Positions 1 through 64,000 of a stretch of DNA of 64,000 nucleotides are shown piece by piece. The DNA is from Promethearchaeia archaeon (GTDB lineage: Archaea > Asgardarchaeota > Lokiarchaeia > Sigyniarchaeales > SOKP01), in NCBI GenBank assembly GCA_029856045.1, contig JAHQWG010000016.1, positions 437,921 to 501,920 on the forward strand, in the 5' to 3' direction. Under the pieces are notes generated by a model. The model was given only the letters and a program-made list of their open reading frames with translations. It did no database searches and had not been told where the DNA came from. Position 1 is the first letter of the stretch; each line of letters opens with the position of its first letter. The translations under genes were made by a program, and so were the position numbers.

Positions 1-172
1 TAATCATCCCGATTTTATTAAACCAATTGGATACTATGGGATCGGTGTTGCTGTAATTAATTTACTTTTCGTGTTCTTTATTGTTACCCCTATATTAGAA
101 TGGTTTACGGTTTTGACCGCTTTAGGTTATGTCGGCTTAGTCGTCTATAACATGTACAAAATTATAGATTGA
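1..172 (+). CDS. C-terminal end of a membrane protein (partial)
   Basis: The gene enters from the left edge. An open frame runs from base 2 to a TGA at 170-172 and encodes about 56 residues. They form at least two hydrophobic helices (GVAVINLLFVFFIV and LTALGYVGLVVYNMY) separated by a short polar turn, ending NMYKIID. This is the tail of a multi-pass membrane protein on the plus strand. The rest lies outside the window, so no family can be given. Confidence 0.55.
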   Translation, partial: NHPDFIKPIGYYGIGVAVINLLFVFFIVTPILEWFTVLTALGYVGLVVYNMYKIID

Positions 173-301
173 AATATTGAACTTAATAGAGTTAGTAGAC
201 AGGACACAAGTAATTAACATTTAATTTTTTTTCCTTTTATTATTTCATTTCTATTTGTTTTTTAGTTGATCAGAATAATCGATTTAAAAAATAACATTTA
301 G

Positions 302-485
302 AAGGAGAAAATTTACAGACCTTACATCATTGTTGACGAAAGAGAGCCCACCAGTATAAAAACCGAGTTAGAAAAAATCGGGTGCGATCTAGTAGTACCT
401 ATCTACCTAGATCAAGCTTAGAAAAATGATTCAATTAAATCTTGACGATAATTATATAAGAAAGACTCACGGATTAGAGATATAA
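302..485 (+). pseudogene. Decayed ERCC4/Hef-type nuclease domain fragment
   Basis: No intact gene lies here, but translation gives recognisable nuclease pieces. Around 317-421 one frame reads PYIIVDEREPTSIKTELEK and ends at a TAG at 419-421. This matches the opening strand and helix of ERCC4 (XPF/Hef/Mus81) nuclease domains, which begin (I)VDERE. A second frame from 426 to 485 reads DDNYIRKTHGLEI, which resembles the block around the catalytic ERKT motif with the Glu lost. There is no ATG, GTG or TTG start at the proper place and the frame is broken between the two pieces. I infer a degraded remnant of a 3' or internal part of a Hef-like gene. Its end overlaps the last bases of the convergent Clp1/Grc3 gene. 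Confidence 0.4.
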
Positions 486-1715
486 ATACCCTTGATAATT
501 CCCCTTCACAGAAAGTCTTAAGCTGCCAATCACAATCTTTTTAATTTTAATTTGCTCCTTATAACTAAAATCCGAATACAAAAGAAAATATCGTTTCTCA
601 GTATTTATATTAAAAAGAAGCCCTATATTAATTTGTTCGTTCTCTTCGGTTTTTAAAGCAACAATTACATAATGATAAGGTAATTTTACCAATTCTTCTA
701 AATATAATTGTTTTTCGATAATTTTCTCATTTTCCAAGTCATAATCCTCTTTAATCAGAATTATCTCATTAAAAGGGACAGTAATTTTGCGAAATTTTTC
801 AAAAACCATAGCAAATTGCCTTTGTCTTAAAAACCGGCGATCCTCTTTAGTTCTTTCAAAATAATAGTTATTAACTGCTTCTATTGAAAAGATTTTAGGT
901 TTTGAACTGAGTTTTTTTATATCTTTCTCAATTTCCTCTAACTCTTCTACTTCCTTGTCTTTAAATATGATAACATAATCTGGTTGAATCATAGAACAAA
1001 AAAATTTTTTATAAAGTATACCAGTTTCTGTCTTGATCCAGCCATCTGTATCAATAAGAATGAACCTAGTTTCTTTATTTTCCTTGGAAAATTCTTCAAT
1101 TAATTCTTTAGAATAGTGGGGTAAGATAAATTTCAAATCAGCTTTTGGAAAAGTAGAACCAATAAATTTTGTGTCTTTAGAAATAAAATCTTGAGTTGAT
1201 AAAATATATGAATCTATCATTCCAATATTAATCGTTGTAGGAATATACATCTGCTGCTGACCTAAATCTGAATCTAAATATCCTCCCTTTAACCCCTCTG
1301 CTAAAAGTTTATTGGCTAAATATTTAATAAGTGTCGTTTTCCCGCTGCTAAGACCTAATACCATTATTTTTGCTGGGGTAGTACTAGTTAATTTTTTCAT
1401 ATCTTCAATAATTTTATTAGAAATTCTAATCCAACTTTCTGGAATCGAATTATCCTCCAATTTAATAACCTGGTCTTCATTCGCCACATAAATTTCAATC
1501 TCAGAATCTTCCAAAAATAATAAAGGATACCTTATACCGGTTGATATAATTATTACATTAGGATCTTTTATATTCGGTTCTAAAAGATCGATTTTTTCTC
1601 TTTTCTCTTTAACCTTTATAACTTTTCCAAAAATCTCAACTTCTCCCTCTAATAATGCTGCTTTAGAAGGTCCAGCCAATAAAATAGATTGCCCTTTTTT
1701 GTATTTCTTTATCAT
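474..1715 (-). CDS. Clp1/Grc3-family polynucleotide 5'-hydroxyl kinase
   Basis: 413 residues. An N-terminal beta-rich domain (about 1-100) precedes a P-loop kinase domain. The Walker A motif is GLSSGKTT at about 121-128, followed by YLDSDLGQQQ at about 147-154, which is the family's D-x-D-x-GQ block, and LIDTDGWI at about 220-227, equivalent to the Walker B/NTDGW block. Family members phosphorylate RNA or DNA 5'-hydroxyl ends and, in archaea and eukaryotes, act in tRNA splicing, mRNA 3'-end processing or rRNA processing. The usual archaeal length is 350-400 residues, so this one is full length. The gene stands alone, transcribed away from the GNAT gene's end. Assignment to the family is firm; the natural substrate is not shown by the sequence. 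Confidence 0.87.
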   Translation of the reverse strand: MIKKYKKGQSILLAGPSKAALLEGEVEIFGKVIKVKEKREKIDLLEPNIKDPNVIIISTGIRYPLLFLEDSEIEIYVANEDQVIKLEDNSIPESWIRISNKIIEDMKKLTSTTPAKIMVLGLSSGKTTLIKYLANKLLAEGLKGGYLDSDLGQQQMYIPTTINIGMIDSYILSTQDFISKDTKFIGSTFPKADLKFILPHYSKELIEEFSKENKETRFILIDTDGWIKTETGILYKKFFCSMIQPDYVIIFKDKEVEELEEIEKDIKKLSSKPKIFSIEAVNNYYFERTKEDRRFLRQRQFAMVFEKFRKITVPFNEIILIKEDYDLENEKIIEKQLYLEELVKLPYHYVIVALKTEENEQINIGLLFNINTEKRYFLLYSDFSYKEQIKIKKIVIGSLRLSVKGNYQGYLYL

Positions 1716-1779
1716 GTTGTATCAAAAAATATTTTTGAATTACTTTAAAATAATAAATTAGAAGATAAAAATATAACTA

Positions 1780-2223
1780 TCATATTTTTAATTCAACCAC
1801 TTTAAAAATTTCTTCAAATCCAAATTTAGTAAATAAACTCCTTACGTTTTCATCTAACTCCTTTTTAACAATGATTCTTACAGAGTTAATATGGTTCTTT
1901 CTAAAAAAATCTATTGAGTACCTTATTAATTCTTCCCCTAAACCTTCTCCTCTATAATTTGGATCAACTATTAAGTTTGAAATATTTCCAAATAAAAATC
2001 CAAAATTTGTTTTTCTAATAGAAGCCAAAGCCATCCCTGCAACCTTGTTTTCCCTCTCGTTAATCGCAACTATCATTTCATTCTTAACATCTTTCTTGAA
2101 TTCCGCTATTAATGAGTGTTTCCATCTTTCCTCGTCAAATTCTTGATTTATTATTGAACATAATTGTTTCATAAGATTAGTAACTTCATCTGTATCTTTC
2201 TCCGTAAATGCACGAATTTGCAT
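1780..2223 (-). CDS. GNAT-family N-acetyltransferase
   Basis: I chose the start MQIRAFTEKD, eight codons inside the longest frame, because GNAT domains start with this strand (IRxFxxxD). The protein is then 147 residues. The acetyl-CoA binding motif A is visible as LIVDPNYRGEGLGEELIRYS (V-x5-R-G-x-G-x-G/A), followed by the C-terminal FGFEEI strand typical of the fold. Such enzymes move an acetyl group from acetyl-CoA to an amine on a protein N-terminus, lysine, polyamine or small molecule. Nothing in the context indicates the acceptor. The upstream stretch MEGKKYSI would make a slightly longer form from an alternative start. Confidence 0.82.
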   Translation of the reverse strand: MQIRAFTEKDTDEVTNLMKQLCSIINQEFDEERWKHSLIAEFKKDVKNEMIVAINERENKVAGMALASIRKTNFGFLFGNISNLIVDPNYRGEGLGEELIRYSIDFFRKNHINSVRIIVKKELDENVRSLFTKFGFEEIFKVVELKI

Positions 2224-2356
2224 GATACTATATTTTTTTCCTTCCAATTTTTTATATATCTATATTGCGAAAATATCTAATATTATTTTAATATTTCCTT
2301 TCCATTATTATTTAAATTCTTAGAATTTTAAGAAAAAGAATATATAGATAAACAAT

Positions 2357-2367
2357 TTATATTTTTA
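2357..2367 (+). promoter_or_regulatory. Candidate TATA box for the coiled-coil gene
   Basis: TTTATATTTTT lies about 55 bases upstream of the ATG at 2422 in the gap between two divergent genes. It fits the archaeal TATA consensus and would place transcription start near 2390. This is inferred from position and composition only, in a region that is AT-rich throughout. Confidence 0.3.
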
Positions 2368-2421
2368 ACATAGATAAACTCAATAATGAATGAAATATCT
2401 CCCTTTCGTTGATAATACATT

Positions 2422-3606
2422 ATGGAAAAAAAAGAAAAAGATGATTCACTTTCAGATGCTCTATCCGCATTAGGTTGGATAGAGGAAGAGGAAGGCATAG
2501 AAAGCAAGGAAGAAATGCCATCTTCTTTAGAAGATCAAGTTAAATTCTTACTGAAAAAAAAAAAAAAATTAGAAGAACAAAATTTAATGCTCAAAAATTA
2601 TATTGAACAGTTGGATTCAAGCTTATCTACAGCTGAAAAACCTGAAATCCCCAACGATTTTGAGTCAAAAATTAATGGAAAAGATGAAATTATTTCTAAA
2701 TTAACGGTGGAAAGAGATGATATCAGCAAAAAACTAAAAGAACAAAGAGAAAAAATCATTTCCTTGGACTTAAAGGTTGGGGAGCAAAATGATCTATTGA
2801 TTGAAAAAGATAAGCAAATTAATGAGTTTTCCTTAAATATTAGCCAATTAAATGAAAAGGAAAATTTAATCAAGCAACTTGAAGCAAAAATTAAGGAATT
2901 TGAATTAGGAAAAAATGGTATCAGTGAATTCCAAGAAAAAATAAAACAACGAGATACTCAAATTCAAGAACTTCATCAACAAATTCAATATCTTGAGAAA
3001 GACACAATTCAAAAATCCAAGTATGATAAATTAAAAGTACTTATAGACAAGAAAGATGAGATTATAACACAAAAAGAAAAAGCTCTTTTTGATAAGGAAA
3101 ACTCTCTCAATAAAGCAAAAGAAGAAATTCAAGAATTAATGGGAAAAGTTAAAGAAACAGAAAAATTTCACGAAAGATTGGCGGAAAAAGGTGAAGAAAT
3201 TGATTTTCTTAAAGGGGAAATAGCTCACTTGAATCTACAACTTGAAAAATCCAAATCTTTGCAAAATAAAATTAAAGAATTTGAAGAGCAACTTATTAAA
3301 CGAGAAAGAGAAAATGTAGAAATCACTAAATCAAGCATGGCAAAAGAAGAAATCGTGAAAAGAGTTGAACAAAAACTCGAATTATCTCAAAAAGAGGCTG
3401 TAAAAAAAGATATTGAAATAGAAAATTTAAAAATTAATTTCGAGAAAGAATTAGAAGCATTAAAGGTTAAAGAGAATGGTTATCTGGATAACATCCAAAT
3501 CCTTAAAATGGAAAATTCTCGCATGGAACAGGAATCTGGAAAACTAAAAGACGAAATTATTGAGTTAAAAAAGAAAATTAAAGTTCTACGTAGAGGTAGT
3601 ACTTAA
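2422..3606 (+). CDS. Long coiled-coil protein of unknown function
   Basis: 394 residues. After an acidic N-terminal segment (about 1-35, rich in Asp and Glu, with SDALSALGWIEEEEGIE) nearly the whole protein from about 35 to 385 is heptad-rich Lys/Glu/Leu sequence, predicted to be one long coiled coil with short breaks. There are no cysteines, no signal peptide and no membrane segment, so it should be a soluble elongated scaffold or tether. The short acidic leader resembles binding motifs seen in cytoskeletal and scaffold proteins, but that is speculation. The gene is single and is followed by the convergent zinc-ribbon/gelsolin pair. Sequence similarity to other coiled coils would be uninformative because of composition. 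Confidence 0.7.
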   Translation: MEKKEKDDSLSDALSALGWIEEEEGIESKEEMPSSLEDQVKFLLKKKKKLEEQNLMLKNYIEQLDSSLSTAEKPEIPNDFESKINGKDEIISKLTVERDDISKKLKEQREKIISLDLKVGEQNDLLIEKDKQINEFSLNISQLNEKENLIKQLEAKIKEFELGKNGISEFQEKIKQRDTQIQELHQQIQYLEKDTIQKSKYDKLKVLIDKKDEIITQKEKALFDKENSLNKAKEEIQELMGKVKETEKFHERLAEKGEEIDFLKGEIAHLNLQLEKSKSLQNKIKEFEEQLIKRERENVEITKSSMAKEEIVKRVEQKLELSQKEAVKKDIEIENLKINFEKELEALKVKENGYLDNIQILKMENSRMEQESGKLKDEIIELKKKIKVLRRGST

Positions 3607-3654
3607 ATGATTTTTAATAAAAAAGAAAATGAATAAAAAGGATTTAAGATTTTA

Positions 3655-3912
3655 CTACTTTTCTCTCCACACACAGCCACAACTCCCACAAGAATACCTC
3701 TTCCCCCAAATTCGAGGGTAATCGAGAACGATCACTTCTTTATCGACGGATTCATGGATCATGTGCTTAAGTTCCTCACCACATTTAGGGCATTTTCGGC
3801 GTCCCTCTGGTTTTGGAATAGTTAAAATGTCAGAGAACTCTTCTCTTGGAGGGGTGGTTTCTGGTTCAGTTTCTTTTTCTGGTTCTTTATTTTCTTCAGA
3901 CATTTTGGTCAT
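3655..3912 (-). CDS. Small zinc-ribbon protein sharing its tail with the gelsolin protein
   Basis: 85 residues. The first half is an acidic, proline-rich linker (repeated EPE/ETEP). The second half, about 38-85, is a zinc ribbon with CPKC at 41-44 and CGSC at 75-78, spaced C-x2-C-x30-C-x2-C as in TFIIS or RPB9-type ribbons. The ribbon is nearly the same as the C-terminus of the neighbouring gelsolin-domain protein: both share RRKCPKCG, IHESVDK, DYPR and a final W-x-EK. One probably arose from the other by duplication, leaving a ribbon without gelsolin domains. TFIIS-type ribbons act in transcript cleavage, but here the linker and partner suggest a separate Asgard family. It reads in the same direction as the gelsolin gene, about 150 bases downstream. 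Confidence 0.75.
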   Translation of the reverse strand: MTKMSEENKEPEKETEPETTPPREEFSDILTIPKPEGRRKCPKCGEELKHMIHESVDKEVIVLDYPRIWGKRYSCGSCGCVWREK

Positions 3913-4069
3913 TATTTTTTATTTTGTATAAATATGCAATATTTATATCAAAATCATATTGGTTTACATATTAATCTTTATGGGATTAATGACATTTATC
4001 TTAATTAAAAAAATAAAAAGAAATTTGAAATAAATAAAAAACTTTATTGCAGAATGCTATTTCTTAAGG

Positions 4070-5059
4070 CTACTTCTCAGACCATTCAGTTCCGCATTCT
4101 CCACAACGATATTTATGGCCATAAACCCTTGGGTAATCCATTATTATATTGGTCTTGTCAACACTTTCGTGAATTTTAAATTTATTTTCATTTCCACATT
4201 TTGGACACTTTCTTCTTCCAGTGGGTTTCTCTATTCTTAAAATCCCAGTTTCAACATCCATTGCAGTTGGGGTTGGGGGTTCTTTTATGGGTTCTATTAC
4301 CATTTCAGGCTCCTTTACTGGTTCAGGCTCAAGTTCCTTTATCGGTTCAGGCTCAGGTTCCTTCATCGGCTCAGATATCTCTTCTTTCTCTAATGCAGAT
4401 TCTGCTGAAAATTGGACATGTTCATCGACAGAGGTTTCAACTTTTGCTTCGAAAATTTTCATAAATTCTAAATCGTCACCTTCTTCAAAAATAACTTCAT
4501 TTTGTGATCCTGCTCTTTCAGCATCAAAATTTCTTGCCCATTGTCCGGCTTTTACTTTTTCTCTGACATTAGAACTCGCACCTTGCCAAATGTACATTTT
4601 ATCGCCTAAATCTGCAATAAAACAATCTTCAGAATTTAAACTCTCTTTTTTAAACGGTACTTGTATAAATTTCATGGTATTTATATCTTCAAACTCTTCA
4701 GAAGAGACTCTATAGAGTGTATTTACATGTTCTCCCGCACCTGACCAATCACCAGTATCTACATCTTTGAGCATAGTTTTTGCTAAATTTTTATCTACTA
4801 TTTTCATTCCTCCAACAAGTTGTAAAAACTCTTTTATCTCTTGACCTTGATCAAGAGTTATAATTTTTGCAGCACCACTTCTTTGCTCATCCAATTCTCT
4901 AGCTTTCATTGCTGCAAATGTTTTTTCATCTACCGAGCAATATTTACCAAGCCATATATAAATGGTTTTTTCATCATCAACAATATAAGTGTCGCCAGAA
5001 CTGAATACTGGCTTATTCTGCTCTTTTAATTCACCCTTAGCAACCATACAAATTTTCAT
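4070..5059 (-). CDS. Two-domain gelsolin-like actin regulator with C-terminal zinc ribbon
   Basis: 329 residues. Two gelsolin-type repeats are visible: about 22-85 (GDTYIVDDEKTIYIWLGKYCSVDEK then AAMKARELD) and about 143-205 (DCFIADLGDKMYIWQG then AGQWARNFDAERAG). Both carry the gelsolin core YIWxG with the following helix. A Glu/Pro-rich linker of EP(M/I/V)KE(P/L) repeats (about 228-268) leads to a zinc ribbon (about 282-329) with Cys at 285, 288, 319 and 322. Gelsolin domains in Asgard archaea bind and sever or cap actin filaments, often under calcium control. The added ribbon may couple the protein to nucleic acid, protein or metal. The protein is cytosolic, with no signal peptide. The gene is transcribed alone or with the small ribbon gene downstream. 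Confidence 0.87.
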   Translation of the reverse strand: MKICMVAKGELKEQNKPVFSSGDTYIVDDEKTIYIWLGKYCSVDEKTFAAMKARELDEQRSGAAKIITLDQGQEIKEFLQLVGGMKIVDKNLAKTMLKDVDTGDWSGAGEHVNTLYRVSSEEFEDINTMKFIQVPFKKESLNSEDCFIADLGDKMYIWQGASSNVREKVKAGQWARNFDAERAGSQNEVIFEEGDDLEFMKIFEAKVETSVDEHVQFSAESALEKEEISEPMKEPEPEPIKELEPEPVKEPEMVIEPIKEPPTPTAMDVETGILRIEKPTGRRKCPKCGNENKFKIHESVDKTNIIMDYPRVYGHKYRCGECGTEWSEK

Positions 5060-5182
5060 ATAAAAAATACCTCATAAATTTTAACTTATATTTTTCTTAT
5101 GTTTCTTTCAATATATAAATTTATATCAAAAAAATGCGTTTAAAATTAAAAAGATAATTGTGTTATAGTAAATCTCAAGGAC

Positions 5183-6556
5183 TTATTGATATTCACTAAT
5201 AGCTTTTTTGATTCTTAAGACAAATTCTGGAATCTTTCTAATATCTATTGAGCTATATGCGATTCTGAAGCCGTTAATTCCTTCATTAGTTTTTTCTATG
5301 GGAATTACTCCAATTTTGTATTTTTTTAGCAACAATTCAGCAAAATCAGTCGCGTTGATGGACTTTAAATTGACAAATAGAAAGAAACCACCGCGATTAG
5401 GATCAATCGAAAATTGGTCACTTTTAATTGTATTCAATTCTTGGTTAAGTAAAATATACCTTTTTTCCAACATTTTTTCTATTTTTTTACGATGCTGTAG
5501 GGTCTTTTCAATTTCTTGACTTGAGAGTAAAGAGTTAAGAATAGTTTGGTATAAAATATTTGAATTTGAGATTGTGCTTCTTATAAAACCTGAAAATTTA
5601 TTTTCTATTTCAACTTTTAACTGTTCTAATTCAAGATCAGTTTTGATCCAATTTTTATGTATTCCTATAGTTAGTGCCCCTATTCTCCCTCCATACATTA
5701 ATAATTCTTTAGTTATTCCATCTAACTTGATTGGAATGATATTTTCATCCAATTGAAATAGATCATAAAATAATGAGGTTTTTATTGCGTTTATATCAAA
5801 AGTATATCCTTCATAGGCATCATCACAAAAAATAATTAACGGTTTTTTATTTTGGACTACTATTTTTTTAAATAAATTTATTAAATCAATACCCTCCTTT
5901 CTAGTTGGAATATATCCCGTAGGATTGTTTGGAATATTCAGAATTAAAATTATTTTATCTTGTACCCTTAATACATCTTGCATTGCTTTTTCTAAGCTTT
6001 TTAAATCAATACTATCTTCTGAGAAATAGTTAAAAGATTTTATTTTTGCACCAATGTTTTTTTCTATGATATTATCATAATTTCCCCAACGTTTATTTGG
6101 CAAAATGATGTATTCATTCTGATTTAAGAACATGCTACAACATGTAAAAATCCCATGAGTAATCCCAGGTGTAAATAGTGTTAAAGTCAGATATTTTTCG
6201 AGATCTTTTAATGATTTCTTTTTGTTATCATCTAATTGCGATTTTTTAATAACCCAATCTTTCCATCTCTTTCTACTATCAGTTAAGCCAGGAATAGAGG
6301 CATAAGGTACGACATTAGTAATATCAGTATTGAAAAATTGTTTTATATTTTGTAGATAACAAGGAACCCATCGATCTCCTCCAGCCTCAATAAAATCTTT
6401 TTCAAAACCAAATACTGCTCCGATTGTTCCACTTATTTCTGCTTCTTTTTTTGCTCTTTCAGTCCAATAAAAAATACTTCTTGGTAAGAAAATCCTTTTT
6501 CCAACTTCAGAAAATGCCTTATAAATTGGAGTATTTTTAATTGTTTCAAATTCCAT
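5183..6556 (-). CDS. PLP-dependent aminotransferase, class I/II
   Basis: 457 residues. Fold type I landmarks are in order: NNPTGY at about 210-215 (PLP-contacting Asn), DDAYEG at about 245-250 (Asp contacting the pyridine nitrogen), a candidate Schiff-base lysine in GITKELLMYGGRIG at about 283, and the phosphate-binding Arg in the same GGRIG segment. The C-terminal small domain ends with GFRIAYSS. Such enzymes transfer the amino group between an amino acid and a 2-oxo acid. The protein is longer than the usual 390-410 residues, with an extended N-terminus (about 1-55) and an insertion around 335-380. The neighbours are unrelated, so the substrate cannot be inferred. Confidence 0.83.
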   Translation of the reverse strand: MEFETIKNTPIYKAFSEVGKRIFLPRSIFYWTERAKKEAEISGTIGAVFGFEKDFIEAGGDRWVPCYLQNIKQFFNTDITNVVPYASIPGLTDSRKRWKDWVIKKSQLDDNKKKSLKDLEKYLTLTLFTPGITHGIFTCCSMFLNQNEYIILPNKRWGNYDNIIEKNIGAKIKSFNYFSEDSIDLKSLEKAMQDVLRVQDKIILILNIPNNPTGYIPTRKEGIDLINLFKKIVVQNKKPLIIFCDDAYEGYTFDINAIKTSLFYDLFQLDENIIPIKLDGITKELLMYGGRIGALTIGIHKNWIKTDLELEQLKVEIENKFSGFIRSTISNSNILYQTILNSLLSSQEIEKTLQHRKKIEKMLEKRYILLNQELNTIKSDQFSIDPNRGGFFLFVNLKSINATDFAELLLKKYKIGVIPIEKTNEGINGFRIAYSSIDIRKIPEFVLRIKKAISEYQ

Positions 6557-6684
6557 AATTAGCTATTCTTAGTAAGAGCAAAGTTATAAATTTTTTTTTA
6601 AATAGAAAATCCTTTATGGTTCTGTGAAGAAAATGAAAAGAAAAACAAATAAGTAAAATATGCTTATTTTTGAAAGTGCGTATT

Positions 6685-6693
6685 TTTAAATAT
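6685..6693 (+). promoter_or_regulatory. Candidate TATA box close to the start codon
   Basis: TTTAAATAT lies 22-30 bases upstream of the ATG at 6715. This spacing matches archaeal TATA-to-start-site distance, so the message of the tail-anchored protein gene is probably leaderless or nearly so. No Shine-Dalgarno sequence is present before that ATG, which agrees. Confidence 0.4.
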
Positions 6694-6714
6694 ATGCAAA
6701 TCTAAATTATTCTT

Positions 6715-7326
6715 ATGGAAAATCAAGATTTAGATGAATTAAATAAAAAGATAAAAGAACAGTTTGATAAAATTACTGAAAACTTTAATAATCTTTTTGA
6801 AATAAAGAAAGTTAGTGAAGAGATTGAAACAAGTGATGTTAAACAAAAAGACCAAGAAGCAGGTGCGAAATCAGGAGACTTTACGAAGGTAGATATTTCA
6901 AAAAATTTTGAAGGAGAATGGAATAATTTTATATCTGGTATTCAAAACGGATTTGGAGCTTTAAAAAAAACTACGGAAGAGCAATCCAAATCTTTTTTAG
7001 AACAATCAGAAGAAAATAAAAATAAATTTAATCAATTCTTTAAAAATTTGAAAAGTAAATGGGATACACAAATTAATACTTGGCAAGATGAATTTAAGCA
7101 TAAGCAAGAAAAAAATAAACTTGATTGGGAAAACAAATTGCAAAAAATTAAAGGGGACTATGATAACTGGAGAGAACAACAAAAACAAGAATTTAAAGAA
7201 GGAGTGAGAGAATTTTCTAGAGCAAGTATAAAAGCAAGTTATCAGTTTTTAATATTTATAATACCTATTCTTATTGTTTTGATTATTATTATTTATGCAG
7301 TAGGTTCTTTATTCCCCCCACGCTAA
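6715..7326 (+). CDS. Tail-anchored coiled-coil membrane protein
   Basis: 203 residues. The body (about 1-170) is charged and helical, with heptad-like Lys/Glu/Asn/Gln sequence and regularly spaced Trp residues (WNNF, KWDTQINTWQDEF, DWENKL, DNWREQ). It ends in a single hydrophobic helix at about 175-198 (FLIFIIPILIVLIIIIYAVG) followed by only a few residues. This is the layout of a tail-anchored protein with its bulk in the cytoplasm, as in SNAREs and membrane-shaping factors, although I see no SNARE zero-layer pattern that I would rely on. There is no signal peptide. The gene stands alone between divergent and convergent neighbours. The function is unknown. Confidence 0.68.
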   Translation: MENQDLDELNKKIKEQFDKITENFNNLFEIKKVSEEIETSDVKQKDQEAGAKSGDFTKVDISKNFEGEWNNFISGIQNGFGALKKTTEEQSKSFLEQSEENKNKFNQFFKNLKSKWDTQINTWQDEFKHKQEKNKLDWENKLQKIKGDYDNWREQQKQEFKEGVREFSRASIKASYQFLIFIIPILIVLIIIIYAVGSLFPPR

Positions 7327-7458
7327 AATTAGGAAAATTCTTTGATCTTTAAGCCAAGAATTTAAATTTTTATTCTAATTTAAAAAACCTACTATTCAGT
7401 TATTATCTCTCTCTCTCGATAAAAAAAGCGTTTTGAAAGGAAAAATTTTTTAATTAGG

Positions 7459-8520
7459 TCAATACCAAAAAGGGTTCAAAACAAAAATTATCATTAAATA
7501 AGCCAAACCACAAGCTGCGATTGATAAATAAAATACTAATAGATTATTATCAAAAATAACCCTTCTTTTAATAAATTTTAGATCTAAATTAATTGTAAAG
7601 AATTCTTTAGTTTTTAAAATCCCATAAAAAATTAAAGGTTGGAAATATCTAATAAAAGGAACACTAAAAAACATAAATGAGACCATTGCAACAATGGAAA
7701 CAAATGTTATTTCTATAGGATCGGCTTTTTTTAATCTGAATATTAAAAAGAAAATAGATATAATTGCAATTGGAAGAATCTTGATATAAATAGGAGCAAA
7801 TCCCACACCGGTATTCTCCCAATAAAGATAAATATTAATATAATTTTCCCAGAATAAAAAGGGTAAAATTAAAAAGCTAAATAATATCGGAACAACTGAT
7901 ATTAAAAAAATTTTCATTTCTCTCCAATCTTTTTCAAAAAGATATTTTAGAAAGAAAAAAGCTACAGCAGGTAAAGGATACCATTTTGAAACAATTGATA
8001 ATGATAGAAAAAAGTAAAATATATATCGATACTTTATTTCTTTCTTGGGATAAAATATCAACGATAAAAATAAAAAGATAAAAAAGAAAGAGTCCGTAAT
8101 ATGGTACCCACAATTATCTAAACTAAATACATTATTTAAAAATAAAAAGGGATTTATTAAAAACAAACCAAATACATATTCTTTTTTTGGTATTTTAAAA
8201 CTCTTAATAACAAAATAAAACATCAAGGTAATTAACATATCAAAAAGAAATGCCCAAAAAGCAAACACTTCAACAGATCCAAATGATAATACAATAAAAA
8301 TCTCTAATAAAATCATAGATAATGGTGGATATACATACAAAGGAATGAAATTTAATTCAACATCTCCCCAACCTCTTGATGGATCTATAACGTGTACATA
8401 ATAATAGTAGATTAACATGAATATTCTTATTGCAATTCCCGTAAATATAAAAATTGGAGCCTTATAATCTAACAATTTTTCTAAAAATGATTTTTCTTCC
8501 AATTTAATTTCATTTTCCAT
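7459..8520 (-). CDS. Multi-pass membrane glycosyltransferase, GT-C type (putative)
   Basis: 353 residues with about 9-10 hydrophobic helices. After the first helix comes a long outside loop with acidic residues (HVIDPSRGWGDVELNFIPLYVYPPL), where GT-C polyprenol-phosphate-sugar mannosyl- or glucosyltransferases keep their catalytic Asp/Glu. The helix pattern that follows (WAFLFDMLITLMFYFVIK, then NPFLFLNN) is also usual for this superfamily. The adjoining divergent gene is a polyprenol-phosphate-sugar synthase, which would make the donor for such an enzyme. I see no family-specific signature, so a plain membrane protein remains possible. Confidence 0.58.
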   Translation of the reverse strand: MENEIKLEEKSFLEKLLDYKAPIFIFTGIAIRIFMLIYYYYVHVIDPSRGWGDVELNFIPLYVYPPLSMILLEIFIVLSFGSVEVFAFWAFLFDMLITLMFYFVIKSFKIPKKEYVFGLFLINPFLFLNNVFSLDNCGYHITDSFFFIFLFLSLIFYPKKEIKYRYIFYFFLSLSIVSKWYPLPAVAFFFLKYLFEKDWREMKIFLISVVPILFSFLILPFLFWENYINIYLYWENTGVGFAPIYIKILPIAIISIFFLIFRLKKADPIEITFVSIVAMVSFMFFSVPFIRYFQPLIFYGILKTKEFFTINLDLKFIKRRVIFDNNLLVFYLSIAACGLAYLMIIFVLNPFWY

Positions 8521-8786
8521 TTATATTCCACCTAAATCGTAGATAATTTAATTTAATAAAAAATATAAATTTTTTAAATTAAAATAAATTATTCTTAAAT
8601 GTTTTTAATTAAAAAGCTTACCAAATAGTTATAAGAAGGAAAAATATAATCGGTTTATGATTGATAATAATTTTTATAAGATTTTTCTTATACAAATTAT
8701 TTGATTCGTTTTTTAATTTATGAATTAATAAAATAAAAACATGATTTTTTAATTTTACAACAAATACAACAGAATGGCATAAATTT

Positions 8787-9890
8787 TTGAAGACTTCAAT
8801 TGTAGTTCCAATGTGGAATGAAGAAAAGCGGGTTGAAAAATCATATGATCAATTATATGAATATCTCTCTAAAAGTGATTTGGATATTCAAATCGTTTTT
8901 GCAACTAATGGATGCACAGATAAAACAGTTGATATTATTAAGGAATTAAAAAAAAAAGATTCAAATTTAATTCATTATGACTACCCAGAAGCTATTGGAA
9001 AAGGTAAAGCTATACATCAAGCCTTCGAAATGGTTGAAACATCTTATGTTATTTTTATGGATTGTGATATTGCAACTGATTTAAAACATGTACCGGAAGT
9101 TATCGAACATTTAGAGAAAGGAGCTGATGTTGTGATTGGCTCTAGAAAATTAGAAGATTCTGAGTGCAAAAGAGGTTTTAAACGTCGCGTTTTCAGTACC
9201 CTCTATAATACAATGGTTAGAACTTTTTTTAGGTCAAAGCTTAGAGATCATCAATGTGGATTTAAAGGTTTTCGAAGAGAATCATTCTTGACCTCACTCA
9301 ATGATATTGAGAGTTCTGGTTGGTTTTGGGATACAGAAATTTTAGTAAAAGCGCAAAGGAGAAATTTAAAAATTGTAGAAATACCTGTTCATTGGGAAGA
9401 TTTAGATGAACAATGGTCAAAGTTTAATCTCCTTGGGGATACAAAAAAGATGGCAGTAAATCTAATCAAATTTCGATGGAAACTGTTTGATCCATGGTTT
9501 CAGCAATTAATAAAATTTTTAATTGTTGGTGTAAGTAATACACTAGTCTCTATTTTTGTTCTCTGGCTGCTTGATTCCACAATAGGTCGAGGCTTTTGGG
9601 GTTATCCATTTGCTTATCTTGTAGGAACTACTAACAGTTTTATATTAAATAAACTTTTTACATTTAAGAAAAAACGATTCACGAAAATAACATTACTTCG
9701 ATATTTCCTATATTTAGGGTTAGGAATTATTGCAGGAACGATTTATTCATTATCTGCGATTTTTCTCGAGGTTATTATGGGATTAAATTATATTTATGCA
9801 AGTTTTGGTGGAACAATAGTTCACTTTATAGTTCAATTTGTCTTTTACAAATTTATTGTTTTTAAAATGAAAGTAAAAAAATGGGAGTAA
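8787..9890 (+). CDS. Polyprenyl-phosphate sugar synthase (GT2) fused to a GtrA-like membrane domain
   Basis: 367 residues. The GT2 domain (about 1-225) opens with SIVVPMWNEEKRV, has the donor-binding ATNGCTDKT segment, and carries a MDCDIATD metal-binding motif near residue 91 and GSRKL. This is typical of dolichyl-phosphate mannose/glucose synthases (DPM1/ALG5 type), which transfer a sugar from a nucleotide donor to polyprenyl phosphate. The C-terminal part (about 235-362) has four hydrophobic helices (FLIVGVSNTLVS, YLVGTTNSFILNKLFTF) of the GtrA family, thought to help move or present the lipid-linked sugar. This GT2-GtrA fusion is common in archaea. It is flanked by a putative GT-C enzyme and a methyltransferase. 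Confidence 0.87.
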   Translation: MKTSIVVPMWNEEKRVEKSYDQLYEYLSKSDLDIQIVFATNGCTDKTVDIIKELKKKDSNLIHYDYPEAIGKGKAIHQAFEMVETSYVIFMDCDIATDLKHVPEVIEHLEKGADVVIGSRKLEDSECKRGFKRRVFSTLYNTMVRTFFRSKLRDHQCGFKGFRRESFLTSLNDIESSGWFWDTEILVKAQRRNLKIVEIPVHWEDLDEQWSKFNLLGDTKKMAVNLIKFRWKLFDPWFQQLIKFLIVGVSNTLVSIFVLWLLDSTIGRGFWGYPFAYLVGTTNSFILNKLFTFKKKRFTKITLLRYFLYLGLGIIAGTIYSLSAIFLEVIMGLNYIYASFGGTIVHFIVQFVFYKFIVFKMKVKKWE

Positions 9891-9891
9891 C

Positions 9892-10596
9892 TTATTTTAT
9901 ACAATATCCTACTAAAGAAAGCCCAAATGGTAATTTAAAACCAGAATTTATCATTGCATTTTCTATTTTAAGAAATCTCACAAAAATTTTTTCGAGTAAA
10001 TATGGTAGATTAAAAAAATCCAATTTCGGTTCTGATTTTTTTTTCATTATTCTCATTAGTGATACTGGTAAAAATAATAATGAATTCCAATAACTTAATT
10101 TAATTTTTTTAAAATCTTTTAAGAGATTTAAAATGGTTCTCTCATTATATCTTCTGAAATGGTTTAAAGCCTTGTCATGAGAACTAAAAATAAATTGAAA
10201 TGCAGGTACTGTAAAAACTAAATACCCTCCTTTCTTTAGTACTCTTCTTACTTCTGATATGACCTTAAAGTCTTCTTCAATATGTTCAAAAACATCAAAA
10301 GAACAAACAACATCAAAATAATCATCAGGATAAGATATATTCGTTATATCACACAATTTTTTTTCTACATATAGATTTTCAGGAATTAGATCAAGAGCCT
10401 TTTGATTTATATCTATAACATAAACATCTCCATATTTATTCAATATTTTAAGATCTATGCCTGTTCCTGCTCCAATATCTAAAATTTTTAATGTCTTTCC
10501 TTTAACTTTATTCATTAATACATTGATTAAATCCTTTTTACCTCGAAACCAAAAATTTTGTTCTGTTTGTCCAGCGATAAAATCCTTATAATCCAT
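9892..10596 (-). CDS. Class I SAM-dependent methyltransferase
   Basis: 234 residues. SAM-binding motif I is LDIGAGTGIDL at about 40-50. An acidic residue after the second strand (VYVIDINQKAL) and the motif II/III blocks DVVCSFDVFEHIEE and EVRRVLKKGGYLVFTVPAF make this a clear methyltransf_11/12-type domain. It methylates an unknown, probably small or lipid/sugar-linked, substrate. The C-terminal part carries a short hydrophobic patch (LLFLPVSLMRI). Its stop codon is one base from the stop of the convergent GT2-GtrA gene, so the two share a terminator region. Its neighbours suggest glycolipid or polyprenol modification. Confidence 0.82.
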   Translation of the reverse strand: MDYKDFIAGQTEQNFWFRGKKDLINVLMNKVKGKTLKILDIGAGTGIDLKILNKYGDVYVIDINQKALDLIPENLYVEKKLCDITNISYPDDYFDVVCSFDVFEHIEEDFKVISEVRRVLKKGGYLVFTVPAFQFIFSSHDKALNHFRRYNERTILNLLKDFKKIKLSYWNSLLFLPVSLMRIMKKKSEPKLDFFNLPYLLEKIFVRFLKIENAMINSGFKLPFGLSLVGYCIK

Positions 10597-10807
10597 AATT
10601 AGAAAGTTTTTCTCTCTATTAGTTTATAGTTTAATTAAGAAATATTAATTTTTAATATATTCTATTTCTTTTAACTTAAAATTGGAGTGTATAAAATTTA
10701 TGCACGAAATTTAAAAAAAAGTATTAGATCTTCAAGTTCTTTTTAAATTCTCAAAAAAAAATCTAAAATATTCGTTCTAATCTAAATTTAAAAAAAATTA
10801 TAAAGCA

Positions 10808-10815
10808 TTATATAT
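10808..10815 (+). promoter_or_regulatory. Candidate TATA box of the ABC exporter operon
   Basis: TTATATAT lies about 64 bases before the ATG at 10879. It would set transcription start near 10840 and give a short leader. Supported by position only. Confidence 0.3.
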
Positions 10816-10878
10816 CTTTTCTACTTAAGGATTTTAGACTTAATTATTAAATTTGAAATTTTTAATGAAACTGACATT

Positions 10879-11847
10879 ATGACCGAAATTATCCATGTAG
10901 AAAATTTAAGTAAAAAATTTATAAATAAAAAAGAGAAAACTGAAGTCTTAGCTGTTGATACCATCAATTTTTCAGTAAATTCTGGTGAAATTTTCGGTTT
11001 TTTGGGACCAAATGGTGCGGGAAAAACAACAACTGTAAGAATTTTAGCCTGTTTATTAAAACCAACTCTTGGAAACGCAATTATCAATGGTATGAGTATA
11101 TTAGAAGATCAAGAAAATATTAGAAGTATTATTGGATTTTTAACAGAAAATCATGGGAATTATGAAAATCTAACTGTTAAACAGAATCTAGAATTTTTTG
11201 GAAAATTTTATGATATTCAAAATATCAATGAAAGGATTGGAGATATTTTAGAACAATTCGAGATGTTAGATAGAATTGAGATGTACGCTGGTGAATTATC
11301 AAAAGGACTCAAACAAAGGCTGGCTTTAGCTAGGACCCTAATTCACGACCCTAAGATTCTTTTTTTTGATGAGCCTACTGCGGGATTAGATCCAATTGCT
11401 GCTGTAAAAGTAAGAGAATTAATTTTAAAATTAAAATCAAAAAATCGAACGATATTTATTAATTCTCACAATTTAGAAGAAGTACAAAAGGTTTGTGATA
11501 GAGTGGGGATTATCGATAAAGGTAGGATAAAACGGATTGGTACATCAGATGAAATTAGCAAAAATTTGTGGGAATTTAGAATTTTAGAAATTAAATTGAA
11601 AAAACTATCCGATGAAATTATATCTCGATTATCAAAATTTGATTTTATAAAAGAAATATTTCTAATTAACGGTTGTATTAGAATCCATTTAAAAAATTTG
11701 GAAGAATTTACTCCCATTATTGTTGAAAAAATTGTAGAATTGGGTGGAAAAATAATATCAGTTGAACCTATTGAACATAGCTTAGAAGATATTTATGTAA
11801 AATTAATGGAAGATTCGAAAATTAATCAACCATCAGGGGAGAAATAA
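10879..11847 (+). CDS. ABC transporter ATP-binding protein
   Basis: 322 residues. Walker A is GPNGAGKTT at about 43-51, the signature is LSKGLKQRLALARTL at about 138-152, and Walker B is ILFFDEPTAGLDP at about 157-169, followed by the switch His in NSHNLEE. The C-terminal about 90 residues form the alpha/beta extension found in CcmA/NatA-type exporters of the ABC-2 class. It powers the permease encoded 2 bases downstream. The substrate is not evident; members of this class export drugs, sodium, polysaccharides or lipids. Confidence 0.9.
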   Translation: MTEIIHVENLSKKFINKKEKTEVLAVDTINFSVNSGEIFGFLGPNGAGKTTTVRILACLLKPTLGNAIINGMSILEDQENIRSIIGFLTENHGNYENLTVKQNLEFFGKFYDIQNINERIGDILEQFEMLDRIEMYAGELSKGLKQRLALARTLIHDPKILFFDEPTAGLDPIAAVKVRELILKLKSKNRTIFINSHNLEEVQKVCDRVGIIDKGRIKRIGTSDEISKNLWEFRILEIKLKKLSDEIISRLSKFDFIKEIFLINGCIRIHLKNLEEFTPIIVEKIVELGGKIISVEPIEHSLEDIYVKLMEDSKINQPSGEK

Positions 11848-11849
11848 AA

Positions 11850-12653
11850 ATGAAAATAAAAAATTCCTTATACATTTTTAAAAAAGATTGGCAAGAAATC
11901 TATAAGAATAAAGAAATTTTATTGCCTATTATTATATTACCTATACTTTTTTCAATTATTTTTCCAATTCTACTTATTGGATCTTCTTTAATCATCCCAC
12001 CAGAAGAATATAATAATGGTGAAGGTCTTGAAGACTTAATTCCTTTCTTTCAAGGTCAAGAAAATGCCGTATTAAAAATTATTATCTATTATAATATTAA
12101 CTTTATAATGAAACCACTTTTCTTATTCACTCCCATGATCTTGACTATGGTAATAGCCTCTGATTCTTTTGCAGGAGAAAAGGAAAGAAAAACAATTGAA
12201 AGCCTTTTAATACTACCGATAACTGATAAAGAATTGATTTTAGGTAAAGTTTTTACTGCATTTATTCCTGCAATTTTAGCATCATGGGGTGCTTTTGGAG
12301 CATTTCAAATATTGATATATTTTATGACTTATGATCTAATAGGGTTTAATATCATTGGATTTGACTGGTATCTATTAATGTTTCTATTTTCAACATTATT
12401 GTCTTTTTTTTCCGTAATATTAATGATAATAAACTCGTCAAGAGCAAAAGATGCCAAATCTGCCCAAAATGTGGCGGTAATAGTCATACTTCCTGTAATC
12501 TCCTTATTTTTCCTACAAATGTTTAATGTTTTCGTATTAGATGTTATAAATACACTTATTTTATCAGGTTTTCTCGGATTATTAGATTTATTGATGATTT
12601 ATTTGGGGGGAAAACAGCTAAATCGAGATCGTTTAATATCACGAATAAGATAA
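11850..12653 (+). CDS. ABC-2 type transporter permease
   Basis: 267 residues with six hydrophobic helices. The N-terminal helix (ILLPIIILPILFSIIFPILLI) is followed by an external loop and the characteristic block SDSFAGEKERKTIESLLILPITDKELILGKV, the coupling segment of ABC-2/NatB-type permeases with E-R-x-x-x-T-x-E-x-L-L. It pairs with the ATPase gene 2 bases upstream, so the two are surely cotranscribed and translationally coupled. It is followed after 24 bases by the LysE-type exporter in the same direction. Confidence 0.88.
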   Translation: MKIKNSLYIFKKDWQEIYKNKEILLPIIILPILFSIIFPILLIGSSLIIPPEEYNNGEGLEDLIPFFQGQENAVLKIIIYYNINFIMKPLFLFTPMILTMVIASDSFAGEKERKTIESLLILPITDKELILGKVFTAFIPAILASWGAFGAFQILIYFMTYDLIGFNIIGFDWYLLMFLFSTLLSFFSVILMIINSSRAKDAKSAQNVAVIVILPVISLFFLQMFNVFVLDVINTLILSGFLGLLDLLMIYLGGKQLNRDRLISRIR

Positions 12654-12677
12654 AAAAGTGAGGATAATAACAAATTC

Positions 12678-13349
12678 ATGAATCTTTTCGAATTATTTAT
12701 ATTTTCATTTTTAGTAGCTTTAACTGGAGCAATGTCTCCTGGACCCCTACTAACTTTTACAATTTATAAAACTCTTAAAAGTGAAAAAAAGGGGTATTTA
12801 ATCGGAATTTTGGTTGTCGTTGGGCATGCTATCTTAGAATTTATTTTAATTCTATTACTTTTAACTGGAGTTTCATTTTTTCTTCAAAATATCACCGTTC
12901 TAATCTTAATCGGCTTAATTGGGGGCTCAATTCTATGTTTTTTTGGTATAATGGTTATTAAAGATGTGCTAAAAAATAAGTTCAATATAGAAATTAAAGA
13001 AGAAAATACAATAGATATTAAAGGTTATAAAAAAAATAGTATTTTAGGAGGAATTTTGGTCTCTATGAGCAACCCATATTGGTGGCTCTGGTGGGCAGTA
13101 ATTGGTTTAAGCTTTATGGTAAATTACGAAGTAAGATTTGATCAACCCATTAACATTTTATTATTCTTTTTTGGACATGAAATGGGTGATTTAATCTGGT
13201 ATTTCGCAATTTCTGCGTTTGTATATTTTGGAGGGAAATCTTTTAATAATAAAGTATTTAACATTATTCTGATTCTTTGTGGGCTATTTATGGTCGTGTT
13301 TGGTCTATATTTAGCAATTAACCCACTTATAAATCCACCAACTATATAA
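12678..13349 (+). CDS. LysE/RhtB-family exporter
   Basis: 223 residues with six predicted helices. The family signature is at the first helix: ALTGAMSPGPLLTFTIYKTLKSEKKGYLIGILVVVGH, that is the conserved SPGP and the G-x2-x-G-x-x-x-G-H pattern. Family members export amino acids (lysine, threonine, homoserine) or other small solutes by proton exchange. It follows the ABC exporter pair at 24 bases and may be in the same operon. The specific substrate is unknown. Confidence 0.83.
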   Translation: MNLFELFIFSFLVALTGAMSPGPLLTFTIYKTLKSEKKGYLIGILVVVGHAILEFILILLLLTGVSFFLQNITVLILIGLIGGSILCFFGIMVIKDVLKNKFNIEIKEENTIDIKGYKKNSILGGILVSMSNPYWWLWWAVIGLSFMVNYEVRFDQPINILLFFFGHEMGDLIWYFAISAFVYFGGKSFNNKVFNIILILCGLFMVVFGLYLAINPLINPPTI

Positions 13350-13483
13350 CTCAAAATATTTTTTCAAATTTTGAATAAAATTGAAAATTTAGTAGTTTAT
13401 ATAGATTGAATTGATACTATGTTTGTACAAATTTGGAAATTTAATCACATTATCAAAATAAATTCCAAAAAAGGTTTTATTAA

Positions 13484-13744
13484 ATGATAGAGTTGGATAA
13501 AAAGACTCAAACTTTTTTATCAAGTAAATTATTATGTGTCTGTCCTCTCTGTAAAAAATACATCTACGGTAAAGATATTGACATTACAAAAATTGATTTA
13601 TCTAAAATCAAAAGATGGCCATTATCAATTGTGCATTGTCATGCACATAATAAACATCCATTACATGCATTAACCATTTATCTTGATGCTAATTTCTCAA
13701 TCCGCGGAAGAGAAGCTTCTGGTTTTTTAAAAATTCAAACCTGA
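13484..13744 (+). CDS. Small Cys/His-rich, probably zinc-binding protein
   Basis: 86 residues. Near the N-terminus is CVCPLCKKYI with a C-x2-C pair (about 19-23), and in the middle is IVHCHAHNKHPLHALTIYLD, which supplies Cys and several His (about 50-63). Together these look like a single zinc site of the C2/CH type. After that the chain has a short strand pair (LTIYLDANFSIRGREASGFLKI). It contains no membrane segment. I do not recognise a named family; small proteins with a CPxC and HxHxxPPH-like centre recur in Asgard genomes, to my recollection. It stands alone between a plus-strand exporter and a minus-strand cyclase-like gene. Confidence 0.6.
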   Translation: MIELDKKTQTFLSSKLLCVCPLCKKYIYGKDIDITKIDLSKIKRWPLSIVHCHAHNKHPLHALTIYLDANFSIRGREASGFLKIQT

Positions 13745-13801
13745 TTAAAAAATATTTTCCGTTTGCCCAAATATTCTTAAGCTTCTTTCTGAGTAATTTT
13801 C

Positions 13802-14773
13802 TTATACATCATAAAATCTTTTAAAAACGCGACATATTGCCAGGTTTAGCCATAGATGCGTATCTTTATCTCGAGCTCCCATCATTATTTTTAAATCCCA
13901 AAGCCCGTTATTTTGTTGCTTATCTTTAAACCATTGGAGAGCTTTGTCAATTTGCGGCTCATCTTTGCAAAATCCAAGTAAAGATACAGAATCTAATGAT
14001 GATAAAAGGTCGGTCCAAAAAAATGGATAATAAAATTTAAACCAATAACTTTTATCCCCCCGAGAGGAATATTTGTCTTTTTGAAAAAAGCGTGATATTA
14101 GAAGTTTTCCAGCTTCCCTCGCTTCTTCCCTCTTTCTGTATTTTGGGTGAGCGGCAAACGTGCGTAACACCATTCCTGTCAACCAATGAGAGGAGGGCTT
14201 CGATTTATCTGGAGGAACAGGATCGGGTAAAGCATAAACTTCTTCCCAAGTAGAATGAATTGTTAACATTGCTAACCCCCATCCTCCATCTGTATGACGC
14301 ATCGAGAATAGCCACTGAAAGCCCCGCTCCATCCTAGGATCATCGTGATAACCCGCCATATTTAACAGTTCCATCAACGCACCCATGTAATTCGTCATGT
14401 ATTGATTACAATATATCCCTCTAATATCACCCTCTTCTGTTTGGCAACTAAAAACATATTCTGCGGCTTTTTGGATACATTTATGTTTCTTATTAAACCC
14501 ATATTTAGGCACTAGTTCTCTTAAACTTTTAAAAGTAGCAAATAAATTCATATTCTCGGGATACTTATGAGGTTTCCTAGGATGTTTCCACGATCCGTCG
14601 TCTAATTGTTTTTTTATTATTTTTTGAGCATATTGTTGATTCCATAAACTTTCGATTGGCTCCACTTCCCTTTCTAGTAAATCTCTGTCAACAAAATATT
14701 GAATCGCTACATTACCTGAGGAATTCAAATAAGGCAAGGGATCAAATTTTAATTGTTTTTGCCACTCTTTCAT
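13802..14773 (-). CDS. Prenyltransferase/squalene-cyclase repeat protein
   Basis: 323 residues. Several alpha-alpha toroid repeats of the terpenoid cyclase/prenyltransferase class are visible: LDDGSWKHPR, CQTEEGDIRGIYCNQY, MRHTDGGWGLAMLTI and KDKQQNNGLWDLKIM, each with the Q/D-x-G-x-W pattern. The protein is about half the size of true squalene-hopene cyclases and lacks a DXDD acid motif, so it is more likely a stand-alone toroid protein than a cyclase. It has no signal peptide. It ends 17 bases after the stop of the upstream uvrA-like gene's strand neighbour and reads in the same direction, downstream of uvrA, so it may be cotranscribed with it. Confidence 0.7.
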   Translation of the reverse strand: MKEWQKQLKFDPLPYLNSSGNVAIQYFVDRDLLEREVEPIESLWNQQYAQKIIKKQLDDGSWKHPRKPHKYPENMNLFATFKSLRELVPKYGFNKKHKCIQKAAEYVFSCQTEEGDIRGIYCNQYMTNYMGALMELLNMAGYHDDPRMERGFQWLFSMRHTDGGWGLAMLTIHSTWEEVYALPDPVPPDKSKPSSHWLTGMVLRTFAAHPKYRKREEAREAGKLLISRFFQKDKYSSRGDKSYWFKFYYPFFWTDLLSSLDSVSLLGFCKDEPQIDKALQWFKDKQQNNGLWDLKIMMGARDKDTHLWLNLAICRVFKRFYDV

Positions 14774-14789
14774 TTTTTCTTCATCAAAT

Positions 14790-17291
14790 TTAGTTTAGAT
14801 AAGGACCTAATATGGAATGCGAGTTATTTTTTAAATCTTCAGGTGATCCTTCAGCGATAATTTCCCCACCTTCTGGTCCTCCTCCTGGTCCAAGTTCTAC
14901 AATCCAATCGGTGAAGGATAAAATATCTAGATCGTGTTCTATTATAATTACGGTATTTCCCTTTTCAACTAATTCTTCAAGTAAGGTCAATAATTTAGAA
15001 ACATCGTGAGAATGCAGTCCGGTGCTTGGTTCATCCAAAATAAATAGAGAGTGTGCTTTTTTCTCTTTCCCAAGTTCTTTAGCCAATTTAACTCTTTGGG
15101 CTTCACCGCCACTTAGAGTTAGTGAAGATTGTCCCAATGTTATATATCCCATACCTATTCTATCTAAAATCTCTAAGATTGAAGCGATTTTAGTTTGATC
15201 TTTAAAGACTTCTAATGCTTCCTTAACTGTTAAATTTAACACTTCTGTAATTGTCTTTCCCTTGTATTTCACATCGAGAATTTCTGGTTTGTACCTTTTA
15301 CCTTTACATTCATTGCATAGAATCGATAATCCAGGCAGGAACAGCGAAATTTGTAGATCCTGATATCCATTACCTTTACAAGCTGGGCACCGTCCCTTGT
15401 CGGAATTGAAACTAAAATGTCCAGCTTTATATTTTTTCCTTTTAGATAGTGGTTGTTTTGCAAATAAATTTCTTATTTTATCCCATATACCTATGTAACT
15501 TGCTGGGAAGGAAGTTCTAACGCGACTGAGAGGTTTTTGATTTACAATAATAACTTCATCGATATCTTGCCACCCGATTAAATCTCCAGAAGTGGTTAAA
15601 TCTCCCTCTAACCCATTTTCAACTTCCTTTAATGCCCCTATATTTTTATTGCTATTCTGTCTTTCAAAATAAGGTGTTATTAAGGGAATTAATGTATCTG
15701 TAATAAGTGAACTTTTACCACTTCCTGATACGCCTGCAATTCCTATCATTACACCTAATGGAATGTCTATTTTAACATTTTTTAAATTATGTGTATTAAC
15801 ATTTTTAAGAGTTATTTTGGGATTATTTTTTGAAATTTTCCTTCTTTCATCAGGCTTCTTATTAGGAATTTTCAGTTCACCACGTAGATATTTGCCAGTA
15901 ATCGATCGTTTGGACTTTATAACACCTTCTAAAATTCCCTGATATACAATTTCTCCACCTTCATTTCCCGCTCCAGGACCCATATCGATTATCTCATCAG
16001 CGATGGATATTAGCTTTTTATCGTGTTCGACTACAATAATTGTATTTCCCAAATCTTTAAGTGAATTTAGCGCTTTAATGAGATTATTCTTCTCTATTTC
16101 ATGAAGACCCATCGTAGGTTCGTCCAAAATATATACTAATGAATCTAACCCAGAATCAAGATGGTTCATTAAAGCTAACCTACTTATTTCTCCCCCGGAG
16201 AGTGTTGGTAATTCCCGGTTTAAGTGAATATATGGAAGTCCAACATCCACAATACTTTTTAACTTTTTTAATATCAAATTTTTAAGACCACGACCTTCAG
16301 ATACTTTTATATGGGAATTATTTAGTCCCTCCAAGAACTCTATCAACTCAGTAATAGTCATCATTGCCAATTCACCTATATGTTTTTCGTTTATTTTAAT
16401 CTCTCGAGAACGATCGTTTATCCTATACCCACTACATTCAGAACAAATTTCCTTTTTCATGTAATACTTAGTAATTTTTCTCCTCCTATAATCACTTGTA
16501 CCAGAAGTTATAGCTCGTTCAATATGGGGTATTATTCCTTCAAATTTTCTTGCTCTCAATACTCCCGAGAATGTTTTGGATTCCCATCTAAAATTTAGTT
16601 TCTTATTGCTTCCATATAAGAATAAATGCTTAATCTCCTCTGGTAGGTCTTTATAAGGAGTATCGATATTAAAATTGAATATATCTCCCAATTGTTCTAC
16701 CCAGTGGAGCTGATCAGCAAAACATCCAGATCCAGCTTTTGTAATCTCAATTAAGTTTAAGTTTGGGTCTTTAACAATTAAATCTTCGGTAAAATGCATA
16801 ATATATCCCCTCCCTTTGCATTCCAAACACATTCCCGAAGCTTCATTGAAACTAAAATGTTTTATTTGTAGCGGTTCAACCTGCATACCACATATGTCAC
16901 ACTCTAATGCTGGCTTTTCGACTGGTTCCTTGCAAATAGGACAAGTTATTACACCTTCTATTGCATAAAGCATTCTTAATAGATTATATATAATAGTCTT
17001 AGTACCAACTGTGCTTCTAGGATTAGAAATTCTCGTTGTTCTCTGTTCTACAGCGATTGTAGGACTCAATCCAGTAATCATATCGAATGGTGCCTCATCA
17101 CTCCCTCGTGGTGGATAACCAACTGCTTGCATATATCTCCTTAATCCCTCATTAAATATGGTATCAAATGCTAAGCTTGACTTTCCAGAGCCACTAACTC
17201 CTGTTATTAGTACAATTTTATTTTTTGGTATCGAAACATCAATATTTTTTAAATTATGTATTCTTGCCCCAATGATCTTAATTTCATCCAT
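14790..17291 (-). CDS. UvrA-type ATPase, short form (UvrA2-like)
   Basis: 833 residues with two ABC ATPase halves. The first Walker A is GVSGSGKSS at about 31-39 and the second is the same GVSGSGKSS near 520. The signatures are LSGGEISRL and LSGGEAQRV, each followed by the ILDEP block. The C-terminal zinc module (GRCPACKGNGYQDL to LCNECKGKRY) is present, as is an N-terminal Cys cluster (CPICKEPVEKPALECDICG). Canonical UvrA is about 940 residues; the shortage lies in the first half, where UvrB is bound, so this is a UvrA2-like protein. It binds damaged or drug-modified DNA and is often linked to resistance. No uvrB or uvrC is in the window. A decayed copy of its 5' end lies at 25597-25856. Confidence 0.87.
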   Translation of the reverse strand: MDEIKIIGARIHNLKNIDVSIPKNKIVLITGVSGSGKSSLAFDTIFNEGLRRYMQAVGYPPRGSDEAPFDMITGLSPTIAVEQRTTRISNPRSTVGTKTIIYNLLRMLYAIEGVITCPICKEPVEKPALECDICGMQVEPLQIKHFSFNEASGMCLECKGRGYIMHFTEDLIVKDPNLNLIEITKAGSGCFADQLHWVEQLGDIFNFNIDTPYKDLPEEIKHLFLYGSNKKLNFRWESKTFSGVLRARKFEGIIPHIERAITSGTSDYRRRKITKYYMKKEICSECSGYRINDRSREIKINEKHIGELAMMTITELIEFLEGLNNSHIKVSEGRGLKNLILKKLKSIVDVGLPYIHLNRELPTLSGGEISRLALMNHLDSGLDSLVYILDEPTMGLHEIEKNNLIKALNSLKDLGNTIIVVEHDKKLISIADEIIDMGPGAGNEGGEIVYQGILEGVIKSKRSITGKYLRGELKIPNKKPDERRKISKNNPKITLKNVNTHNLKNVKIDIPLGVMIGIAGVSGSGKSSLITDTLIPLITPYFERQNSNKNIGALKEVENGLEGDLTTSGDLIGWQDIDEVIIVNQKPLSRVRTSFPASYIGIWDKIRNLFAKQPLSKRKKYKAGHFSFNSDKGRCPACKGNGYQDLQISLFLPGLSILCNECKGKRYKPEILDVKYKGKTITEVLNLTVKEALEVFKDQTKIASILEILDRIGMGYITLGQSSLTLSGGEAQRVKLAKELGKEKKAHSLFILDEPSTGLHSHDVSKLLTLLEELVEKGNTVIIIEHDLDILSFTDWIVELGPGGGPEGGEIIAEGSPEDLKNNSHSILGPYLN

Positions 17292-17377
17292 ATTTTATCA
17301 AAATCACTTTCATCTAATAATTTTATTTTTAATTGAATTAAATTGCATAATATTTGTAATAAATATATTCCAATCAT

Positions 17378-17400
17378 AGAATATTATATCATAAGAATAT
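17378..17400. repeat. Pair of AGAATAT repeats, 16-base period
   Basis: AGAATATTAT at 17378 and AGAATAT at 17394, start-to-start distance 16, lie 87-110 bases upstream of the uvrA start. The same element occurs three times with the same 16-base period at 30421-30460. The spacing is about one and a half helical turns. Could be an operator shared by both sites, or chance in AT-rich DNA. Confidence 0.35.
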
Positions 17401-18069
17401 ATAAATATTATCATTTTTAAAAAATTAAAATATCATTCATGATATATTTTATGCTGAATGCTTAAATAATCTAAATTTGAGAAATATATCTCGATAAATA
17501 TTGAAAATTTTTACTTGTTTTCTGCGATTATAGCTTTCACAGAATGATATTACAATCTCTTCTTTTAATCTAAATGCAATATTTTCCGATTTATCTTCTT
17601 TATCTCTTACTTTGTTCAAAATATTTTTTTTTTTCGTGAGGATTATTAAAAGAAACAGTAGATAAAACAATTAAAAATTCTTTCCGCAATCTGGGTATTT
17701 ATTATAAAAAAGATAAATGATTAATTCTATCTTTTTGGTTAATTCGTTTATCTTCTATAATTTCAATAATTTTCCCATCGAATCCTTTTTTTTAATTCTA
17801 ATTAAAAGTGAACCAAAATATAAAACTCTGAGAATTATGATATATAAATAAAATAAAAATTGTTTTAAATAAAATAATAATCTTAAAACATCCACCAATT
17901 TAATCAAGATACTATTTAAATCAATTTTAAAGGAAGATATTTTTTAAAAATTAGAAAATAAATGTGCAGTAAGGGAAAATTTTTCGATTTAGAGTGATTC
18001 TTTTAAACACTTGAAATTTTTAATTCATAAAGCAAGAGATAATCAAAAAATAATTCTTTTTTTATCCTA

Positions 18070-18082
18070 AAATTTATATTTT
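18070..18082 (+). promoter_or_regulatory. Candidate TATA box of the permease gene
   Basis: AATTTATATTTTT lies about 21-33 bases before the ATG at 18103. The short distance suggests a leaderless message. It also argues against a start at the upstream TTG (18082), which would fall inside the box. Confidence 0.35.
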
Positions 18083-18102
18083 TGGAATTTATTTATAATA
18101 AT

Positions 18103-19410
18103 ATGAAAATCCTTTCTCAAATTCTAATTTTTATAATCTTTATGATTATTATTGTTTCATATACTAAAGAAAAATGGGATTTTGTGAGTATTTCGCTATT
18201 AGGAATGATAATATGTGCTTTGATCGTTGGAGTTTCTAATTCTCTAACAATTGAGAATTTCATAGAATTTGTTGAAATTGAAGCATTAATTCTGATTTTA
18301 AGTATGCAAATAATAACCCAAATCGCTCGAGAATCCAATATTATAGAATATTTTGCTATTAGAATGTTTAGGCTCTCGAAAGGCAACCAGCATTTTTTCT
18401 TATATACAATTTGTTTAACTGGTGCATTTTTAGCAGCAATTATCTCAGATGTAATTGTAGCAATTATTCTTGTACCTGTAATAATTAGGATTTGTAACTT
18501 TTTAAAAATAAAAGCTGGGACTTATTTACTAGCTTTAACAATCGTTATTAATATAGGTAGCCTTTTTACTCCATTTTCTTCTGGAGAAAATATAATAATT
18601 TCCCAGCATTTTCAATTAGATACAAAATTTTTTATCACATACTATTGGGGATTTTCTTTTATCGTTCTTTTTTTAACGATATTTTTAGTTGATTACTTTA
18701 TTCTTAGAAAAGAACCAAAAATTGAAATTGCAAGGAAAGAATTATTATTAGAGATTTTAAACCCATCTATTGTAATAACTAATAAAAAATTATTTTATTT
18801 CAACACTTTAGTTTTTTTCGGGACGATAATTTCATTTATTTTTATATCTCAGATGTATATTATTGCACTAATCTCATCAATGATATTAGTCTTAGTTAAC
18901 AATAGACATGGGGAAGTTCCGTTAAAAGAAGTATTAAAAAAAATTAATTGGGAGATCATTTTTTTCTTTATCGCCATGTTTATCGTTATTGGGTGTATGC
19001 GGGAAATCGGAATATTTAATATTTTTCAATTACAATCTTTACAAAATTTTAATCCAATTATTGTGAGTATAATGATGTTATTATTAGTGAGTTTCCTCTC
19101 GGGATTATTAGCAAATACACCTATAATGTTAATTTTTTTGCCTATAATTGATAATCTAATTAGTAATTTTAATTTTCCCTCAATTCCTTTAGTTTTTTCA
19201 TTATTAGTTGCTGTAAATCTAGGTGGAAATATTTTACCTCAAGGTGCTATGTGTGATGTGTTAACCCTAAAAATAGCACAAGAAAATAACGTTAAAAATC
19301 TTACCTATAAGAGATTATTGAAAAATGGAGCAATTTTTGCATTAATTCACATATTAATATCCTCAATAATATTGATACCCCTCACAATATTATTCCCTAA
19401 TGGTGTATAA
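18103..19410 (+). CDS. Ion-transporter superfamily permease (ArsB/NhaD/SLC13-like)
   Basis: 435 residues from the ATG at 18103; an in-frame TTG seven codons earlier is less likely. About 11-12 hydrophobic helices. The pattern MQIITQIARESNIIEYFAIRMF...LSKG, then a helix with AIISDVIVAIILVPV, is the first half of the ion-transporter superfamily (ArsB arsenite/antimonite exporters, NhaD sodium/proton antiporters, citrate transporters). The second half repeats it with LLLVSFLSGLLANTPIMLIFLPI. The equivalent paralog at 49285-50673 keeps the usual NN pair (ILNNILTVIILIPL) where this one has SD, so the ion coupling may differ. A truncated copy of its N-terminus follows at 19413-19586. Confidence 0.77.
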   Translation: MKILSQILIFIIFMIIIVSYTKEKWDFVSISLLGMIICALIVGVSNSLTIENFIEFVEIEALILILSMQIITQIARESNIIEYFAIRMFRLSKGNQHFFLYTICLTGAFLAAIISDVIVAIILVPVIIRICNFLKIKAGTYLLALTIVINIGSLFTPFSSGENIIISQHFQLDTKFFITYYWGFSFIVLFLTIFLVDYFILRKEPKIEIARKELLLEILNPSIVITNKKLFYFNTLVFFGTIISFIFISQMYIIALISSMILVLVNNRHGEVPLKEVLKKINWEIIFFFIAMFIVIGCMREIGIFNIFQLQSLQNFNPIIVSIMMLLLVSFLSGLLANTPIMLIFLPIIDNLISNFNFPSIPLVFSLLVAVNLGGNILPQGAMCDVLTLKIAQENNVKNLTYKRLLKNGAIFALIHILISSIILIPLTILFPNGV

Positions 19411-19412
19411 AA

Positions 19413-19586
19413 AAAGATACAGAAAAAATTTCAACTATTATTATTATAATTTTTATAATAATCCTAGTTTCTTATAACAAAAAAGAGATTGACTATATAA
19501 ATGTTTCAATTTTAAGTATGATTTTATGCATATATATAGTAAATCTAAACTGCTTTAAGATATTTTTTAGATTTTATTCGATTTAA
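19413..19586 (+). pseudogene. Truncated copy of the upstream permease N-terminus
   Basis: Immediately after the permease stop codon a different frame reads TEKISTIIIIIFIIILVSY, then NKKEIDYINVSILSMILCIYIVN, ending at a TAA at 19584-19586. This matches the start of the intact permease (ILIFIIFMIIIVSYTKEKW and DFVSISLLGMIICALIV). There is no start codon and everything after the second helix is gone. It is the remnant of a tandem duplicate. Confidence 0.6.
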
Positions 19587-19805
19587 AGCGATTTTATTTT
19601 TTAAGTATATTTGAGAAGATCTAAAATTTCTCTAAGAAATATTTAATATAAAATATGGGAATTCAATTTATTAATTTATTCTTTCAAAATTAATTCAAGT
19701 ACATGAATTCCCGAGATTAATTGATAAAGTTTGGGATACAGGTGTGGTTCTATAGAGAATTGCAATCCATCTATTTTTTAGTTTTAAACTCTTCCAATTT
19801 AAAAA
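19587..19805. other. Gene-free AT-rich tail between convergent units
   Basis: Between the truncated permease copy and the end of the GT4 operon. I see no further coding remnant, RNA or repeat here. Confidence 0.4.
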
Positions 19806-20831
19806 TTAGATTTGTTTTTTTTCTTTTTTTAAGATTGATTCATAGACGCTAATATAATCGTCCACCATCCTTTCGACATTAAATTTTTTTTCAACCCATC
19901 TACGACATTCTGAACGATCAATTTTATTAACTTTTTTTAATGCATTAACAGCCTCTTCAATAGAATCGACTAAAAATCCGGTTTTTCCGTCTGCGATTAC
20001 TTCAGGCATACTCCCCTTATTAAAAGCAATTACAGGCGTTCCGCACGCCATTGATTCCACAACCGACAGACCGAATGCCTCTTGAACATTAATAGGGTGC
20101 AATAAAGCAAAAGCGCCTCCTAATAATTCATTCCTCTTTTTTGGACCAGCAATACCGACGTATTTTATTAAATCATTATCAAGAAAAGGTTCGATATTTT
20201 CTTTATAATAACCTTTATCCTGGATAATCCCTGCGAAAATTAATTTCATTCCAACTTTTCGAGTGATTTCGATAGCTTCTTTAGGACCTTTATCCTGATG
20301 AATACGACCAAAAAATAATAAATAATTTTCAGGTTCAGAATTAAAAGTAAATTGGTTTAAATCTATACCGTGATAAACCGTAGCGATATAATCAAGATTA
20401 GGATCCCTAGCAGCATTGCTAATGGAAACATAATAGCTTTGATTGTTGTATTTTTTATAAACTGGTAAAATTTTGGGAGAAGAAAAGCCATGGATTGTTG
20501 TTACGACTGGGGTTGATGCCATTTTCATATATGTTAAAGGAAGATAATCAAAATGATTGTGAATGATATCAAAATCATTTCCTCTTTCGAACATTTCAGA
20601 TATATGTAAACATTCCCAAACCTTTGGTATTAATTCATTATCTTCTTCATAACCCTGAGGGCAGACACTCACAAGATGTGCTTTAGTGATAGAATTCTTT
20701 GTCGCAAATAAGGTAACTTCAATTCCTTTCTCAACAAGCCCTTCTGTTAATAAAGAGACTATATATTCCCATGGACCATAAGATCGAGGAGGTGTTCGCC
20801 ACGCAATTGGTGAAAGCATTGCTACGTGCAT
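19806..20831 (-). CDS. Glycosyltransferase family 4
   Basis: 341 residues with the GT-B fold. The N-terminal domain has SPIAWRTPPRSYGPWEYIVSLL (acceptor-side Gly-rich loop). The C-terminal donor domain shows YLLFFGRIHQDKGP, then the E-x7-E region LLHPINVQEAFGLSVVESMACGTPVIAFNKGSMPEVIADGKTGFLV, the classic GT4 retaining-transferase block. It is the last gene of the four-gene glycan operon and overlaps the GH130 gene before it by 10 bases, so translation is coupled. It transfers a sugar from a nucleotide-activated donor; donor and acceptor are not shown by the sequence. No membrane segment. Confidence 0.87.
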   Translation of the reverse strand: MHVAMLSPIAWRTPPRSYGPWEYIVSLLTEGLVEKGIEVTLFATKNSITKAHLVSVCPQGYEEDNELIPKVWECLHISEMFERGNDFDIIHNHFDYLPLTYMKMASTPVVTTIHGFSSPKILPVYKKYNNQSYYVSISNAARDPNLDYIATVYHGIDLNQFTFNSEPENYLLFFGRIHQDKGPKEAIEITRKVGMKLIFAGIIQDKGYYKENIEPFLDNDLIKYVGIAGPKKRNELLGGAFALLHPINVQEAFGLSVVESMACGTPVIAFNKGSMPEVIADGKTGFLVDSIEEAVNALKKVNKIDRSECRRWVEKKFNVERMVDDYISVYESILKKEKKQI

Positions 20832-21781
20832 TGTTTCCCTCCTGATAATGAATTATGTTTTTTAAGCCATTCAAGAAGTTCTGAGATACTAGCTGTTGCT
20901 AAAGCAATACAACTATCAGCACATCCATAATAAAGTAAGATATCATCATTTTTTTGGATCCAACCGCAGGGAAAAACAATTTTATCTACATCACCATATG
21001 TCTCGTAAGATTCTTTTGGAGAAAAAACCCATTCGTCAGATCTCGCGATTAAGTTGCGAGGATCTTTTAGATCTAATAGTGCCAGTCCCAATCGATATAT
21101 GACACCACTGACAGTAGTTTTTACCCCATGATAAAGAATTAACCAACCCTCATCAGTTCTTAAAGGTGGAGGTGATAAACCAATTTTTTTTGCATCCCAC
21201 CAGCTACCTTTCCTAGCACTAATAAGGACCTGATGATCCCCCCAATGTTTAAGATCCGGAGAAAATGAGATCCAAATATTAGCTTTTTCTGTTAACATGT
21301 ATGAAACTGGCCGATGAATCATTGACCAACGTCCATTAAAGCGAATTGGAAACAATGCAGCATCTTTATTTTCTGGTGGCATCACAGGGCCATAACGAAT
21401 AAAATTTTGGAAGTCAGTAGTAGTAATTAATGAAATTAAAGGGCCATCCTTGGAGTAAGCTGTGTATGTAATAGCCATAATTCTTTTTTCCTCTAAAAAG
21501 ACAACTCTGGGATCTTCAATACCCCAAATTTCTTCAGGGTATTTATCTGGATTGGGTGTTAAAGTTGGTTGATTATCAATTTGCCAATCATTTATACCAT
21601 CTTTACTTCGAGCCAATGTTAGATGTGATATTCCTCGTCTATCTTCAACTCGCATTAATAAAAAAATTTTGTTGTCTAATTTTATTGCACCAGCATTGAA
21701 TACTGAATTTGCCATATAAGGAATATCATTGATGGAGATAATTGGATTATGTGGATAACGTTGAAAAAGTTCTTTTATCAT
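20822..21781 (-). CDS. GH130-family beta-mannoside phosphorylase-like enzyme
   Basis: 319 residues from the ATG at 21781; a TTG seven codons upstream is possible. It is a five-bladed beta-propeller of the GH130 type: NPIISINDIPYMANSVFNAGAIKLDNKIFLLMRVEDRRG is the diagnostic first blade, followed by WGIEDPRVVFLEEKRIMAITYTAYS with the catalytic region, and KIGLSPPPLRTDEGWLILYHGV. GH130 enzymes reversibly phosphorolyse beta-mannosides to mannose 1-phosphate, or hydrolyse them. Within an operon with three GT4 domains it probably recycles or extends a mannose-containing glycan. Cytoplasmic, with no signal peptide. The gene begins 25 bases after the end of the preceding GT4. Confidence 0.87.
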   Translation of the reverse strand: MIKELFQRYPHNPIISINDIPYMANSVFNAGAIKLDNKIFLLMRVEDRRGISHLTLARSKDGINDWQIDNQPTLTPNPDKYPEEIWGIEDPRVVFLEEKRIMAITYTAYSKDGPLISLITTTDFQNFIRYGPVMPPENKDAALFPIRFNGRWSMIHRPVSYMLTEKANIWISFSPDLKHWGDHQVLISARKGSWWDAKKIGLSPPPLRTDEGWLILYHGVKTTVSGVIYRLGLALLDLKDPRNLIARSDEWVFSPKESYETYGDVDKIVFPCGWIQKNDDILLYYGCADSCIALATASISELLEWLKKHNSLSGGKQCT

Positions 21782-21805
21782 ATTATTTTTTATTTTTATC
21801 AACCT

Positions 21806-23032
21806 TTAAAATTCGGGTTCTATTATTATTGGTTTTTTAGAGATTTTAGCATTTCGTGCTAAATCGTAAGCCTGATTATACTTGTTAGCAATTATTTCCC
21901 ATGAAACAACCTCCTCAAGGTAGCGCTTTAAATTTTCACCAAACGTCATTCGAAGATTCTCATCACATGCTAATCGAATCACATTTTCCTTAAGCATTTT
22001 TTTTGTCGTAAATAATAAACCACCACCACTTTCCAAAGTTTGTGCAGTTAATCCTTCCATTGGAGCTGTTGTGGCATAGGGTTTATTCAAAGCTATTATT
22101 CTTGCTAATGTTCCAGATTGTGTTTCGTCTATTGTTGGTAATATAATGAAATCGCAGATTGCCATCACTTTATAATAGATATCACCTCTTGGGATAAATT
22201 CGTAATAATGTGCAATCCCCTTGTCTTGAAGCTTAAGAACATCAGACTTCCACATTTCATAATCATGTTGATGGTTTGGATCACGTAAAGTACCTGCAGC
22301 AAATAAATCCCATTTCTGACCACAATTTTTTATAATTTCTTCATGAATATCATCCCACATTGAAAGTAGAATATCCCATCGTTTATTGGTTTGTATCCAT
22401 CCAATCATTCCCACAAGATGATCTGACAAATTTAAAGAATTTAAACCCAATTCAATTTTTAAATTATGAATTTCGTCAATCCCCCACCTTTTATCAGGTC
22501 GTGCACCATGTGGCACCACCATAATGTTTTTTGGGGTTTCCCAACCTCTTTGTCTAAAAGACCAGTCCAATCTCCACTTTTGATAATGACACTTAAAAAA
22601 AACAATATCGCTTCTCTCACACATTTCATAAATAAATTCTGCTTCAAAATCATTAATTCGTCCATGAATTGTATGCGGTTCAACTACAAGGGGATAATGA
22701 TCAATAGCCTCAAGAAGATTAAGAAAACCTTCATTTCTATCACCTATACCACGTTTATCCTTGTATTCATACAGCCCATATTCGTGTTGTAAATGAATTG
22801 CATATGGGTCCAATTCATTGATTTTTTCCACTACAGGTTCATACCAATCGTATCTGTTTATCTCAATTAAAGGAAAAACACCTTCTCCTTCTCCATCTGT
22901 GTGGCTAATTACCATTACATCCCTATTAGGATTAGCTTTTTGGATGAATTCTCTTGCTTCCTCAGCAAAAGTTGCGATCCCACAAAGTCGTGGTGGATAA
23001 GAACTTATCATAACAATTGGTTGATTAGACAT
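21806..23032 (-). CDS. Glycosyltransferase family 4
   Basis: 408 residues from the ATG at 23032. A GTG five codons upstream would overlap the preceding gene by 8 bases and is also possible. It opens with PIVMISSYPPRLCGIATFAEEAREFI, the same PPR-x-CGIATF motif as the start of the 765-residue gene upstream, so the two N-terminal domains are paralogous. Family block: DFIILPTIDETQSGTLARIIALNKPYATTAPMEGLTAQTL, with an Asp/Glu pair where GT4 enzymes have E-x7-E. The acceptor is unknown. Tight spacing to both neighbours supports a single transcript. Confidence 0.82.
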   Translation of the reverse strand: MSNQPIVMISSYPPRLCGIATFAEEAREFIQKANPNRDVMVISHTDGEGEGVFPLIEINRYDWYEPVVEKINELDPYAIHLQHEYGLYEYKDKRGIGDRNEGFLNLLEAIDHYPLVVEPHTIHGRINDFEAEFIYEMCERSDIVFFKCHYQKWRLDWSFRQRGWETPKNIMVVPHGARPDKRWGIDEIHNLKIELGLNSLNLSDHLVGMIGWIQTNKRWDILLSMWDDIHEEIIKNCGQKWDLFAAGTLRDPNHQHDYEMWKSDVLKLQDKGIAHYYEFIPRGDIYYKVMAICDFIILPTIDETQSGTLARIIALNKPYATTAPMEGLTAQTLESGGGLLFTTKKMLKENVIRLACDENLRMTFGENLKRYLEEVVSWEIIANKYNQAYDLARNAKISKKPIIIEPEF

Positions 23033-23039
23033 TTTTCTA

Positions 23040-25337
23040 TTACTCACCCACTTTTTCTGTTAAATCAATTTCAGTTAAATTATCTAATGAATACATATTT
23101 AAAAGGGATAATAACCAAGCTAATGTTGATTCAGCTCCTTGATTTATATTAGGACCAGTAGATGTTATAGCATCATAACACCCTCCAGTTTTATAGTTAT
23201 AAAGCGGAGTATTCAAATCATTTCTACCTAAAAACCATTCTATACAACGACGTGCTTCCATGATCCATTTTTTATCTTGAGTAATTTTAAACGCCTCAAC
23301 ACACGCTTCAAGTATACTCTGAGCCTCAAGAGGTTGTTGATCAAATCTCGCTTTTTCTCCGTTTCGAGGATGCCATCCAGAATTACCGATTGGAGTAAGC
23401 TGTCCTTTATGATTCGTTTGAATTTTAATTAACCACTCTAATGACCTTAATCCAGCTTCAACCATATCTCCTCGCTGTAGCCATTGTCCAGACATTACCA
23501 AAGCTTGTGGAATTTTTCCATTATCATAAGTTAAAATGTCTTCTATCCACAACCACTCATCACTAGCATTTGAACAGTAAAAATCAAATAAACGATTGGC
23601 TATTTTTTCTCTAAATCGTTTTATTTTACTATCACCTCCAAATCTTGCCAGATAAGCATGAATTCCTACCAGACCAAAAGCTAAAGCTCTGGGAGAATTA
23701 AAGTCTGAAAGAACTGATACAGCTCTATTAAAGATAGTCAAAGCTTGATCTCCAAACTCTTTTATTTTTGCTAATGCTACAGTAATTCCTAAACCCCAGA
23801 TAGCCCGACCATGACAATCTTCAGAGCCTTTATCTTCAAGCCATTTACGATCATAACCTAAAAAATTTCGAAATCGGCTATTTTTATCATTAAAAGCGTG
23901 TAGTAAAAAACTTAGATAACGACAATCAAGATTCTCTAATAAATCATCTTCAAATGACAAATCTTGAGCTAAAAGTATTACAATTAATGCCCTTGCATTA
24001 TCATCTGTGCAATAACCATGTTTGCGATTGGGTACAATAAAATTAGCATGCTGTAAAATGCCAACATCATCTGTCAACCTATAAAGATGATCAAATTTAG
24101 GTTGAGGCATTTCGAATGAAGCAGATCGTAAGGATTTCATCCTAACAATAGTTTTTGGTCGCGATAACCGTTTTTCAACAACTTCCGCAAATATCTCAAT
24201 ATAATTTCGAGCAACTTCCCTCCAAATCATATCCCTAGAAAATAAATAGGCTTTTTTACGCATAGTATGTCTCTCAATTTCGTTATCCAATAATTTAACA
24301 ATTTGATCAGCCATACTATCTGGATCTTTGAAGGGTACGATTATTCCCTTTCCGTCAGCTAAAATTTCCTCAGCATACCAGTAAGGTGTAGAAATTATAG
24401 CTTTACCCGTTCCAAGAGCATATGCAAGTGTGCCAGAAACGATTTGCTCCTTGTTTAAATATGGAGTAACATAAATATCCGCAGTTCCTAAAAATTCACA
24501 TAACTCCTTTAATTCTACAAATCTATTATAGAAAACTATATGATCTTCCACACCAAGCTCTCTGGCTCTTATCTGAAGAGAATGGCGATATAATTCGCCT
24601 TGTTCTTTCTTTATATTTGGATGAGTTGCCCCAAGGACGATATATATCACATCCGGATGTTTTTGGATAATTTTAGGTAATGCATTAATCATTATCTCTA
24701 TCCCCTTGCCAGGATTAATCAGACCAAAGGTTAAAATTACATTCTTACCTTCAACTCCAAATTGGTCTTTAAAAAAATTTGGATCAATAAATGGAACATC
24801 TGGGATACCGTGATGAATTACATTAATTTTTTCTGCAGATATCTTATAGATTTCTTTTAAAAGTGTTTTGGCATGATGGCTCATAACAATTAATCGATCT
24901 GATACTTTATCTATTGTTTTAATTATCTTTCGAATTCTTGGCTGAGGATTTGGTTGAAGAGTATGCAATGTCGACACAATCGGCATGTGCAAATTACGAA
25001 GTAATGCTAAAATATGGCTTCCGTAATCCCCTCCATAAATCCCAAATTCATGTTGTAAACAAACGACATCAATGTCATTAACATTGAGAAACTCAGCAGC
25101 TAATTGATAATCTGCCAATCGATTAACATTTAATTCAAAACGAACTTGTTTAGGATAAGAATAACCTTGAGGCTTATCATTCATAGCAATTGCCCAGCAT
25201 GTACTTTGTCGTAACTCATTTGAAATTGCTTGCAAGAGATCGTTTGTGAAAGTTGCAATACCACATTGGCGTGGTATATAATTGCCAATAAAAGCAATAT
25301 TTTGCAAATTTGGATGATATCGTCTTTTTAAGCTCAT
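23040..25337 (-). CDS. GT4 glycosyltransferase fused to a C-terminal alpha/alpha-barrel domain
   Basis: 765 residues. The GT4 domain (about 10-390) starts with IAFIGNYIPRQCGIATFTNDLL and shows ILTFGLINPGKGIEIMINALPKI, then DIYVTPYLNKEQIVSGTLAYALGTGKAIISTPYWYAEEIL. The C-terminal half (about 415-750) is all-helical with DNARALIVILLAQ, YLSFLLHAFNDKNSRFRNFLGYDRKWLEDKGSEDCHGRAIWGLG and NDLNTPLYNYKTGGCYDAI. This pattern resembles the (alpha/alpha)6 barrels of certain glycoside hydrolases; no catalytic acids are identifiable by eye. First gene of the operon; the combination suggests a transferase with its own trimming or binding domain. The next gene repeats the N-terminal CGIATF motif. Confidence 0.82.
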   Translation of the reverse strand: MSLKRRYHPNLQNIAFIGNYIPRQCGIATFTNDLLQAISNELRQSTCWAIAMNDKPQGYSYPKQVRFELNVNRLADYQLAAEFLNVNDIDVVCLQHEFGIYGGDYGSHILALLRNLHMPIVSTLHTLQPNPQPRIRKIIKTIDKVSDRLIVMSHHAKTLLKEIYKISAEKINVIHHGIPDVPFIDPNFFKDQFGVEGKNVILTFGLINPGKGIEIMINALPKIIQKHPDVIYIVLGATHPNIKKEQGELYRHSLQIRARELGVEDHIVFYNRFVELKELCEFLGTADIYVTPYLNKEQIVSGTLAYALGTGKAIISTPYWYAEEILADGKGIIVPFKDPDSMADQIVKLLDNEIERHTMRKKAYLFSRDMIWREVARNYIEIFAEVVEKRLSRPKTIVRMKSLRSASFEMPQPKFDHLYRLTDDVGILQHANFIVPNRKHGYCTDDNARALIVILLAQDLSFEDDLLENLDCRYLSFLLHAFNDKNSRFRNFLGYDRKWLEDKGSEDCHGRAIWGLGITVALAKIKEFGDQALTIFNRAVSVLSDFNSPRALAFGLVGIHAYLARFGGDSKIKRFREKIANRLFDFYCSNASDEWLWIEDILTYDNGKIPQALVMSGQWLQRGDMVEAGLRSLEWLIKIQTNHKGQLTPIGNSGWHPRNGEKARFDQQPLEAQSILEACVEAFKITQDKKWIMEARRCIEWFLGRNDLNTPLYNYKTGGCYDAITSTGPNINQGAESTLAWLLSLLNMYSLDNLTEIDLTEKVGE

Positions 25338-25596
25338 AACAATCTATTATAATTTTTTGACTAAGATTTTAAATTCTTATTGACTTTAAGAAGTTATATT
25401 TATATTTGTATTCGAAAATTTTTAAATTTTAAGATTATTTTAAGATTTTAGATTTAAATTTTAATCCTTTAAATGTTTATATTAATATTTTAAGAGTTTA
25501 AAACTAACAATTGAGAACTAAATTCAATGTGGTAAAATCATCAAAAATTAAGAGTAAATTAAGGAAAAAACAAAAATTCATTATTATTTTAATATC
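25338..25596. other. Gene-free leader region of the glycan operon
   Basis: AT-rich upstream region of the four-gene operon, merging into the decayed uvrA piece. Several TATA-like sequences are present (for example near 25394-25404) but none stands out. No coding sequence seen. Confidence 0.35.
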
Positions 25597-25856
25597 AATC
25601 GTGCTCTTCCACTCCACAGCAATTATGGAGTTCAGCCTATTAAATATATCAAATGGTACTTCATCACTTCACCCTGAAGGATAACCATCTGCTTGCATAT
25701 ATCTCCTTTATTCCTCATCAAATATAGTATCAAAGGCTAAACTCGACTTTCTAGAGCCATTACTCCAGTTATTAATACAATTTTGTTTTTTGATATCGAA
25801 AAATCTATATTATTAAGATTATGAATTTGAGCACCATTTATTTCTATTTTATCCAC
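25597..25856 (-). pseudogene. Decayed 5' end of a uvrA gene
   Basis: On the minus strand a GTG at 25856 opens VDKIEINGAQIHNLNNIDFS, then ISKNKIVLITGV, which matches the start of the intact UvrA (DEIKIIGARIHNLKNIDVS, IPKNKIVLITGV). Where UvrA continues SGSGKSS, one base is missing and the frame is lost; nucleotides beyond this still follow the uvrA gene for about 150 more bases before similarity stops near 25597. The matching portion of the intact gene is about 17030-17290. This is a truncated, frameshifted second copy, too diverged to be a recent duplication. It sits just downstream of the GyrI-like gene's stop. Confidence 0.72.
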
Positions 25857-25886
25857 TTTTTATCCCTCTTTCTACATTTTTTTCTT

Positions 25887-26510
25887 TTAGATAAACGGTT
25901 GCCTTATAACGGTTCTCAGCTTTTCTGGAGCAATTTTTCTAGGATCACTTAGATAAATCTCGTGATGTTTTTGCTTATTTCCGTCAAATTTACCACCCTG
26001 TTTCTCGATAAACTCATGAATTTTATCAATTGTTGGTCCTTCATCTGTGAACGATCCAATATGCAAGATTTGAGCGCATTTTCCCTCTTTGTACTTTTCA
26101 AGTCGAAGATTAGATATCACAGTAGGAATCTGAGGCTTTTTTTCCATAGTAATTTTAATGGCTTCGTCAATCATTTTTTGAGTAATCCAATCAGGTTGCA
26201 TTATTATCATTGTCCACTTCCATTTATCTCTGTGCCCTGCTCTAAAATCTCTCATGTCATCAGCCCACCAGAGTCCTTCTAAAGGGGGAACTACGTAATC
26301 TTTACCTTTTGCTTTGCTAAGAAATTTAGTTTTAAATGCTACGGGGTAAAGAACGGCAAGTGCATCTAAGTATTCTTTTGAATCACCAGGTGAACCCATT
26401 CCATCTATCATTAGGAATTGAAAAACTGGAACTTCAAGAACTACAACCTCATTTGTGTCTGGTTTATACAATTTTTTATATTTATTCTTAAAATCTACTT
26501 TAGTCACCAT
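25887..26510 (-). CDS. GyrI-like small-molecule binding domain protein
   Basis: 207 residues. The whole chain matches the GyrI-like/SHS2 fold used by drug-binding proteins: it begins KYKKLYKPDTNEVVVLEVPVFQFLMIDGMGSPGDSKEYLDALAVLYPVAF and includes EGLWWADD, MIIMQPDWIT and HIGSFTDEGPTIDKIHEFIEKQGG before HHEIYLSDPRKIAPEKLRTVIRQPF. Free-standing members of this family bind or hydrolyse toxic small molecules. No HTH is attached. It lies immediately upstream (in its own strand sense) of the decayed uvrA copy and downstream of a DUF3795 gene. Confidence 0.83.
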   Translation of the reverse strand: MVTKVDFKNKYKKLYKPDTNEVVVLEVPVFQFLMIDGMGSPGDSKEYLDALAVLYPVAFKTKFLSKAKGKDYVVPPLEGLWWADDMRDFRAGHRDKWKWTMIIMQPDWITQKMIDEAIKITMEKKPQIPTVISNLRLEKYKEGKCAQILHIGSFTDEGPTIDKIHEFIEKQGGKFDGNKQKHHEIYLSDPRKIAPEKLRTVIRQPFI

Positions 26511-26551
26511 TTTTTCTTTCCAATTTATTCTATTATTCTTTTTAATTTGTT

Positions 26552-26980
26552 TTAAGTTATATTTGGATTATATTTATAACCGCAGTCATAACATTCAGAA
26601 TCATGAACACAAATTTCCCCTCCACATTCTGGACAAGTATATAGAATTGCTTGTTCCCCAACCCATTTATTAACTCCTACTTCTTTTATTTTCTTTAAAT
26701 TTTCTAATAAACTAACATTATACCTTGTAAGGTATATATTATCCATTCTCTTCAAATTTTGGCAGGGAAATTTTTCACATTCAAAACAATATTCAATTTC
26801 TTTCTTTCTTAATTGCGGACAATCTCGTACTATAAAAGCACATTTCTTATTTTGAAGGATACAACCTTTACATCCTCTTTTATAACCTTTAATTTTTAAT
26901 AAATCTTTTTTTAATACCAAGTAGGTTCTACATGCTCCACAATATATCCCACAATGACCAACTAAATATTCACTTTTCAT
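26552..26980 (-). CDS. DUF3795-family cysteine-rich protein
   Basis: 142 residues. The DUF3795 pattern is clear: GHCGIYCGACRTYL (C-G-x-x-C-x-x-C-x-x-Y), then RGCKGCILQNKKCAF and DCPQLRKKEIEYCFECEKFPCQNLKRM, with ten or more cysteines that would hold zinc or an iron-sulfur group. A C-terminal zinc ribbon is appended (CPECGGEICVHDSECYDCGYKY, about 115-138). The family is widespread in archaea and anaerobic bacteria and has no proven function. It is the last gene in line after the BtrH/PadR group, 12 bases downstream of the second BtrH gene, and probably belongs to the same transcript. Confidence 0.85.
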   Translation of the reverse strand: MKSEYLVGHCGIYCGACRTYLVLKKDLLKIKGYKRGCKGCILQNKKCAFIVRDCPQLRKKEIEYCFECEKFPCQNLKRMDNIYLTRYNVSLLENLKKIKEVGVNKWVGEQAILYTCPECGGEICVHDSECYDCGYKYNPNIT

Positions 26981-26992
26981 ATTAGATCACTT

Positions 26993-28132
26993 TTATAATT
27001 TAATTTTTGATAATTTTTTAAACAAATCTTTCTCATTACTTAAAATATACAAAGCTGTATTGCCTAGTTCATTGAAATCTACATGATTTAGGCATTCACT
27101 TTCATATTTGTCCGCCGCATTTTTTAATGTTTCTGCAATAAGCGTCCAATTTTGAGCAGAATTATTAATTAATGGCAAGGATTCCTCGAGTATCCTAAAT
27201 TCTTCTTTATTCCACGCTTTAGGTCCTTCTTTAAGCTCTGGATGATCTATTAGTTCTTCCAAGAATTCCTTGTATAACTTACGAAAAGCACTCCCCCCTG
27301 TACCCCATGTTTCGATGTAACCATGAGTTAATTCAAACATTAATCTCGCTAGGGAAATAATTTTACCATTATATGGATTTTTAATACTGCCTTTCAAAGT
27401 TTCGCCCCACTTGGGAATAGAATTGGCAAATAAGTTTAAACCTTGAATACCGATATTATTTATGGAAGGTCTTAACATATTATTAACAACTTCTTGTATT
27501 GCAAGTTTAACTCCTGCTGCCAGTGGTGGATGTTTTCCATCTGGGCGCCTTTCCATAGAAAATTGCGTATTTTCTGGAAACATGAATGAATCCCCCTCTC
27601 TAGAACTTCTTCCCTCCTTTAAAATTTCAATTGGAACTTCTTGAAATCCTTCAAATTCGGTATCACCTACATATGCAACTCCTTTTTCTTCGTCATATCC
27701 GCCTAATGTTATCGCATGTCCACCAAAATGTATTTCTTGTTCGTGCTCATAGAAAGGTAAGTAGCCAATATCAACCTTGAGAATTAATGGTATATTCTTG
27801 CTTAATAGAATTTTCGATTCTTGCCACGCTTTATCTGCACTTGAGAATGATTGCTTCCTCAACTTAATTCCTAAAACTCTACATGCTAAAGAATTTGGCT
27901 CAATTTTTCCTTGTTTTCCTCCCACAAAGAAAGGGATCTCATTAACTACGCCATCTAAAGTTGATAACTTGTTTGTTTTATCATAAAAACCAAATCCCAT
28001 TGTTGCATCGAGCCCGAAAGCCATTGCTTCTGACATCGGAAATCCGTAAAATTCAAATAAATCTCTCATTGCGGACGATTCGCAGTGAAATCCAACTTTA
28101 TGACTGAAGTTCTCAACCATTAGTCTGACCAT
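26993..28132 (-). CDS. BtrH N-terminal domain protein (peptidase/acyltransferase-like), copy B
   Basis: 379 residues from the ATG at 28132. This start aligns with the paralog's length and has a GAGGAGG ribosome site about 10 bases upstream. The BtrH_N domain covers about 1-150: GFHCESSAMRDLFEFYGFPMSEAMAFGLDATMGFGF holds the candidate nucleophile Cys, and FGGHAITLGGYD holds the candidate His. The rest is helical (DUF4872-like). BtrH is the acyltransferase of butirosin biosynthesis, and relatives have a papain/C39-like fold. It overlaps the PadR gene by 13 bases. It is paralogous to the BtrH protein two genes upstream, which suggests they handle related substrates. Confidence 0.8.
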   Translation of the reverse strand: MVRLMVENFSHKVGFHCESSAMRDLFEFYGFPMSEAMAFGLDATMGFGFYDKTNKLSTLDGVVNEIPFFVGGKQGKIEPNSLACRVLGIKLRKQSFSSADKAWQESKILLSKNIPLILKVDIGYLPFYEHEQEIHFGGHAITLGGYDEEKGVAYVGDTEFEGFQEVPIEILKEGRSSREGDSFMFPENTQFSMERRPDGKHPPLAAGVKLAIQEVVNNMLRPSINNIGIQGLNLFANSIPKWGETLKGSIKNPYNGKIISLARLMFELTHGYIETWGTGGSAFRKLYKEFLEELIDHPELKEGPKAWNKEEFRILEESLPLINNSAQNWTLIAETLKNAADKYESECLNHVDFNELGNTALYILSNEKDLFKKLSKIKL

Positions 28133-28716
28133 GGTGTCTTTTCCTCCTCGATTTTTTCTAACATCCAATTTATAAATTCAATATGAGTTTCCATCATTTT
28201 TATAGGGCGAACGAAAAGAGCTTTAATATTCAATGGATACATGCCCCATTGTGTCATTGATTGTTGTCTTGATATCTTTTCTTTTTTATTCAGCATTTCA
28301 ATATCATTTTTTATAATTTCAACTGAATTTTTAAAAGCTCTTATCAATTCCTCTTTAGATAATAATGGATACATTGAAAGTGCTATATCATAATCATGAT
28401 CTCTTCGACCCTTAAATTCACTTATAACTTTGTAAACCTTATTTTTTAAGATGACAAACCCAAAATCTGTTATTCTATAGATTTTTCGAATTCTATTATC
28501 AACTTCTTCAATATACGATTCAACCAATTTATCCTCCTCCAACTTATTAATAATTTTATATATTGATGAGGTTCCAATTTCGGTCCAATCTCTCATTCCT
28601 CTCTCATCTATTCTTTGATTAATACTATAAGCATGGCTTGGTGTCTCGGAAACTAAACCCAATATTACAAACGCTCGATGATTTAATTCGTATTCGTTTC
28701 TAAAATCTCTTTCCAT
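28120..28716 (-). CDS. PadR-family transcriptional regulator
   Basis: 198 residues from the ATG at 28716, five bases before which the upstream gene ends; a TTG five codons earlier is less likely. A winged-helix domain occupies about 10-95 (LNHRAFVILGLVSETPSHAYSINQRIDERGMRDWTEIGTSSIYKIINKLEEDKLVESY), with the wing VDNRIRKIYRITDFG. A C-terminal helical part (about 100-198) resembles the PadR dimerisation/ligand-binding tail. PadR proteins repress target operons and release DNA on binding phenolics, drugs or other signals. Lying between two BtrH genes, it probably controls this operon. Confidence 0.85.
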   Translation of the reverse strand: MERDFRNEYELNHRAFVILGLVSETPSHAYSINQRIDERGMRDWTEIGTSSIYKIINKLEEDKLVESYIEEVDNRIRKIYRITDFGFVILKNKVYKVISEFKGRRDHDYDIALSMYPLLSKEELIRAFKNSVEIIKNDIEMLNKKEKISRQQSMTQWGMYPLNIKALFVRPIKMMETHIEFINWMLEKIEEEKTPWSD

Positions 28717-28720
28717 TTTA

Positions 28721-29875
28721 TTACCCCACAATATTATTCAGTGTTGAAAACGCAATTTTATCTTTTTCATACACTTGCATTATCTTATCTTTGATATCTC
28801 TTAATAGTAATTCAATATCCTCTTCCTCTGAATTATCTAACTTTTCTGCAGCTTCTATCATAACTTTTTCTGATTTTTTAGTAATTTCCCTCATTTTTTT
28901 CAATGCCCCTGGCTTTTGTTCTTCAAAAATTTTATTTTTTTCAACCGCCAATTCTCGTGACTTTTTAAGCAAAGGCCATGAATCGGGAAGAGCTGCAATA
29001 GCGAGTTCACTCCAATATTTTCCAGCTTCTTCAAATAATTTAACAGCATCCATTAATTTTGGTTCATCTAATATTAAACTCGATTCTTTTAAAAATTGCG
29101 CATATGTATTGCGATATCCCCCACCTCCTGAACCACTTTCTTCAATAAAGATATAAGTATTGAGAAGACACCCAAATAAATTTAATCCTTTAAATTGTTT
29201 CGGCCAAGATAAAACAAGACCTGCCCACTTCTTAATACCCAGTTGACCAATATTTTTTATTGGAGGATATAAATAATTATCTATACATTCCTTAATTGCA
29301 TCTGTTATTCCACTTTTTAAATTTTTGAGTTTTATAGGATATTTTATTTTTAGGATTTTATGTTTAGGAGCGTAAGGTGGATACTTCGAACTTCGCGCCT
29401 TTTTTAAATCTTCAATAGAAATTATTAATGGTGTTTTTGCAGCATCAGAAACATAAACTTTATCTTCTTTCTCATCAAGACCATAAACAACAATTGAATG
29501 AGCAACTCCTGGAAGAGCAAGATAAGGAAGATATGCCATGTCCGCGAATACAAATACGGGTTCTCCCTCGCGCAAAACATTTATCAATTCTTCATAACCT
29601 CTTTTGATACTAGTAGTCTCAAAAATTGTTGCGTCGCCGCCAATCCGCTGGCAAGTTTTTATTAAAGAATTAGTCTTCCCATACCTAGTACCAATAAACG
29701 GTGCGAGCATCATTTTCATATACCAATACATAAAACCAACTCCAGCACCTAGACCAAAAATCATTTCTTCGGAAAATTCTAAGTTATGATACGCAAATAG
29801 ATTCCTTAGAGACGTGGTCCAACAATGAATACCGCCAATATGCCTATAATTTTCAATAATTAACTTTTCATTCAT
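28721..29875 (-). CDS. BtrH N-terminal domain protein (peptidase/acyltransferase-like), copy A
   Basis: 384 residues. The N-terminal region (about 10-150) shows GGIHCWTTSLRNLFAYHNLEFSEEMIFGLGAGVGF with the candidate nucleophile Cys18, and VAHSIVVYGLDEKEDKVYVSDA with the candidate His/Asp part of a cysteine-protease-like triad. The C-terminal half is helical (ALPDSWPLLKKSRELAVEKN onwards). The gene heads the operon BtrH-PadR-BtrH-DUF3795. Similarity to copy B is visible over the whole length, including PPIKNIGQLGIK against RPSINNIGIQGLN. The substrate cannot be named. Confidence 0.8.
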   Translation of the reverse strand: MNEKLIIENYRHIGGIHCWTTSLRNLFAYHNLEFSEEMIFGLGAGVGFMYWYMKMMLAPFIGTRYGKTNSLIKTCQRIGGDATIFETTSIKRGYEELINVLREGEPVFVFADMAYLPYLALPGVAHSIVVYGLDEKEDKVYVSDAAKTPLIISIEDLKKARSSKYPPYAPKHKILKIKYPIKLKNLKSGITDAIKECIDNYLYPPIKNIGQLGIKKWAGLVLSWPKQFKGLNLFGCLLNTYIFIEESGSGGGGYRNTYAQFLKESSLILDEPKLMDAVKLFEEAGKYWSELAIAALPDSWPLLKKSRELAVEKNKIFEEQKPGALKKMREITKKSEKVMIEAAEKLDNSEEEDIELLLRDIKDKIMQVYEKDKIAFSTLNNIVG

Positions 29876-29916
29876 TTTTTTCAGATTTTCATTTTATAAT
29901 TTTCTTAAAAAAAAAA

Positions 29917-30336
29917 TTAATATTTATGAAATTTTCTCCCATAAATAAGAAAAGCAAGAATATATGTCTCAATTATTATAGCTGGATAGAAGTATCCTGT
30001 GGTTGTTTCGATCCAGAAATAGGATAGCAAATTCCTTCCCATAATGCCGAAAAATAATGCATCTAATAAGAAATTCATTCCACAAATGATTACACCAAGA
30101 ATAATTGCATCAATCGCCCATTTATTAGCTATAATAGGATTATTTTGTTCATATTTCCAAATATATAATGCAAATATTACTATACTCACTATCGCATTAA
30201 TAAATATCATTGTCACATAAACCCCAATATTAGGATTTGCAATGGGTTGATTAGTGGTATAGTCAAAAAATGCTGACCCTACAATCATAAATGCCCAGAA
30301 CCACGCCAAAAGTCCAAGAATAATTGCCAATATCAA
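29917..30336 (-). CDS. Four-helix membrane protein of unknown function
   Basis: 139 residues with four hydrophobic helices (about 2-25, 42-62, 72-92 and 108-132). No cysteine pair or acidic pocket marks it as a known family. The start is the first ATG, in the middle of a hydrophobic run (MILAIILGLLAWFWAFMIVGSAFF); no signal peptide cleavage site is evident. It reads in the same direction as the BtrH group, 41 bases upstream of the first BtrH gene, so it may head that transcript. Confidence 0.6.
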   Translation of the reverse strand: MILAIILGLLAWFWAFMIVGSAFFDYTTNQPIANPNIGVYVTMIFINAIVSIVIFALYIWKYEQNNPIIANKWAIDAIILGVIICGMNFLLDALFFGIMGRNLLSYFWIETTTGYFYPAIIIETYILAFLIYGRKFHKY

Positions 30337-30739
30337 GGATTTTTTATTAATTTCGCTTATATTTTTTCCCTTTATTTTATTGATTTATATATTTAAATGT
30401 TGATTTAATATTCTAATTACAGAATATTATCAATATAGAATATTATGAGTCAAGAATATTTAAATGTTTCTATATTAAAAAAATAAAAAAAATGCCATAA
30501 TGAAACCAATTATAATAATAAAAAATCCAGAAGCGTTATTAAACTAGAAATCGGTAGTTATCCTTTCTTAAAATCTCTGATTTCTTATTTGAAATTTTAT
30601 TTCTTATTGTTTTCATTTAAAAATATCATTCAAAAATGTGGGTTAAAATTCGAATTACAATTATTCTACTAGGTAAATTTGTTTTACTCATATAAAAAAA
30701 AATTAGAAAATTATTTTTTAAATTCTGCTTTAGAGTTTT
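30337..30739. other. Gene-free stretch with repeats and a tiny open frame
   Basis: About 400 bases upstream of the four-helix protein. It holds three AGAATATT repeats (30421-30460). A 15-codon frame at 30500-30547 (plus strand, MKPIIIIKNPEALLN, then TAG) resembles the opening of ArsR-type regulators, which often begin like IKDPEALKxLADPTR. It is too short to be certain and may be the remnant of a lost gene. The rest shows nothing. Confidence 0.35.
30421..30460. repeat. Three AGAATATT direct repeats, exact 16-base period
   Basis: AGAATATT starts at 30421, 30437 and 30453, with each interval 16 bases; the first two copies share AGAATATTAT. The third overlaps a TATA-like sequence (AATATTTAAAT). 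The distance from the four-helix protein start (85-125 bases) resembles that of the paired element upstream of uvrA. Possible shared operator. Confidence 0.4.
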
Positions 30740-31432
30740 TTATTTAATTCCGATATATAAGAAAACATTATCTGCTATAAATCCGAATCTTGCAAGAAAT
30801 AAAATTATTCCAGGCTCTAATAATGCGTCCATCACAGCAGCGATACAAAACAAAAAAAATCCAATTGTTAAATATATAAATTTCTTCCTTAATTCGCCAG
30901 TTAATTGTATTGCCTTTCGTAATGCTCCTACCCCATCAAATAACAAGACAGATACAATAAAAACTGCAATTATAATGAATGTAAGAGACGCCGTATTGAA
31001 AGATGCATCTATTATATCCTCACCAAGTGGATCTACAAATGGCTTAAATGATCCACTATGTTGAAAGAATAGAAAATATTCAAAGATAATGCCAATAACA
31101 GTATAAATACCAACAAGATACCACTTTGCCTTTTTAGCAATAAGTTCGCCCCCAATCCACATAATAAAAACTATTCCTGGAGCTACCCACATGTAACTTA
31201 AAACGCAATACAAATAATAATCAATGTTATTCCCAGTTAAAAGCACAAACCAAAAATCCGTAGCTGGACCGAGAAGTAAGAGTCCCATTAAAATCGCCAT
31301 GAATCCAAAATTCCTAAGAAGTTTTTGTTTCGTTTTTATTGATTTAATAAGGGCAATTAGTCCAACTATTACACCAAAAATTACAACAAATAACGCACTT
31401 GTTCCCGTTAACCAAAAATTAACTGTAACCAT
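30740..31432 (-). CDS. Seven-helix membrane protein of unknown function
   Basis: 230 residues from the ATG at 31432; a TTG three codons upstream is also in frame. Seven hydrophobic helices alternate with short loops. Starting points: VNFWLTGTSALFVVIFGVIVGLIALIKS, LLRNFGFMAILMGLLLLGPATDFWFVLLTG, YLYCVLSYMWVAPGIVFIMWIGGEL. No lysine in the last helix marks it as a retinal protein, and no kinase or other domain follows. I know no family name; 7-helix proteins of this type recur in Asgard genomes, to my recollection. The gene at 43275 has a similar helix layout. Confidence 0.6.
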   Translation of the reverse strand: MVTVNFWLTGTSALFVVIFGVIVGLIALIKSIKTKQKLLRNFGFMAILMGLLLLGPATDFWFVLLTGNNIDYYLYCVLSYMWVAPGIVFIMWIGGELIAKKAKWYLVGIYTVIGIIFEYFLFFQHSGSFKPFVDPLGEDIIDASFNTASLTFIIIAVFIVSVLLFDGVGALRKAIQLTGELRKKFIYLTIGFFLFCIAAVMDALLEPGIILFLARFGFIADNVFLYIGIK

Positions 31433-31441
31433 ATCAATCAA

Positions 31442-31783
31442 TCCTTTTTAAATATTTTTTATTTGTAATTATATCTTTAATTCTTTTTACTTATAAATAT
31501 TTTTTATAATATTGTCTACATATTCTATTATTCTAATTTATTATTTTTTGGTATAATTACTAATTATGACATTTATTATTAAATTAATTTAAGATCCCCT
31601 TAAAAATTAATATATAATGATTCCTTTTCAAATTTTTTGCGATTTTTCTTCAGACAATAAATATTTTGGGGGCAAGAATAAGAAAATTAAGAATATTCAA
31701 TCCAAATAATTATAAAAATATGAAATTGCTTAAATATTTTCAAAAATTTTATTTAAATTATTAGAATATAATTCAAGATTAAA
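31442..31783. other. Gene-free intergenic region between divergent genes
   Basis: About 340 AT-rich bases separating the divergent seven-helix protein and FAD reductase genes. A TATA-like TTTATTTAAATT at about 31749-31760 is placed 24-35 bases before the ATG at 31784 and probably drives a leaderless reductase message. Nothing else noted. Confidence 0.4.
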
Positions 31784-33055
31784 ATGAATTTCGAAATCGT
31801 TATCATTGGAGCGGGTATCACTGGGACTTCATTTGCTTATAAGATTGCAAAATTTGCAAAAACACTACTTCTTGATGCTCAAGATATAACTCAGCGCCCA
31901 AAATCGACAAATATATTTCCATTTCATAATAAATCTTATATTGAAGAATCTGAGTGGTCAAATGAAGAGTTATTCCCAAAATATCATCTCAAAACTAATT
32001 ATATGGGAAGTACATTCAATGGAATTATTAATTCTGAAGAATTTGGTCGCCCTTTGGGTAAAGTAGTTTATTTAGAAAAATTACTAGATAGATTAATTCA
32101 AAAATTCGAAGAAAAAGGTGGTATCTTTAAAGATAAACAAAAAGTAATAAAAATAAATAAGTATAATGACCATTTAGAAATAATTACTAATAGTGGTCAA
32201 ACTTATTCATGTAAATTATTAGTTTTTGCAACAGGGTCTCGAGCTTTAGATTTACAACGATCAGTGGGATTTGAAACACCAGATGAGTTTGTAGGTATTT
32301 ATACACACTTCTATGGAGATGAAGATAAATTAAATGAAAATTTGGATGTAAATTATCTCTTTCATATTAATATGAAAATAAGTCGTAATGGCCCACTATT
32401 TATAAATAAGGGAATAGAGAGACTATCTATAGGTTTCTTAGGAGATAATCAGCCAATTCAAGAACTCGGTTTAAAATTAAATAATATTATTAATAATTAT
32501 AAAAAAATTCAACCATTTATTAAAGGATTAACACGGGATTCTAAAGCAATTGTAGCAAAAATCTCAAAACACCCAATTAAATCATTTTCTCGTGATAGAA
32601 TGCTAGTTTTGGGTGAAGCTGCAGGTTTAGTTACCCCATTTTTCTGGGAGGGAATTTTATGTGGGTTGGTATCAGCAGAGGTTGCATCATATATAATTAA
32701 ATCGTTAATGGAAAATAATAGTGATTTTAACCAACTATCTCTTAAACAGTATGATAACGAAATCACTCGTGTTTTTACAAATTTTTTTAAAAATGGAAAA
32801 GGTTCAGAATATATCTTCTATAATGCTGGTTCTAATATGCAATTAATTTGGGATTCTTATACAAAATCGATTTTTAAAGATAAAAAACTAAGAAGATATA
32901 TTTATGAAGCATATCAAATCGAGGACATTGAAGCTCTCACTAATTATGATACAAGTAGAGATCGATATGCTGGGGAGAGAATGTTAGCTAATTTGCCCTT
33001 CTTATCCAAAATAAGTTTAGCCCCCTTTTTTTTAAAGGCTATGTTAAAATTATAA
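31784..33055 (+). CDS. FAD-dependent oxidoreductase, geranylgeranyl reductase-like
   Basis: 423 residues. The N-terminal dinucleotide-binding motif is VIIGAGITGTSFAYKIAK (G-x-G-x2-G) followed by LLLDAQ with the acidic residue that binds ribose. The second FAD motif is RMLVLGEAAGLVTPFFWEGILCGLVSAEVAS (G-E/D-A-A-G-x2-x-P), which is typical of archaeal digeranylgeranylglycerophospholipid reductases and related FAD hydroxylases. These saturate the isoprenoid chains of membrane lipids. The middle is less typical, so another flavin-dependent reductase is possible. The gene stands alone. Confidence 0.78.
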   Translation: MNFEIVIIGAGITGTSFAYKIAKFAKTLLLDAQDITQRPKSTNIFPFHNKSYIEESEWSNEELFPKYHLKTNYMGSTFNGIINSEEFGRPLGKVVYLEKLLDRLIQKFEEKGGIFKDKQKVIKINKYNDHLEIITNSGQTYSCKLLVFATGSRALDLQRSVGFETPDEFVGIYTHFYGDEDKLNENLDVNYLFHINMKISRNGPLFINKGIERLSIGFLGDNQPIQELGLKLNNIINNYKKIQPFIKGLTRDSKAIVAKISKHPIKSFSRDRMLVLGEAAGLVTPFFWEGILCGLVSAEVASYIIKSLMENNSDFNQLSLKQYDNEITRVFTNFFKNGKGSEYIFYNAGSNMQLIWDSYTKSIFKDKKLRRYIYEAYQIEDIEALTNYDTSRDRYAGERMLANLPFLSKISLAPFFLKAMLKL

Positions 33056-33077
33056 AAAAGATTTAGTAAAGATTATT

Positions 33078-35069
33078 TTATTCTCCTTCTTGATCTTCAA
33101 ATAAACCTAAATTGGGGTCTAGGAATTGATTACTACACATAGGACAAGAATTAAATTTTGAAAGCCAATAAGCAACGCATAGATAATGAAACACACTGCC
33201 GCAGAATGGACACACAATAATATTTTCTTTCGCAATATTAATATATTTATGGCATACAGTGCAGTGGACATCAGAGACTGAAATTCCTTCCCGTAATTTA
33301 ATACGAGAGGATAGAATTTCTTCCAATTTTGACATTTCTTCTTGATAAAGTCTTTTTTCTCGATTTGATTTTTTTATTTGGGAATCAATTGATTGAATTC
33401 TTTCCTTTAATTCATCATCAGATAATTTTTCTGGAAAAAGTGTTGTAAAACGATAATTCAGTGGAATCTCATGTTCATGTAATCCAATATTTTTTATCGT
33501 ACTAAAAAGTATTTCTTCTTCTCCAAGTATTTCTTTAAATGAAATAAAAAGTTTAGAAATTAATAAGTATAGTGCAAATTTCATTTGATTTGTTTTTTCA
33601 GTAAAATTTTTTTCCCATTTTTTTATAAGACTGTATGGACTAACTCCTCTCTTTCTAATATCTTCAAATATTTTTGTAATCTCTTTTTGGATTTTAGTAG
33701 TTTCTACCGTATATTTTCTCAGCATATTTTTTATATTTTCTAATTCAGGAAACTCCTGATTTATAGTCTTAGAGGTTTCTTGTTGATAAAAATCCAGCAT
33801 ATGATTTAATTTTGCCATATTATTATCAATAAGAGTTTTTACTTCAGCTTTTACATTCTCTTCATATATAGATTGAGCAGAATTCTCAAAGATTTCCACC
33901 CTGCGCTGAATTTCTGAATTTATATTATTTATCGTTTTTCTTATATTTAATGTGACCTCATCATAAGGTTTCAAATAATTTTCAAATTCTAAAATCCAAT
34001 CTACAATATCATCTAATAGCTTTACTATCTGGCGTTTTTTTAAGTTCAACTGGGCTGTACAATCTTGTTCTTCAATCTTCTCTTGATAATAAGTTTCAAT
34101 TTTTTCAAAAATCTTAAATATTGTTTTAGAAATGAAATTATTAATATCACCTTGCTTTAACTCTTCTAAAATTTTATTTAATTCTCTCTTAGTAATAATT
34201 TTTATCTCATCATAAATTTCATTCCTTTGTAAAAGCAAATCAGTTATGAAATCCTTTAATAACTCAATAAAAAATGAACGTAATTTCTTTTTAATCTCTG
34301 CTTTCTCTGTAGAATCTTTAAATTTTTCAATTTTACTAATATAAAAGATTCCTATTGAATAACATAGATATAAATAATCATAAATAAGCACGGATTTGAA
34401 GTTACTAGATTCTTTAAAATCAGAAATTATATCATGTATATAAAAAACACTATTATTTTCACGACCTTCATTAATAAAAGGGATTTCGCCGTGCTTTTTT
34501 GTGATTTCATATAATTCTTTTATTGGCTCCCAAATTTCAAGATCAAGTGGAAGTTTTTTGGAAATAAAAGCAATTTTCTTAAGTATCGAACTTTCAATAA
34601 ATATATAAATTTCATTTTTAAATTTGGATTGGAACTTTTGCTTATTAGCTTGAATAAAATCAATAAGATTTTCGCATTGATCTCTTGAATATTTAATTTT
34701 TTTAAATATTTTCTCAAATAGTTTCTTATTTTTAATTATCCCTCTTACATTTCTCATGTCTAAGAAGATAATTCTAATCCTCCGCTTAATTCGTATTAAT
34801 TCCCCTAAAATTTCTGATAGAAAATAAAATAGTTTATTTAAATTCCCAATATCGAAATAATTGCTAAAGAAATCTTCTAAATTTATTAAGTATTCAGAAA
34901 TACTATTAAAATCTTCTAAATTAAATTTTGAGGAAATAAAGTTTGTAAATTCTAATTTAGTTGATCTTTTTTTCTCAAAATCAATTATTTGTTTTTTTAT
35001 TTCTTCAATTTTTTGTTTTGTAAACCCTTTTACATCATTAAAAATAAATTTGTTACTATTAAATAACAT
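33078..35069 (-). CDS. Large coiled-coil protein with C-terminal RING-type zinc finger
   Basis: 663 residues. Residues about 1-590 are helical and charged, with coiled-coil segments; no enzyme domain is seen. At the C-terminus Cys603 and 606, Cys620 and 623, His628, Cys631, Cys642 and 645 give C-x2-C-x13-C-x2-C-x4-H-x2-C-x10-C-x2-C. The order C4-H-C3 and the text CGSVFHYLCVAYWLSKFNSCPMC resemble eukaryotic RING fingers (CGHVFHxxCIxxWLxxxxxCPxC), except that the usual fourth ligand (His in CGH) is Ser, apparently replaced by the extra upstream Cys. RING domains bind E2 enzymes and act as ubiquitin ligases. The gene follows the proteasome beta subunit gene at 38 bases on the same strand. Confidence 0.8.
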   Translation of the reverse strand: MLFNSNKFIFNDVKGFTKQKIEEIKKQIIDFEKKRSTKLEFTNFISSKFNLEDFNSISEYLINLEDFFSNYFDIGNLNKLFYFLSEILGELIRIKRRIRIIFLDMRNVRGIIKNKKLFEKIFKKIKYSRDQCENLIDFIQANKQKFQSKFKNEIYIFIESSILKKIAFISKKLPLDLEIWEPIKELYEITKKHGEIPFINEGRENNSVFYIHDIISDFKESSNFKSVLIYDYLYLCYSIGIFYISKIEKFKDSTEKAEIKKKLRSFFIELLKDFITDLLLQRNEIYDEIKIITKRELNKILEELKQGDINNFISKTIFKIFEKIETYYQEKIEEQDCTAQLNLKKRQIVKLLDDIVDWILEFENYLKPYDEVTLNIRKTINNINSEIQRRVEIFENSAQSIYEENVKAEVKTLIDNNMAKLNHMLDFYQQETSKTINQEFPELENIKNMLRKYTVETTKIQKEITKIFEDIRKRGVSPYSLIKKWEKNFTEKTNQMKFALYLLISKLFISFKEILGEEEILFSTIKNIGLHEHEIPLNYRFTTLFPEKLSDDELKERIQSIDSQIKKSNREKRLYQEEMSKLEEILSSRIKLREGISVSDVHCTVCHKYINIAKENIIVCPFCGSVFHYLCVAYWLSKFNSCPMCSNQFLDPNLGLFEDQEGE

Positions 35070-35107
35070 TAAATAGTCTTTTTTATTCTAAAATAAGTTA
35101 ATAATAT

Positions 35108-35725
35108 CTATTCGCCTAATTCATTTAACTCGAAATATTTTTCCTTATATCCTGCATCAGTTATTGTTAAAATATCAATACCATTACCTGACATTGCATC
35201 TCTTGCTATCGCAGAACGTATTATTTTTTCTATTAATTTTTCACCTTTTACAATTGTAATTTCTGAGTTATATTCTGATTCAAGCATTCCGACCATCATC
35301 AGCATACTCGTACCCCCTACTCCGTAGTCATCAGGCATCAAAGATCCGATTGCATCTAATGTATAAAGCTTTGGTCCATCAAGATCTACTCCAGCTATAA
35401 CAACATTTGTAAATAATGGAAACATTTTCCGATAATACAGATAATTACTTAACATTTTACCCATACTTTTTGTAGAAATTCTTGAACCAGCTTCGTATTG
35501 ATATAAATTTGCTCTAGCTTTCATAATTTTCACCAAAATCTGAAAATCTCCAATTAACCCATATGCTGAAAGGCCAATATGATCGGTTAATGGAAATACC
35601 TTTTTGGTTGATTTATTAGTAACAGTATAACCTAAAGTAGCCCGTCGATCATTACCTAAAACCACCCCATCTTTGCATTTTATTGCGACCGAAGCCGCTC
35701 CTGGAACCATGAATTCCATGCTCAT
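35108..35725 (-). CDS. psmB: Proteasome beta-type subunit without the catalytic threonine
   Basis: 205 residues, the proper size for an archaeal beta subunit and without the N-terminal helix of alpha subunits. The mature-start region reads MVPGAASVAIKCKDGVVLGNDRRATLG, whereas active subunits read G-TTT-VGI: the first residue after the Gly is Ala, and no Thr is present in the next two positions. The other active-site features are kept: Asp and Arg of NDRRAT, the Lys in STKKVF and the ARDAMSG block with Asp. It would assemble into a 20S core as a structural, non-cleaving subunit beside an active one encoded elsewhere. The RING gene follows on the same strand. Confidence 0.85.
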   Translation of the reverse strand: MSMEFMVPGAASVAIKCKDGVVLGNDRRATLGYTVTNKSTKKVFPLTDHIGLSAYGLIGDFQILVKIMKARANLYQYEAGSRISTKSMGKMLSNYLYYRKMFPLFTNVVIAGVDLDGPKLYTLDAIGSLMPDDYGVGGTSMLMMVGMLESEYNSEITIVKGEKLIEKIIRSAIARDAMSGNGIDILTITDAGYKEKYFELNELGE

Positions 35726-36017
35726 TTCCCTTCGCTTTTTTTCTTATTTAATCCTTATTCTCATTATTAAATTAGAACTTATTAATTTAATATATAATTT
35801 ACCTTAAATTTCTTTTCCAAATATTTAATAAATCTAAAGCCTAGCCTACCTTTGATCAAATATTTTTCTCTTGTCAAAATAATATATAGATTGAATTAAT
35901 ATTATATTTTATATAACTCACTATATTTATTATACCGATAAGTATAGTTAGATAAATTAATCCAAGAGAAAAAAAAAAAAAATAAAAAAAATGATATTTA
36001 CTAATCTGGAACTCGAG
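35726..36017. other. Spacer between histone and proteasome genes
   Basis: About 290 bases between two minus-strand genes. Contains an A-rich run (about 35969-35990) and TATA-like stretches, presumably including the proteasome promoter; nothing distinctive. Confidence 0.35.
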
Positions 36018-36236
36018 TTAGAAATATTTGATTGCTAAAAGCAAATCATCCTTTGTTACTTTCTTTCTTCCTGCATGATTACAGAATGTGATAGCTTGTT
36101 TAGTAATAGCGGTAGCTGTATTTTCTAAATTTTCAATCAAGAGATCTACTGCATCTCTCGCAACAATGGTTGCACCTTGCTTTTTCATTAATCTCCTAAC
36201 TGGACTCCAGGCGAAAGAGTGTTTCTTTTTTGCCAT
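36018..36236 (-). CDS. Archaeal histone
   Basis: 72 residues making one histone fold: SPVRRLMKKQGATIVARDAVDLLIENLENTATAITKQAITFCNHAGRKKVTKDDLLLAIKYF. The landmarks are VARDAVDLL at helix 2, the AG-x-KKVTKDDLLLAI block at loop 2 and helix 3, and a basic N-terminus (MAKKKHSFAWSP). Archaeal histones dimerise and wrap about 60 bases of DNA per two dimers. A strong ribosome site (GGAGG, complement at 36246-36250) precedes the ATG. The short N-terminal addition before the fold could bear modification sites, but that is conjecture. Confidence 0.93.
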   Translation of the reverse strand: MAKKKHSFAWSPVRRLMKKQGATIVARDAVDLLIENLENTATAITKQAITFCNHAGRKKVTKDDLLLAIKYF

Positions 36237-36245
36237 AATTTTATT

Positions 36246-36250
36246 CCTCC
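36246..36250 (-). promoter_or_regulatory. Ribosome binding site of the histone gene
   Basis: GGAGG (seen as CCTCC on the plus strand), 9 bases before the ATG. One of the clearest Shine-Dalgarno sequences in the window. Confidence 0.6.
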
Positions 36251-36332
36251 AATTTTTTTTTCTAAAATTTCAGTTTTTAATTTTTTTTAATTTAATTTTT
36301 ATTAGAGACTTAGTTTAAATTATAAGCATTCG

Positions 36333-36342
36333 TATATTTAAA
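36333..36342 (-). promoter_or_regulatory. Candidate TATA box of the histone gene
   Basis: TTTAAATATA on the minus strand, about 97 bases upstream of the start codon, giving a leader of roughly 70 bases if the usual 25-base spacing holds. Position-based inference. Confidence 0.4.
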
Positions 36343-36917
36343 CCTTTTGCCAAGAAGGATATTTTTAAAAACATAAAGTAAAAATCGACAAAAATTGGAA
36401 ATTATATTTTGGTAAAATTTTCTTAGAATAAAGCCAATAAAAATTACTTAAAGAAGGAAAATGCAAAGTTAAAAACTTTTATTAAGAATAATAGAAAAAA
36501 TTTTTAGGTTATATATTGAAATTGAATGTGATATTTCATTAAAAATTCTTATTTTAAAGGACTTAAAATTAAAATCTATAGCCAATATTAGTAATATTTG
36601 TTTTTTTTTTAAGATTTTCCATAAATCTTCATATGAATGTTAAATACAATGGATCTTAGCATTTTTAATAAATATTTAATAAATTTTAAATTCAATTAAA
36701 TTTATTCAATTTAATTTTTCTTGTAGAAGATCAGCTTATAAATAATTTTTGCTCTTTCAAACATAAGTAATAATACATTTACTTTGATAGTGTGATTTAA
36801 ATTAAAAATTTGTAAGATTATTAAATATATAGCAGTTTTAAAGCATTCTTAAAAATTATTAAATAATACAAAAAATTAATTTAATTATCACAATCAAATC
36901 CAACTATTTTGATAAAT
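36343..36917. other. Long AT-rich gap without genes
   Basis: Divergent spacer between histone and SIS-domain genes. I see only AT-rich sequence, homopolymer runs and small palindromes such as AATATTAGTAATATT near 36585-36600; no coding remnant or RNA gene could be supported. Confidence 0.4.
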
Positions 36918-37583
36918 ATGGTTCTGAAAGAAGAATTAGAAAAGAAAAAAATAGCTGAAGAACACGAAAAAAATGGCAAAACTAAGCAATATTTATTTGA
37001 TTCGATGAAGTTAATTGTTGAAAATATAAATAAAAATATAAATCATCTTTCCGATAATTGGAAATTTACAAAGTCTTTCATAGATATTATATATGAAGGA
37101 ATAAAAACCAAAAGACATTTCTTCTTATTAGCATCAGGCAGGAGTGCTATGATATTACAATGTTTTGCAACGCGATTAGTCCATTTGGGAGGGAAAGCGT
37201 TTATGGTTTCTAATTTACAAAGCATTCCTGCTATGAAAAAGAAAGATATATTAATTGTTCTGTCAGGATCAGGGACTACTTCAGTAGTTCAAAGTCTTTT
37301 GGGGTCTTATGTAAATTCTGTAATTCCACACGCAATAATTGTAATAACATCATATCCTGATACCACTATTGGCAGAATGGGGGATTTAACAATCAAATTA
37401 TTAGGAAGAACAAAAAGAGATCAAGAAGCAAAAGAGGATGAGCTCGAAGCAATTCTTACTCCAGAAGGAACAGCGTTTGAACAAATTGCTTTTACCTATT
37501 TAGATGCGGTAGTTGCTGAACTAGCAGTACGCTTGAATAAAACTAATAAAGACATGTTAAAAAAGCACTCACAAGGGACTTAA
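36918..37583 (+). CDS. SIS-domain protein, 6-phospho-3-hexuloisomerase-like
   Basis: 221 residues from the ATG at 36918; a TTG three codons upstream is also in frame. The sugar isomerase (SIS) domain covers about 25-190: FFLLASGRSAMILQCFATRLVHLGGKAFMV has the phosphate-binding S-G-R-S, and ILIVLSGSGTTSVVQSLL is the second Ser-rich loop. TPEGTAFEQIAFTYLDAVVAEL near the end is the helix with the catalytic Glu found in 6-phospho-3-hexuloisomerase (PHI) of the ribulose monophosphate pathway. That enzyme interconverts 3-hexulose 6-phosphate and fructose 6-phosphate, allowing pentose synthesis or formaldehyde handling. It is about 40 residues longer at the N-terminus than usual PHI. No hexulose-phosphate synthase is adjacent. 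Confidence 0.75.
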   Translation: MVLKEELEKKKIAEEHEKNGKTKQYLFDSMKLIVENINKNINHLSDNWKFTKSFIDIIYEGIKTKRHFFLLASGRSAMILQCFATRLVHLGGKAFMVSNLQSIPAMKKKDILIVLSGSGTTSVVQSLLGSYVNSVIPHAIIVITSYPDTTIGRMGDLTIKLLGRTKRDQEAKEDELEAILTPEGTAFEQIAFTYLDAVVAELAVRLNKTNKDMLKKHSQGT

Positions 37584-37683
37584 ATTCAATTTATTAAATT
37601 ATGATATTTAATTTTTGATTTAAGTCAATTTTTGATTATTTTTTTTACCCAAATATTAAAATAACTAATTAAATTTTATATCA

Positions 37684-37808
37684 ATGCACCTGTCTATAGT
37701 ATTTTTTTGAGATTCTAATTTTGGAAACAATGAAAAAAAAACTCCAGCAGGTGCACATCAAATTAACTTTACTTTTACAAATCAACTTGGAGTAAAAAAT
37801 ATTAAATG
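37684..37808 (+). pseudogene. Short interrupted open frame in front of the radical SAM operon
   Basis: From an ATG at 37684 the frame reads MHLSIVFF, stops at TGA (37708-37710), then continues DSNFGNNEKKTPAGAHQINF and TFTNQLGVKNIK to a TGA that overlaps the radical SAM start codon (ATGA). The second part has protein-like composition in this AT-rich gap. It could be the end of a degraded gene, or a small upstream peptide with a broken or recoded codon. An inverted repeat TGCACCTG/CAGGTGCA (37685-37692 and 37748-37755) lies inside. No family recognised. Confidence 0.3.
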
Positions 37809-39110
37809 AGTTTGGAAAAAAAATCTTTAATTTTATTTAATTATTCAAAACCTAATACTTATTCCTATGCTGCTTTAATGGGCTCATTAGATTCTTTCTC
37901 TGATTTTTCTGATAATTTTGAAATAAAAATAATCAACCAAAATTTATTTAAATTTCTTAAAAATGAACAAAATTGGCAGAATTATTCCAATTATAAACAT
38001 ATTATTTTATTATATTCACTATTCTCTGAGCAGTTTCTTGGATTTTCAGATAAAATATTTAAAATTAAAAAATTATTTAAAGAACATATAGAGAAATCAC
38101 CTATAATAATTGCTGGTGGCCCTCATCCAAGCGCAAGACCTATAGAAGTGTTAAATACAGGCGTAGATATTGTTATTCAGGGAGAAGGAGAGTATAATTT
38201 TCCGAGAATTATAAATTGGATCCATCAAAAAGATTATTTAGATGAATCTTATGATGATTATCGAGGTAAAGGTGGAATATATTATTACTATAATAGCAAA
38301 TTATGTTCAAAAGAAAGTTCGGAACGTTTAAATTTAGACAATTACTCATCGATATCTTTCAAACACAGATTATTTGGTCCAGTAGAAATTTCTCGTGGGT
38401 GTCCATTCTGTTGTAAATTTTGTCAATATGGAAATTTCTATAACAATATGAAGCATAAATCTATTAAGACAATATTTAAAACTATAGAAAAAGCAGTTGA
38501 AGTGAAATATGATAAAATATGGTTTCTTTCATCGAATTCTTTTGCTTATGGATCAAAATCTCTAAACCCAAATCCAGGGAAGGTGAAAGAATTATTAGGT
38601 AAACTTTATAAAATTGAAGGTTTAAATGAGATCTATTTTGGTACATTTCCAAGTGAAGTTAGACCTGAATTTGTAACACGTGAAATTATAGACGCTTGTC
38701 TACCATACATTTCAAATAAATATTTTGTTATTGGAGCTCAAACGGCTTCAAATCGATTATTACAATATATTAACCGAGGTCACACATTTGAAGATGTCTT
38801 GAATGCTATAGACATTTTAAAGGAATATGGATTTAATTGTCATCTAGATTTTATTTTTGGACTTCCCTCAGAAACTTCAGAAGATATTGACAAAAACATC
38901 AATTTTTTTAAATATGTTCTTAATAAAAATAATATTAAAATTCATTCACACACTTTTATGCCTTTACCTGGTTCTAAATTTGAAAATGAGCCCGCCGGAA
39001 AAGTTTCAAATCGACTGCAAAAAATTTTGAGACAATTAATTAGTCAGGGTAAGGCATACGGTCAATATCAAAATCAATTGAAAGTAGGTCAATTGATCGA
39101 AAATCTTTAA
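37806..39110 (+). CDS. Radical SAM protein with N-terminal B12-binding-like domain
   Basis: 434 residues. The N-terminal half (about 5-150) has the Rossmann-like cobalamin-binding layout seen in the MJ1487-type family (IIAGGPHPSARPIEVLNTGVDIVIQGEGEYNFPRI), although the B12 His motif is not obvious. The radical SAM domain (about 185-400) has RGCPFCCKFCQYG, where C-x3-C-x2-C binds the 4Fe-4S cluster, and GLPSETSEDI near the SAM pocket. Such proteins perform methyl transfers or other radical reactions on poorly known substrates. It heads a three-gene plus-strand group with the DUF362 gene (81 bases downstream) and an unknown gene overlapping that. Confidence 0.83.
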   Translation: MSLEKKSLILFNYSKPNTYSYAALMGSLDSFSDFSDNFEIKIINQNLFKFLKNEQNWQNYSNYKHIILLYSLFSEQFLGFSDKIFKIKKLFKEHIEKSPIIIAGGPHPSARPIEVLNTGVDIVIQGEGEYNFPRIINWIHQKDYLDESYDDYRGKGGIYYYYNSKLCSKESSERLNLDNYSSISFKHRLFGPVEISRGCPFCCKFCQYGNFYNNMKHKSIKTIFKTIEKAVEVKYDKIWFLSSNSFAYGSKSLNPNPGKVKELLGKLYKIEGLNEIYFGTFPSEVRPEFVTREIIDACLPYISNKYFVIGAQTASNRLLQYINRGHTFEDVLNAIDILKEYGFNCHLDFIFGLPSETSEDIDKNINFFKYVLNKNNIKIHSHTFMPLPGSKFENEPAGKVSNRLQKILRQLISQGKAYGQYQNQLKVGQLIENL

Positions 39111-39191
39111 AAAGAATTTATAATGAAAGGTGGAAAATTTATTCTAATATATTGAAAAGCTTTAATAAAATAAAATCTAGATTAAATTAAA

Positions 39192-40586
39192 ATGAACAAT
39201 GAAGTTAGTGTCTCTATAACTACGGGTGATAACCCAAAAGACGCTGTTATAAAAGGGATCAATAATCTTGGTGGGATCTCTAAATTTATAGAAAAAGACG
39301 AAACTGTTTTTATAAAAATTAACTTAACTTCGATTACTGGATTTCCTTCTAATGTTAATTTTAATACACTTATTGAAATAATTAAACTTTGTAAAACAGC
39401 CGGGGCTAAAAAAGTTTATATTGGCTCATTTCCATATGAAAATCTTTCAATTAAAGATGTTTCTGATGAATTAGGGCTAAAAGAATTTCTCGAATATTAT
39501 GGCGGTGAATTAGTTTTTTTAGATAATAGTGATAAATTAAAAATATCAAACGAGGAGAAATTAAAACTTCAGAAAGATAGTTTTAAGGAGGTTGAGGTTC
39601 AAGATTTTATTATTCAGTATCCCAAAATAATCTTAAATATTGATAAATTTATTTGCTTAAATCAAGTAAATGTCCATCCTTTATTTAATATTCATTTATC
39701 TTTATTAAATCTATTTTCATGTATTCCGTTCAAATTTAGGAAAATTTTTGCTAAAGAAAATGCAGAAAAAGATTATATTATTACAGATCAATACAAAAAA
39801 AAATTGATTTCAAGAATTTTTGATATTTACGATATCAAAAAACCAAATTTAGTAATAAATGATCTTTTCCACTTTATGGAAGGAGCAGGCCCATTCATTT
39901 ACAAAGATTCTAAAATTAATCCTTCAAAATATATTGTATGTGGAAATGAAGCAATAGCAACAGACTATACAACATTAAAAATTCTAGGACTTAATCCTGA
40001 AAAAAATTTCTTAATCTCTCATTGGATTGAAAAAAATATTGGTATTTTAGATTTGGAAAAAATAAATCTCTTGGGTGAAAATCTTGAAGAAATTAATTTA
40101 ACCTTTAAACAGTGTAAAAAAAGAATAGAAGATATTTACGTACAAAAATTTAATATCAAAAAAGGTCAGATTTGTAGTGGATGCTTTTTGCAATCATATT
40201 ATCTATTAAATTTTTTGAAAACTTTTTTGTTAAAAGATTTGAACTATTTACCACAATGCTCGTATCTTTTTGGAGCAAATCCATTGGAACCTGATTCGCC
40301 TAATAATATAATACTATACGGAGATTGCGCAATAAAGACAACTGAAAAAAGAGAATTTCGAACTATTGAAAAAGAGGGAAGAGATATAAAGACTCTATTT
40401 CTAAAAAAAGCCATTATGGAAAAAAAGAATAAAAGAATTTTAGAAATCCCTGGATGCCCTCCAAATATACAAGACACATTGAATCGTTTTTTAAAATATT
40501 TTAAAAAAAATAATCTTCCTACACTAAATTTCTATATGAAAAAATTGAATAAAACTAAAAAAACAGTTGAATTTGATGAGTCTTAA
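39192..40586 (+). CDS. DUF362-domain protein
   Basis: 464 residues. The DUF362 pattern opens with the sequence ETVFIKINLTSITGFPSN (VxIKxN) near residue 38 and FNTLIEIIKLCKTAGAKKVYIGSFP. The middle keeps the IVCGNEAIATDYTTLKILGL block (D-x-A-x-x-x-x-x-LGL). A C-terminal region has scattered Cys (GQICSGCFLQ, CGD/GDCAIKT, IPGCPPNIQD), which could hold a cluster or zinc. The family is common in anaerobes and often sits near radical SAM or ferredoxin genes; its reaction is unknown. It overlaps the following gene by 11 bases, so both are translated together. Confidence 0.75.
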   Translation: MNNEVSVSITTGDNPKDAVIKGINNLGGISKFIEKDETVFIKINLTSITGFPSNVNFNTLIEIIKLCKTAGAKKVYIGSFPYENLSIKDVSDELGLKEFLEYYGGELVFLDNSDKLKISNEEKLKLQKDSFKEVEVQDFIIQYPKIILNIDKFICLNQVNVHPLFNIHLSLLNLFSCIPFKFRKIFAKENAEKDYIITDQYKKKLISRIFDIYDIKKPNLVINDLFHFMEGAGPFIYKDSKINPSKYIVCGNEAIATDYTTLKILGLNPEKNFLISHWIEKNIGILDLEKINLLGENLEEINLTFKQCKKRIEDIYVQKFNIKKGQICSGCFLQSYYLLNFLKTFLLKDLNYLPQCSYLFGANPLEPDSPNNIILYGDCAIKTTEKREFRTIEKEGRDIKTLFLKKAIMEKKNKRILEIPGCPPNIQDTLNRFLKYFKKNNLPTLNFYMKKLNKTKKTVEFDES

Positions 40587-42120
40587 TAAGATATTTAAAG
40601 AAAATTGGTTGAAAATTTTAGATTTCAATGCTAAAATTAAAGAAAAAAAGGATTTTGATAAATCTCAAATAAAAGTAAGAATTCCGGTCACACCATTAGA
40701 AATAGACCTGTCTTTATTATATAAATTAGTTTCACATATTTATCCGGATTTTGTTAATGATAAACAAAATGTTTTAGATATTATAATCTCAAATGATCAA
40801 AAAAAAATTGAGAAAAGCTATTTACATTTAACTTATAAAAATGGAAATCATTACCAAGTAAAAAAAATTGACTATAATAACGGATTCCTTAAAGACCAAA
40901 ATTTAAATAATTTGGGAGAAATTTTTAACAAATGTCAGAATAATTTAAGGGAGAAAGAAGGTATCACAATTTCTGGGTTAAGAATTTACACAGAAAAGGC
41001 AATAGATAAAATAAATTCATTAACTAGCAACATAAATAGTGTTGATCTAAAAACTTATTTGATTAATCTGTGCCATACATTCTATAATCTCATAAATAAA
41101 AACATGTTATATATTTATCCTGAACCATCTTTCATGATATTTCTTAAACAATTAGTAAAATTTTTAAATTTTATTGACTCTAGTAAAATTTTTATCTCCA
41201 TTTATGAGTTATTCCCTAAATTTAATAGTGGTATATTATTTACTCAAGAAAATTTGCACTTTTTAGTTTTAATTAGGAAATCAACTTCGAATTTTGACAT
41301 TAAATTATTAGATCTTGAAGGTTTTGATTATGATTTTAATACAATAAACCAAAAAACCCTTTTAAAAAAATTATTAAAAAAATTTAAAATTAAATCTATA
41401 TACCATTTTAACTTTCAGCAATTTTTATATTATTTAGATGATTTAATTGAGAGTGATATTCCCTTCGAACAGGGACGCTTTTCATTTCTACTTCAGAAAT
41501 TACTTTATGCTTATAAAAGCTATGAAATTAATTGGTACTCTTATCCAAGACCAATTATTTATAATTTCTTTATAAAATTCTTTAGCCGGTTAGTTGGATA
41601 TAACGTAAATTTAAAAAAATTAAGCTACTGGGCTATTCCAGAATTAATTATTAATGTACAAAATTCAATTTTGGGATTATTAAATAAAATTATAATAATT
41701 ATTACTGATTTTCAATCAATAAAAATAGATAAATCCAAAAAGCAAGAATCTTTAAAAGAAACATTATCAAATGCCTACTTAATAAAAACATTTAATGGAA
41801 AATTAAAAAACATTCAATTACTTAACAAATCCGATGTTATTTCAGAAAATCAAAATAATTCCTTAAAAAATATCAGGAATGAAACTTCCTCAAGATTTGG
41901 ATATATTTCTTCTGTAATTAGTATTGATAAATCATTAATTAAATTAATAATTCAAAATTTCTTGTTAAATCAGCATAGATTTAATCCCTTTTCTAATTTA
42001 ATCACTCTAAGAAAATTTCGAAATCCTCTTTACTTTAATCTTTATCCAAATAGAAAGATATATCTAAATTTAAAGATGAGAACTTTATTACCTATTTTAA
42101 TTGATAAGTTTGAATTCTAA
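40576..42120 (+). CDS. Unknown protein coupled to the radical SAM/DUF362 pair
   Basis: 514 residues from the ATG at 40576, which overlaps the end of the DUF362 gene by 11 bases; a TTG three codons earlier is also in frame. The sequence is mostly soluble, rich in Lys, Asn, Ile and Leu, with long helical segments and no convincing membrane helix. Short notable stretches: IPVTPLEIDLSLLYKLVSHIYPDF, NWYSYPRPIIYNFFIKFFSRL, and a C-terminal RFNPFSNLITLRKFRNPLYF. Only scattered cysteines occur, so no metal cluster is likely. I do not recognise a family. Its gene order suggests it is the substrate-binding or third enzyme partner of the radical SAM protein. Confidence 0.6.
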   Translation: MSLNKIFKENWLKILDFNAKIKEKKDFDKSQIKVRIPVTPLEIDLSLLYKLVSHIYPDFVNDKQNVLDIIISNDQKKIEKSYLHLTYKNGNHYQVKKIDYNNGFLKDQNLNNLGEIFNKCQNNLREKEGITISGLRIYTEKAIDKINSLTSNINSVDLKTYLINLCHTFYNLINKNMLYIYPEPSFMIFLKQLVKFLNFIDSSKIFISIYELFPKFNSGILFTQENLHFLVLIRKSTSNFDIKLLDLEGFDYDFNTINQKTLLKKLLKKFKIKSIYHFNFQQFLYYLDDLIESDIPFEQGRFSFLLQKLLYAYKSYEINWYSYPRPIIYNFFIKFFSRLVGYNVNLKKLSYWAIPELIINVQNSILGLLNKIIIIITDFQSIKIDKSKKQESLKETLSNAYLIKTFNGKLKNIQLLNKSDVISENQNNSLKNIRNETSSRFGYISSVISIDKSLIKLIIQNFLLNQHRFNPFSNLITLRKFRNPLYFNLYPNRKIYLNLKMRTLLPILIDKFEF

Positions 42121-42213
42121 ATTAATATAAATATTATATTTAAAGAAGAAAAAAAATAAAATATTATATTTTAATTAAAAAAAATTTTGTAAAATTAATT
42201 CATATTAATTTTT

Positions 42214-42879
42214 TTAAGACATCTCGGAAGGTAATCCAGCATGTCTAATTTTTTCTCGTTCGGAAATGTTTTGAGAAAGTCGCTTTCTTAAATCAGCTAA
42301 TTTATCTTCATTTTCTTTAATGTTTTTTTCTTTATCCAATACATCTTTTTTCTCGGCTAATAATTCTTTATGTAGCTTTAAATATTCACTTTCGGCTTTT
42401 AATATCTGTTCTTGTGGTTTTTTCGCTTTCACAGCTTTTACATAAGCTAGCTGTTTTTTAGCTAAATTTTCTCGTCCTTTTGCTACATCCATTTTCTCAT
42501 CAGCTAATTTTCCTCTATCTTTTGAAATACTTTCCTCAGATTCAGCGATTTTTCGGTTGGTTTCTGCAATTTTCTTTTGGACTTTCGCAACTTGTTCGAA
42601 ATAAATTGCAGTTTTTTTTTGACTATTTAATTCACCCTCTGTAAACTTTAGAATATCTTTAACCTTATTTTTTCTCTCTACTAAATTTTTATTTTTTTCT
42701 GCCAATGTTTCTCTAGCTTCTGCTAATTCTATTTCCTTTTTACACAAGTGCTCTCGCGCTTTTGCTCGTTCAAATTCTAATTTTGCTGCAGATTTCAACT
42801 TCTGCGCAAGATCTTTTATTTCTCTTGCCAATGCTGAATTTTCGCTAGCCATTCTTTCTACATTTTCAACTTCAACCAT
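42214..42879 (-). CDS. Alanine/lysine-rich coiled-coil protein
   Basis: 221 residues, almost all heptad-rich with E-x-x-A-x-x-R/K repeats (KEIELAEARETLAEKNKNLVERKNKV, KKTAIYFEQVAKVQKKIAETNRKIAESEESI). No membrane helix, no signal peptide, one Cys. It should form a long two- or three-stranded coiled coil. The Ala content in core positions resembles bacterial and eukaryotic myosin-tail or tropomyosin-like rods, but composition alone cannot prove a relation. Stands alone on the minus strand. Confidence 0.68.
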   Translation of the reverse strand: MVEVENVERMASENSALAREIKDLAQKLKSAAKLEFERAKAREHLCKKEIELAEARETLAEKNKNLVERKNKVKDILKFTEGELNSQKKTAIYFEQVAKVQKKIAETNRKIAESEESISKDRGKLADEKMDVAKGRENLAKKQLAYVKAVKAKKPQEQILKAESEYLKLHKELLAEKKDVLDKEKNIKENEDKLADLRKRLSQNISEREKIRHAGLPSEMS

Positions 42880-43075
42880 AATTTCACCACCTCTTATAAC
42901 TAAAAATATTTATTTTTAATTTTTCTGTGCCAAATTTTTTAAAAATTATACTTATTCTTAAATATTGCATTTAATAAGTAAGATTACTTACTATTTAAAA
43001 ATTAAAATTAGAAAAAAATAAAGGAAAAATTTTTTTAAAAAAGTTGAATTTAATTAATAAAAATAGAATTTATTA

Positions 43076-43160
43076 AGATACTGCAGAAATAATTAAAAAG
43101 TTAGGATAAGAACTCGAATTTGAACAATATATGACGCTTCTTCGAAAATCCAGGCTTTAA
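43076..43160 (+). pseudogene. Short decayed coding fragment
   Basis: One frame reads DTAEIIKKLG, stop, ELEFEQYMTLLRKSRL, stop. The segments look like parts of a protein once joined, with a lysine codon turned into TAA. There is no start and no clear relative. It is part of an otherwise featureless gap (42880-43274). Weak evidence. Confidence 0.25.
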
Positions 43161-43274
43161 TAAGAGAAATCTTTTTTAGGAAATATTATATTTTAGGATC
43201 ACAAATTTTTTAAATTAGCAAATTCAAATTATTTTTAATTTTATTTAATTATTACAAATTGGTGAACTCGTTCA

Positions 43275-43994
43275 ATGGATAAAAAGAGAGTATTGATAAT
43301 TTCTGGTTTAATAAACATAATTGTTTTAATTATTATTTTAATAAATATAATAATAATTTTTCCTCTAACTTATGAAACTTTATGGATCTATGGATTTTAC
43401 ATTGTCATCGCTGGTTTAATTACATATCTAACAGGAATATTTCTCACAGATAAATACTACTTAGAATTTATTGGAACATTTATTGTGATAATCGGAGAAA
43501 TATTCATTATTATTTATTTTGCAGTAGCTCAACCTTTGTGGGCTAATTGGATTAGTATTTATTTTATTTTTCCAACGACAACTTTTTTTACAATGATGAT
43601 TATCGCTTATTATAATGGAAGAGACGATTTAGAAAATAAGAGAGCTTTAAATGTTGGTCTTATGTTGGTCTCTGGTTCATTCTTCTCATTGATGGTTGAA
43701 TCTGCAATAAAAATACCTGAACTGTTCCAATCGGTGAATGTTCCAATCTGGGCTATAATTATTATCGTTGGTGGATTAATGCTATATGCTTTTACCACTT
43801 GGAAAATATTTGAAGGAGGAAGTTACATAATGGCTTTAACTGGTGCTTTTATTGTAAATATTGGTGTAATAATGCTTGAATTATTTTATAGAATTCACGA
43901 AATTACTGGTATTTTTACACTCTTGTTTTTACCTCCAGCTGGAATTTTCTTTCTTTTGATTTTCATTAATTACAAAATCTCCCCCTACGATTAA
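43275..43994 (+). CDS. Seven-helix membrane protein of unknown function
   Basis: 239 residues. Seven hydrophobic helices cover nearly the whole chain (about 7-32, 38-58, 66-88, 92-112, 130-152, 156-178 and 184-235 as two). A short outside loop with DKYY follows the second helix, and a charged cytosolic loop with NGRDDLENKRA occurs after the fourth. No sequence signature of a known transporter or receptor. The helix layout is like that of the gene at 30740-31432, which suggests one family. Starts at ATG 43275. Confidence 0.6.
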   Translation: MDKKRVLIISGLINIIVLIIILINIIIIFPLTYETLWIYGFYIVIAGLITYLTGIFLTDKYYLEFIGTFIVIIGEIFIIIYFAVAQPLWANWISIYFIFPTTTFFTMMIIAYYNGRDDLENKRALNVGLMLVSGSFFSLMVESAIKIPELFQSVNVPIWAIIIIVGGLMLYAFTTWKIFEGGSYIMALTGAFIVNIGVIMLELFYRIHEITGIFTLLFLPPAGIFFLLIFINYKISPYD

Positions 43995-44339
43995 TTAAGC
44001 TCTTAATAACTTTGAAAATCTTACATACCTCTTTTTTTTATTAAATACTCTCAATTTAAATTTAGCTTTAATCAAAACATCGCTCTTTATTATGAATTTT
44101 TTAGATCTCTAATATCTTTTAAACGAATTCAAGTCTTAATTTACCATTTAGTCAAAATTATATACTTGTATTGTCAAAAAAAGATAATAAATTTATATCC
44201 TTATATGTTTTAAAAGAATTCTGACCAGTTAATTTTTTAAGTTATTCTTTCTCTATTGTATTATGTTTTTTTTACTATTGGCGATATTAATTTAAATGAA
44301 TTGAAATAGTAGTACAATTTAATTGTTTCTAGATGTATA
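43995..44339. other. Gene-free AT-rich stretch
   Basis: No open frame with protein-like composition, no RNA gene and no repeat beyond A/T runs was found in this part of the gap that precedes the frameshifted small gene. Confidence 0.35.
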
Positions 44340-44554
44340 ATGGGGAAAAAAAAATCTAAAAGTAAAGACAAAAAGAAGTAATTTTTTCACTATCAAATTT
44401 TATTGGAGTAAAAAAAGTAGGTAAAATTCTCGAACAAATAGAAGAAGAGCTTGAAAATTATCCAATAATAGAGACCTTTCTCAAAATTCTTGATTTAAAA
44501 AGGGAAAATATCTCATCAAAAAAATTTATTCACTATTTAAAAGAAGTAATTTAG
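44340..44554 (+). pseudogene. Frameshifted small gene
   Basis: The first frame from the ATG at 44340 reads MGKKKSKSKDKKK, then stops. Shifting back one base at the AAAAAG run (44370-44375) opens EVIFSLSNFIGVKKVGKILE, QIEEELENYPIIETFLKILD, and LKRENISSKKFIHYLKEVI, ending at TAG (44552-44554). The joined product, about 71 residues, has normal small-protein composition. Either a one-base loss in the A run inactivated it, or it is expressed by programmed -1 frameshifting at a slippery A run. It is not known to me as a family. Confidence 0.45.
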
Positions 44555-44785
44555 ATTATTGTTTATCCTATATAATAGGATTTAAAGAGTTGATTAAAAA
44601 AAAATTATCTCTAATTTAATTTTAAAAATTGCAATATTTCTAAAATTTTTTAATTTGAAAATATAAATTTATATATATTTAATCTCCTTAATAAAAAATT
44701 ATAAAACGACTTAGATTTTAACTTATTATGCAGAAAAATTTCACATTATATCCAAAATAAAAAAATTTTTGAAAAGGAATAAAAT

Positions 44786-45613
44786 TTGGCTGTAAAATCT
44801 CATAAAAAACTTAAAGGAATTAATCTATTTCAAACTGTTAAATATCCGTTATTTATTATTGTTATTTTTTTTCTTATTATTATTCAGTTCCATTGGGTTC
44901 TTTCTATTCGCAACATTCAAATTTCATACGATTTAAGTAATTATACTAAACAAGAACTGAAAGTAACTAATTTGAATGATTTTTTTGAAGCTAAATTTGC
45001 TTATATGAAGGAAAACCCGATTAATTTAACTACTGCTTCCGAAAAGGTTCTTGAAAATGAAACTTTAATGTATCAGATTGAATCTCGGTTAAATAGCTCA
45101 GTTACATCAGTTCAAGAAATTTATAATGCTTATCTAAATGGTTCTTTGGATAACTTAATTATCGATTTCTTTCGAGAAATGTGGCATTATGCTTTTACTG
45201 AATTAATTCCAGAAGAATACTATAAACCAGCATTTATAAATCTCACAAACCAAGGATGGGCATCAATTAATAATATTACTGTTTATGGTGATTTTTTATT
45301 AGAGAATAAATCAGCAAGGTTTTTAAAAAGTATTACTAATATTTTAAGTTTTAATGAACCATTGATTCTGGAAATATCACTCGCTAATCTAATTAATGCA
45401 ATCGCAAATATCACATATGATATTCTTATTGATCTTACCATAACTCTTTTAGAAAATAATCATATTGTTAATGAAACAGTTTTAGCATATTTTAAAGAAT
45501 TGATTAAAAATTTTCAGCTAAGTGTTTCGCTTTATGTAAATGGAAGATGTGGGTTTGTTATTACCACTTTAGATTTGAAAATTGATTTAAATTTTATAAT
45601 AAAGAACTTATGA
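44786..45613 (+). CDS. Single-pass membrane protein with large exterior domain
   Basis: 275 residues with a TTG start, preceded by AAAAGGAA about 8 bases upstream. A hydrophobic helix at about 18-37 (YPLFIIVIFFLIIIQFHWVLSI) anchors an extracytosolic domain of about 235 residues rich in Asn, Leu and Thr; many N-x-S/T sequons (NLT, NSS, NGS, NIT) suggest N-glycosylation, known in archaea. No catalytic motif is visible. The gene lies 18 bases upstream of a large multi-pass membrane protein gene and is probably in operon with it, forming a two-component membrane assembly. Confidence 0.62.
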   Translation: MAVKSHKKLKGINLFQTVKYPLFIIVIFFLIIIQFHWVLSIRNIQISYDLSNYTKQELKVTNLNDFFEAKFAYMKENPINLTTASEKVLENETLMYQIESRLNSSVTSVQEIYNAYLNGSLDNLIIDFFREMWHYAFTELIPEEYYKPAFINLTNQGWASINNITVYGDFLLENKSARFLKSITNILSFNEPLILEISLANLINAIANITYDILIDLTITLLENNHIVNETVLAYFKELIKNFQLSVSLYVNGRCGFVITTLDLKIDLNFIIKNL

Positions 45614-45631
45614 ATATTAAATAAGGGAAAA

Positions 45632-47272
45632 ATGAAATTATTCTATCTTAATATTAAAAAAGGTAAAGTTATTGCCATTATTGGAGGCTTAATTCTATTA
45701 ATTTTCCTAGCAATAATAATTTTCATAAGATTGCTTAGCAATATTATGCCAATAGTTGATGATTTTACAAAAAGTTTTAAATTTATAATTTTAGGAATCG
45801 AGATGACCTATATTGAAATCTTTCTTATGGTCTTTTTATTTTTATTTTATGAAGCAATTGATGCCTATGTTGAAGGATTCATTATGGTTTTGATAAAAAT
45901 TTTTTTTATACTTTTTATTTTCTTTATTATTTTTCAGGCAGGAAAATTGCCAATTATTTTTATTTTTGACTTCTTTGAATTAAATCTTGTTTTTGATTTT
46001 TCTTTTATTTTTCAAATTCTGCTTTTAATATATTGTTGGGTTTTATTCTGTGAAATTTGTATATTTTTCATAAGATTGAAATCTCCTTTACCTGAAATTT
46101 TAACTACTTCGGAAATAAGAAAACAACTTCTTCTAAATAGAAAGAAAGTTGATAAAGAAAAACCAAAATTATTTCAAATTGCTGAAAAAGATTTAATAAA
46201 GAAAAAAGAATGGGTCAATCGTGATGAAGATAAAATTATTATTAAAAAAGAAGAATCTATTTTATTAAATAATTGGACATATGTGAATGCTTTAAATAAA
46301 GAATCGAAATTTAACTTTTATTTTTTAAATTCTGCAGCTTTAATCTTTGGTGGTTTTATTTATGGTTTAATCCAATATTTTCTTTTTGATATACCTGCTG
46401 AAGGAAATTATTTTAATAATTTTGTATTAGGTTTATTTTTCCCCATCTGGTCAATATTAATAACTTCTTTTTTATCGATTAGACATTACATTAGAGGATT
46501 TGGTTTTTTGGTTTTAATTCTAATCGTACAAACAACACTGAGAGAAAATGGAATTATAACTGTAGAAGGATACTTCTTTTTATCAATAATTCTTAAGATT
46601 ACTAACATATTTTACCCCGAATTTTCAAATTTCTTAAATGACTTAACGACAGAACAACTTTTGGATCTAAATTTAAATATTTTTGGAATTATCATGCAAA
46701 TACAGTTTTTCTTACTTCTGATAAAATTAATTATAGATTATCTTAAGAAAAAAAGATCAGCAATGGAAATTCTTATATCGAATAGATATTTATATTTAAG
46801 GCAAATTGAAACTTTCAATAGTTGGAACATGCTCTTTGATCTTATTAATATAGGTATTTGGCCTTTCAATCCAATCAATTGGAAAGATTTTATACAAAAA
46901 TTAAGATATAAGAGAAAATCAATACAAGAAGGGTGGTTCCATAGCTATGGTCGGTTATCTTATCTAAAAGCTATAAAAAAAATAAAGAGATCTATACATC
47001 CCAGGGATATAACATACATAGGAGCAATATTATTATTAATTTTAGGAATTATTACATCTAGATATCTTTTTGGCTATGTATTTATAATAATTGCATTTAT
47101 AAAAATTTGGACTATTATAAAGATTAAGAAGGGTCCAAAAATAAAATTATTATATCGTAGAAGTAAAGCAGAAGGTTCTGCATTTATGTTAGGATATAGT
47201 GATATTCTAATATTATTTGATATTTCTGAAAATGTAGCAAATTTATTATCTTCTCTAAAAATAAATCAATAA
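45632..47272 (+). CDS. Large multi-pass membrane protein of unknown function
   Basis: 546 residues with about ten hydrophobic helices in two groups: an N-terminal group of four or five (about 10-150) and a second group (about 225-375 and 465-500). Between them a charged segment of about 75 residues (TTSEIRKQLLLNRKKVDKEKPKLFQIAEKDLIKKKEW) sits in the cytosol. A C-terminal soluble tail follows the last helix pair. I see no family motif. Its partner is the single-pass protein 18 bases upstream. Confidence 0.6.
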   Translation: MKLFYLNIKKGKVIAIIGGLILLIFLAIIIFIRLLSNIMPIVDDFTKSFKFIILGIEMTYIEIFLMVFLFLFYEAIDAYVEGFIMVLIKIFFILFIFFIIFQAGKLPIIFIFDFFELNLVFDFSFIFQILLLIYCWVLFCEICIFFIRLKSPLPEILTTSEIRKQLLLNRKKVDKEKPKLFQIAEKDLIKKKEWVNRDEDKIIIKKEESILLNNWTYVNALNKESKFNFYFLNSAALIFGGFIYGLIQYFLFDIPAEGNYFNNFVLGLFFPIWSILITSFLSIRHYIRGFGFLVLILIVQTTLRENGIITVEGYFFLSIILKITNIFYPEFSNFLNDLTTEQLLDLNLNIFGIIMQIQFFLLLIKLIIDYLKKKRSAMEILISNRYLYLRQIETFNSWNMLFDLINIGIWPFNPINWKDFIQKLRYKRKSIQEGWFHSYGRLSYLKAIKKIKRSIHPRDITYIGAILLLILGIITSRYLFGYVFIIIAFIKIWTIIKIKKGPKIKLLYRRSKAEGSAFMLGYSDILILFDISENVANLLSSLKINQ

Positions 47273-47774
47273 ATAATAAGATTAAAATATTTAGAATTTT
47301 TTCTCTAAAAAAATAAATGAAATTTGTTTAACTTGTGAAATTTATAAAATTTTTCTATTCTATATAATATACACGACAAATCAATCTAAGAAATATACTA
47401 TAATATCAAATCCGAATCCGTTTTTTCTTTTCTCTTTATAGAAAAATTGTACTACGTTATTTATTCTTTCTAATTAAAAATAATAAAAGCATTATTTTAG
47501 AATTAAAGATATCTTTTATAAAAATTTATTAGCAAAATTATCTCTTTACTTACATATCTAAATTCTTACAAAATTGTAGAAAAACCAAATTTTTCCTGTT
47601 ATATATTAATCCATTAAACAATTGGGAAAAATATAAAAAATAAAATTAGTAAAATAATCTCGAGATCGTTTGTTTTTGTTATAGATTATCAATATAGTTA
47701 AATAATTTTTTTAAAAACAATTATATTATTTAAATATATCACAATTTAAAGTAATTTAAAAATACTTTTTAAAA
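47273..47774. other. Gene-free leader of corA
   Basis: About 500 AT-rich bases without coding sequence. A TATA-like TTTAAATATAT at about 47729-47739 lies 36-46 bases before the corA ATG. No riboswitch-like structure (M-box or similar) is evident by eye, though corA leaders in bacteria sometimes carry one. Confidence 0.4.
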
Positions 47775-48839
47775 ATGCCCAAATTAATTAAAAAAATATC
47801 AAAAAAAAGTGGTTTGCCACCCGGTACTCTTGAATACACAGGAGAGAAAATATCAAGAAAGGTTAAAATCACTGTAATTGACTATAATGAAAAAAATTTT
47901 CAAATGAAAGAAGTTTCAAAAATCGATCAAGAATTAATAAATTTAGAAAAATCAACAGTTAGATGGATTAATGTCGACAATATTAGTCTTAAAGATATTG
48001 TAGAGGAAATTGGAAACCAATTTGAACTCCATCCTCTTCTTCTTGAAGATGTTATGAATCCAGAACAACGACCTAAAGTTGATGATTTTGAAAGGTACCT
48101 CTTTATTACCATAAAAATGTTGAATTGGGATCAAGAAAAAAGAGAGATACTTAGTGAGCAAGTTAGTTTAATTTTAGGTCCAAATTATGTAATAAGTTTT
48201 CAGGAACGTGAGTTAGATATGTTTGATCCAATTCTGGAAAGATTAAAAACAAGAAAAGGACAGATTAGGAAAATGGGTTCAGATTACCTTACTTATACTT
48301 TAATTGATTATATTATTGATAATTATTTCATAATCTTGGAAAATATTGGAGATATAATAGAAGATATGGAAGAAGAACTTATAACAAATCCGTCACCTGT
48401 AACTCTACAATCAATTCATAATTTAAAAAGAGAGATCATCACACTTCGTAAATCAGTTTGGCCTTTAAGAGAAGTCATAAATAAATTACAGAGAATAGAA
48501 GTCCCTATTATAAAAAATACAACGAAAATTTATATGCGAGATGTTTACGATCACACAATACAAATTATTGATACAATAGAAAGTTACCGAGATATAATTT
48601 CTGGAATGCTTGACATTTATCTTTCAAGTATAAGCAATAAAATGAATGAAATTATGAAGGTTTTAACAATAATTTCTACAATATTTATACCTTTAACTTT
48701 TCTTGCAGGCGTTTACGGGATGAATTTTAAATATATGCCAGAAATTGAATCCACTTTAGGTTATCCCTTAATTTGGCTAATAATGGTTATTATAACAGTT
48801 ATAATGATAATTTTTTTTAAGAAAAAAAACTGGTTATGA
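47775..48839 (+). CDS. corA: CorA-family magnesium/divalent cation channel
   Basis: 354 residues, the usual CorA length. Soluble alpha/beta funnel domain (about 1-240), a long stalk helix, then two C-terminal helices joined by the selectivity loop: LTFLAGVYGMNFKYMPEIES carries the diagnostic YGMNF (G-M-N) signature, followed by TLGYPLIWLIMVIITVIMIIFF and a basic end (KKKNW). Pentameric channel importing Mg2+ and some Co2+ or Ni2+. The neighbouring permease is divergent in function and on the opposite strand. Confidence 0.93.
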   Translation: MPKLIKKISKKSGLPPGTLEYTGEKISRKVKITVIDYNEKNFQMKEVSKIDQELINLEKSTVRWINVDNISLKDIVEEIGNQFELHPLLLEDVMNPEQRPKVDDFERYLFITIKMLNWDQEKREILSEQVSLILGPNYVISFQERELDMFDPILERLKTRKGQIRKMGSDYLTYTLIDYIIDNYFIILENIGDIIEDMEEELITNPSPVTLQSIHNLKREIITLRKSVWPLREVINKLQRIEVPIIKNTTKIYMRDVYDHTIQIIDTIESYRDIISGMLDIYLSSISNKMNEIMKVLTIISTIFIPLTFLAGVYGMNFKYMPEIESTLGYPLIWLIMVIITVIMIIFFKKKNWL

Positions 48840-48859
48840 AAGAAAACAATTTTATCTTT

Positions 48860-49288
48860 TTATTTTTTATTGTCTTCTTCTTTTTCTTCAAAGCTTTTCA
48901 TTTCCAATTCTGCTTTATCCATATCGATTAATTCTTCAATTCTTGATAAGTAACGTTTAATAGCATTTAATTTTAAATCTTTATCTTCTTCTTTCTTGAA
49001 AAAGAGGCCTAAATTACTATTCTCTCCAAGTTTTATGATAATGAGAGATATATTTTCAGTTTCGAAAATCAATTTTTTATAATCGACTAAATCAAAATTA
49101 CATATTTCATAGAGTTTTTGCACGTGACTTAACATCTTAGCAATATTTTCACCTAATTTAGGTATATTTATATCTTGTTCAAACGTAGTTTGGAAAATTA
49201 TTCCATTGTTATAAAACATTACAATATGTAAGACTTCAGGTAAAGCGGTTTGAATCCGTTTAATATTTTTAAATACCATTTTTTTCAC
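48860..49288 (-). CDS. Roadblock/LC7-like protein
   Basis: 142 residues. The alternating strand-helix order and patterns such as LPEVLHIVMFYNNGIIFQTTFEQ (strand pair around a turn), LGENIAKMLSHVQKLYEI (helix) and KLIFETENISLIIIKLGENSNLGLFF (strand pair) fit the Roadblock/LC7 fold, which in Asgard archaea regulates small GTPases or acts as a scaffold in many copies. An acidic tail (EMKSFEEKEEDNKK) follows. The start overlaps the end of the permease gene by 4 bases (ATGA), so it is translated with it. This link of Roadblock and permease is unusual. Confidence 0.65.
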   Translation of the reverse strand: MKKMVFKNIKRIQTALPEVLHIVMFYNNGIIFQTTFEQDINIPKLGENIAKMLSHVQKLYEICNFDLVDYKKLIFETENISLIIIKLGENSNLGLFFKKEEDKDLKLNAIKRYLSRIEELIDMDKAELEMKSFEEKEEDNKK

Positions 49289-50673
49289 TTAATTATTATG
49301 TTTTTAAATTTAGTTATAATTTTATCTATTTTTATTTTCATGCTATTGGGTCCATATTTTTGAAGCAAATAAAAAATTGCAATCATTATTGAAATGGTTA
49401 TAATGATTACCATCCCAATTATAAATTGAAATATTAATGTGAAATAAATTGTTACTATTATCAATTGATAAATTGTAGTGCAAAATCCTAATTTAAAAAA
49501 TTGTTTAAAACTAATAGGACGATTATTTTGTTCAGCAAGATTAATAACAAGAATATTATCTCCCAATGGAGTTAAATTATCTCCCCAATTAGCACCTATG
49601 GAGAGACTATAAAACAATTGGTTTTTATCTATTAAAGAAACACCTTCCGACATACTACCTATAACAGGGGTTAATACTTTCGTTATTGGAATATTGTCAA
49701 TGGAGCTACTTAAAAAGGCGGAAATCCACAAGACCATTATTATCTGTAAAAATAAATTCCCAGCTCCTAAGTTTGATAATATTATTCCGAAAGAGCTAAC
49801 AATCCCCGTTATTTCTAGCCCTCCTGAAATAATAAAAATCCCTAACAAATAGAAAATTAGTTCGAAGTCAATTTTTTTGATCAATTCTTTTGGGTCCAAT
49901 CCACTTATTATTATTAATATGATTGCGATACTTAACGCAATCATATCAGATGTAATTAAAGAAGATGGAACAAAAATAAACAAAATAATTAAAGTTATAA
50001 TTGATATAATAGATTGGAATAATAACCTCTTATTTTGTACAAAATTCCAAATATTAAATTCCTTTAAAACTTTAAAACCTTCTTCTGGAAAACTCAATTC
50101 TTTTTTAAATAAAAAAATAAAAAAGAGTGAAGTAAATGGGAAAATAATCAAAGATATTAAACCCACATTCAAGAAAAATTCCAAGAATGATATTCCAGCA
50201 TAAGTTGTTATTAATATATTAGGAATAGAGGAAATTGAAAAGAATGTGCCACCAATATTTACTAAAACAGCTTGAGTTAATATATAAGGAGATGGATTAA
50301 TATTTAAAATACGTGATACTGTGATTGTAAGTGGAATAAGAATAATAACAGTCAAAATATTATTTAATATTGCTGAAATTAAAATTGTTATTATACAAAA
50401 TAGAATCAATAATAATACAGGTTTCCCCCTTGATAATTTAATTAATCTTATTGCAAGAAATTGAAATGTACCTGCTTCATGTGAAATTTGAACAATAATC
50501 ATCATTCCAATAATTAATACCAATGAATGTAAATTCACATAACCTTCATCTTGAGAACTAAACAAAAGATCAACAATTATTGAGAAATCTAACCCTTCAA
50601 TAAAAATTAATACAAAATATGTGATTATTGCACCCGCAAGAGAAGCAATGGCTCGATTTAACTTATCTGTCAA
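49285..50673 (-). CDS. Ion-transporter superfamily permease (ArsB/NhaD-like)
   Basis: 462 residues from the only canonical start (TTG, 50673), with about 11-12 helices. SHEAGTFQFLAIRLIKLSRGKPVLLLILFCIITILISAILNNILTVIILIPLTI is the first hydrophobic repeat with the NN pair, and AFLSSSIDNIPITKVLTPVI is the second, both typical of ArsB/NhaD permeases. The frame stays open upstream to about 50736 with STIIISSCFIGVIILILTDK, which is the usual first helix of this family, yet contains no ATG, GTG or TTG; start at ATA or ATC, or loss of a start codon, must be considered. A sequence GGTGA occurs about 5 bases before. Overlaps the Roadblock gene by 4 bases. Confidence 0.77.
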   Translation of the reverse strand: MTDKLNRAIASLAGAIITYFVLIFIEGLDFSIIVDLLFSSQDEGYVNLHSLVLIIGMMIIVQISHEAGTFQFLAIRLIKLSRGKPVLLLILFCIITILISAILNNILTVIILIPLTITVSRILNINPSPYILTQAVLVNIGGTFFSISSIPNILITTYAGISFLEFFLNVGLISLIIFPFTSLFFIFLFKKELSFPEEGFKVLKEFNIWNFVQNKRLLFQSIISIITLIILFIFVPSSLITSDMIALSIAIILIIISGLDPKELIKKIDFELIFYLLGIFIISGGLEITGIVSSFGIILSNLGAGNLFLQIIMVLWISAFLSSSIDNIPITKVLTPVIGSMSEGVSLIDKNQLFYSLSIGANWGDNLTPLGDNILVINLAEQNNRPISFKQFFKLGFCTTIYQLIIVTIYFTLIFQFIIGMVIIITISIMIAIFYLLQKYGPNSMKIKIDKIITKFKNIIIK

Positions 50674-50736
50674 GATAAGAATAATTACACCAATAAAACA
50701 AGAGGAAATAATAATTGTACTGATGATTATTTTGAT

Positions 50737-51060
50737 TCACCTTATTATGCTAAATATGTAATTTGATAATAGAATTGTTAAAAATTTATTGTTTAAATTC
50801 TTTAAAACATTTATATTTTTTTAATATCTATTCCAAATTATGATTTTAAATCGATATATTTTGCTTTTCCTTTTCTTAGTAACTATTTCCTTGTTTCATT
50901 CATTATTAGGATAAACGCTGGACCCAAAAAAATTATTAATTAATTATACCATTGATTAATAGGAATGATATTAAAAACAATAATTAAAGATAAATTGTAA
51001 GTTAATTTTACAAAAGGAAAAAAAGGGGAAAATATTTAAAATAGTTAAAAATTAACTGTA
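50737..51060. other. Gene-free spacer
   Basis: About 320 bases between the permease and MscS genes, both on the minus strand. No open frame, RNA or repeat of note; the sequence is AT-rich and includes the permease promoter region. Confidence 0.35.
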
Positions 51061-51873
51061 TTACTGAATTTGGCGTAAAATTTCTGGCGTACTTATGTCT
51101 ATATCGTATTTTTTGAATGTATCAAAAACCGCTCTATATAGATTTCCTTCAATTCTTTTAATTCTTTTAATTTCTCTAATATAAACGTACAATCTGTATT
51201 CAACGGCGAAATTTAAAAAATTTGTCATCATAACATATGGTTTAGGCTCCTTTAATATAGCAGGAACGGTTACTGCTGCCTCCAATAATGCCCTTTCGAC
51301 TTTATTAGGGTCTTCATCATATCCTGCTGAAATTACTACTTGTCTTCTAATCACTTTAGTCTTACCTAAAGATTTAATCGATTCTGTTAATAATTTCTGA
51401 TTAGGAACAGAAATTTTTACTCCATCCAAATCAATCAATACTGTATAAATTAATTTGATCTCAATTACATCCGTCAGTGAGTCATCAAATATTATTCGAT
51501 CTCCCTTAACAAAAGGTTTGCTAGACATTATAATAAGACCAGCTATAACGTTTCCTAGAGTGTTCATAGATGCAAATCCAATTATTGTTCCAAGCGATAG
51601 AGTTAAAAAACCAGCAATTAAACCAATGGCTTCGGTAAATTGAGAAAAGATCATTAGTACAATTATAATTATGAAAATATATTTAAAGAATTTCAAGATT
51701 AATTTTCCTGTACGCTCATCTATCTTTCCATGTTCTGTTCTTTTGGTAATTTGTCTTTTTAAGATTTTGTAAATAATATATCCAACAATTATTGTTGCGA
51801 AAATGAATATTAATGTCCAAAAATTAGTAATAAACCAATTAATTAAGTCATCTAAAAAAGTTTGCATTATCAT
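51061..51873 (-). CDS. Small-conductance mechanosensitive channel (MscS family)
   Basis: 270 residues. Three hydrophobic helices (about 15-35, 60-85 and 90-125): the last has the Gly/Ala-rich pore helix FLTLSLGTIIGFASMNTLGNVIAGLIIM, followed by the beta-domain start SSKPFVKGDRIIFDDSLTDVIEIKLIYTVLIDLDGVKISVPN, the MscS signature (P-F-x-x-G-D, V-P-N). The C-terminal alpha/beta domain follows to residue 270. It opens under membrane tension to release solutes on osmotic downshock. Confidence 0.9.
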   Translation of the reverse strand: MIMQTFLDDLINWFITNFWTLIFIFATIIVGYIIYKILKRQITKRTEHGKIDERTGKLILKFFKYIFIIIIVLMIFSQFTEAIGLIAGFLTLSLGTIIGFASMNTLGNVIAGLIIMSSKPFVKGDRIIFDDSLTDVIEIKLIYTVLIDLDGVKISVPNQKLLTESIKSLGKTKVIRRQVVISAGYDEDPNKVERALLEAAVTVPAILKEPKPYVMMTNFLNFAVEYRLYVYIREIKRIKRIEGNLYRAVFDTFKKYDIDISTPEILRQIQ

Positions 51874-51953
51874 TTTTTTTACACCTTTTATTATAGAACA
51901 AAATTTAATTTAAATTTACTTTGCATTATTTTAATATTTTTTTTTTTAAAAAA

Positions 51954-53021
51954 TTATATGTATTTCTTAGCAATTAAATATTCAGCTGATAAAACCCCTC
52001 CCCTCCCAGCTCCTAATTCTGTGTTATGACTTAAAACGGTAAATTTTATACCATTAGGAAAATTCGTTTTTTCAAGTCCTCCGACGTAAGTAATCATCCC
52101 TGCTTTCTCATTCCCTTTATTCTCAAGGTCAATTCTGGGTTGAGGTCGGTAAGGGTCATCAAAAACCTTTATTGGGTGTTCAGGAGCATTTGGCAAATCT
52201 AGACCGGCTGTTTGTCCTTCAAAATCTCTCAATGTTTGTTTAACTTCTTCAATATCCTCAAATTCATTTACAGTTTCTATAAAAACACTTTCCATATGAC
52301 CATTTATTGAGGGTACTCGATTACACTTACAATCGATTAAAAATTCAATATTTTGTATTTTATCCTCAATTATTGTACCAAAAATCTTTTTAATCTCTCT
52401 CATTACTTTTTTTTCTTCCCTCTCTATATGAGGAACAATATTTGCAACTATATCATAACTGGGAACGCCAGGATAACCTGCTCCTGTAATTGCTTGCATG
52501 GAAACCATATGAACACTTTTAATACCATATTTTTTTAAAATAGGATATAATGAAATTGCCAATCCGATAGCTGTGCAATTAGGACCAGGAACAATAAAAC
52601 CTTTCCACCCACGTTTCTTTTTTTGTATATCTAAAATTCTATAATGCTCTCCATTAACAATAGGTAAAAATATTGGAACATCTTCTTCATATCTATAAGT
52701 AGCTGCTGTACTTACCACAGGTTTACTTGTTGCAATTTCACCCTCAATCTCTCGAGCATACCCTGAAGGAATTGCAGAAAAAACAATGTCAATTGAATTT
52801 AGATCTAAATCTTTAATATCCGTAACTGTCATTTCTTTTATTTCCTCTGGATATTTATAACTCGTAAAGCCCCTGATTGATTCCCCAAATTTTTTGCCAA
52901 TCGAGGCGTGTCCATGCAATGACATGATTTCAAACCAAGAGTGTCCTATTAGTGCTTCCATAAACTGTTGTCCCGCCATTCCAGTAGCTCCAATTACGCT
53001 CGCTCTATATTTTTTAGGCAT
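51954..53021 (-). CDS. asd: Aspartate-semialdehyde dehydrogenase
   Basis: 355 residues. N-terminal NADP-binding motif SVIGATGMAGQQFMEALIGH (G-x-T-G-x-x-G), catalytic cysteine in FIVPGPNCTAIGLAISLYPI (PNCTxxG) at about 148, and EFLIDCKCNRVPSINGHMESVF with the substrate-binding Arg and the catalytic His region. It reduces aspartyl phosphate to aspartate semialdehyde in the path to threonine, methionine and lysine. Archaeal type, full length. No other pathway gene is adjacent; the neighbours are MscS and a TPR-like gene. Confidence 0.92.
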   Translation of the reverse strand: MPKKYRASVIGATGMAGQQFMEALIGHSWFEIMSLHGHASIGKKFGESIRGFTSYKYPEEIKEMTVTDIKDLDLNSIDIVFSAIPSGYAREIEGEIATSKPVVSTAATYRYEEDVPIFLPIVNGEHYRILDIQKKKRGWKGFIVPGPNCTAIGLAISLYPILKKYGIKSVHMVSMQAITGAGYPGVPSYDIVANIVPHIEREEKKVMREIKKIFGTIIEDKIQNIEFLIDCKCNRVPSINGHMESVFIETVNEFEDIEEVKQTLRDFEGQTAGLDLPNAPEHPIKVFDDPYRPQPRIDLENKGNEKAGMITYVGGLEKTNFPNGIKFTVLSHNTELGAGRGGVLSAEYLIAKKYI

Positions 53022-53194
53022 AATTCTTCTCTACTCAAATTTGAACATAATGAAATTTAAAAAATACTATATTATTTTATTTTTGAAGAAAATATTTAAA
53101 ACTTATTTTCTATTTATATTATTAGCAAAAATTTCTAACTGGGTTAAATTAAATCTCTTAAAAATTTTCCCAATTTAGAGTAAATTTTTGAAGG

Positions 53195-53199
53195 ATTGA
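53195..53199 (+). promoter_or_regulatory. Ribosome binding site for a GTG start
   Basis: GAGGT a few bases before the GTG at 53207, which supports that codon as the start of the TPR-like gene. Confidence 0.4.
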
Positions 53200-53206
53200 G
53201 GTATAG

Positions 53207-53731
53207 GTGATAAAGATAGTAGATTCCATAGCACTTCTTGAATCACAAGCTGAAGAATTTGAAAATAAAGCAAAAATAGAGATGAGAAAAAAGAATTACG
53301 GAGAAGCCATCTTATTTTTTGAAGAGGCTGTAGATATCTATCTCAAATTAAGGTGGGATGGAAAAATTAAGATGTTAGAAAAAACAATTAAACGGCTTCA
53401 AAACGTTATTGGGTTTGAAAACAACAATCACGTAAACTCTGATTTTGTCAATATTAAGCAAGAAATGGAGCATAAATCCAATAATCTAACCATAAAAAAA
53501 GAAGTACCGGAAGAAATTAAAAATAAACTTGTAAAAATCGAAATGCTCGAAAGAAAAGCAGATAATGATGAGATACAAGGAAATGTGAAAAGAAGTTTTG
53601 ATAGGTATCAAATAATCTTGGAATTAACAACTGATATAAATTCTTTAGAACAATTTAATTTTGAAAATAAAATTGTAGGAATTAAAGAGAAAATAAATAA
53701 ATTGACTGAAAGATTAAAGTCCAATTTATAA
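53207..53731 (+). CDS. TPR/MIT-like helical protein
   Basis: 174 residues from a GTG start. Two helical hairpins with TPR-like pattern: ESQAEEFENKAKIEMRKKNYGEAILFFEEAVDIYLKL and ERKADNDEIQGNVKRSFDRYQIILEL. The first hairpin (A-x-x-x-x-x-K-x-Y-G-E-A-I-x-x-Y/F) also resembles MIT domains of Vps4 and ESCRT factors, but the second repeat favours a small TPR protein. Both repeats are separated by a charged linker with low complexity. The Nog1-type GTPase gene follows at about 40 bases, so cotranscription is likely. Confidence 0.6.
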   Translation: MIKIVDSIALLESQAEEFENKAKIEMRKKNYGEAILFFEEAVDIYLKLRWDGKIKMLEKTIKRLQNVIGFENNNHVNSDFVNIKQEMEHKSNNLTIKKEVPEEIKNKLVKIEMLERKADNDEIQGNVKRSFDRYQIILELTTDINSLEQFNFENKIVGIKEKINKLTERLKSNL

Positions 53732-53772
53732 AAAAAAATTTATTCTTTGTGTTCTTTAACATTTTAGATATA

Positions 53773-54801
53773 ATGAATAATCCTTTCGCAAATTTTTATC
53801 GTGTACCGACATCTTTAGAACTCCTAGATATTGCTTTTAGTAGAGCTATGAAAAGCAGTGCTCAAGTATCTAAAAATGCACCTAAAATATTAAAAGCAAG
53901 AAAAAAGGAAATTAAAAGAATTCAAGTCGCAATCAAAGAAATTATAGATAGAATATTAAAAATTATTAAAATGGTTCCGATTATTGAGGAAATACCCGAA
54001 TTCTATCGAGAATTGGCTTCATTAATCGTTAATACTGATGAATTAAGACTAACTCTAGGGAAATTAAATGGTATATTGCCTATCTTAAGTAAAATTGAAA
54101 GAGAATATAAAACTCGAATTAAAAAAACAGAAATACCCAAAGAAGCTGTGAAATATAGACGAGAAGTATTTGGAAGAATATCTTCAATAATAAACAAACA
54201 AAAGCATAATCTCGACTATTTAAATGAAATTAGAGGAGAATTAAGAAGAATCCCTTCTATTGATTATGAAATTCCTTCAATTGTTATTGCTGGCTATCCT
54301 AATGTGGGAAAAAGTAGTCTTGTAAGTTTAATTTCCACAGTAAAACCAGAAATTCAACCATATCCTTTCACTACGAAGAAAATTATTATCGGACATCATA
54401 TAGTAGAAAAAAATTATGATAAGATGAAACTCCAAATAATTGATACCCCCGGAATCTTAGATAGACCTATGTCAAAAAGAAATAAGATTGAACTGCAAGC
54501 AATATTAGCTCTTAACTTGATTTCTGATTTAATAGTCTTCATATTTGACCCTACTCCAGCTTGTGGATATGATATTGATTGTCAGGTGGATTTATATTAT
54601 GAAATTTGTAATAATTTCTCTAAAGATGGCAAAATTCCAATTATCATCGTTTTAAATAAAATGGATCTAGCTAATGAGGAGGAAGTTCAATTTATAAAGA
54701 ATAAATTAAATTTAAATGAAGATGATTTTTTTCTAATTAATGCTTTAAATGGAAAAAATGTAAAGGAACTACTTGAATTCGTAATAAATAAGTTGATATA
54801 A
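53773..54801 (+). CDS. Nog1-family GTPase (Obg/Nog class)
   Basis: 342 residues from the ATG at 53773 (MNNPFANFYRVPTSLELLD, the usual Nog1 N-terminus); an upstream in-frame start eight codons earlier is weaker. The helical N-terminal bundle (about 1-165) leads to the GTPase domain: G1 GYPNVGKSS at about 174-182, G3 DTPG in LQIIDTPGILDRP, G4 NKMD in IIIVLNKMDLAN, G5 INALNG. Nog1 proteins act in large ribosomal subunit assembly. The archaeal form lacks the eukaryotic C-terminal extension, in agreement with its length here. Confidence 0.9.
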   Translation: MNNPFANFYRVPTSLELLDIAFSRAMKSSAQVSKNAPKILKARKKEIKRIQVAIKEIIDRILKIIKMVPIIEEIPEFYRELASLIVNTDELRLTLGKLNGILPILSKIEREYKTRIKKTEIPKEAVKYRREVFGRISSIINKQKHNLDYLNEIRGELRRIPSIDYEIPSIVIAGYPNVGKSSLVSLISTVKPEIQPYPFTTKKIIIGHHIVEKNYDKMKLQIIDTPGILDRPMSKRNKIELQAILALNLISDLIVFIFDPTPACGYDIDCQVDLYYEICNNFSKDGKIPIIIVLNKMDLANEEEVQFIKNKLNLNEDDFFLINALNGKNVKELLEFVINKLI

Positions 54802-54933
54802 TCTTACTCTTCATATTTAAGATATTATTGATTTTTGTCTATTTTTTTAAAAAAAAATAAGGTAAAGCTATATATATGAGAAAAATAAATGTATTTTCGT
54901 TAATACAAAATACCTATATTTATCTATAAAACA

Positions 54934-56181
54934 ATGCAATTAGAAATTAAATCACTTTACACAAATTTTTTTAATTTTGTTATATGGGATGTCATTAAAC
55001 CATTATTTAGTGGATTATCAATTAATATTCCTTATAATGAATTAAAAAAATCTGTTGGTAAGGTTTTTGTGAAGGGAGCTTTACATTATAAAGTCAATTA
55101 CGACAATATTTTGAAAATATTAAAGAAATCTAATCTCCCAAGTGCTATTATAGATTATATTATTGATTTATTATCAAAATTTGCTAATCAATTAGATAGT
55201 TACTTCTTAAAAAACGTAAATGATATAAAGTCAGTATATAAAGGTGAAGAACTCGAGAATATTTTACATGATTTTAATAATATTATCAATGAATACATCT
55301 TAATTTCCTATTTCGATTTAATCGTATTAAAACAAGCAACTTCTTTACTCGTTTATGCATCTGATCTTTCATTAGCAGATATATATCAATGCAGAATGGA
55401 ATTTACAGAGCTACTTAGATCAGCATTAGTTAAAGATTCATCTTTGAAAATTGCAGAACTACTAGAATCGATAAGAGAAAAATTGAGTAGTATTACTGAT
55501 AACGAAAAAATAATTAATTTAATTATGATTCAATTAGCTAGTTTCTTTGAGTGGTTAGTATCTTCTGATGATTTTGAGACAATTATTCCTATAATGAAGG
55601 AAATTCTCTCGCATGAAGTTATTAATTACCATCAAGTTTCTTCCTTAATTCCATCTAATAATGTAAATATTATAACTGAATGGTTTAAACAACAGGTAAT
55701 TGAAATACCAATAATTCTTTTAAAAAAATCATTATCTAATGATTTCACATATGAATGTGAGAACTTAAAACATGAGATTTTAGAGATTTTCAAATTATTT
55801 TTAAACGGAACCATAACATATGATATTCTCGAAAAGAGATTACAAGAAATTGGAAAAAAATTAGGTTTGGAAAAATTATATAAAATTGAAGAAAATATTT
55901 TTGAATTTTTAGAATTAGACCAATCCCTAGATTTAGTGAAATCTTACCCTCTTCAAAAGATACATACAAAATTCAACTTTAATTTACCAAAATTTCAAAA
56001 ACGAGAAAATGATCAAAAATATATTGAACAAGTAAATTTAATTATTCTTTATCAAATTTATAATAACAGTTTAACCTACTGTAAGTTTATTGAAGAAGAA
56101 AAAGCCATTGACCCATCATTAAAAAGATTAATCCAATATATTAAGAGCAAGATTCAAATTACCGAGACTTTATATATCTAG
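54934..56181 (+). CDS. Helical protein of unknown function upstream of mfnF
   Basis: 415 residues, nearly all alpha-helical, with mixed hydrophobic and acidic residues and no membrane helix or cysteine cluster. Some segments look like solvent-exposed helical repeats (LSDALVK..., LIQLASFFEWLVSSDDFETIIPIMKEIL). No family recognised. It is separated from the methanofuran gene mfnF by about 74 bases on the same strand, which permits but does not prove a common transcript. Confidence 0.55.
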   Translation: MQLEIKSLYTNFFNFVIWDVIKPLFSGLSINIPYNELKKSVGKVFVKGALHYKVNYDNILKILKKSNLPSAIIDYIIDLLSKFANQLDSYFLKNVNDIKSVYKGEELENILHDFNNIINEYILISYFDLIVLKQATSLLVYASDLSLADIYQCRMEFTELLRSALVKDSSLKIAELLESIREKLSSITDNEKIINLIMIQLASFFEWLVSSDDFETIIPIMKEILSHEVINYHQVSSLIPSNNVNIITEWFKQQVIEIPIILLKKSLSNDFTYECENLKHEILEIFKLFLNGTITYDILEKRLQEIGKKLGLEKLYKIEENIFEFLELDQSLDLVKSYPLQKIHTKFNFNLPKFQKRENDQKYIEQVNLIILYQIYNNSLTYCKFIEEEKAIDPSLKRLIQYIKSKIQITETLYI

Positions 56182-56255
56182 ATGATGATTCTTTTTTTAA
56201 TTTCACTAAGTCTTTAAAAAATTATAATATTTTATGAGAATAGTTAAAAATATAT

Positions 56256-57338
56256 ATGACAGACAAGACATATTTGCTAGGACTTGACATTGGAGGGGCA
56301 AATTCTAAAGCTGCGTTAGTGGAATTTGATAATAAAAAGTTAAACAAAATTCGCACTGCTATTAGGTATTACCCATTTTGGGAAAAAAATATAAAAGAAT
56401 TCCCTAAAATGCTAAGAAATTTAAGCACACAACTGTTAGGAGAGAGTAATATTGATTTCAATGATATAAATAAAATTGCAGTTACTATTACGGCCGAGTT
56501 ATCTGACGCTTTCCAGACTAAAAAGGAAGGGATTCAAACCATCTTAGAGGTGCTAAAAAAAGTCTTCGAGTCAGATAAAATCATGGTGATCAACAATCAA
56601 AATGTATTCTTTAAAGTTCAAGACGCGTTGGAAAATTATCTAAATGTTGCTGGAGCAAATTGGGTTGCAACAGCTCTATTTCTCGGCTCATATAAACCGG
56701 ACTGTATTTTAATTGATGCTGGTTCAACAACTATTGACCTTATCCCTATAAAAGATGGAAAACCTCAAACAATTGGTAAAGATGATGTTTCAAGAATAAT
56801 GAATCACGAATTAATTTATACTGGTGCTTTAAGAGCTACCATTCCCTCAATAACTCATTTTGTTCCATTTAAGAGGAAAAATTGTAGAATTTCATTTGAA
56901 AAGTTTGCATTAATTGCAGATGTTCATCGTATTTTGGGGCATATTACCGAACAGGAATATTCTTGTGATACTGCAGATAATCGCTCAAAATCCTTTTATA
57001 ATTGCTATGCTCGGCTTTCACGTATTATATGCGGTGATTTAGAGCAATTAACAAAAGATGAGTTGAATATAATTGCTAACTATATATATCAAACTCAACT
57101 TAAAATTATTATGAGTGAAATTCAGTTGTTTATAGAACAAACATCTTATAGACTGCCAGATTTAACGCAAAATCCATTATTTATTACAACGGGTTTAGGT
57201 GAGAAATTTTTAATAAATACTGCGCTAAAAAATTTGGGATATAATAATATAGTAAGCTTTTCAGACGTAATCAAGTTTCCAGATAACGTGATATCCTCCG
57301 CTATTGCTGTTGCGGGGGCATTAAATCTATTTATATAA
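56256..57338 (+). CDS. mfnF: MfnF-like methanofuran biosynthesis protein
   Basis: 360 residues. The ATPase fold of the acetate/sugar kinase-Hsp70 class opens with LLGLDIGGANSKAALVEF (about 7-24), and the second phosphate loop is LIDAGSTTIDLIPIKDGKPQTIG. The length and order match the archaeal H4MPT-linked C1 family (TIGR03123), named MfnF in Methanocaldococcus jannaschii, which joins the aminomethylfuran and tyramine-glutamate parts of methanofuran. ITTGLGEKFLINTAL near the end is a conserved helix of this family. The kinase gene mfnE follows 20 bases after its stop. Confidence 0.82.
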   Translation: MTDKTYLLGLDIGGANSKAALVEFDNKKLNKIRTAIRYYPFWEKNIKEFPKMLRNLSTQLLGESNIDFNDINKIAVTITAELSDAFQTKKEGIQTILEVLKKVFESDKIMVINNQNVFFKVQDALENYLNVAGANWVATALFLGSYKPDCILIDAGSTTIDLIPIKDGKPQTIGKDDVSRIMNHELIYTGALRATIPSITHFVPFKRKNCRISFEKFALIADVHRILGHITEQEYSCDTADNRSKSFYNCYARLSRIICGDLEQLTKDELNIIANYIYQTQLKIIMSEIQLFIEQTSYRLPDLTQNPLFITTGLGEKFLINTALKNLGYNNIVSFSDVIKFPDNVISSAIAVAGALNLFI

Positions 57339-57357
57339 AAAATGTTGATATTTATAG

Positions 57358-58125
57358 ATGATTGATGATGTTCTTTTATTTAAAATCGGAGGAAAAATAA
57401 TCGATCACAAGCCTGATTTAGATAATACTATCTCCCAATTACGTGCCATTAAAGAAATTAAACCATCGATAAAATCAATAATTTTAATAGCTGGAGGGGG
57501 CTCTAATGTTGATCAAATTCGAAAATCCTATAAAAGAGGAGAAATCAATGATGAGGTTGCGCATTGGCAAGCAATTAAAATTATGGATCTGAATGCTATA
57601 AAAATTCAAGATCTCAATAAAGATTTTACTCTTACTGATTCATTCATTGAATTAACAAGGTTAGTGTCGTCATCTGGACAGTTTAAAATAATTAATTTTC
57701 CAACCTTTAAATATCTAAAAAGAAATGATGAGCTTCCCCATAACTGGAATACTACTTCAGATTCGATTTCATATTTTATAGCCAGTAAATTGAATCTCTT
57801 AAAATGTTTTTTAATTAAAGATATGGATGGAATTTATCTCAAAGACGGTAAAAAAATAATAAAGAATTTATCAATAAATGATTTTCAAAAATTACAAAAA
57901 AACGATCAATTATTCAATCCCATAAAAATTAACAGAATTACTGGAATACCTATATTTAAAAAAAAATCTACGCCAATAGATTCTTACTTATTAAACCTGA
58001 TAAAAAAAAATAAATTAAATTGTATTATATTAAATGGAAAAATGCCATCTACAAATATTACAAAATATTTTCAATCTATAAACGAATATGAGAAAGTTTA
58101 TACAAAATTATACTGCAACGCTTAA
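57358..58125 (+). CDS. mfnE: MfnE-like amino-acid-kinase-fold protein (methanofuran pathway)
   Basis: 255 residues with the amino acid kinase fold: LLFKIGGKIIDHKPDLDNTI (K-x-G-G-x), LIAGGGSNVDQIRKSYKRG, then SDSISYFIASKLNLLKCFLIKDMDGIYLKDGK, the nucleotide-binding block T/S-x-D-S/x-I-x-x-x-x-A and KD-x-D-G-I-Y. In M. jannaschii this fold phosphorylates 5-(aminomethyl)-3-furanmethanol phosphate to the diphosphate. Its place 20 bases after mfnF supports the pathway. Divergent from true N-acetylglutamate or aspartate kinases. Confidence 0.8.
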   Translation: MIDDVLLFKIGGKIIDHKPDLDNTISQLRAIKEIKPSIKSIILIAGGGSNVDQIRKSYKRGEINDEVAHWQAIKIMDLNAIKIQDLNKDFTLTDSFIELTRLVSSSGQFKIINFPTFKYLKRNDELPHNWNTTSDSISYFIASKLNLLKCFLIKDMDGIYLKDGKKIIKNLSINDFQKLQKNDQLFNPIKINRITGIPIFKKKSTPIDSYLLNLIKKNKLNCIILNGKMPSTNITKYFQSINEYEKVYTKLYCNA

Positions 58126-58150
58126 AGGTAGTGAAGCTATCACGCATAGA

Positions 58151-58552
58151 TCAAACCGAAGGATTAATCTTTTTAAAGCATTGACAGCAAGGAATCCCTA
58201 TAATAATTTTATTTTTATAATTTTTTGGTTTATGCATTAATTTTAACAAATTTTCTTTTAATTTTTTCGCAAATTCAGTTTCTTCAAAATAAAATCTCAT
58301 TAAATCATCTTTATGATTTTCTCCTTTACAAATAGGACAAATAGAATAAAATTCTAAGAAATTATCACAAATTTTCTTTTCTTCATCAGATAAGGCTTCA
58401 TAGTCTTGATTAACAGCATATGTATCTTCAAATAATATTTCTTGTATTCTTTCAATATCTGCTAGCATTTGCTCTCTAATCCAAGTTATGGTATCAATAT
58501 CTCCCTCATGATTTTCCTCTGATTCAAATGGATTCGAAGAAAAATAAGACAT
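58151..58552 (-). CDS. Small zinc-binding protein of unknown function
   Basis: 133 residues. CPICKGENHKDDL at about 71-83 and IIIGIPCCQCFKKINPS at the C-terminus (CCQC) form two Cys pairs for one zinc, linked by a helix (LKENLLKLMHKPKNYK). The N-terminal half is acidic and helical (LADIERIQEILFEDTYAVNQDYEALSDEEKKICDNFLEFY). No known family name. Its short distance (about 26 bases) from mfnE is on the opposite strand, so the two are convergent, not an operon. It reads with the polyferredoxin gene but separately. Confidence 0.6.
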   Translation of the reverse strand: MSYFSSNPFESEENHEGDIDTITWIREQMLADIERIQEILFEDTYAVNQDYEALSDEEKKICDNFLEFYSICPICKGENHKDDLMRFYFEETEFAKKLKENLLKLMHKPKNYKNKIIIGIPCCQCFKKINPSV

Positions 58553-58620
58553 ATCTATATCTTAGAAAATAATTTAATTAAATAAACTTTAGTTTCCCTT
58601 TTCTTTATTCAAATCGGGAG

Positions 58621-59751
58621 CTACTTTTTTTTTCCTTTTTTTAATTCTTGCTTTATTTTTTCAATCTTTCGGTCTTTTATCCAATAACGAATTTTTTGAT
58701 TCGATAATAATGATTGAACTCGATCATTTAATTTTTGGAATATTTTCTTGTCAGCTTCAGATAATTGCGGGATCTTCTCTAAAGAATAATCTTCTTCAGA
58801 AGGAATGATTTGTTCTTCTTCAGGAAAAGGAATCGTTATCTGCTTTTTTTTATCCAATAACTTCTCTCTTAAAATTCTCTTGATATTTCTTCCCCACCCT
58901 TGTATCCATGGAAAATTCTCAGAATCTTTTGGGTCCTCGATTTCAATGTCAAAACGTTTAACTATTATTAGATCTTCAGGACAACTGTTTTGGCATGCTC
59001 CACAATATATACAATCATCATCTTTCACTGCAATTTTCCCATATTTTTTAACATCCTCGGCAGTTTCAGGAATAAAAAAGGATTCAGTCGGACAGATATT
59101 AACACAGGCCTTGCAACCTGTCGGATCGCATCGATGAAGCATATTTTGTTTAATTATAACCTCTCCTTTAATCGGAGATTCTATTTTAAAGCATTTTGTT
59201 GGACATTCTTTTTGAATTTTTAAAAAATCTTTAATAAAATTTCCTTCCCTGACTTTTAAACATAAGTTACATATCTCATTTTTAGTGTCCTTAATGCATT
59301 TCTCAAAATCAATCTTATAAAAAGGTTTAAGTTTTGGATACTGGGCTAAAATTATTTGTTCTTCAGGTTTTATAGTCGTTTCATATACATCATTTATACA
59401 AACAACAGGACATAACATGCAATAACAACATTTATCATAATCAATTATGATATAAGGTGCATTTTCTATAATACCTTGTGCGATTTCGGGAACTGGACCT
59501 AATTCAATTGCGTCTGTGGGGCAAACTAATTTACAAAAACTGCATCCAACACATTTATTCAAATCATAAATTAATTTTTTATTAACATCTTTAAATTTCC
59601 AAGAAAAAACTAAGTTTGCGCCTTCAACATCTGAGGCTTTTAATATATCATCGATTTGCTCTTCATGAGCATTTAAATCTTTAGCTTCTTTATCGTTAGA
59701 TCTCGAAATTATAATCAGAGTCCAATCGTTTATGAAATTTACCAGTTCCAA
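58621..59751 (-). CDS. Polyferredoxin with five or more 4Fe-4S clusters (FwdF-like)
   Basis: 376 residues. Cluster motifs: C67-x2-C-x2-C-x3-C77, then the next at about 108-118 (KCCYCMLCPVVC), a looser group about 152-187 (CIKDTKNEICNLC, ECPTKC), then RCDPTGCKACVNIC at about 208-220 and CIYCGACQNSC at about 247-257, each ending in a Pro (C-P) or P-x. The order resembles the multi-cluster electron conduit FwdF of formylmethanofuran dehydrogenase. A charged C-terminal tail (about 300-376) with coiled-coil character is unusual for FwdF. Methanofuran genes lie next to it; no fwdA or fwdB is in the window. Confidence 0.78.
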   Translation of the reverse strand: MELVNFINDWTLIIISRSNDKEAKDLNAHEEQIDDILKASDVEGANLVFSWKFKDVNKKLIYDLNKCVGCSFCKLVCPTDAIELGPVPEIAQGIIENAPYIIIDYDKCCYCMLCPVVCINDVYETTIKPEEQIILAQYPKLKPFYKIDFEKCIKDTKNEICNLCLKVREGNFIKDFLKIQKECPTKCFKIESPIKGEVIIKQNMLHRCDPTGCKACVNICPTESFFIPETAEDVKKYGKIAVKDDDCIYCGACQNSCPEDLIIVKRFDIEIEDPKDSENFPWIQGWGRNIKRILREKLLDKKKQITIPFPEEEQIIPSEEDYSLEKIPQLSEADKKIFQKLNDRVQSLLSNQKIRYWIKDRKIEKIKQELKKGKKK

Positions 59752-59876
59752 TTAAAATATAATATTTACTAAATAAAAATTTCACTTCTATAAATTTTTA
59801 ATTAGCCGCACTAAATAAGCTTCTTAAAATTATGTTTTTAGTAGCATCGAATAAGTAAAACTAATTTTTTTTCTAA

Positions 59877-60644
59877 TTAAAAATCAAAAAACCAATCATT
59901 TTCATCTTCTTTCCATAGAAAATCCATCAGTTTTGACATGTCTTCAAGTAAGATTTTAACAGATAACTTATTTTGGGCTCTCTGAATCCTAGGAATCTCT
60001 TGAAAAAACATCTCATCAATTAGTTCTTCAATACTGAATCTCCCAAAAAATTTATCTGTATTGAAAAAGAAAGTTGTTAAAATTTCCGTACTTTGATTTT
60101 TATATTCTCCTAATTCGTCTTTGTAACTTTTTTCTAAATTTTTCTTAATTTGTCTTAATAAACATTCTTTTCGTATAATCAGTTGATTTCTTTTTTCATC
60201 AAAATCTCTTAGTTGCTTATCTATTTTTTTAATTTCTGAACCTAAATAATGAATTTTTTCCGATTCATCTTTTAATCCCTCTAAATCAGCACAAATTTCT
60301 GAAAATTGTGTCTTAATTAAATTTTCACTTTCTTTTTCTAAATTGTGTTTAATATTAAAATAATTAGGGGAAATATCAATACTCAGTGATATATTATCTT
60401 TTATTTTATATCCTTTGCCCCTTTTATTTAGAATATCAACCTCCTCTATGAGATCAAAGATTTTAAGCACCTCTATTTGAGAATGAACCGCTTGTCTAGA
60501 TATATTTAGCACTTTTGCTAATTCTGCAATTGATAATGGAACTTTTGAAATTTTACTCAAAATAGATCTTCTTGTTGGGTTTCCGATAATTTCTAAGAAA
60601 TCATCAAGATTTCTTTTAATTTTATTTTTTATTATTTTAGACAC
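59877..60644 (-). CDS. ArsR-type winged-helix regulator (HSR1/Phr-like)
   Basis: 255 residues with a GTG start preceded by a good ribosome site (GGAGGAGAAAG). The winged helix covers about 10-80: LDDFLEIIGNPTRRSILSKISKVPLSIAELAKVLNISRQAVHSQIEVLKIFDLIEEVD, the ArsR pattern N-P-T-R-x-x-I-L, then a linker and a coiled-coil (about 90-175). It is 30 bases downstream of cdc48 on the same strand. In Archaeoglobus the regulator HSR1 (AF1298) sits in an operon with cdc48 and hsp20 and controls heat-shock genes; the gene order here is alike, and a palindrome lies before hsp20. Confidence 0.78.
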   Translation of the reverse strand: MSKIIKNKIKRNLDDFLEIIGNPTRRSILSKISKVPLSIAELAKVLNISRQAVHSQIEVLKIFDLIEEVDILNKRGKGYKIKDNISLSIDISPNYFNIKHNLEKESENLIKTQFSEICADLEGLKDESEKIHYLGSEIKKIDKQLRDFDEKRNQLIIRKECLLRQIKKNLEKSYKDELGEYKNQSTEILTTFFFNTDKFFGRFSIEELIDEMFFQEIPRIQRAQNKLSVKILLEDMSKLMDFLWKEDENDWFFDF

Positions 60645-60674
60645 TATCTTTCTCCTCCAATCTCTTTTATAATT

Positions 60675-62912
60675 TTATCCATATAAAGATTCTTCTGGAC
60701 CCGCCGTTTTCTTAGATCTCATATAAGATTTCGTATGTTCATCTGCCCGCTTTAAAATTTTATTAATAGCTTCTTCAAAATGTTTTTTTTCAATATTAAT
60801 AGTTTCGATTTTTTCCAGTTCTTCATTAAATATTTGCTTTTGTAAAACTGCTTCTCTAATGGCCAGTAATGTAGCTTCTTCACTTATAGCTTGAACATCT
60901 GCACCAGTATAACCATCTAATTTTTCCGCTAATTCTTCTAGATTTACATCTTCACCAGTTGGCTTTTCTTTTAAATGGATTTTAAAGATTTCAATAAGCG
61001 CTTCCTTATCCGGTAAATCAATTTGAACATGTCTCCCAAATCTACCTGCTCTTAATAGAGCTGGGTCTAACATATCTGGTCTGTTCGTGGCTGCAACTAA
61101 TACAACGTCCCTTAATTCTTCTAAACCATCCATTTCAGTTAAAAGTTGAGAAATCACTTGTTCAGTTACCTGAGAACCTATATGCATACCTCTTATACCC
61201 GCAATTGCATCGATTTCATCGAAAAATACTATACAAGGAGCTGCCATTCTTGCCTTTCTAAAGGTCTCTCTAACGGCTTTTTCGCTCTCTCCAACCCATT
61301 TTGATAAAAATTCAGGACCTTTTACGGAAATAAAATTTACTTCACTCTCGTGAGCTAAAGCTCTTGCTAATAATGTTTTGCCTGTTCCAGGTGGGCCAAA
61401 TAGTAATATTCCATTTGGTGGTTTTGAATTCATATGCTTATATAAGTTTGGATATTTAAGTGGCCATTCAATAATCTCTTTTAATTGCTGTTTTGCATCT
61501 TCTAATCCGCCAACATCATCCCAAGTTTCTTTAGGCGTAGATATTAATACTTCCCTTAATGCCGATGGTTCAATACTAGTGAGTGCTTGATTAAAATTCT
61601 CCATCGTAATCTGAATTTTATCTAAAATCTCTGCTGGTATTGGTTTCTCCATATCTATTTCGGGTAGAATACGTCTTAAACTTAACATAGCTGATTCTTT
61701 AGCTAATGCTTCAATATCTGCTCCCACAAATCCATGGGTTCTATCTGCTAATTCTTCTAAGTCAACATCCTTATATAAGGGCATTCCTCTTGTATGAATT
61801 TGCAAGATCTCATACCGTCCATCTCTATTTGGAACACCAATAACGATTTCTCTATCAAACCTTCCAGGACGCCTTAATGCTTCGTCAATATCGTTCACTC
61901 TATTTGTAGCTCCAATAACAATTATTTCTCCTCTTGATTCTAAACCATCCATAAGAGATAACAATTGAGCAACAACCCTTCTCTCAACTTCCCCAGTAAC
62001 TTCCCCTCTCTTGGGAGCAATAGAATCTAATTCATCAATAAAAATAATCGAAGGAGCATTTTTTTTCGCGTCTTCAAATATATTTCTCAAATTTTCTTCA
62101 CTTTGCCCATAAAATTTACTCATTATCTCTGGACCTGAAATAGTTATGAAATGTGCATCTGTTTCATAAGCAACTGCTCTTGCTAATAACGTTTTACCCG
62201 TTCCTGGTGGTCCATGCAATAGAACTCCTTTTGGTGGAGATATGCCCGCTCTTTTAAATAATTCTGGATGTCTCATCGGTAACTCAATCATTTCTCTAAT
62301 TTTTCTAATCTCTTCATTTAACCCACCGATATCTTCATAGGTTACTTGTTGTTTCTCAGCAGCCTCGACCTCCTCTATGGTCTTCTCTGAAACTATAATT
62401 TTGGTTCTAGAATGAATTCTAACTGCCTCAGCTTGAGGAGTAAATTTCATAATCATAAAATCAAATCTTTGTCCCATTGCATAAAAACTAATGATATCTC
62501 CTTTTGTAACTACACGATTATCTAATAAATTGGCTAATGCTTTTGAATCCCTTATAACTACGGGCCTTCCAATTGAAGCAAATGTTATACTCTCTGCGAG
62601 TTTCGCTTCTATTTTTCTTATAATAACCCAATCATCAATAGAAGCGCTAAGATTTCTCCTTAATGAACTGTCTAATCTAATGATACTCGATCCAACATCT
62701 TCTTTTCGGCCAGGATATAATAATCCAGATGTTCTCTTGTCCTTATATTCATTATAAACTTCAATTACATCTCCTGTTCCTAAATTGTGTTTTCTAGCTA
62801 TCATTGGATCTATACGTAAAATCCCACGACCAACATCTTCTTTTAATGCATCAGCAATCCTTAGATAATCCTTCGCTTTATTTTTATTTGATATTGAACT
62901 CAAAATTTTCAC
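60675..62912 (-). CDS. cdc48: CDC48/VAT-type AAA+ ATPase
   Basis: 745 residues from a GTG start. N-domain (about 1-190, double-psi barrel with [15 protein letters not shown] and [12 protein letters not shown]), then two AAA domains: D1 with [14 protein letters not shown] and [16 protein letters not shown], and D2 with [15 protein letters not shown] and [15 protein letters not shown], plus Arg fingers in RRPGRFDRE and [10 protein letters not shown]-terminal helical tail follows. Hexamer that unfolds tagged or aggregated proteins and can feed the proteasome. The ArsR-type gene is 30 bases downstream; hsp20 lies about 115 bases upstream. Full length for archaeal VAT. Confidence 0.93.
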
Positions 62913-63027
62913 CTATAATATGATCTTTTAGATTAATTTAATTAAATTTCTTGTTAAGATTTAAATAAATATTAATTATAAAAAAAAATAATTTTCCTAT
63001 TTTTTCTCAAATTTTTTAATTTTACTT

Positions 63028-63657
63028 CTATTTTTTACGTTTCAACTTTAAAGATGCAATACCATTCTTTAATTCTAAAGTATAATCATTGATATCAAGA
63101 TTTATAGGCAATTTAATTTCCTTATAAAACTTTCTACCATCTCTCTTAGCCTCTACTGTTAATTCTTCTCCTTTCTCATCAAAATTCAACTTAAGATCTT
63201 CCTTTTCAACGCCTGGAAGCTCTAAACAAATTTCAATTTGATCTTCAAAATCCGTAATTTCTATATATGGTTCGATATCTTCTTTCATTTTTTGACTGGC
63301 TTTTAACTCTCTTCTCTCTTCCTTACTTTCAGGTACTAATGATATTCCCTTTATCGTAGGTCGTTCTGTAATGAATTTCGGAATCCCTTTTAAGAATTTA
63401 GAAAGTGTCTCATCATCAACATCACCCTGTACTCTGATCTCAGGCTTATCCATTCCCGTCTGATAATTATATGATATAGAATACGACTTGGTATCATTAT
63501 TCTTGAAATTAAGATCATTATTAAAATCTATACTCGGAAACTCTGAGAAATCCATAAAACCGAAATTTTTATCAAAAAAATCTGAAAAACCTTCAACTAA
63601 ATTACGAAGTCTTTTCGTAAATCTCTTATAATTCTCATCAAATATATCATCATTCAT
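63028..63657 (-). CDS. hsp20: Hsp20/alpha-crystallin small heat-shock protein
   Basis: 209 residues. The alpha-crystallin domain covers about 125-205: YIEITDFEDQIEICLELPGVEKEDLKLNFDEKGEELTVEAKRDGRKFYKEIKLP, then the ELKNGIASLKLKRK end (G-I-A-x-L-x-L). The long N-terminal half (about 1-120) is partly disordered, with a Phe-rich start (FSDFFDKNFGFMDFSEFP) that is usual for client binding. The classic I-x-I tail is missing, the last residues being LKLKRKK. An ATP-independent chaperone. It carries a palindrome at the predicted transcription start and precedes cdc48 on the same strand. Confidence 0.9.
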   Translation of the reverse strand: MNDDIFDENYKRFTKRLRNLVEGFSDFFDKNFGFMDFSEFPSIDFNNDLNFKNNDTKSYSISYNYQTGMDKPEIRVQGDVDDETLSKFLKGIPKFITERPTIKGISLVPESKEERRELKASQKMKEDIEPYIEITDFEDQIEICLELPGVEKEDLKLNFDEKGEELTVEAKRDGRKFYKEIKLPINLDINDYTLELKNGIASLKLKRKK

Positions 63658-63694
63658 AGTTGTTTACCTCCATTTTTTTATTTTTCAAATTCTC

Positions 63695-63717
63695 ATTGTC
63701 AATAAAGGATTGACAAT
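63695..63717. promoter_or_regulatory. Perfect palindrome, candidate heat-shock operator
   Basis: ATTGTCAAT-N5-ATTGACAAT: the two 9-base arms are exact inverted copies with a 5-base spacer (AAAGG on the plus strand). It lies 38-60 bases before the hsp20 ATG and 24-46 bases downstream of the TATA-like box, that is over the predicted transcription start, where a bound repressor would block polymerase. The HSR1 site of Archaeoglobus has, as I recall, a related layout (CTAAC-N5-GTTAG). Confidence 0.65.
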
Positions 63718-63740
63718 CACTAATTATCAAATAATCAACT

Positions 63741-63750
63741 ATATATTTAA
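63741..63750 (-). promoter_or_regulatory. Candidate TATA box of hsp20
   Basis: TTAAATATAT on the minus strand, about 85 bases upstream of the start codon, placing the transcription start near 63716, at the edge of the palindrome. Confidence 0.5.
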
Positions 63751-63952
63751 ATCTTATGATTATATTTAGAAAAATTCTAAAAGGATAAATTGGGTCAATT
63801 AATTTAAGTTCAATTACAAAAAAATCAAGATTATATAAATATTTCTACAATTCAGCATGAATTTTTAATAAAAATTCAGAGAGAGAGCTTTTAAAAAAAT
63901 ATAAATCTTCGAAAAATGATTATAATTTTAAGAAGAAAATGTCAATAGCGTC
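63751..63952. other. Gene-free spacer upstream of hsp20
   Basis: AT-rich sequence between the hsp20 promoter and the last partial gene; nothing supported here. Confidence 0.3.
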
Positions 63953-64000
63953 TTATTTTTTTTCCTTCAATTCTAGTATAAATCTATAAACAGAACCCCA
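63953..64000 (-). CDS. C-terminal end of a gene running off the right edge (partial)
   Basis: On the minus strand the last 48 bases read WGSVYRFILELKEKK and a TAA at 63953-63955. This is a plausible protein end, of the G-S-x-F-x-F-x-L type seen at the tail of histidine kinases, but 15 residues are far too few to assign it. Low confidence. Confidence 0.25.
   Translation of the reverse strand, partial: WGSVYRFILELKEKK

Follow-up and report, generated by a model that had tools for sequence, protein, structure and literature searches.

A large RING-finger protein encoded directly behind a proteasome beta gene in Lokiarchaea

The stretch of DNA analysed here (the window, 64,000 nucleotides of a Promethearchaeia archaeon) is part of a 3.34-Mb genome in 55 contigs (G000:C27). 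It encodes a 663-residue protein, here called RINGp, in which a long helical and coiled-coil part is followed by a C-terminal RING finger; this is a new large RING architecture for archaea. Our preferred reading, to which we give a probability of about 0.5, is that RINGp is a large archaeal RING protein which binds an E2 enzyme, as an E3 ligase or as an E3 scaffold, and which is tied to the proteasome. The ligase reading is put at even odds because the evidence on the E2 partner and on a conjugation gene cluster lost in the window's genus is mixed. The features referred to below are the following.

33054..33059, minus strand: run of six T 3' of the RINGp stop codon, possible transcript end (sequence)
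33078..35069, minus strand: RINGp, 663-aa helical/coiled-coil protein with C-terminal RING finger (open reading frame; family alignment of 36 sequences; AlphaFold model)
33135..33263, minus strand: RING finger, residues 603-645 (Pfam zf-RING_2; counts over 42 RINGs; RING-only model and Foldseek)
33288..34061, minus strand: long helices, residues 337-594, predicted coiled-coil stalk preceding the RING (DSSP on the model)
34080..35018, minus strand: N-terminal helical region, residues 18-330, no known family (model; no family from Pfam, NCBIfam or Foldseek)
35070..35107, minus strand: 38-bp gap between beta and RINGp, longest T run 4, no terminator match (scan)
35108..35725, minus strand: proteasome beta-type subunit, 205 aa, non-catalytic paralogue (PF00227, E 2.7e-47)
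35696..35698, minus strand: codon of Ala10 at the catalytic Thr1 position (alignment with the genome's own beta L127 and the Thermoplasma beta)
36018..36236, minus strand: archaeal histone gene, upstream of the pair (Pfam)

The zinc ligands of RINGp follow the pattern C603-x2-C606-x13-C620-x2-C623-x4-H628-x2-C631-x10-C642-x2-C645. All eight, in cross-brace order, are invariant together with W635 in the 36 full-length relatives, and none of the 42 aligned RINGs lacks a ligand, although two distant ones have His for Cys631. The first-pass annotation had described a Ser in place of the usual fourth-position His, that is a lost ligand, which was a misreading. S625 falls outside the ligand positions at the spacing of RINGp, and it is no lost ligand because the eight ligands are invariant in the 36 relatives and Cys623 fills the role, being ligand four as in the archaeal srfp.

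That a coiled-coil protein of 663 residues ends in a RING, as had been proposed, is borne out by the kept ligands, by the Pfam match and by the predicted fold. The zf-RING_2 model is matched at E 5.1e-5 by the whole of RINGp, with 29.2 bits against a cut-off of 27.3 by the RING alone, and by all 42 aligned RINGs. An AlphaFold model of the RING alone has a pLDDT of about 90 in the core. When this model was searched with Foldseek all 50 top PDB matches were RING or ligase entries with probability 1.00, and it superposes on E2~Ub-bound RNF165/Ark2C with an rmsd of 0.9-1.0 A; for so small a domain the E-values do not fall below 2e-3. A plain zinc ribbon, the fold which according to the first-pass annotation would speak against a ligase-like role, is not supported, since the predicted fold is that of a RING with hydrophobic residues at the positions facing the E2. 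A ribbon with a single zinc, four ligands and no central helix is ruled out by the eight ligands and the helix at 629-639. A PHD finger was considered as well, and the Pfam PHD model does match the RING weakly; it is ruled out by N640, which stands two before ligand seven where there is no aromatic residue, by the presence of W635 and by the Foldseek matches to RINGs.

In known RINGs the positions corresponding to V/I605, W635 and P643 are contacts to the E2. These residues are kept, the first two in 42 of 42 RINGs and P643 in 41. A basic linchpin after the last Cys is usual in RING E3s, but not universal. Of 24 family members, 23 have neither Lys nor Arg at 646-648 and one has Lys; the stretch reads S/Q-N-x in the family. 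Replacement of the linchpin Arg in RNF38 lowered ubiquitination, slightly to completely, and some RING E3s without a basic linchpin still function, more weakly (PMC12326332). In srfp the linchpin mutation R69A impaired the reaction (PMC5654768). By analogy with these effects, the missing linchpin suggests that the ligase activity of RINGp may be weak or dependent on the E2.

The same residues bear on another explanation, which we regard as rather unlikely: RINGp could be a RING scaffold that is no ligase itself and binds an E2, a ubiquitin-like modifier (Ubl) or another RING, as Bmi1 does in Bmi1/Ring1B. The missing linchpin would fit such a protein, the RING as it appears in the full-length model has its best Foldseek match in chains of Bmi1/Ring1B-UbcH5c complexes, and other RING genes in the same genome could supply partners. 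The near-invariance of V/I605, W635 and P643, which would be needless without E2 contact, argues against it, as do the RING E3s that work without the linchpin.

The full-length AlphaFold model of RINGp is nearly all helix, with a mean pLDDT of 80.5 and a pTM of 0.61. Residues 337-594, the stalk half, are conserved more widely than the rest of the protein. The helical part belongs to no family found in Pfam, NCBIfam, PADLOC or a PDB sequence search, and its Foldseek matches, designed helices and MukF, are not significant. A single-sequence search gave homologues in 51 of 58 relatives, a number in which matches to the RING only are counted. Full-length homologues occur in families f1-f4, and they remain full-length across the window's family (f1) and the order, with ligands and W635 kept, while the identity to the query goes down to 13-14%, which speaks against a chance resemblance. 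A peptide-pattern search of named GTDB contigs gave no relatives of RINGp. A RING 47-55% identical to that of RINGp also stands behind a zinc ribbon in short proteins of about 102-147 aa (L065, L066, L067, L118, L119); these were seen in genera g2, g8 and g9, unlinked to proteasome genes.

The gene in front of RINGp was first described simply as a proteasome beta gene. The beta type is right: besides PF00227, archaeal beta chains in PDB are matched at E 5e-41. The subunit is not a catalytic one, since Ala10 stands at the Thr1 position and the alignment shows no propeptide, the protein having GAASVA where L127 and the Thermoplasma beta have GTTTVG. The NCBIfam archaeal beta model gives 193.5 bits, below its cut-off of 224. 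Thr1 was found in none of the betas linked to RINGp, nor in the orthologues read from f2-f4; the position is Ala in all but one of these proteins and Ser in L007. The window's beta is thus a non-catalytic subunit, conserved in Lokiarchaea. Besides it the genome has two alphas and two more betas, L127 and L140, both of which carry GTTTV. At L140 (G000:C51) the third proteasome beta gene, which has Thr1, lies at 4627-5277 on the minus strand, convergent with a gene at 4147-4626 on the plus strand for a short protein which by eye may be a JAB/MPN (JAMM) protease.

The distance of 38 bp between the two genes and their common strand, reported from the first reading, were confirmed. We infer from the sequence that they may be co-transcribed; this is plausible because T runs in the gap do not exceed 4, the run of six T follows RINGp, and long T runs lie between the histone gene and the beta gene. 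To see how far the pair is kept, we counted the genomes of family f1 which carry beta and RINGp on one contig (n=32, 8 genera). RINGp lies directly downstream of beta and co-directional with it in 31 of the 32, and 30 of these 31 pairs are within about 325 bp of each other (by alignment end), the remaining gap being 1.6 kb; in the one exception, G020, the pair is inverted. The arrangement is kept although RINGp identity falls to about 30%. Conservation of the gene order, which had been named as a check, thus holds within f1 but not in the other families of the order: f2-f4 carry both genes apart, the linkage was found in no family other than f1, and in G042, a single contig, the two genes are 2.7 Mb apart. 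In a tree of RINGp the f1 proteins group together (100/99) and the window's genus branches off first among them, so that a single origin of the linkage at the base of f1 is the simplest account.

A ubiquitin-like conjugation cluster is found directly beyond RINGp in seven genomes of three other genera (G007, G008, G015, G016, G021, G026 and G029). Separated from RINGp by one or two small genes of opposite strand, it consists of genes for a Ubl (PF00240), an E1 (ThiF, 410 aa), an E2 (UQ_con, 175 aa), a JAB/MPN protease (PF01398) and a membrane protein. Many members of the order have this Ubl-E1-E2-JAB set, and it occurs in part of the class; the remaining genera carry it on other contigs. The window's genus lacks it, as judged from G000 and G004, both 100% complete, which have only a second type of E1 and E2 and one ubiquitin; in G000 the E1 (530 aa) and the E2 (170 aa) are at G000:C47, and the ubiquitin, ending QAGGI, is at G000:C34. 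The window's genus has lost the set and has kept RINGp with its E2-facing residues. The second-type E2 of G000 has HPN, the catalytic Cys, a loop 4 with YPF and a loop 7 with PS, and the srfp operon's E2 is like it in both loops. At the place where RING-binding E2s carry YPF, the cluster E2 reads YPR or YPK. For this reason the second-type E2 looks like the more RING-like partner, and the Ubl cluster may be a neighbour of RINGp by pathway and not as its direct partner.

The modifier of the cluster ends in a single Gly (..LLIPASTAG, sometimes with 1-3 residues more) and not in GG (L043 9491-9829; also L042, L044, L046 and L091-L108). The single-Gly tail prompted a comparison with the UFM1 pathway, with the cluster E2 as UFC1 and the E1 as UBA5; this is not favoured because the E2 gives matches to UQ_con and ordinary E2s, and UBA5 is a poorer match for the E1 than UBA1, UBA2 and UBA3 are. 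Several genomes have two copies of the cluster Ubl and a divergent third with a Lys-rich tail. The membrane protein downstream of JAB (L043 12778-13848 and orthologues) has a C-terminal RING-like zinc domain, CxxC..CPxCxxPAHxDEF..W..LCSRC, in which one ligand position is usually Glu; it is a candidate membrane ligase for the cluster. A Cys/His-rich protein of 76-83 aa, convergent to RINGp (L042 4744-4974, L046 4610-4858, L044 8038-8289), occurs in genera where the Ubl cluster is linked; the other loci that were read showed no such protein. In G008 the cluster E2 (L041 875-1428) is split in two by a stop or frameshift, which may be a sequencing error.

The gene neighbourhood could also be explained if RINGp were a proteasome assembly or regulatory factor, its helices binding the alpha or beta rings and its RING being only a structural zinc module. 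This appears unlikely to us. The tight linkage to a non-catalytic beta in 31 of 32 genomes would suit such a factor, and so would the persistence of the linkage in a genus that lost the Ubl-E1-E2 set; against it, f2-f4 keep both genes apart, the E2-facing residues are kept, and no similarity to known assembly chaperones was found by Pfam, PDB sequence search or Foldseek.

Part of the conservation of the pair may reflect slow rearrangement or neutral synteny, as the histone and SIS genes are partly conserved too. Among the 27 genomes outside the window's genus the histone is upstream of and divergent from beta in 17 and SIS in 7, and by distance 18 of them have the histone no more than about 3.3 kb from the pair and 8 have SIS within 5 kb. 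That the two genes are neighbours by slow decay of gene order only, with a common promoter and with an unrelated role for RINGp such as modification of histones or membrane proteins, is nevertheless quite improbable: these neighbours and the separation of the genes in f2-f4 fit it, but RINGp is the most conserved neighbour of beta, on the same side and strand in 26 of 27 genomes versus 17 for the histone, and in three genera ubiquitin-like conjugation genes have taken the place of the other flank.

We return to the preferred reading, an E2-binding RING protein tied to the proteasome. Its RING would recruit a charged E2~Ub through V605, W635 and P643, substrates or partners would be bound by the helical N-terminal part together with the stalk, and the protein would serve the transfer of ubiquitin or a ubiquitin-like modifier. 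Expression together with the non-catalytic beta would tie the amount or output of RINGp to the supply of proteasome subunits, to assembly or to degradation. If RINGp is a ligase, its partner in the window's genus would be the second E1/E2 pair with the ubiquitin ending in GGI, because this is the sole conjugation machinery found there. E2 binding, ubiquitin transfer or ligase activity and contact with the proteasome are what we infer from conserved residues, predicted fold and gene order. The first-pass annotation had proposed a ubiquitin-ligase-like or adaptor system for the 20S core. The predicted RING fold, the E2-facing residues and the Ubl genes adjoining in three genera speak for this; the missing linchpin and the non-catalytic nature of the beta speak against it, and further points against the preferred reading are the loss of the cluster in the window's genus, the YPR/YPK of the cluster E2 and the lack of beta linkage outside f1. 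A bolder version, in which RINGp would be a dedicated ligase docked to the proteasome, seems improbable: the helical part would sit on the 20S core via the non-catalytic beta or its partners, the RING would modify substrates right there, drawing on more than one modifier system, and the protein would be an archaeal forerunner of ligases acting at the 26S proteasome.

Archaeal ubiquitin cascades, RING E3s and proteasomes, including those with inactive betas, are already known. The open-access literature searched gave no description of the beta-RINGp pair, nor of any large RING protein whose gene adjoins that of a proteasome subunit and, in relatives, a full Ubl conjugation set. With a proteasome subunit gene as one neighbour and, in relatives, the Ubl-E1-E2-JAB genes as the other, RINGp is a testable candidate for a link between tagging and the proteasome. 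This candidate is found in Asgard archaea, the archaeal group closest to eukaryotes, and hints at an early link between tagging and destruction.

Two other observations were made in the same genome. L153 (G000:C44:25589-25717) and L154 (G000:C15:116869-116997) combine what looks like a vWA domain with RING-like zinc fingers and in this recall the TFIIH subunit Ssl1/p44. In the window, two BtrH_N + DUF4872 proteins (peptidase C39-like; 26993-28168 and 28721-29875) flank a PadR-like regulator.

The closest known system is srfp of Caldiarchaeum subterraneum, a biochemically tested E3 for which an extra cysteine (C3B) has been described (PMC5654768). Mutation of I30 or W58, the counterparts of V/I605 and W635 in RINGp, abolished or impaired ubiquitylation (PMC5654768). 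The outgroup genome G056 encodes a srfp-type protein beside E1 and E2: IYCPYCGSAAHRDH. It has the spacing C-x2-C-x4-H-x2-C/H in common with RINGp, and the srfp proteins of Caldiarchaeum and of Asgard ubiquitin operons share with RINGp the extra CxxC ligand Cys, the hydrophobic residue between the first two Cys and the helix Trp. The G056 protein is encoded in an operon near E2, E1 and Ub, and RINGp is near such genes in three genera. In contrast to the 663 aa, long helical part and missing linchpin of RINGp, the G056 protein has 81 aa and basic residues shortly behind its last Cys, and linkage to a proteasome beta gene is a further difference. RINGp does not belong to the srfp family, if this is taken as short RING proteins encoded in an E1/E2/Ub operon; in the window's genus its gene does not lie in such an operon.

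The eukaryotic RING-H2 ligases RNF165/Ark2C, EL5, RNF126 and RNF4 resemble RINGp in fold (rmsd about 1-2 A for most) and in the E2-facing residues; they differ from its C4HC3 order with CxxCxxxxHxxC and its missing linchpin, and there is no similarity outside the RING. The C4HC3 ligand order is known from Listerin (Ltn1), Nse1 and PHD-type fingers, and the Foldseek matches of the RING include a ribosome quality control complex entry and a Nse1 entry. However, no HEAT repeats or MAGE partner were seen for RINGp, and it is set apart from PHD-type fingers by the RING-type Trp and CP-x-C and by the lack of the PHD aromatic residue.

For the proteasome side the nearest parallel is Sulfolobus acidocaldarius, which has a structural beta, Saci0662, and a catalytic beta, Saci0909; the complex of alpha with Saci0662 is inactive, and proteins tagged with Urm1 are degraded (PMC4569737). 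Both organisms have two types of beta, one giving an inactive core alone in Sulfolobus acidocaldarius. No RING gene is described there, whereas the inactive beta of Lokiarchaea, which has neither Thr1 nor a propeptide, is paired with RINGp.
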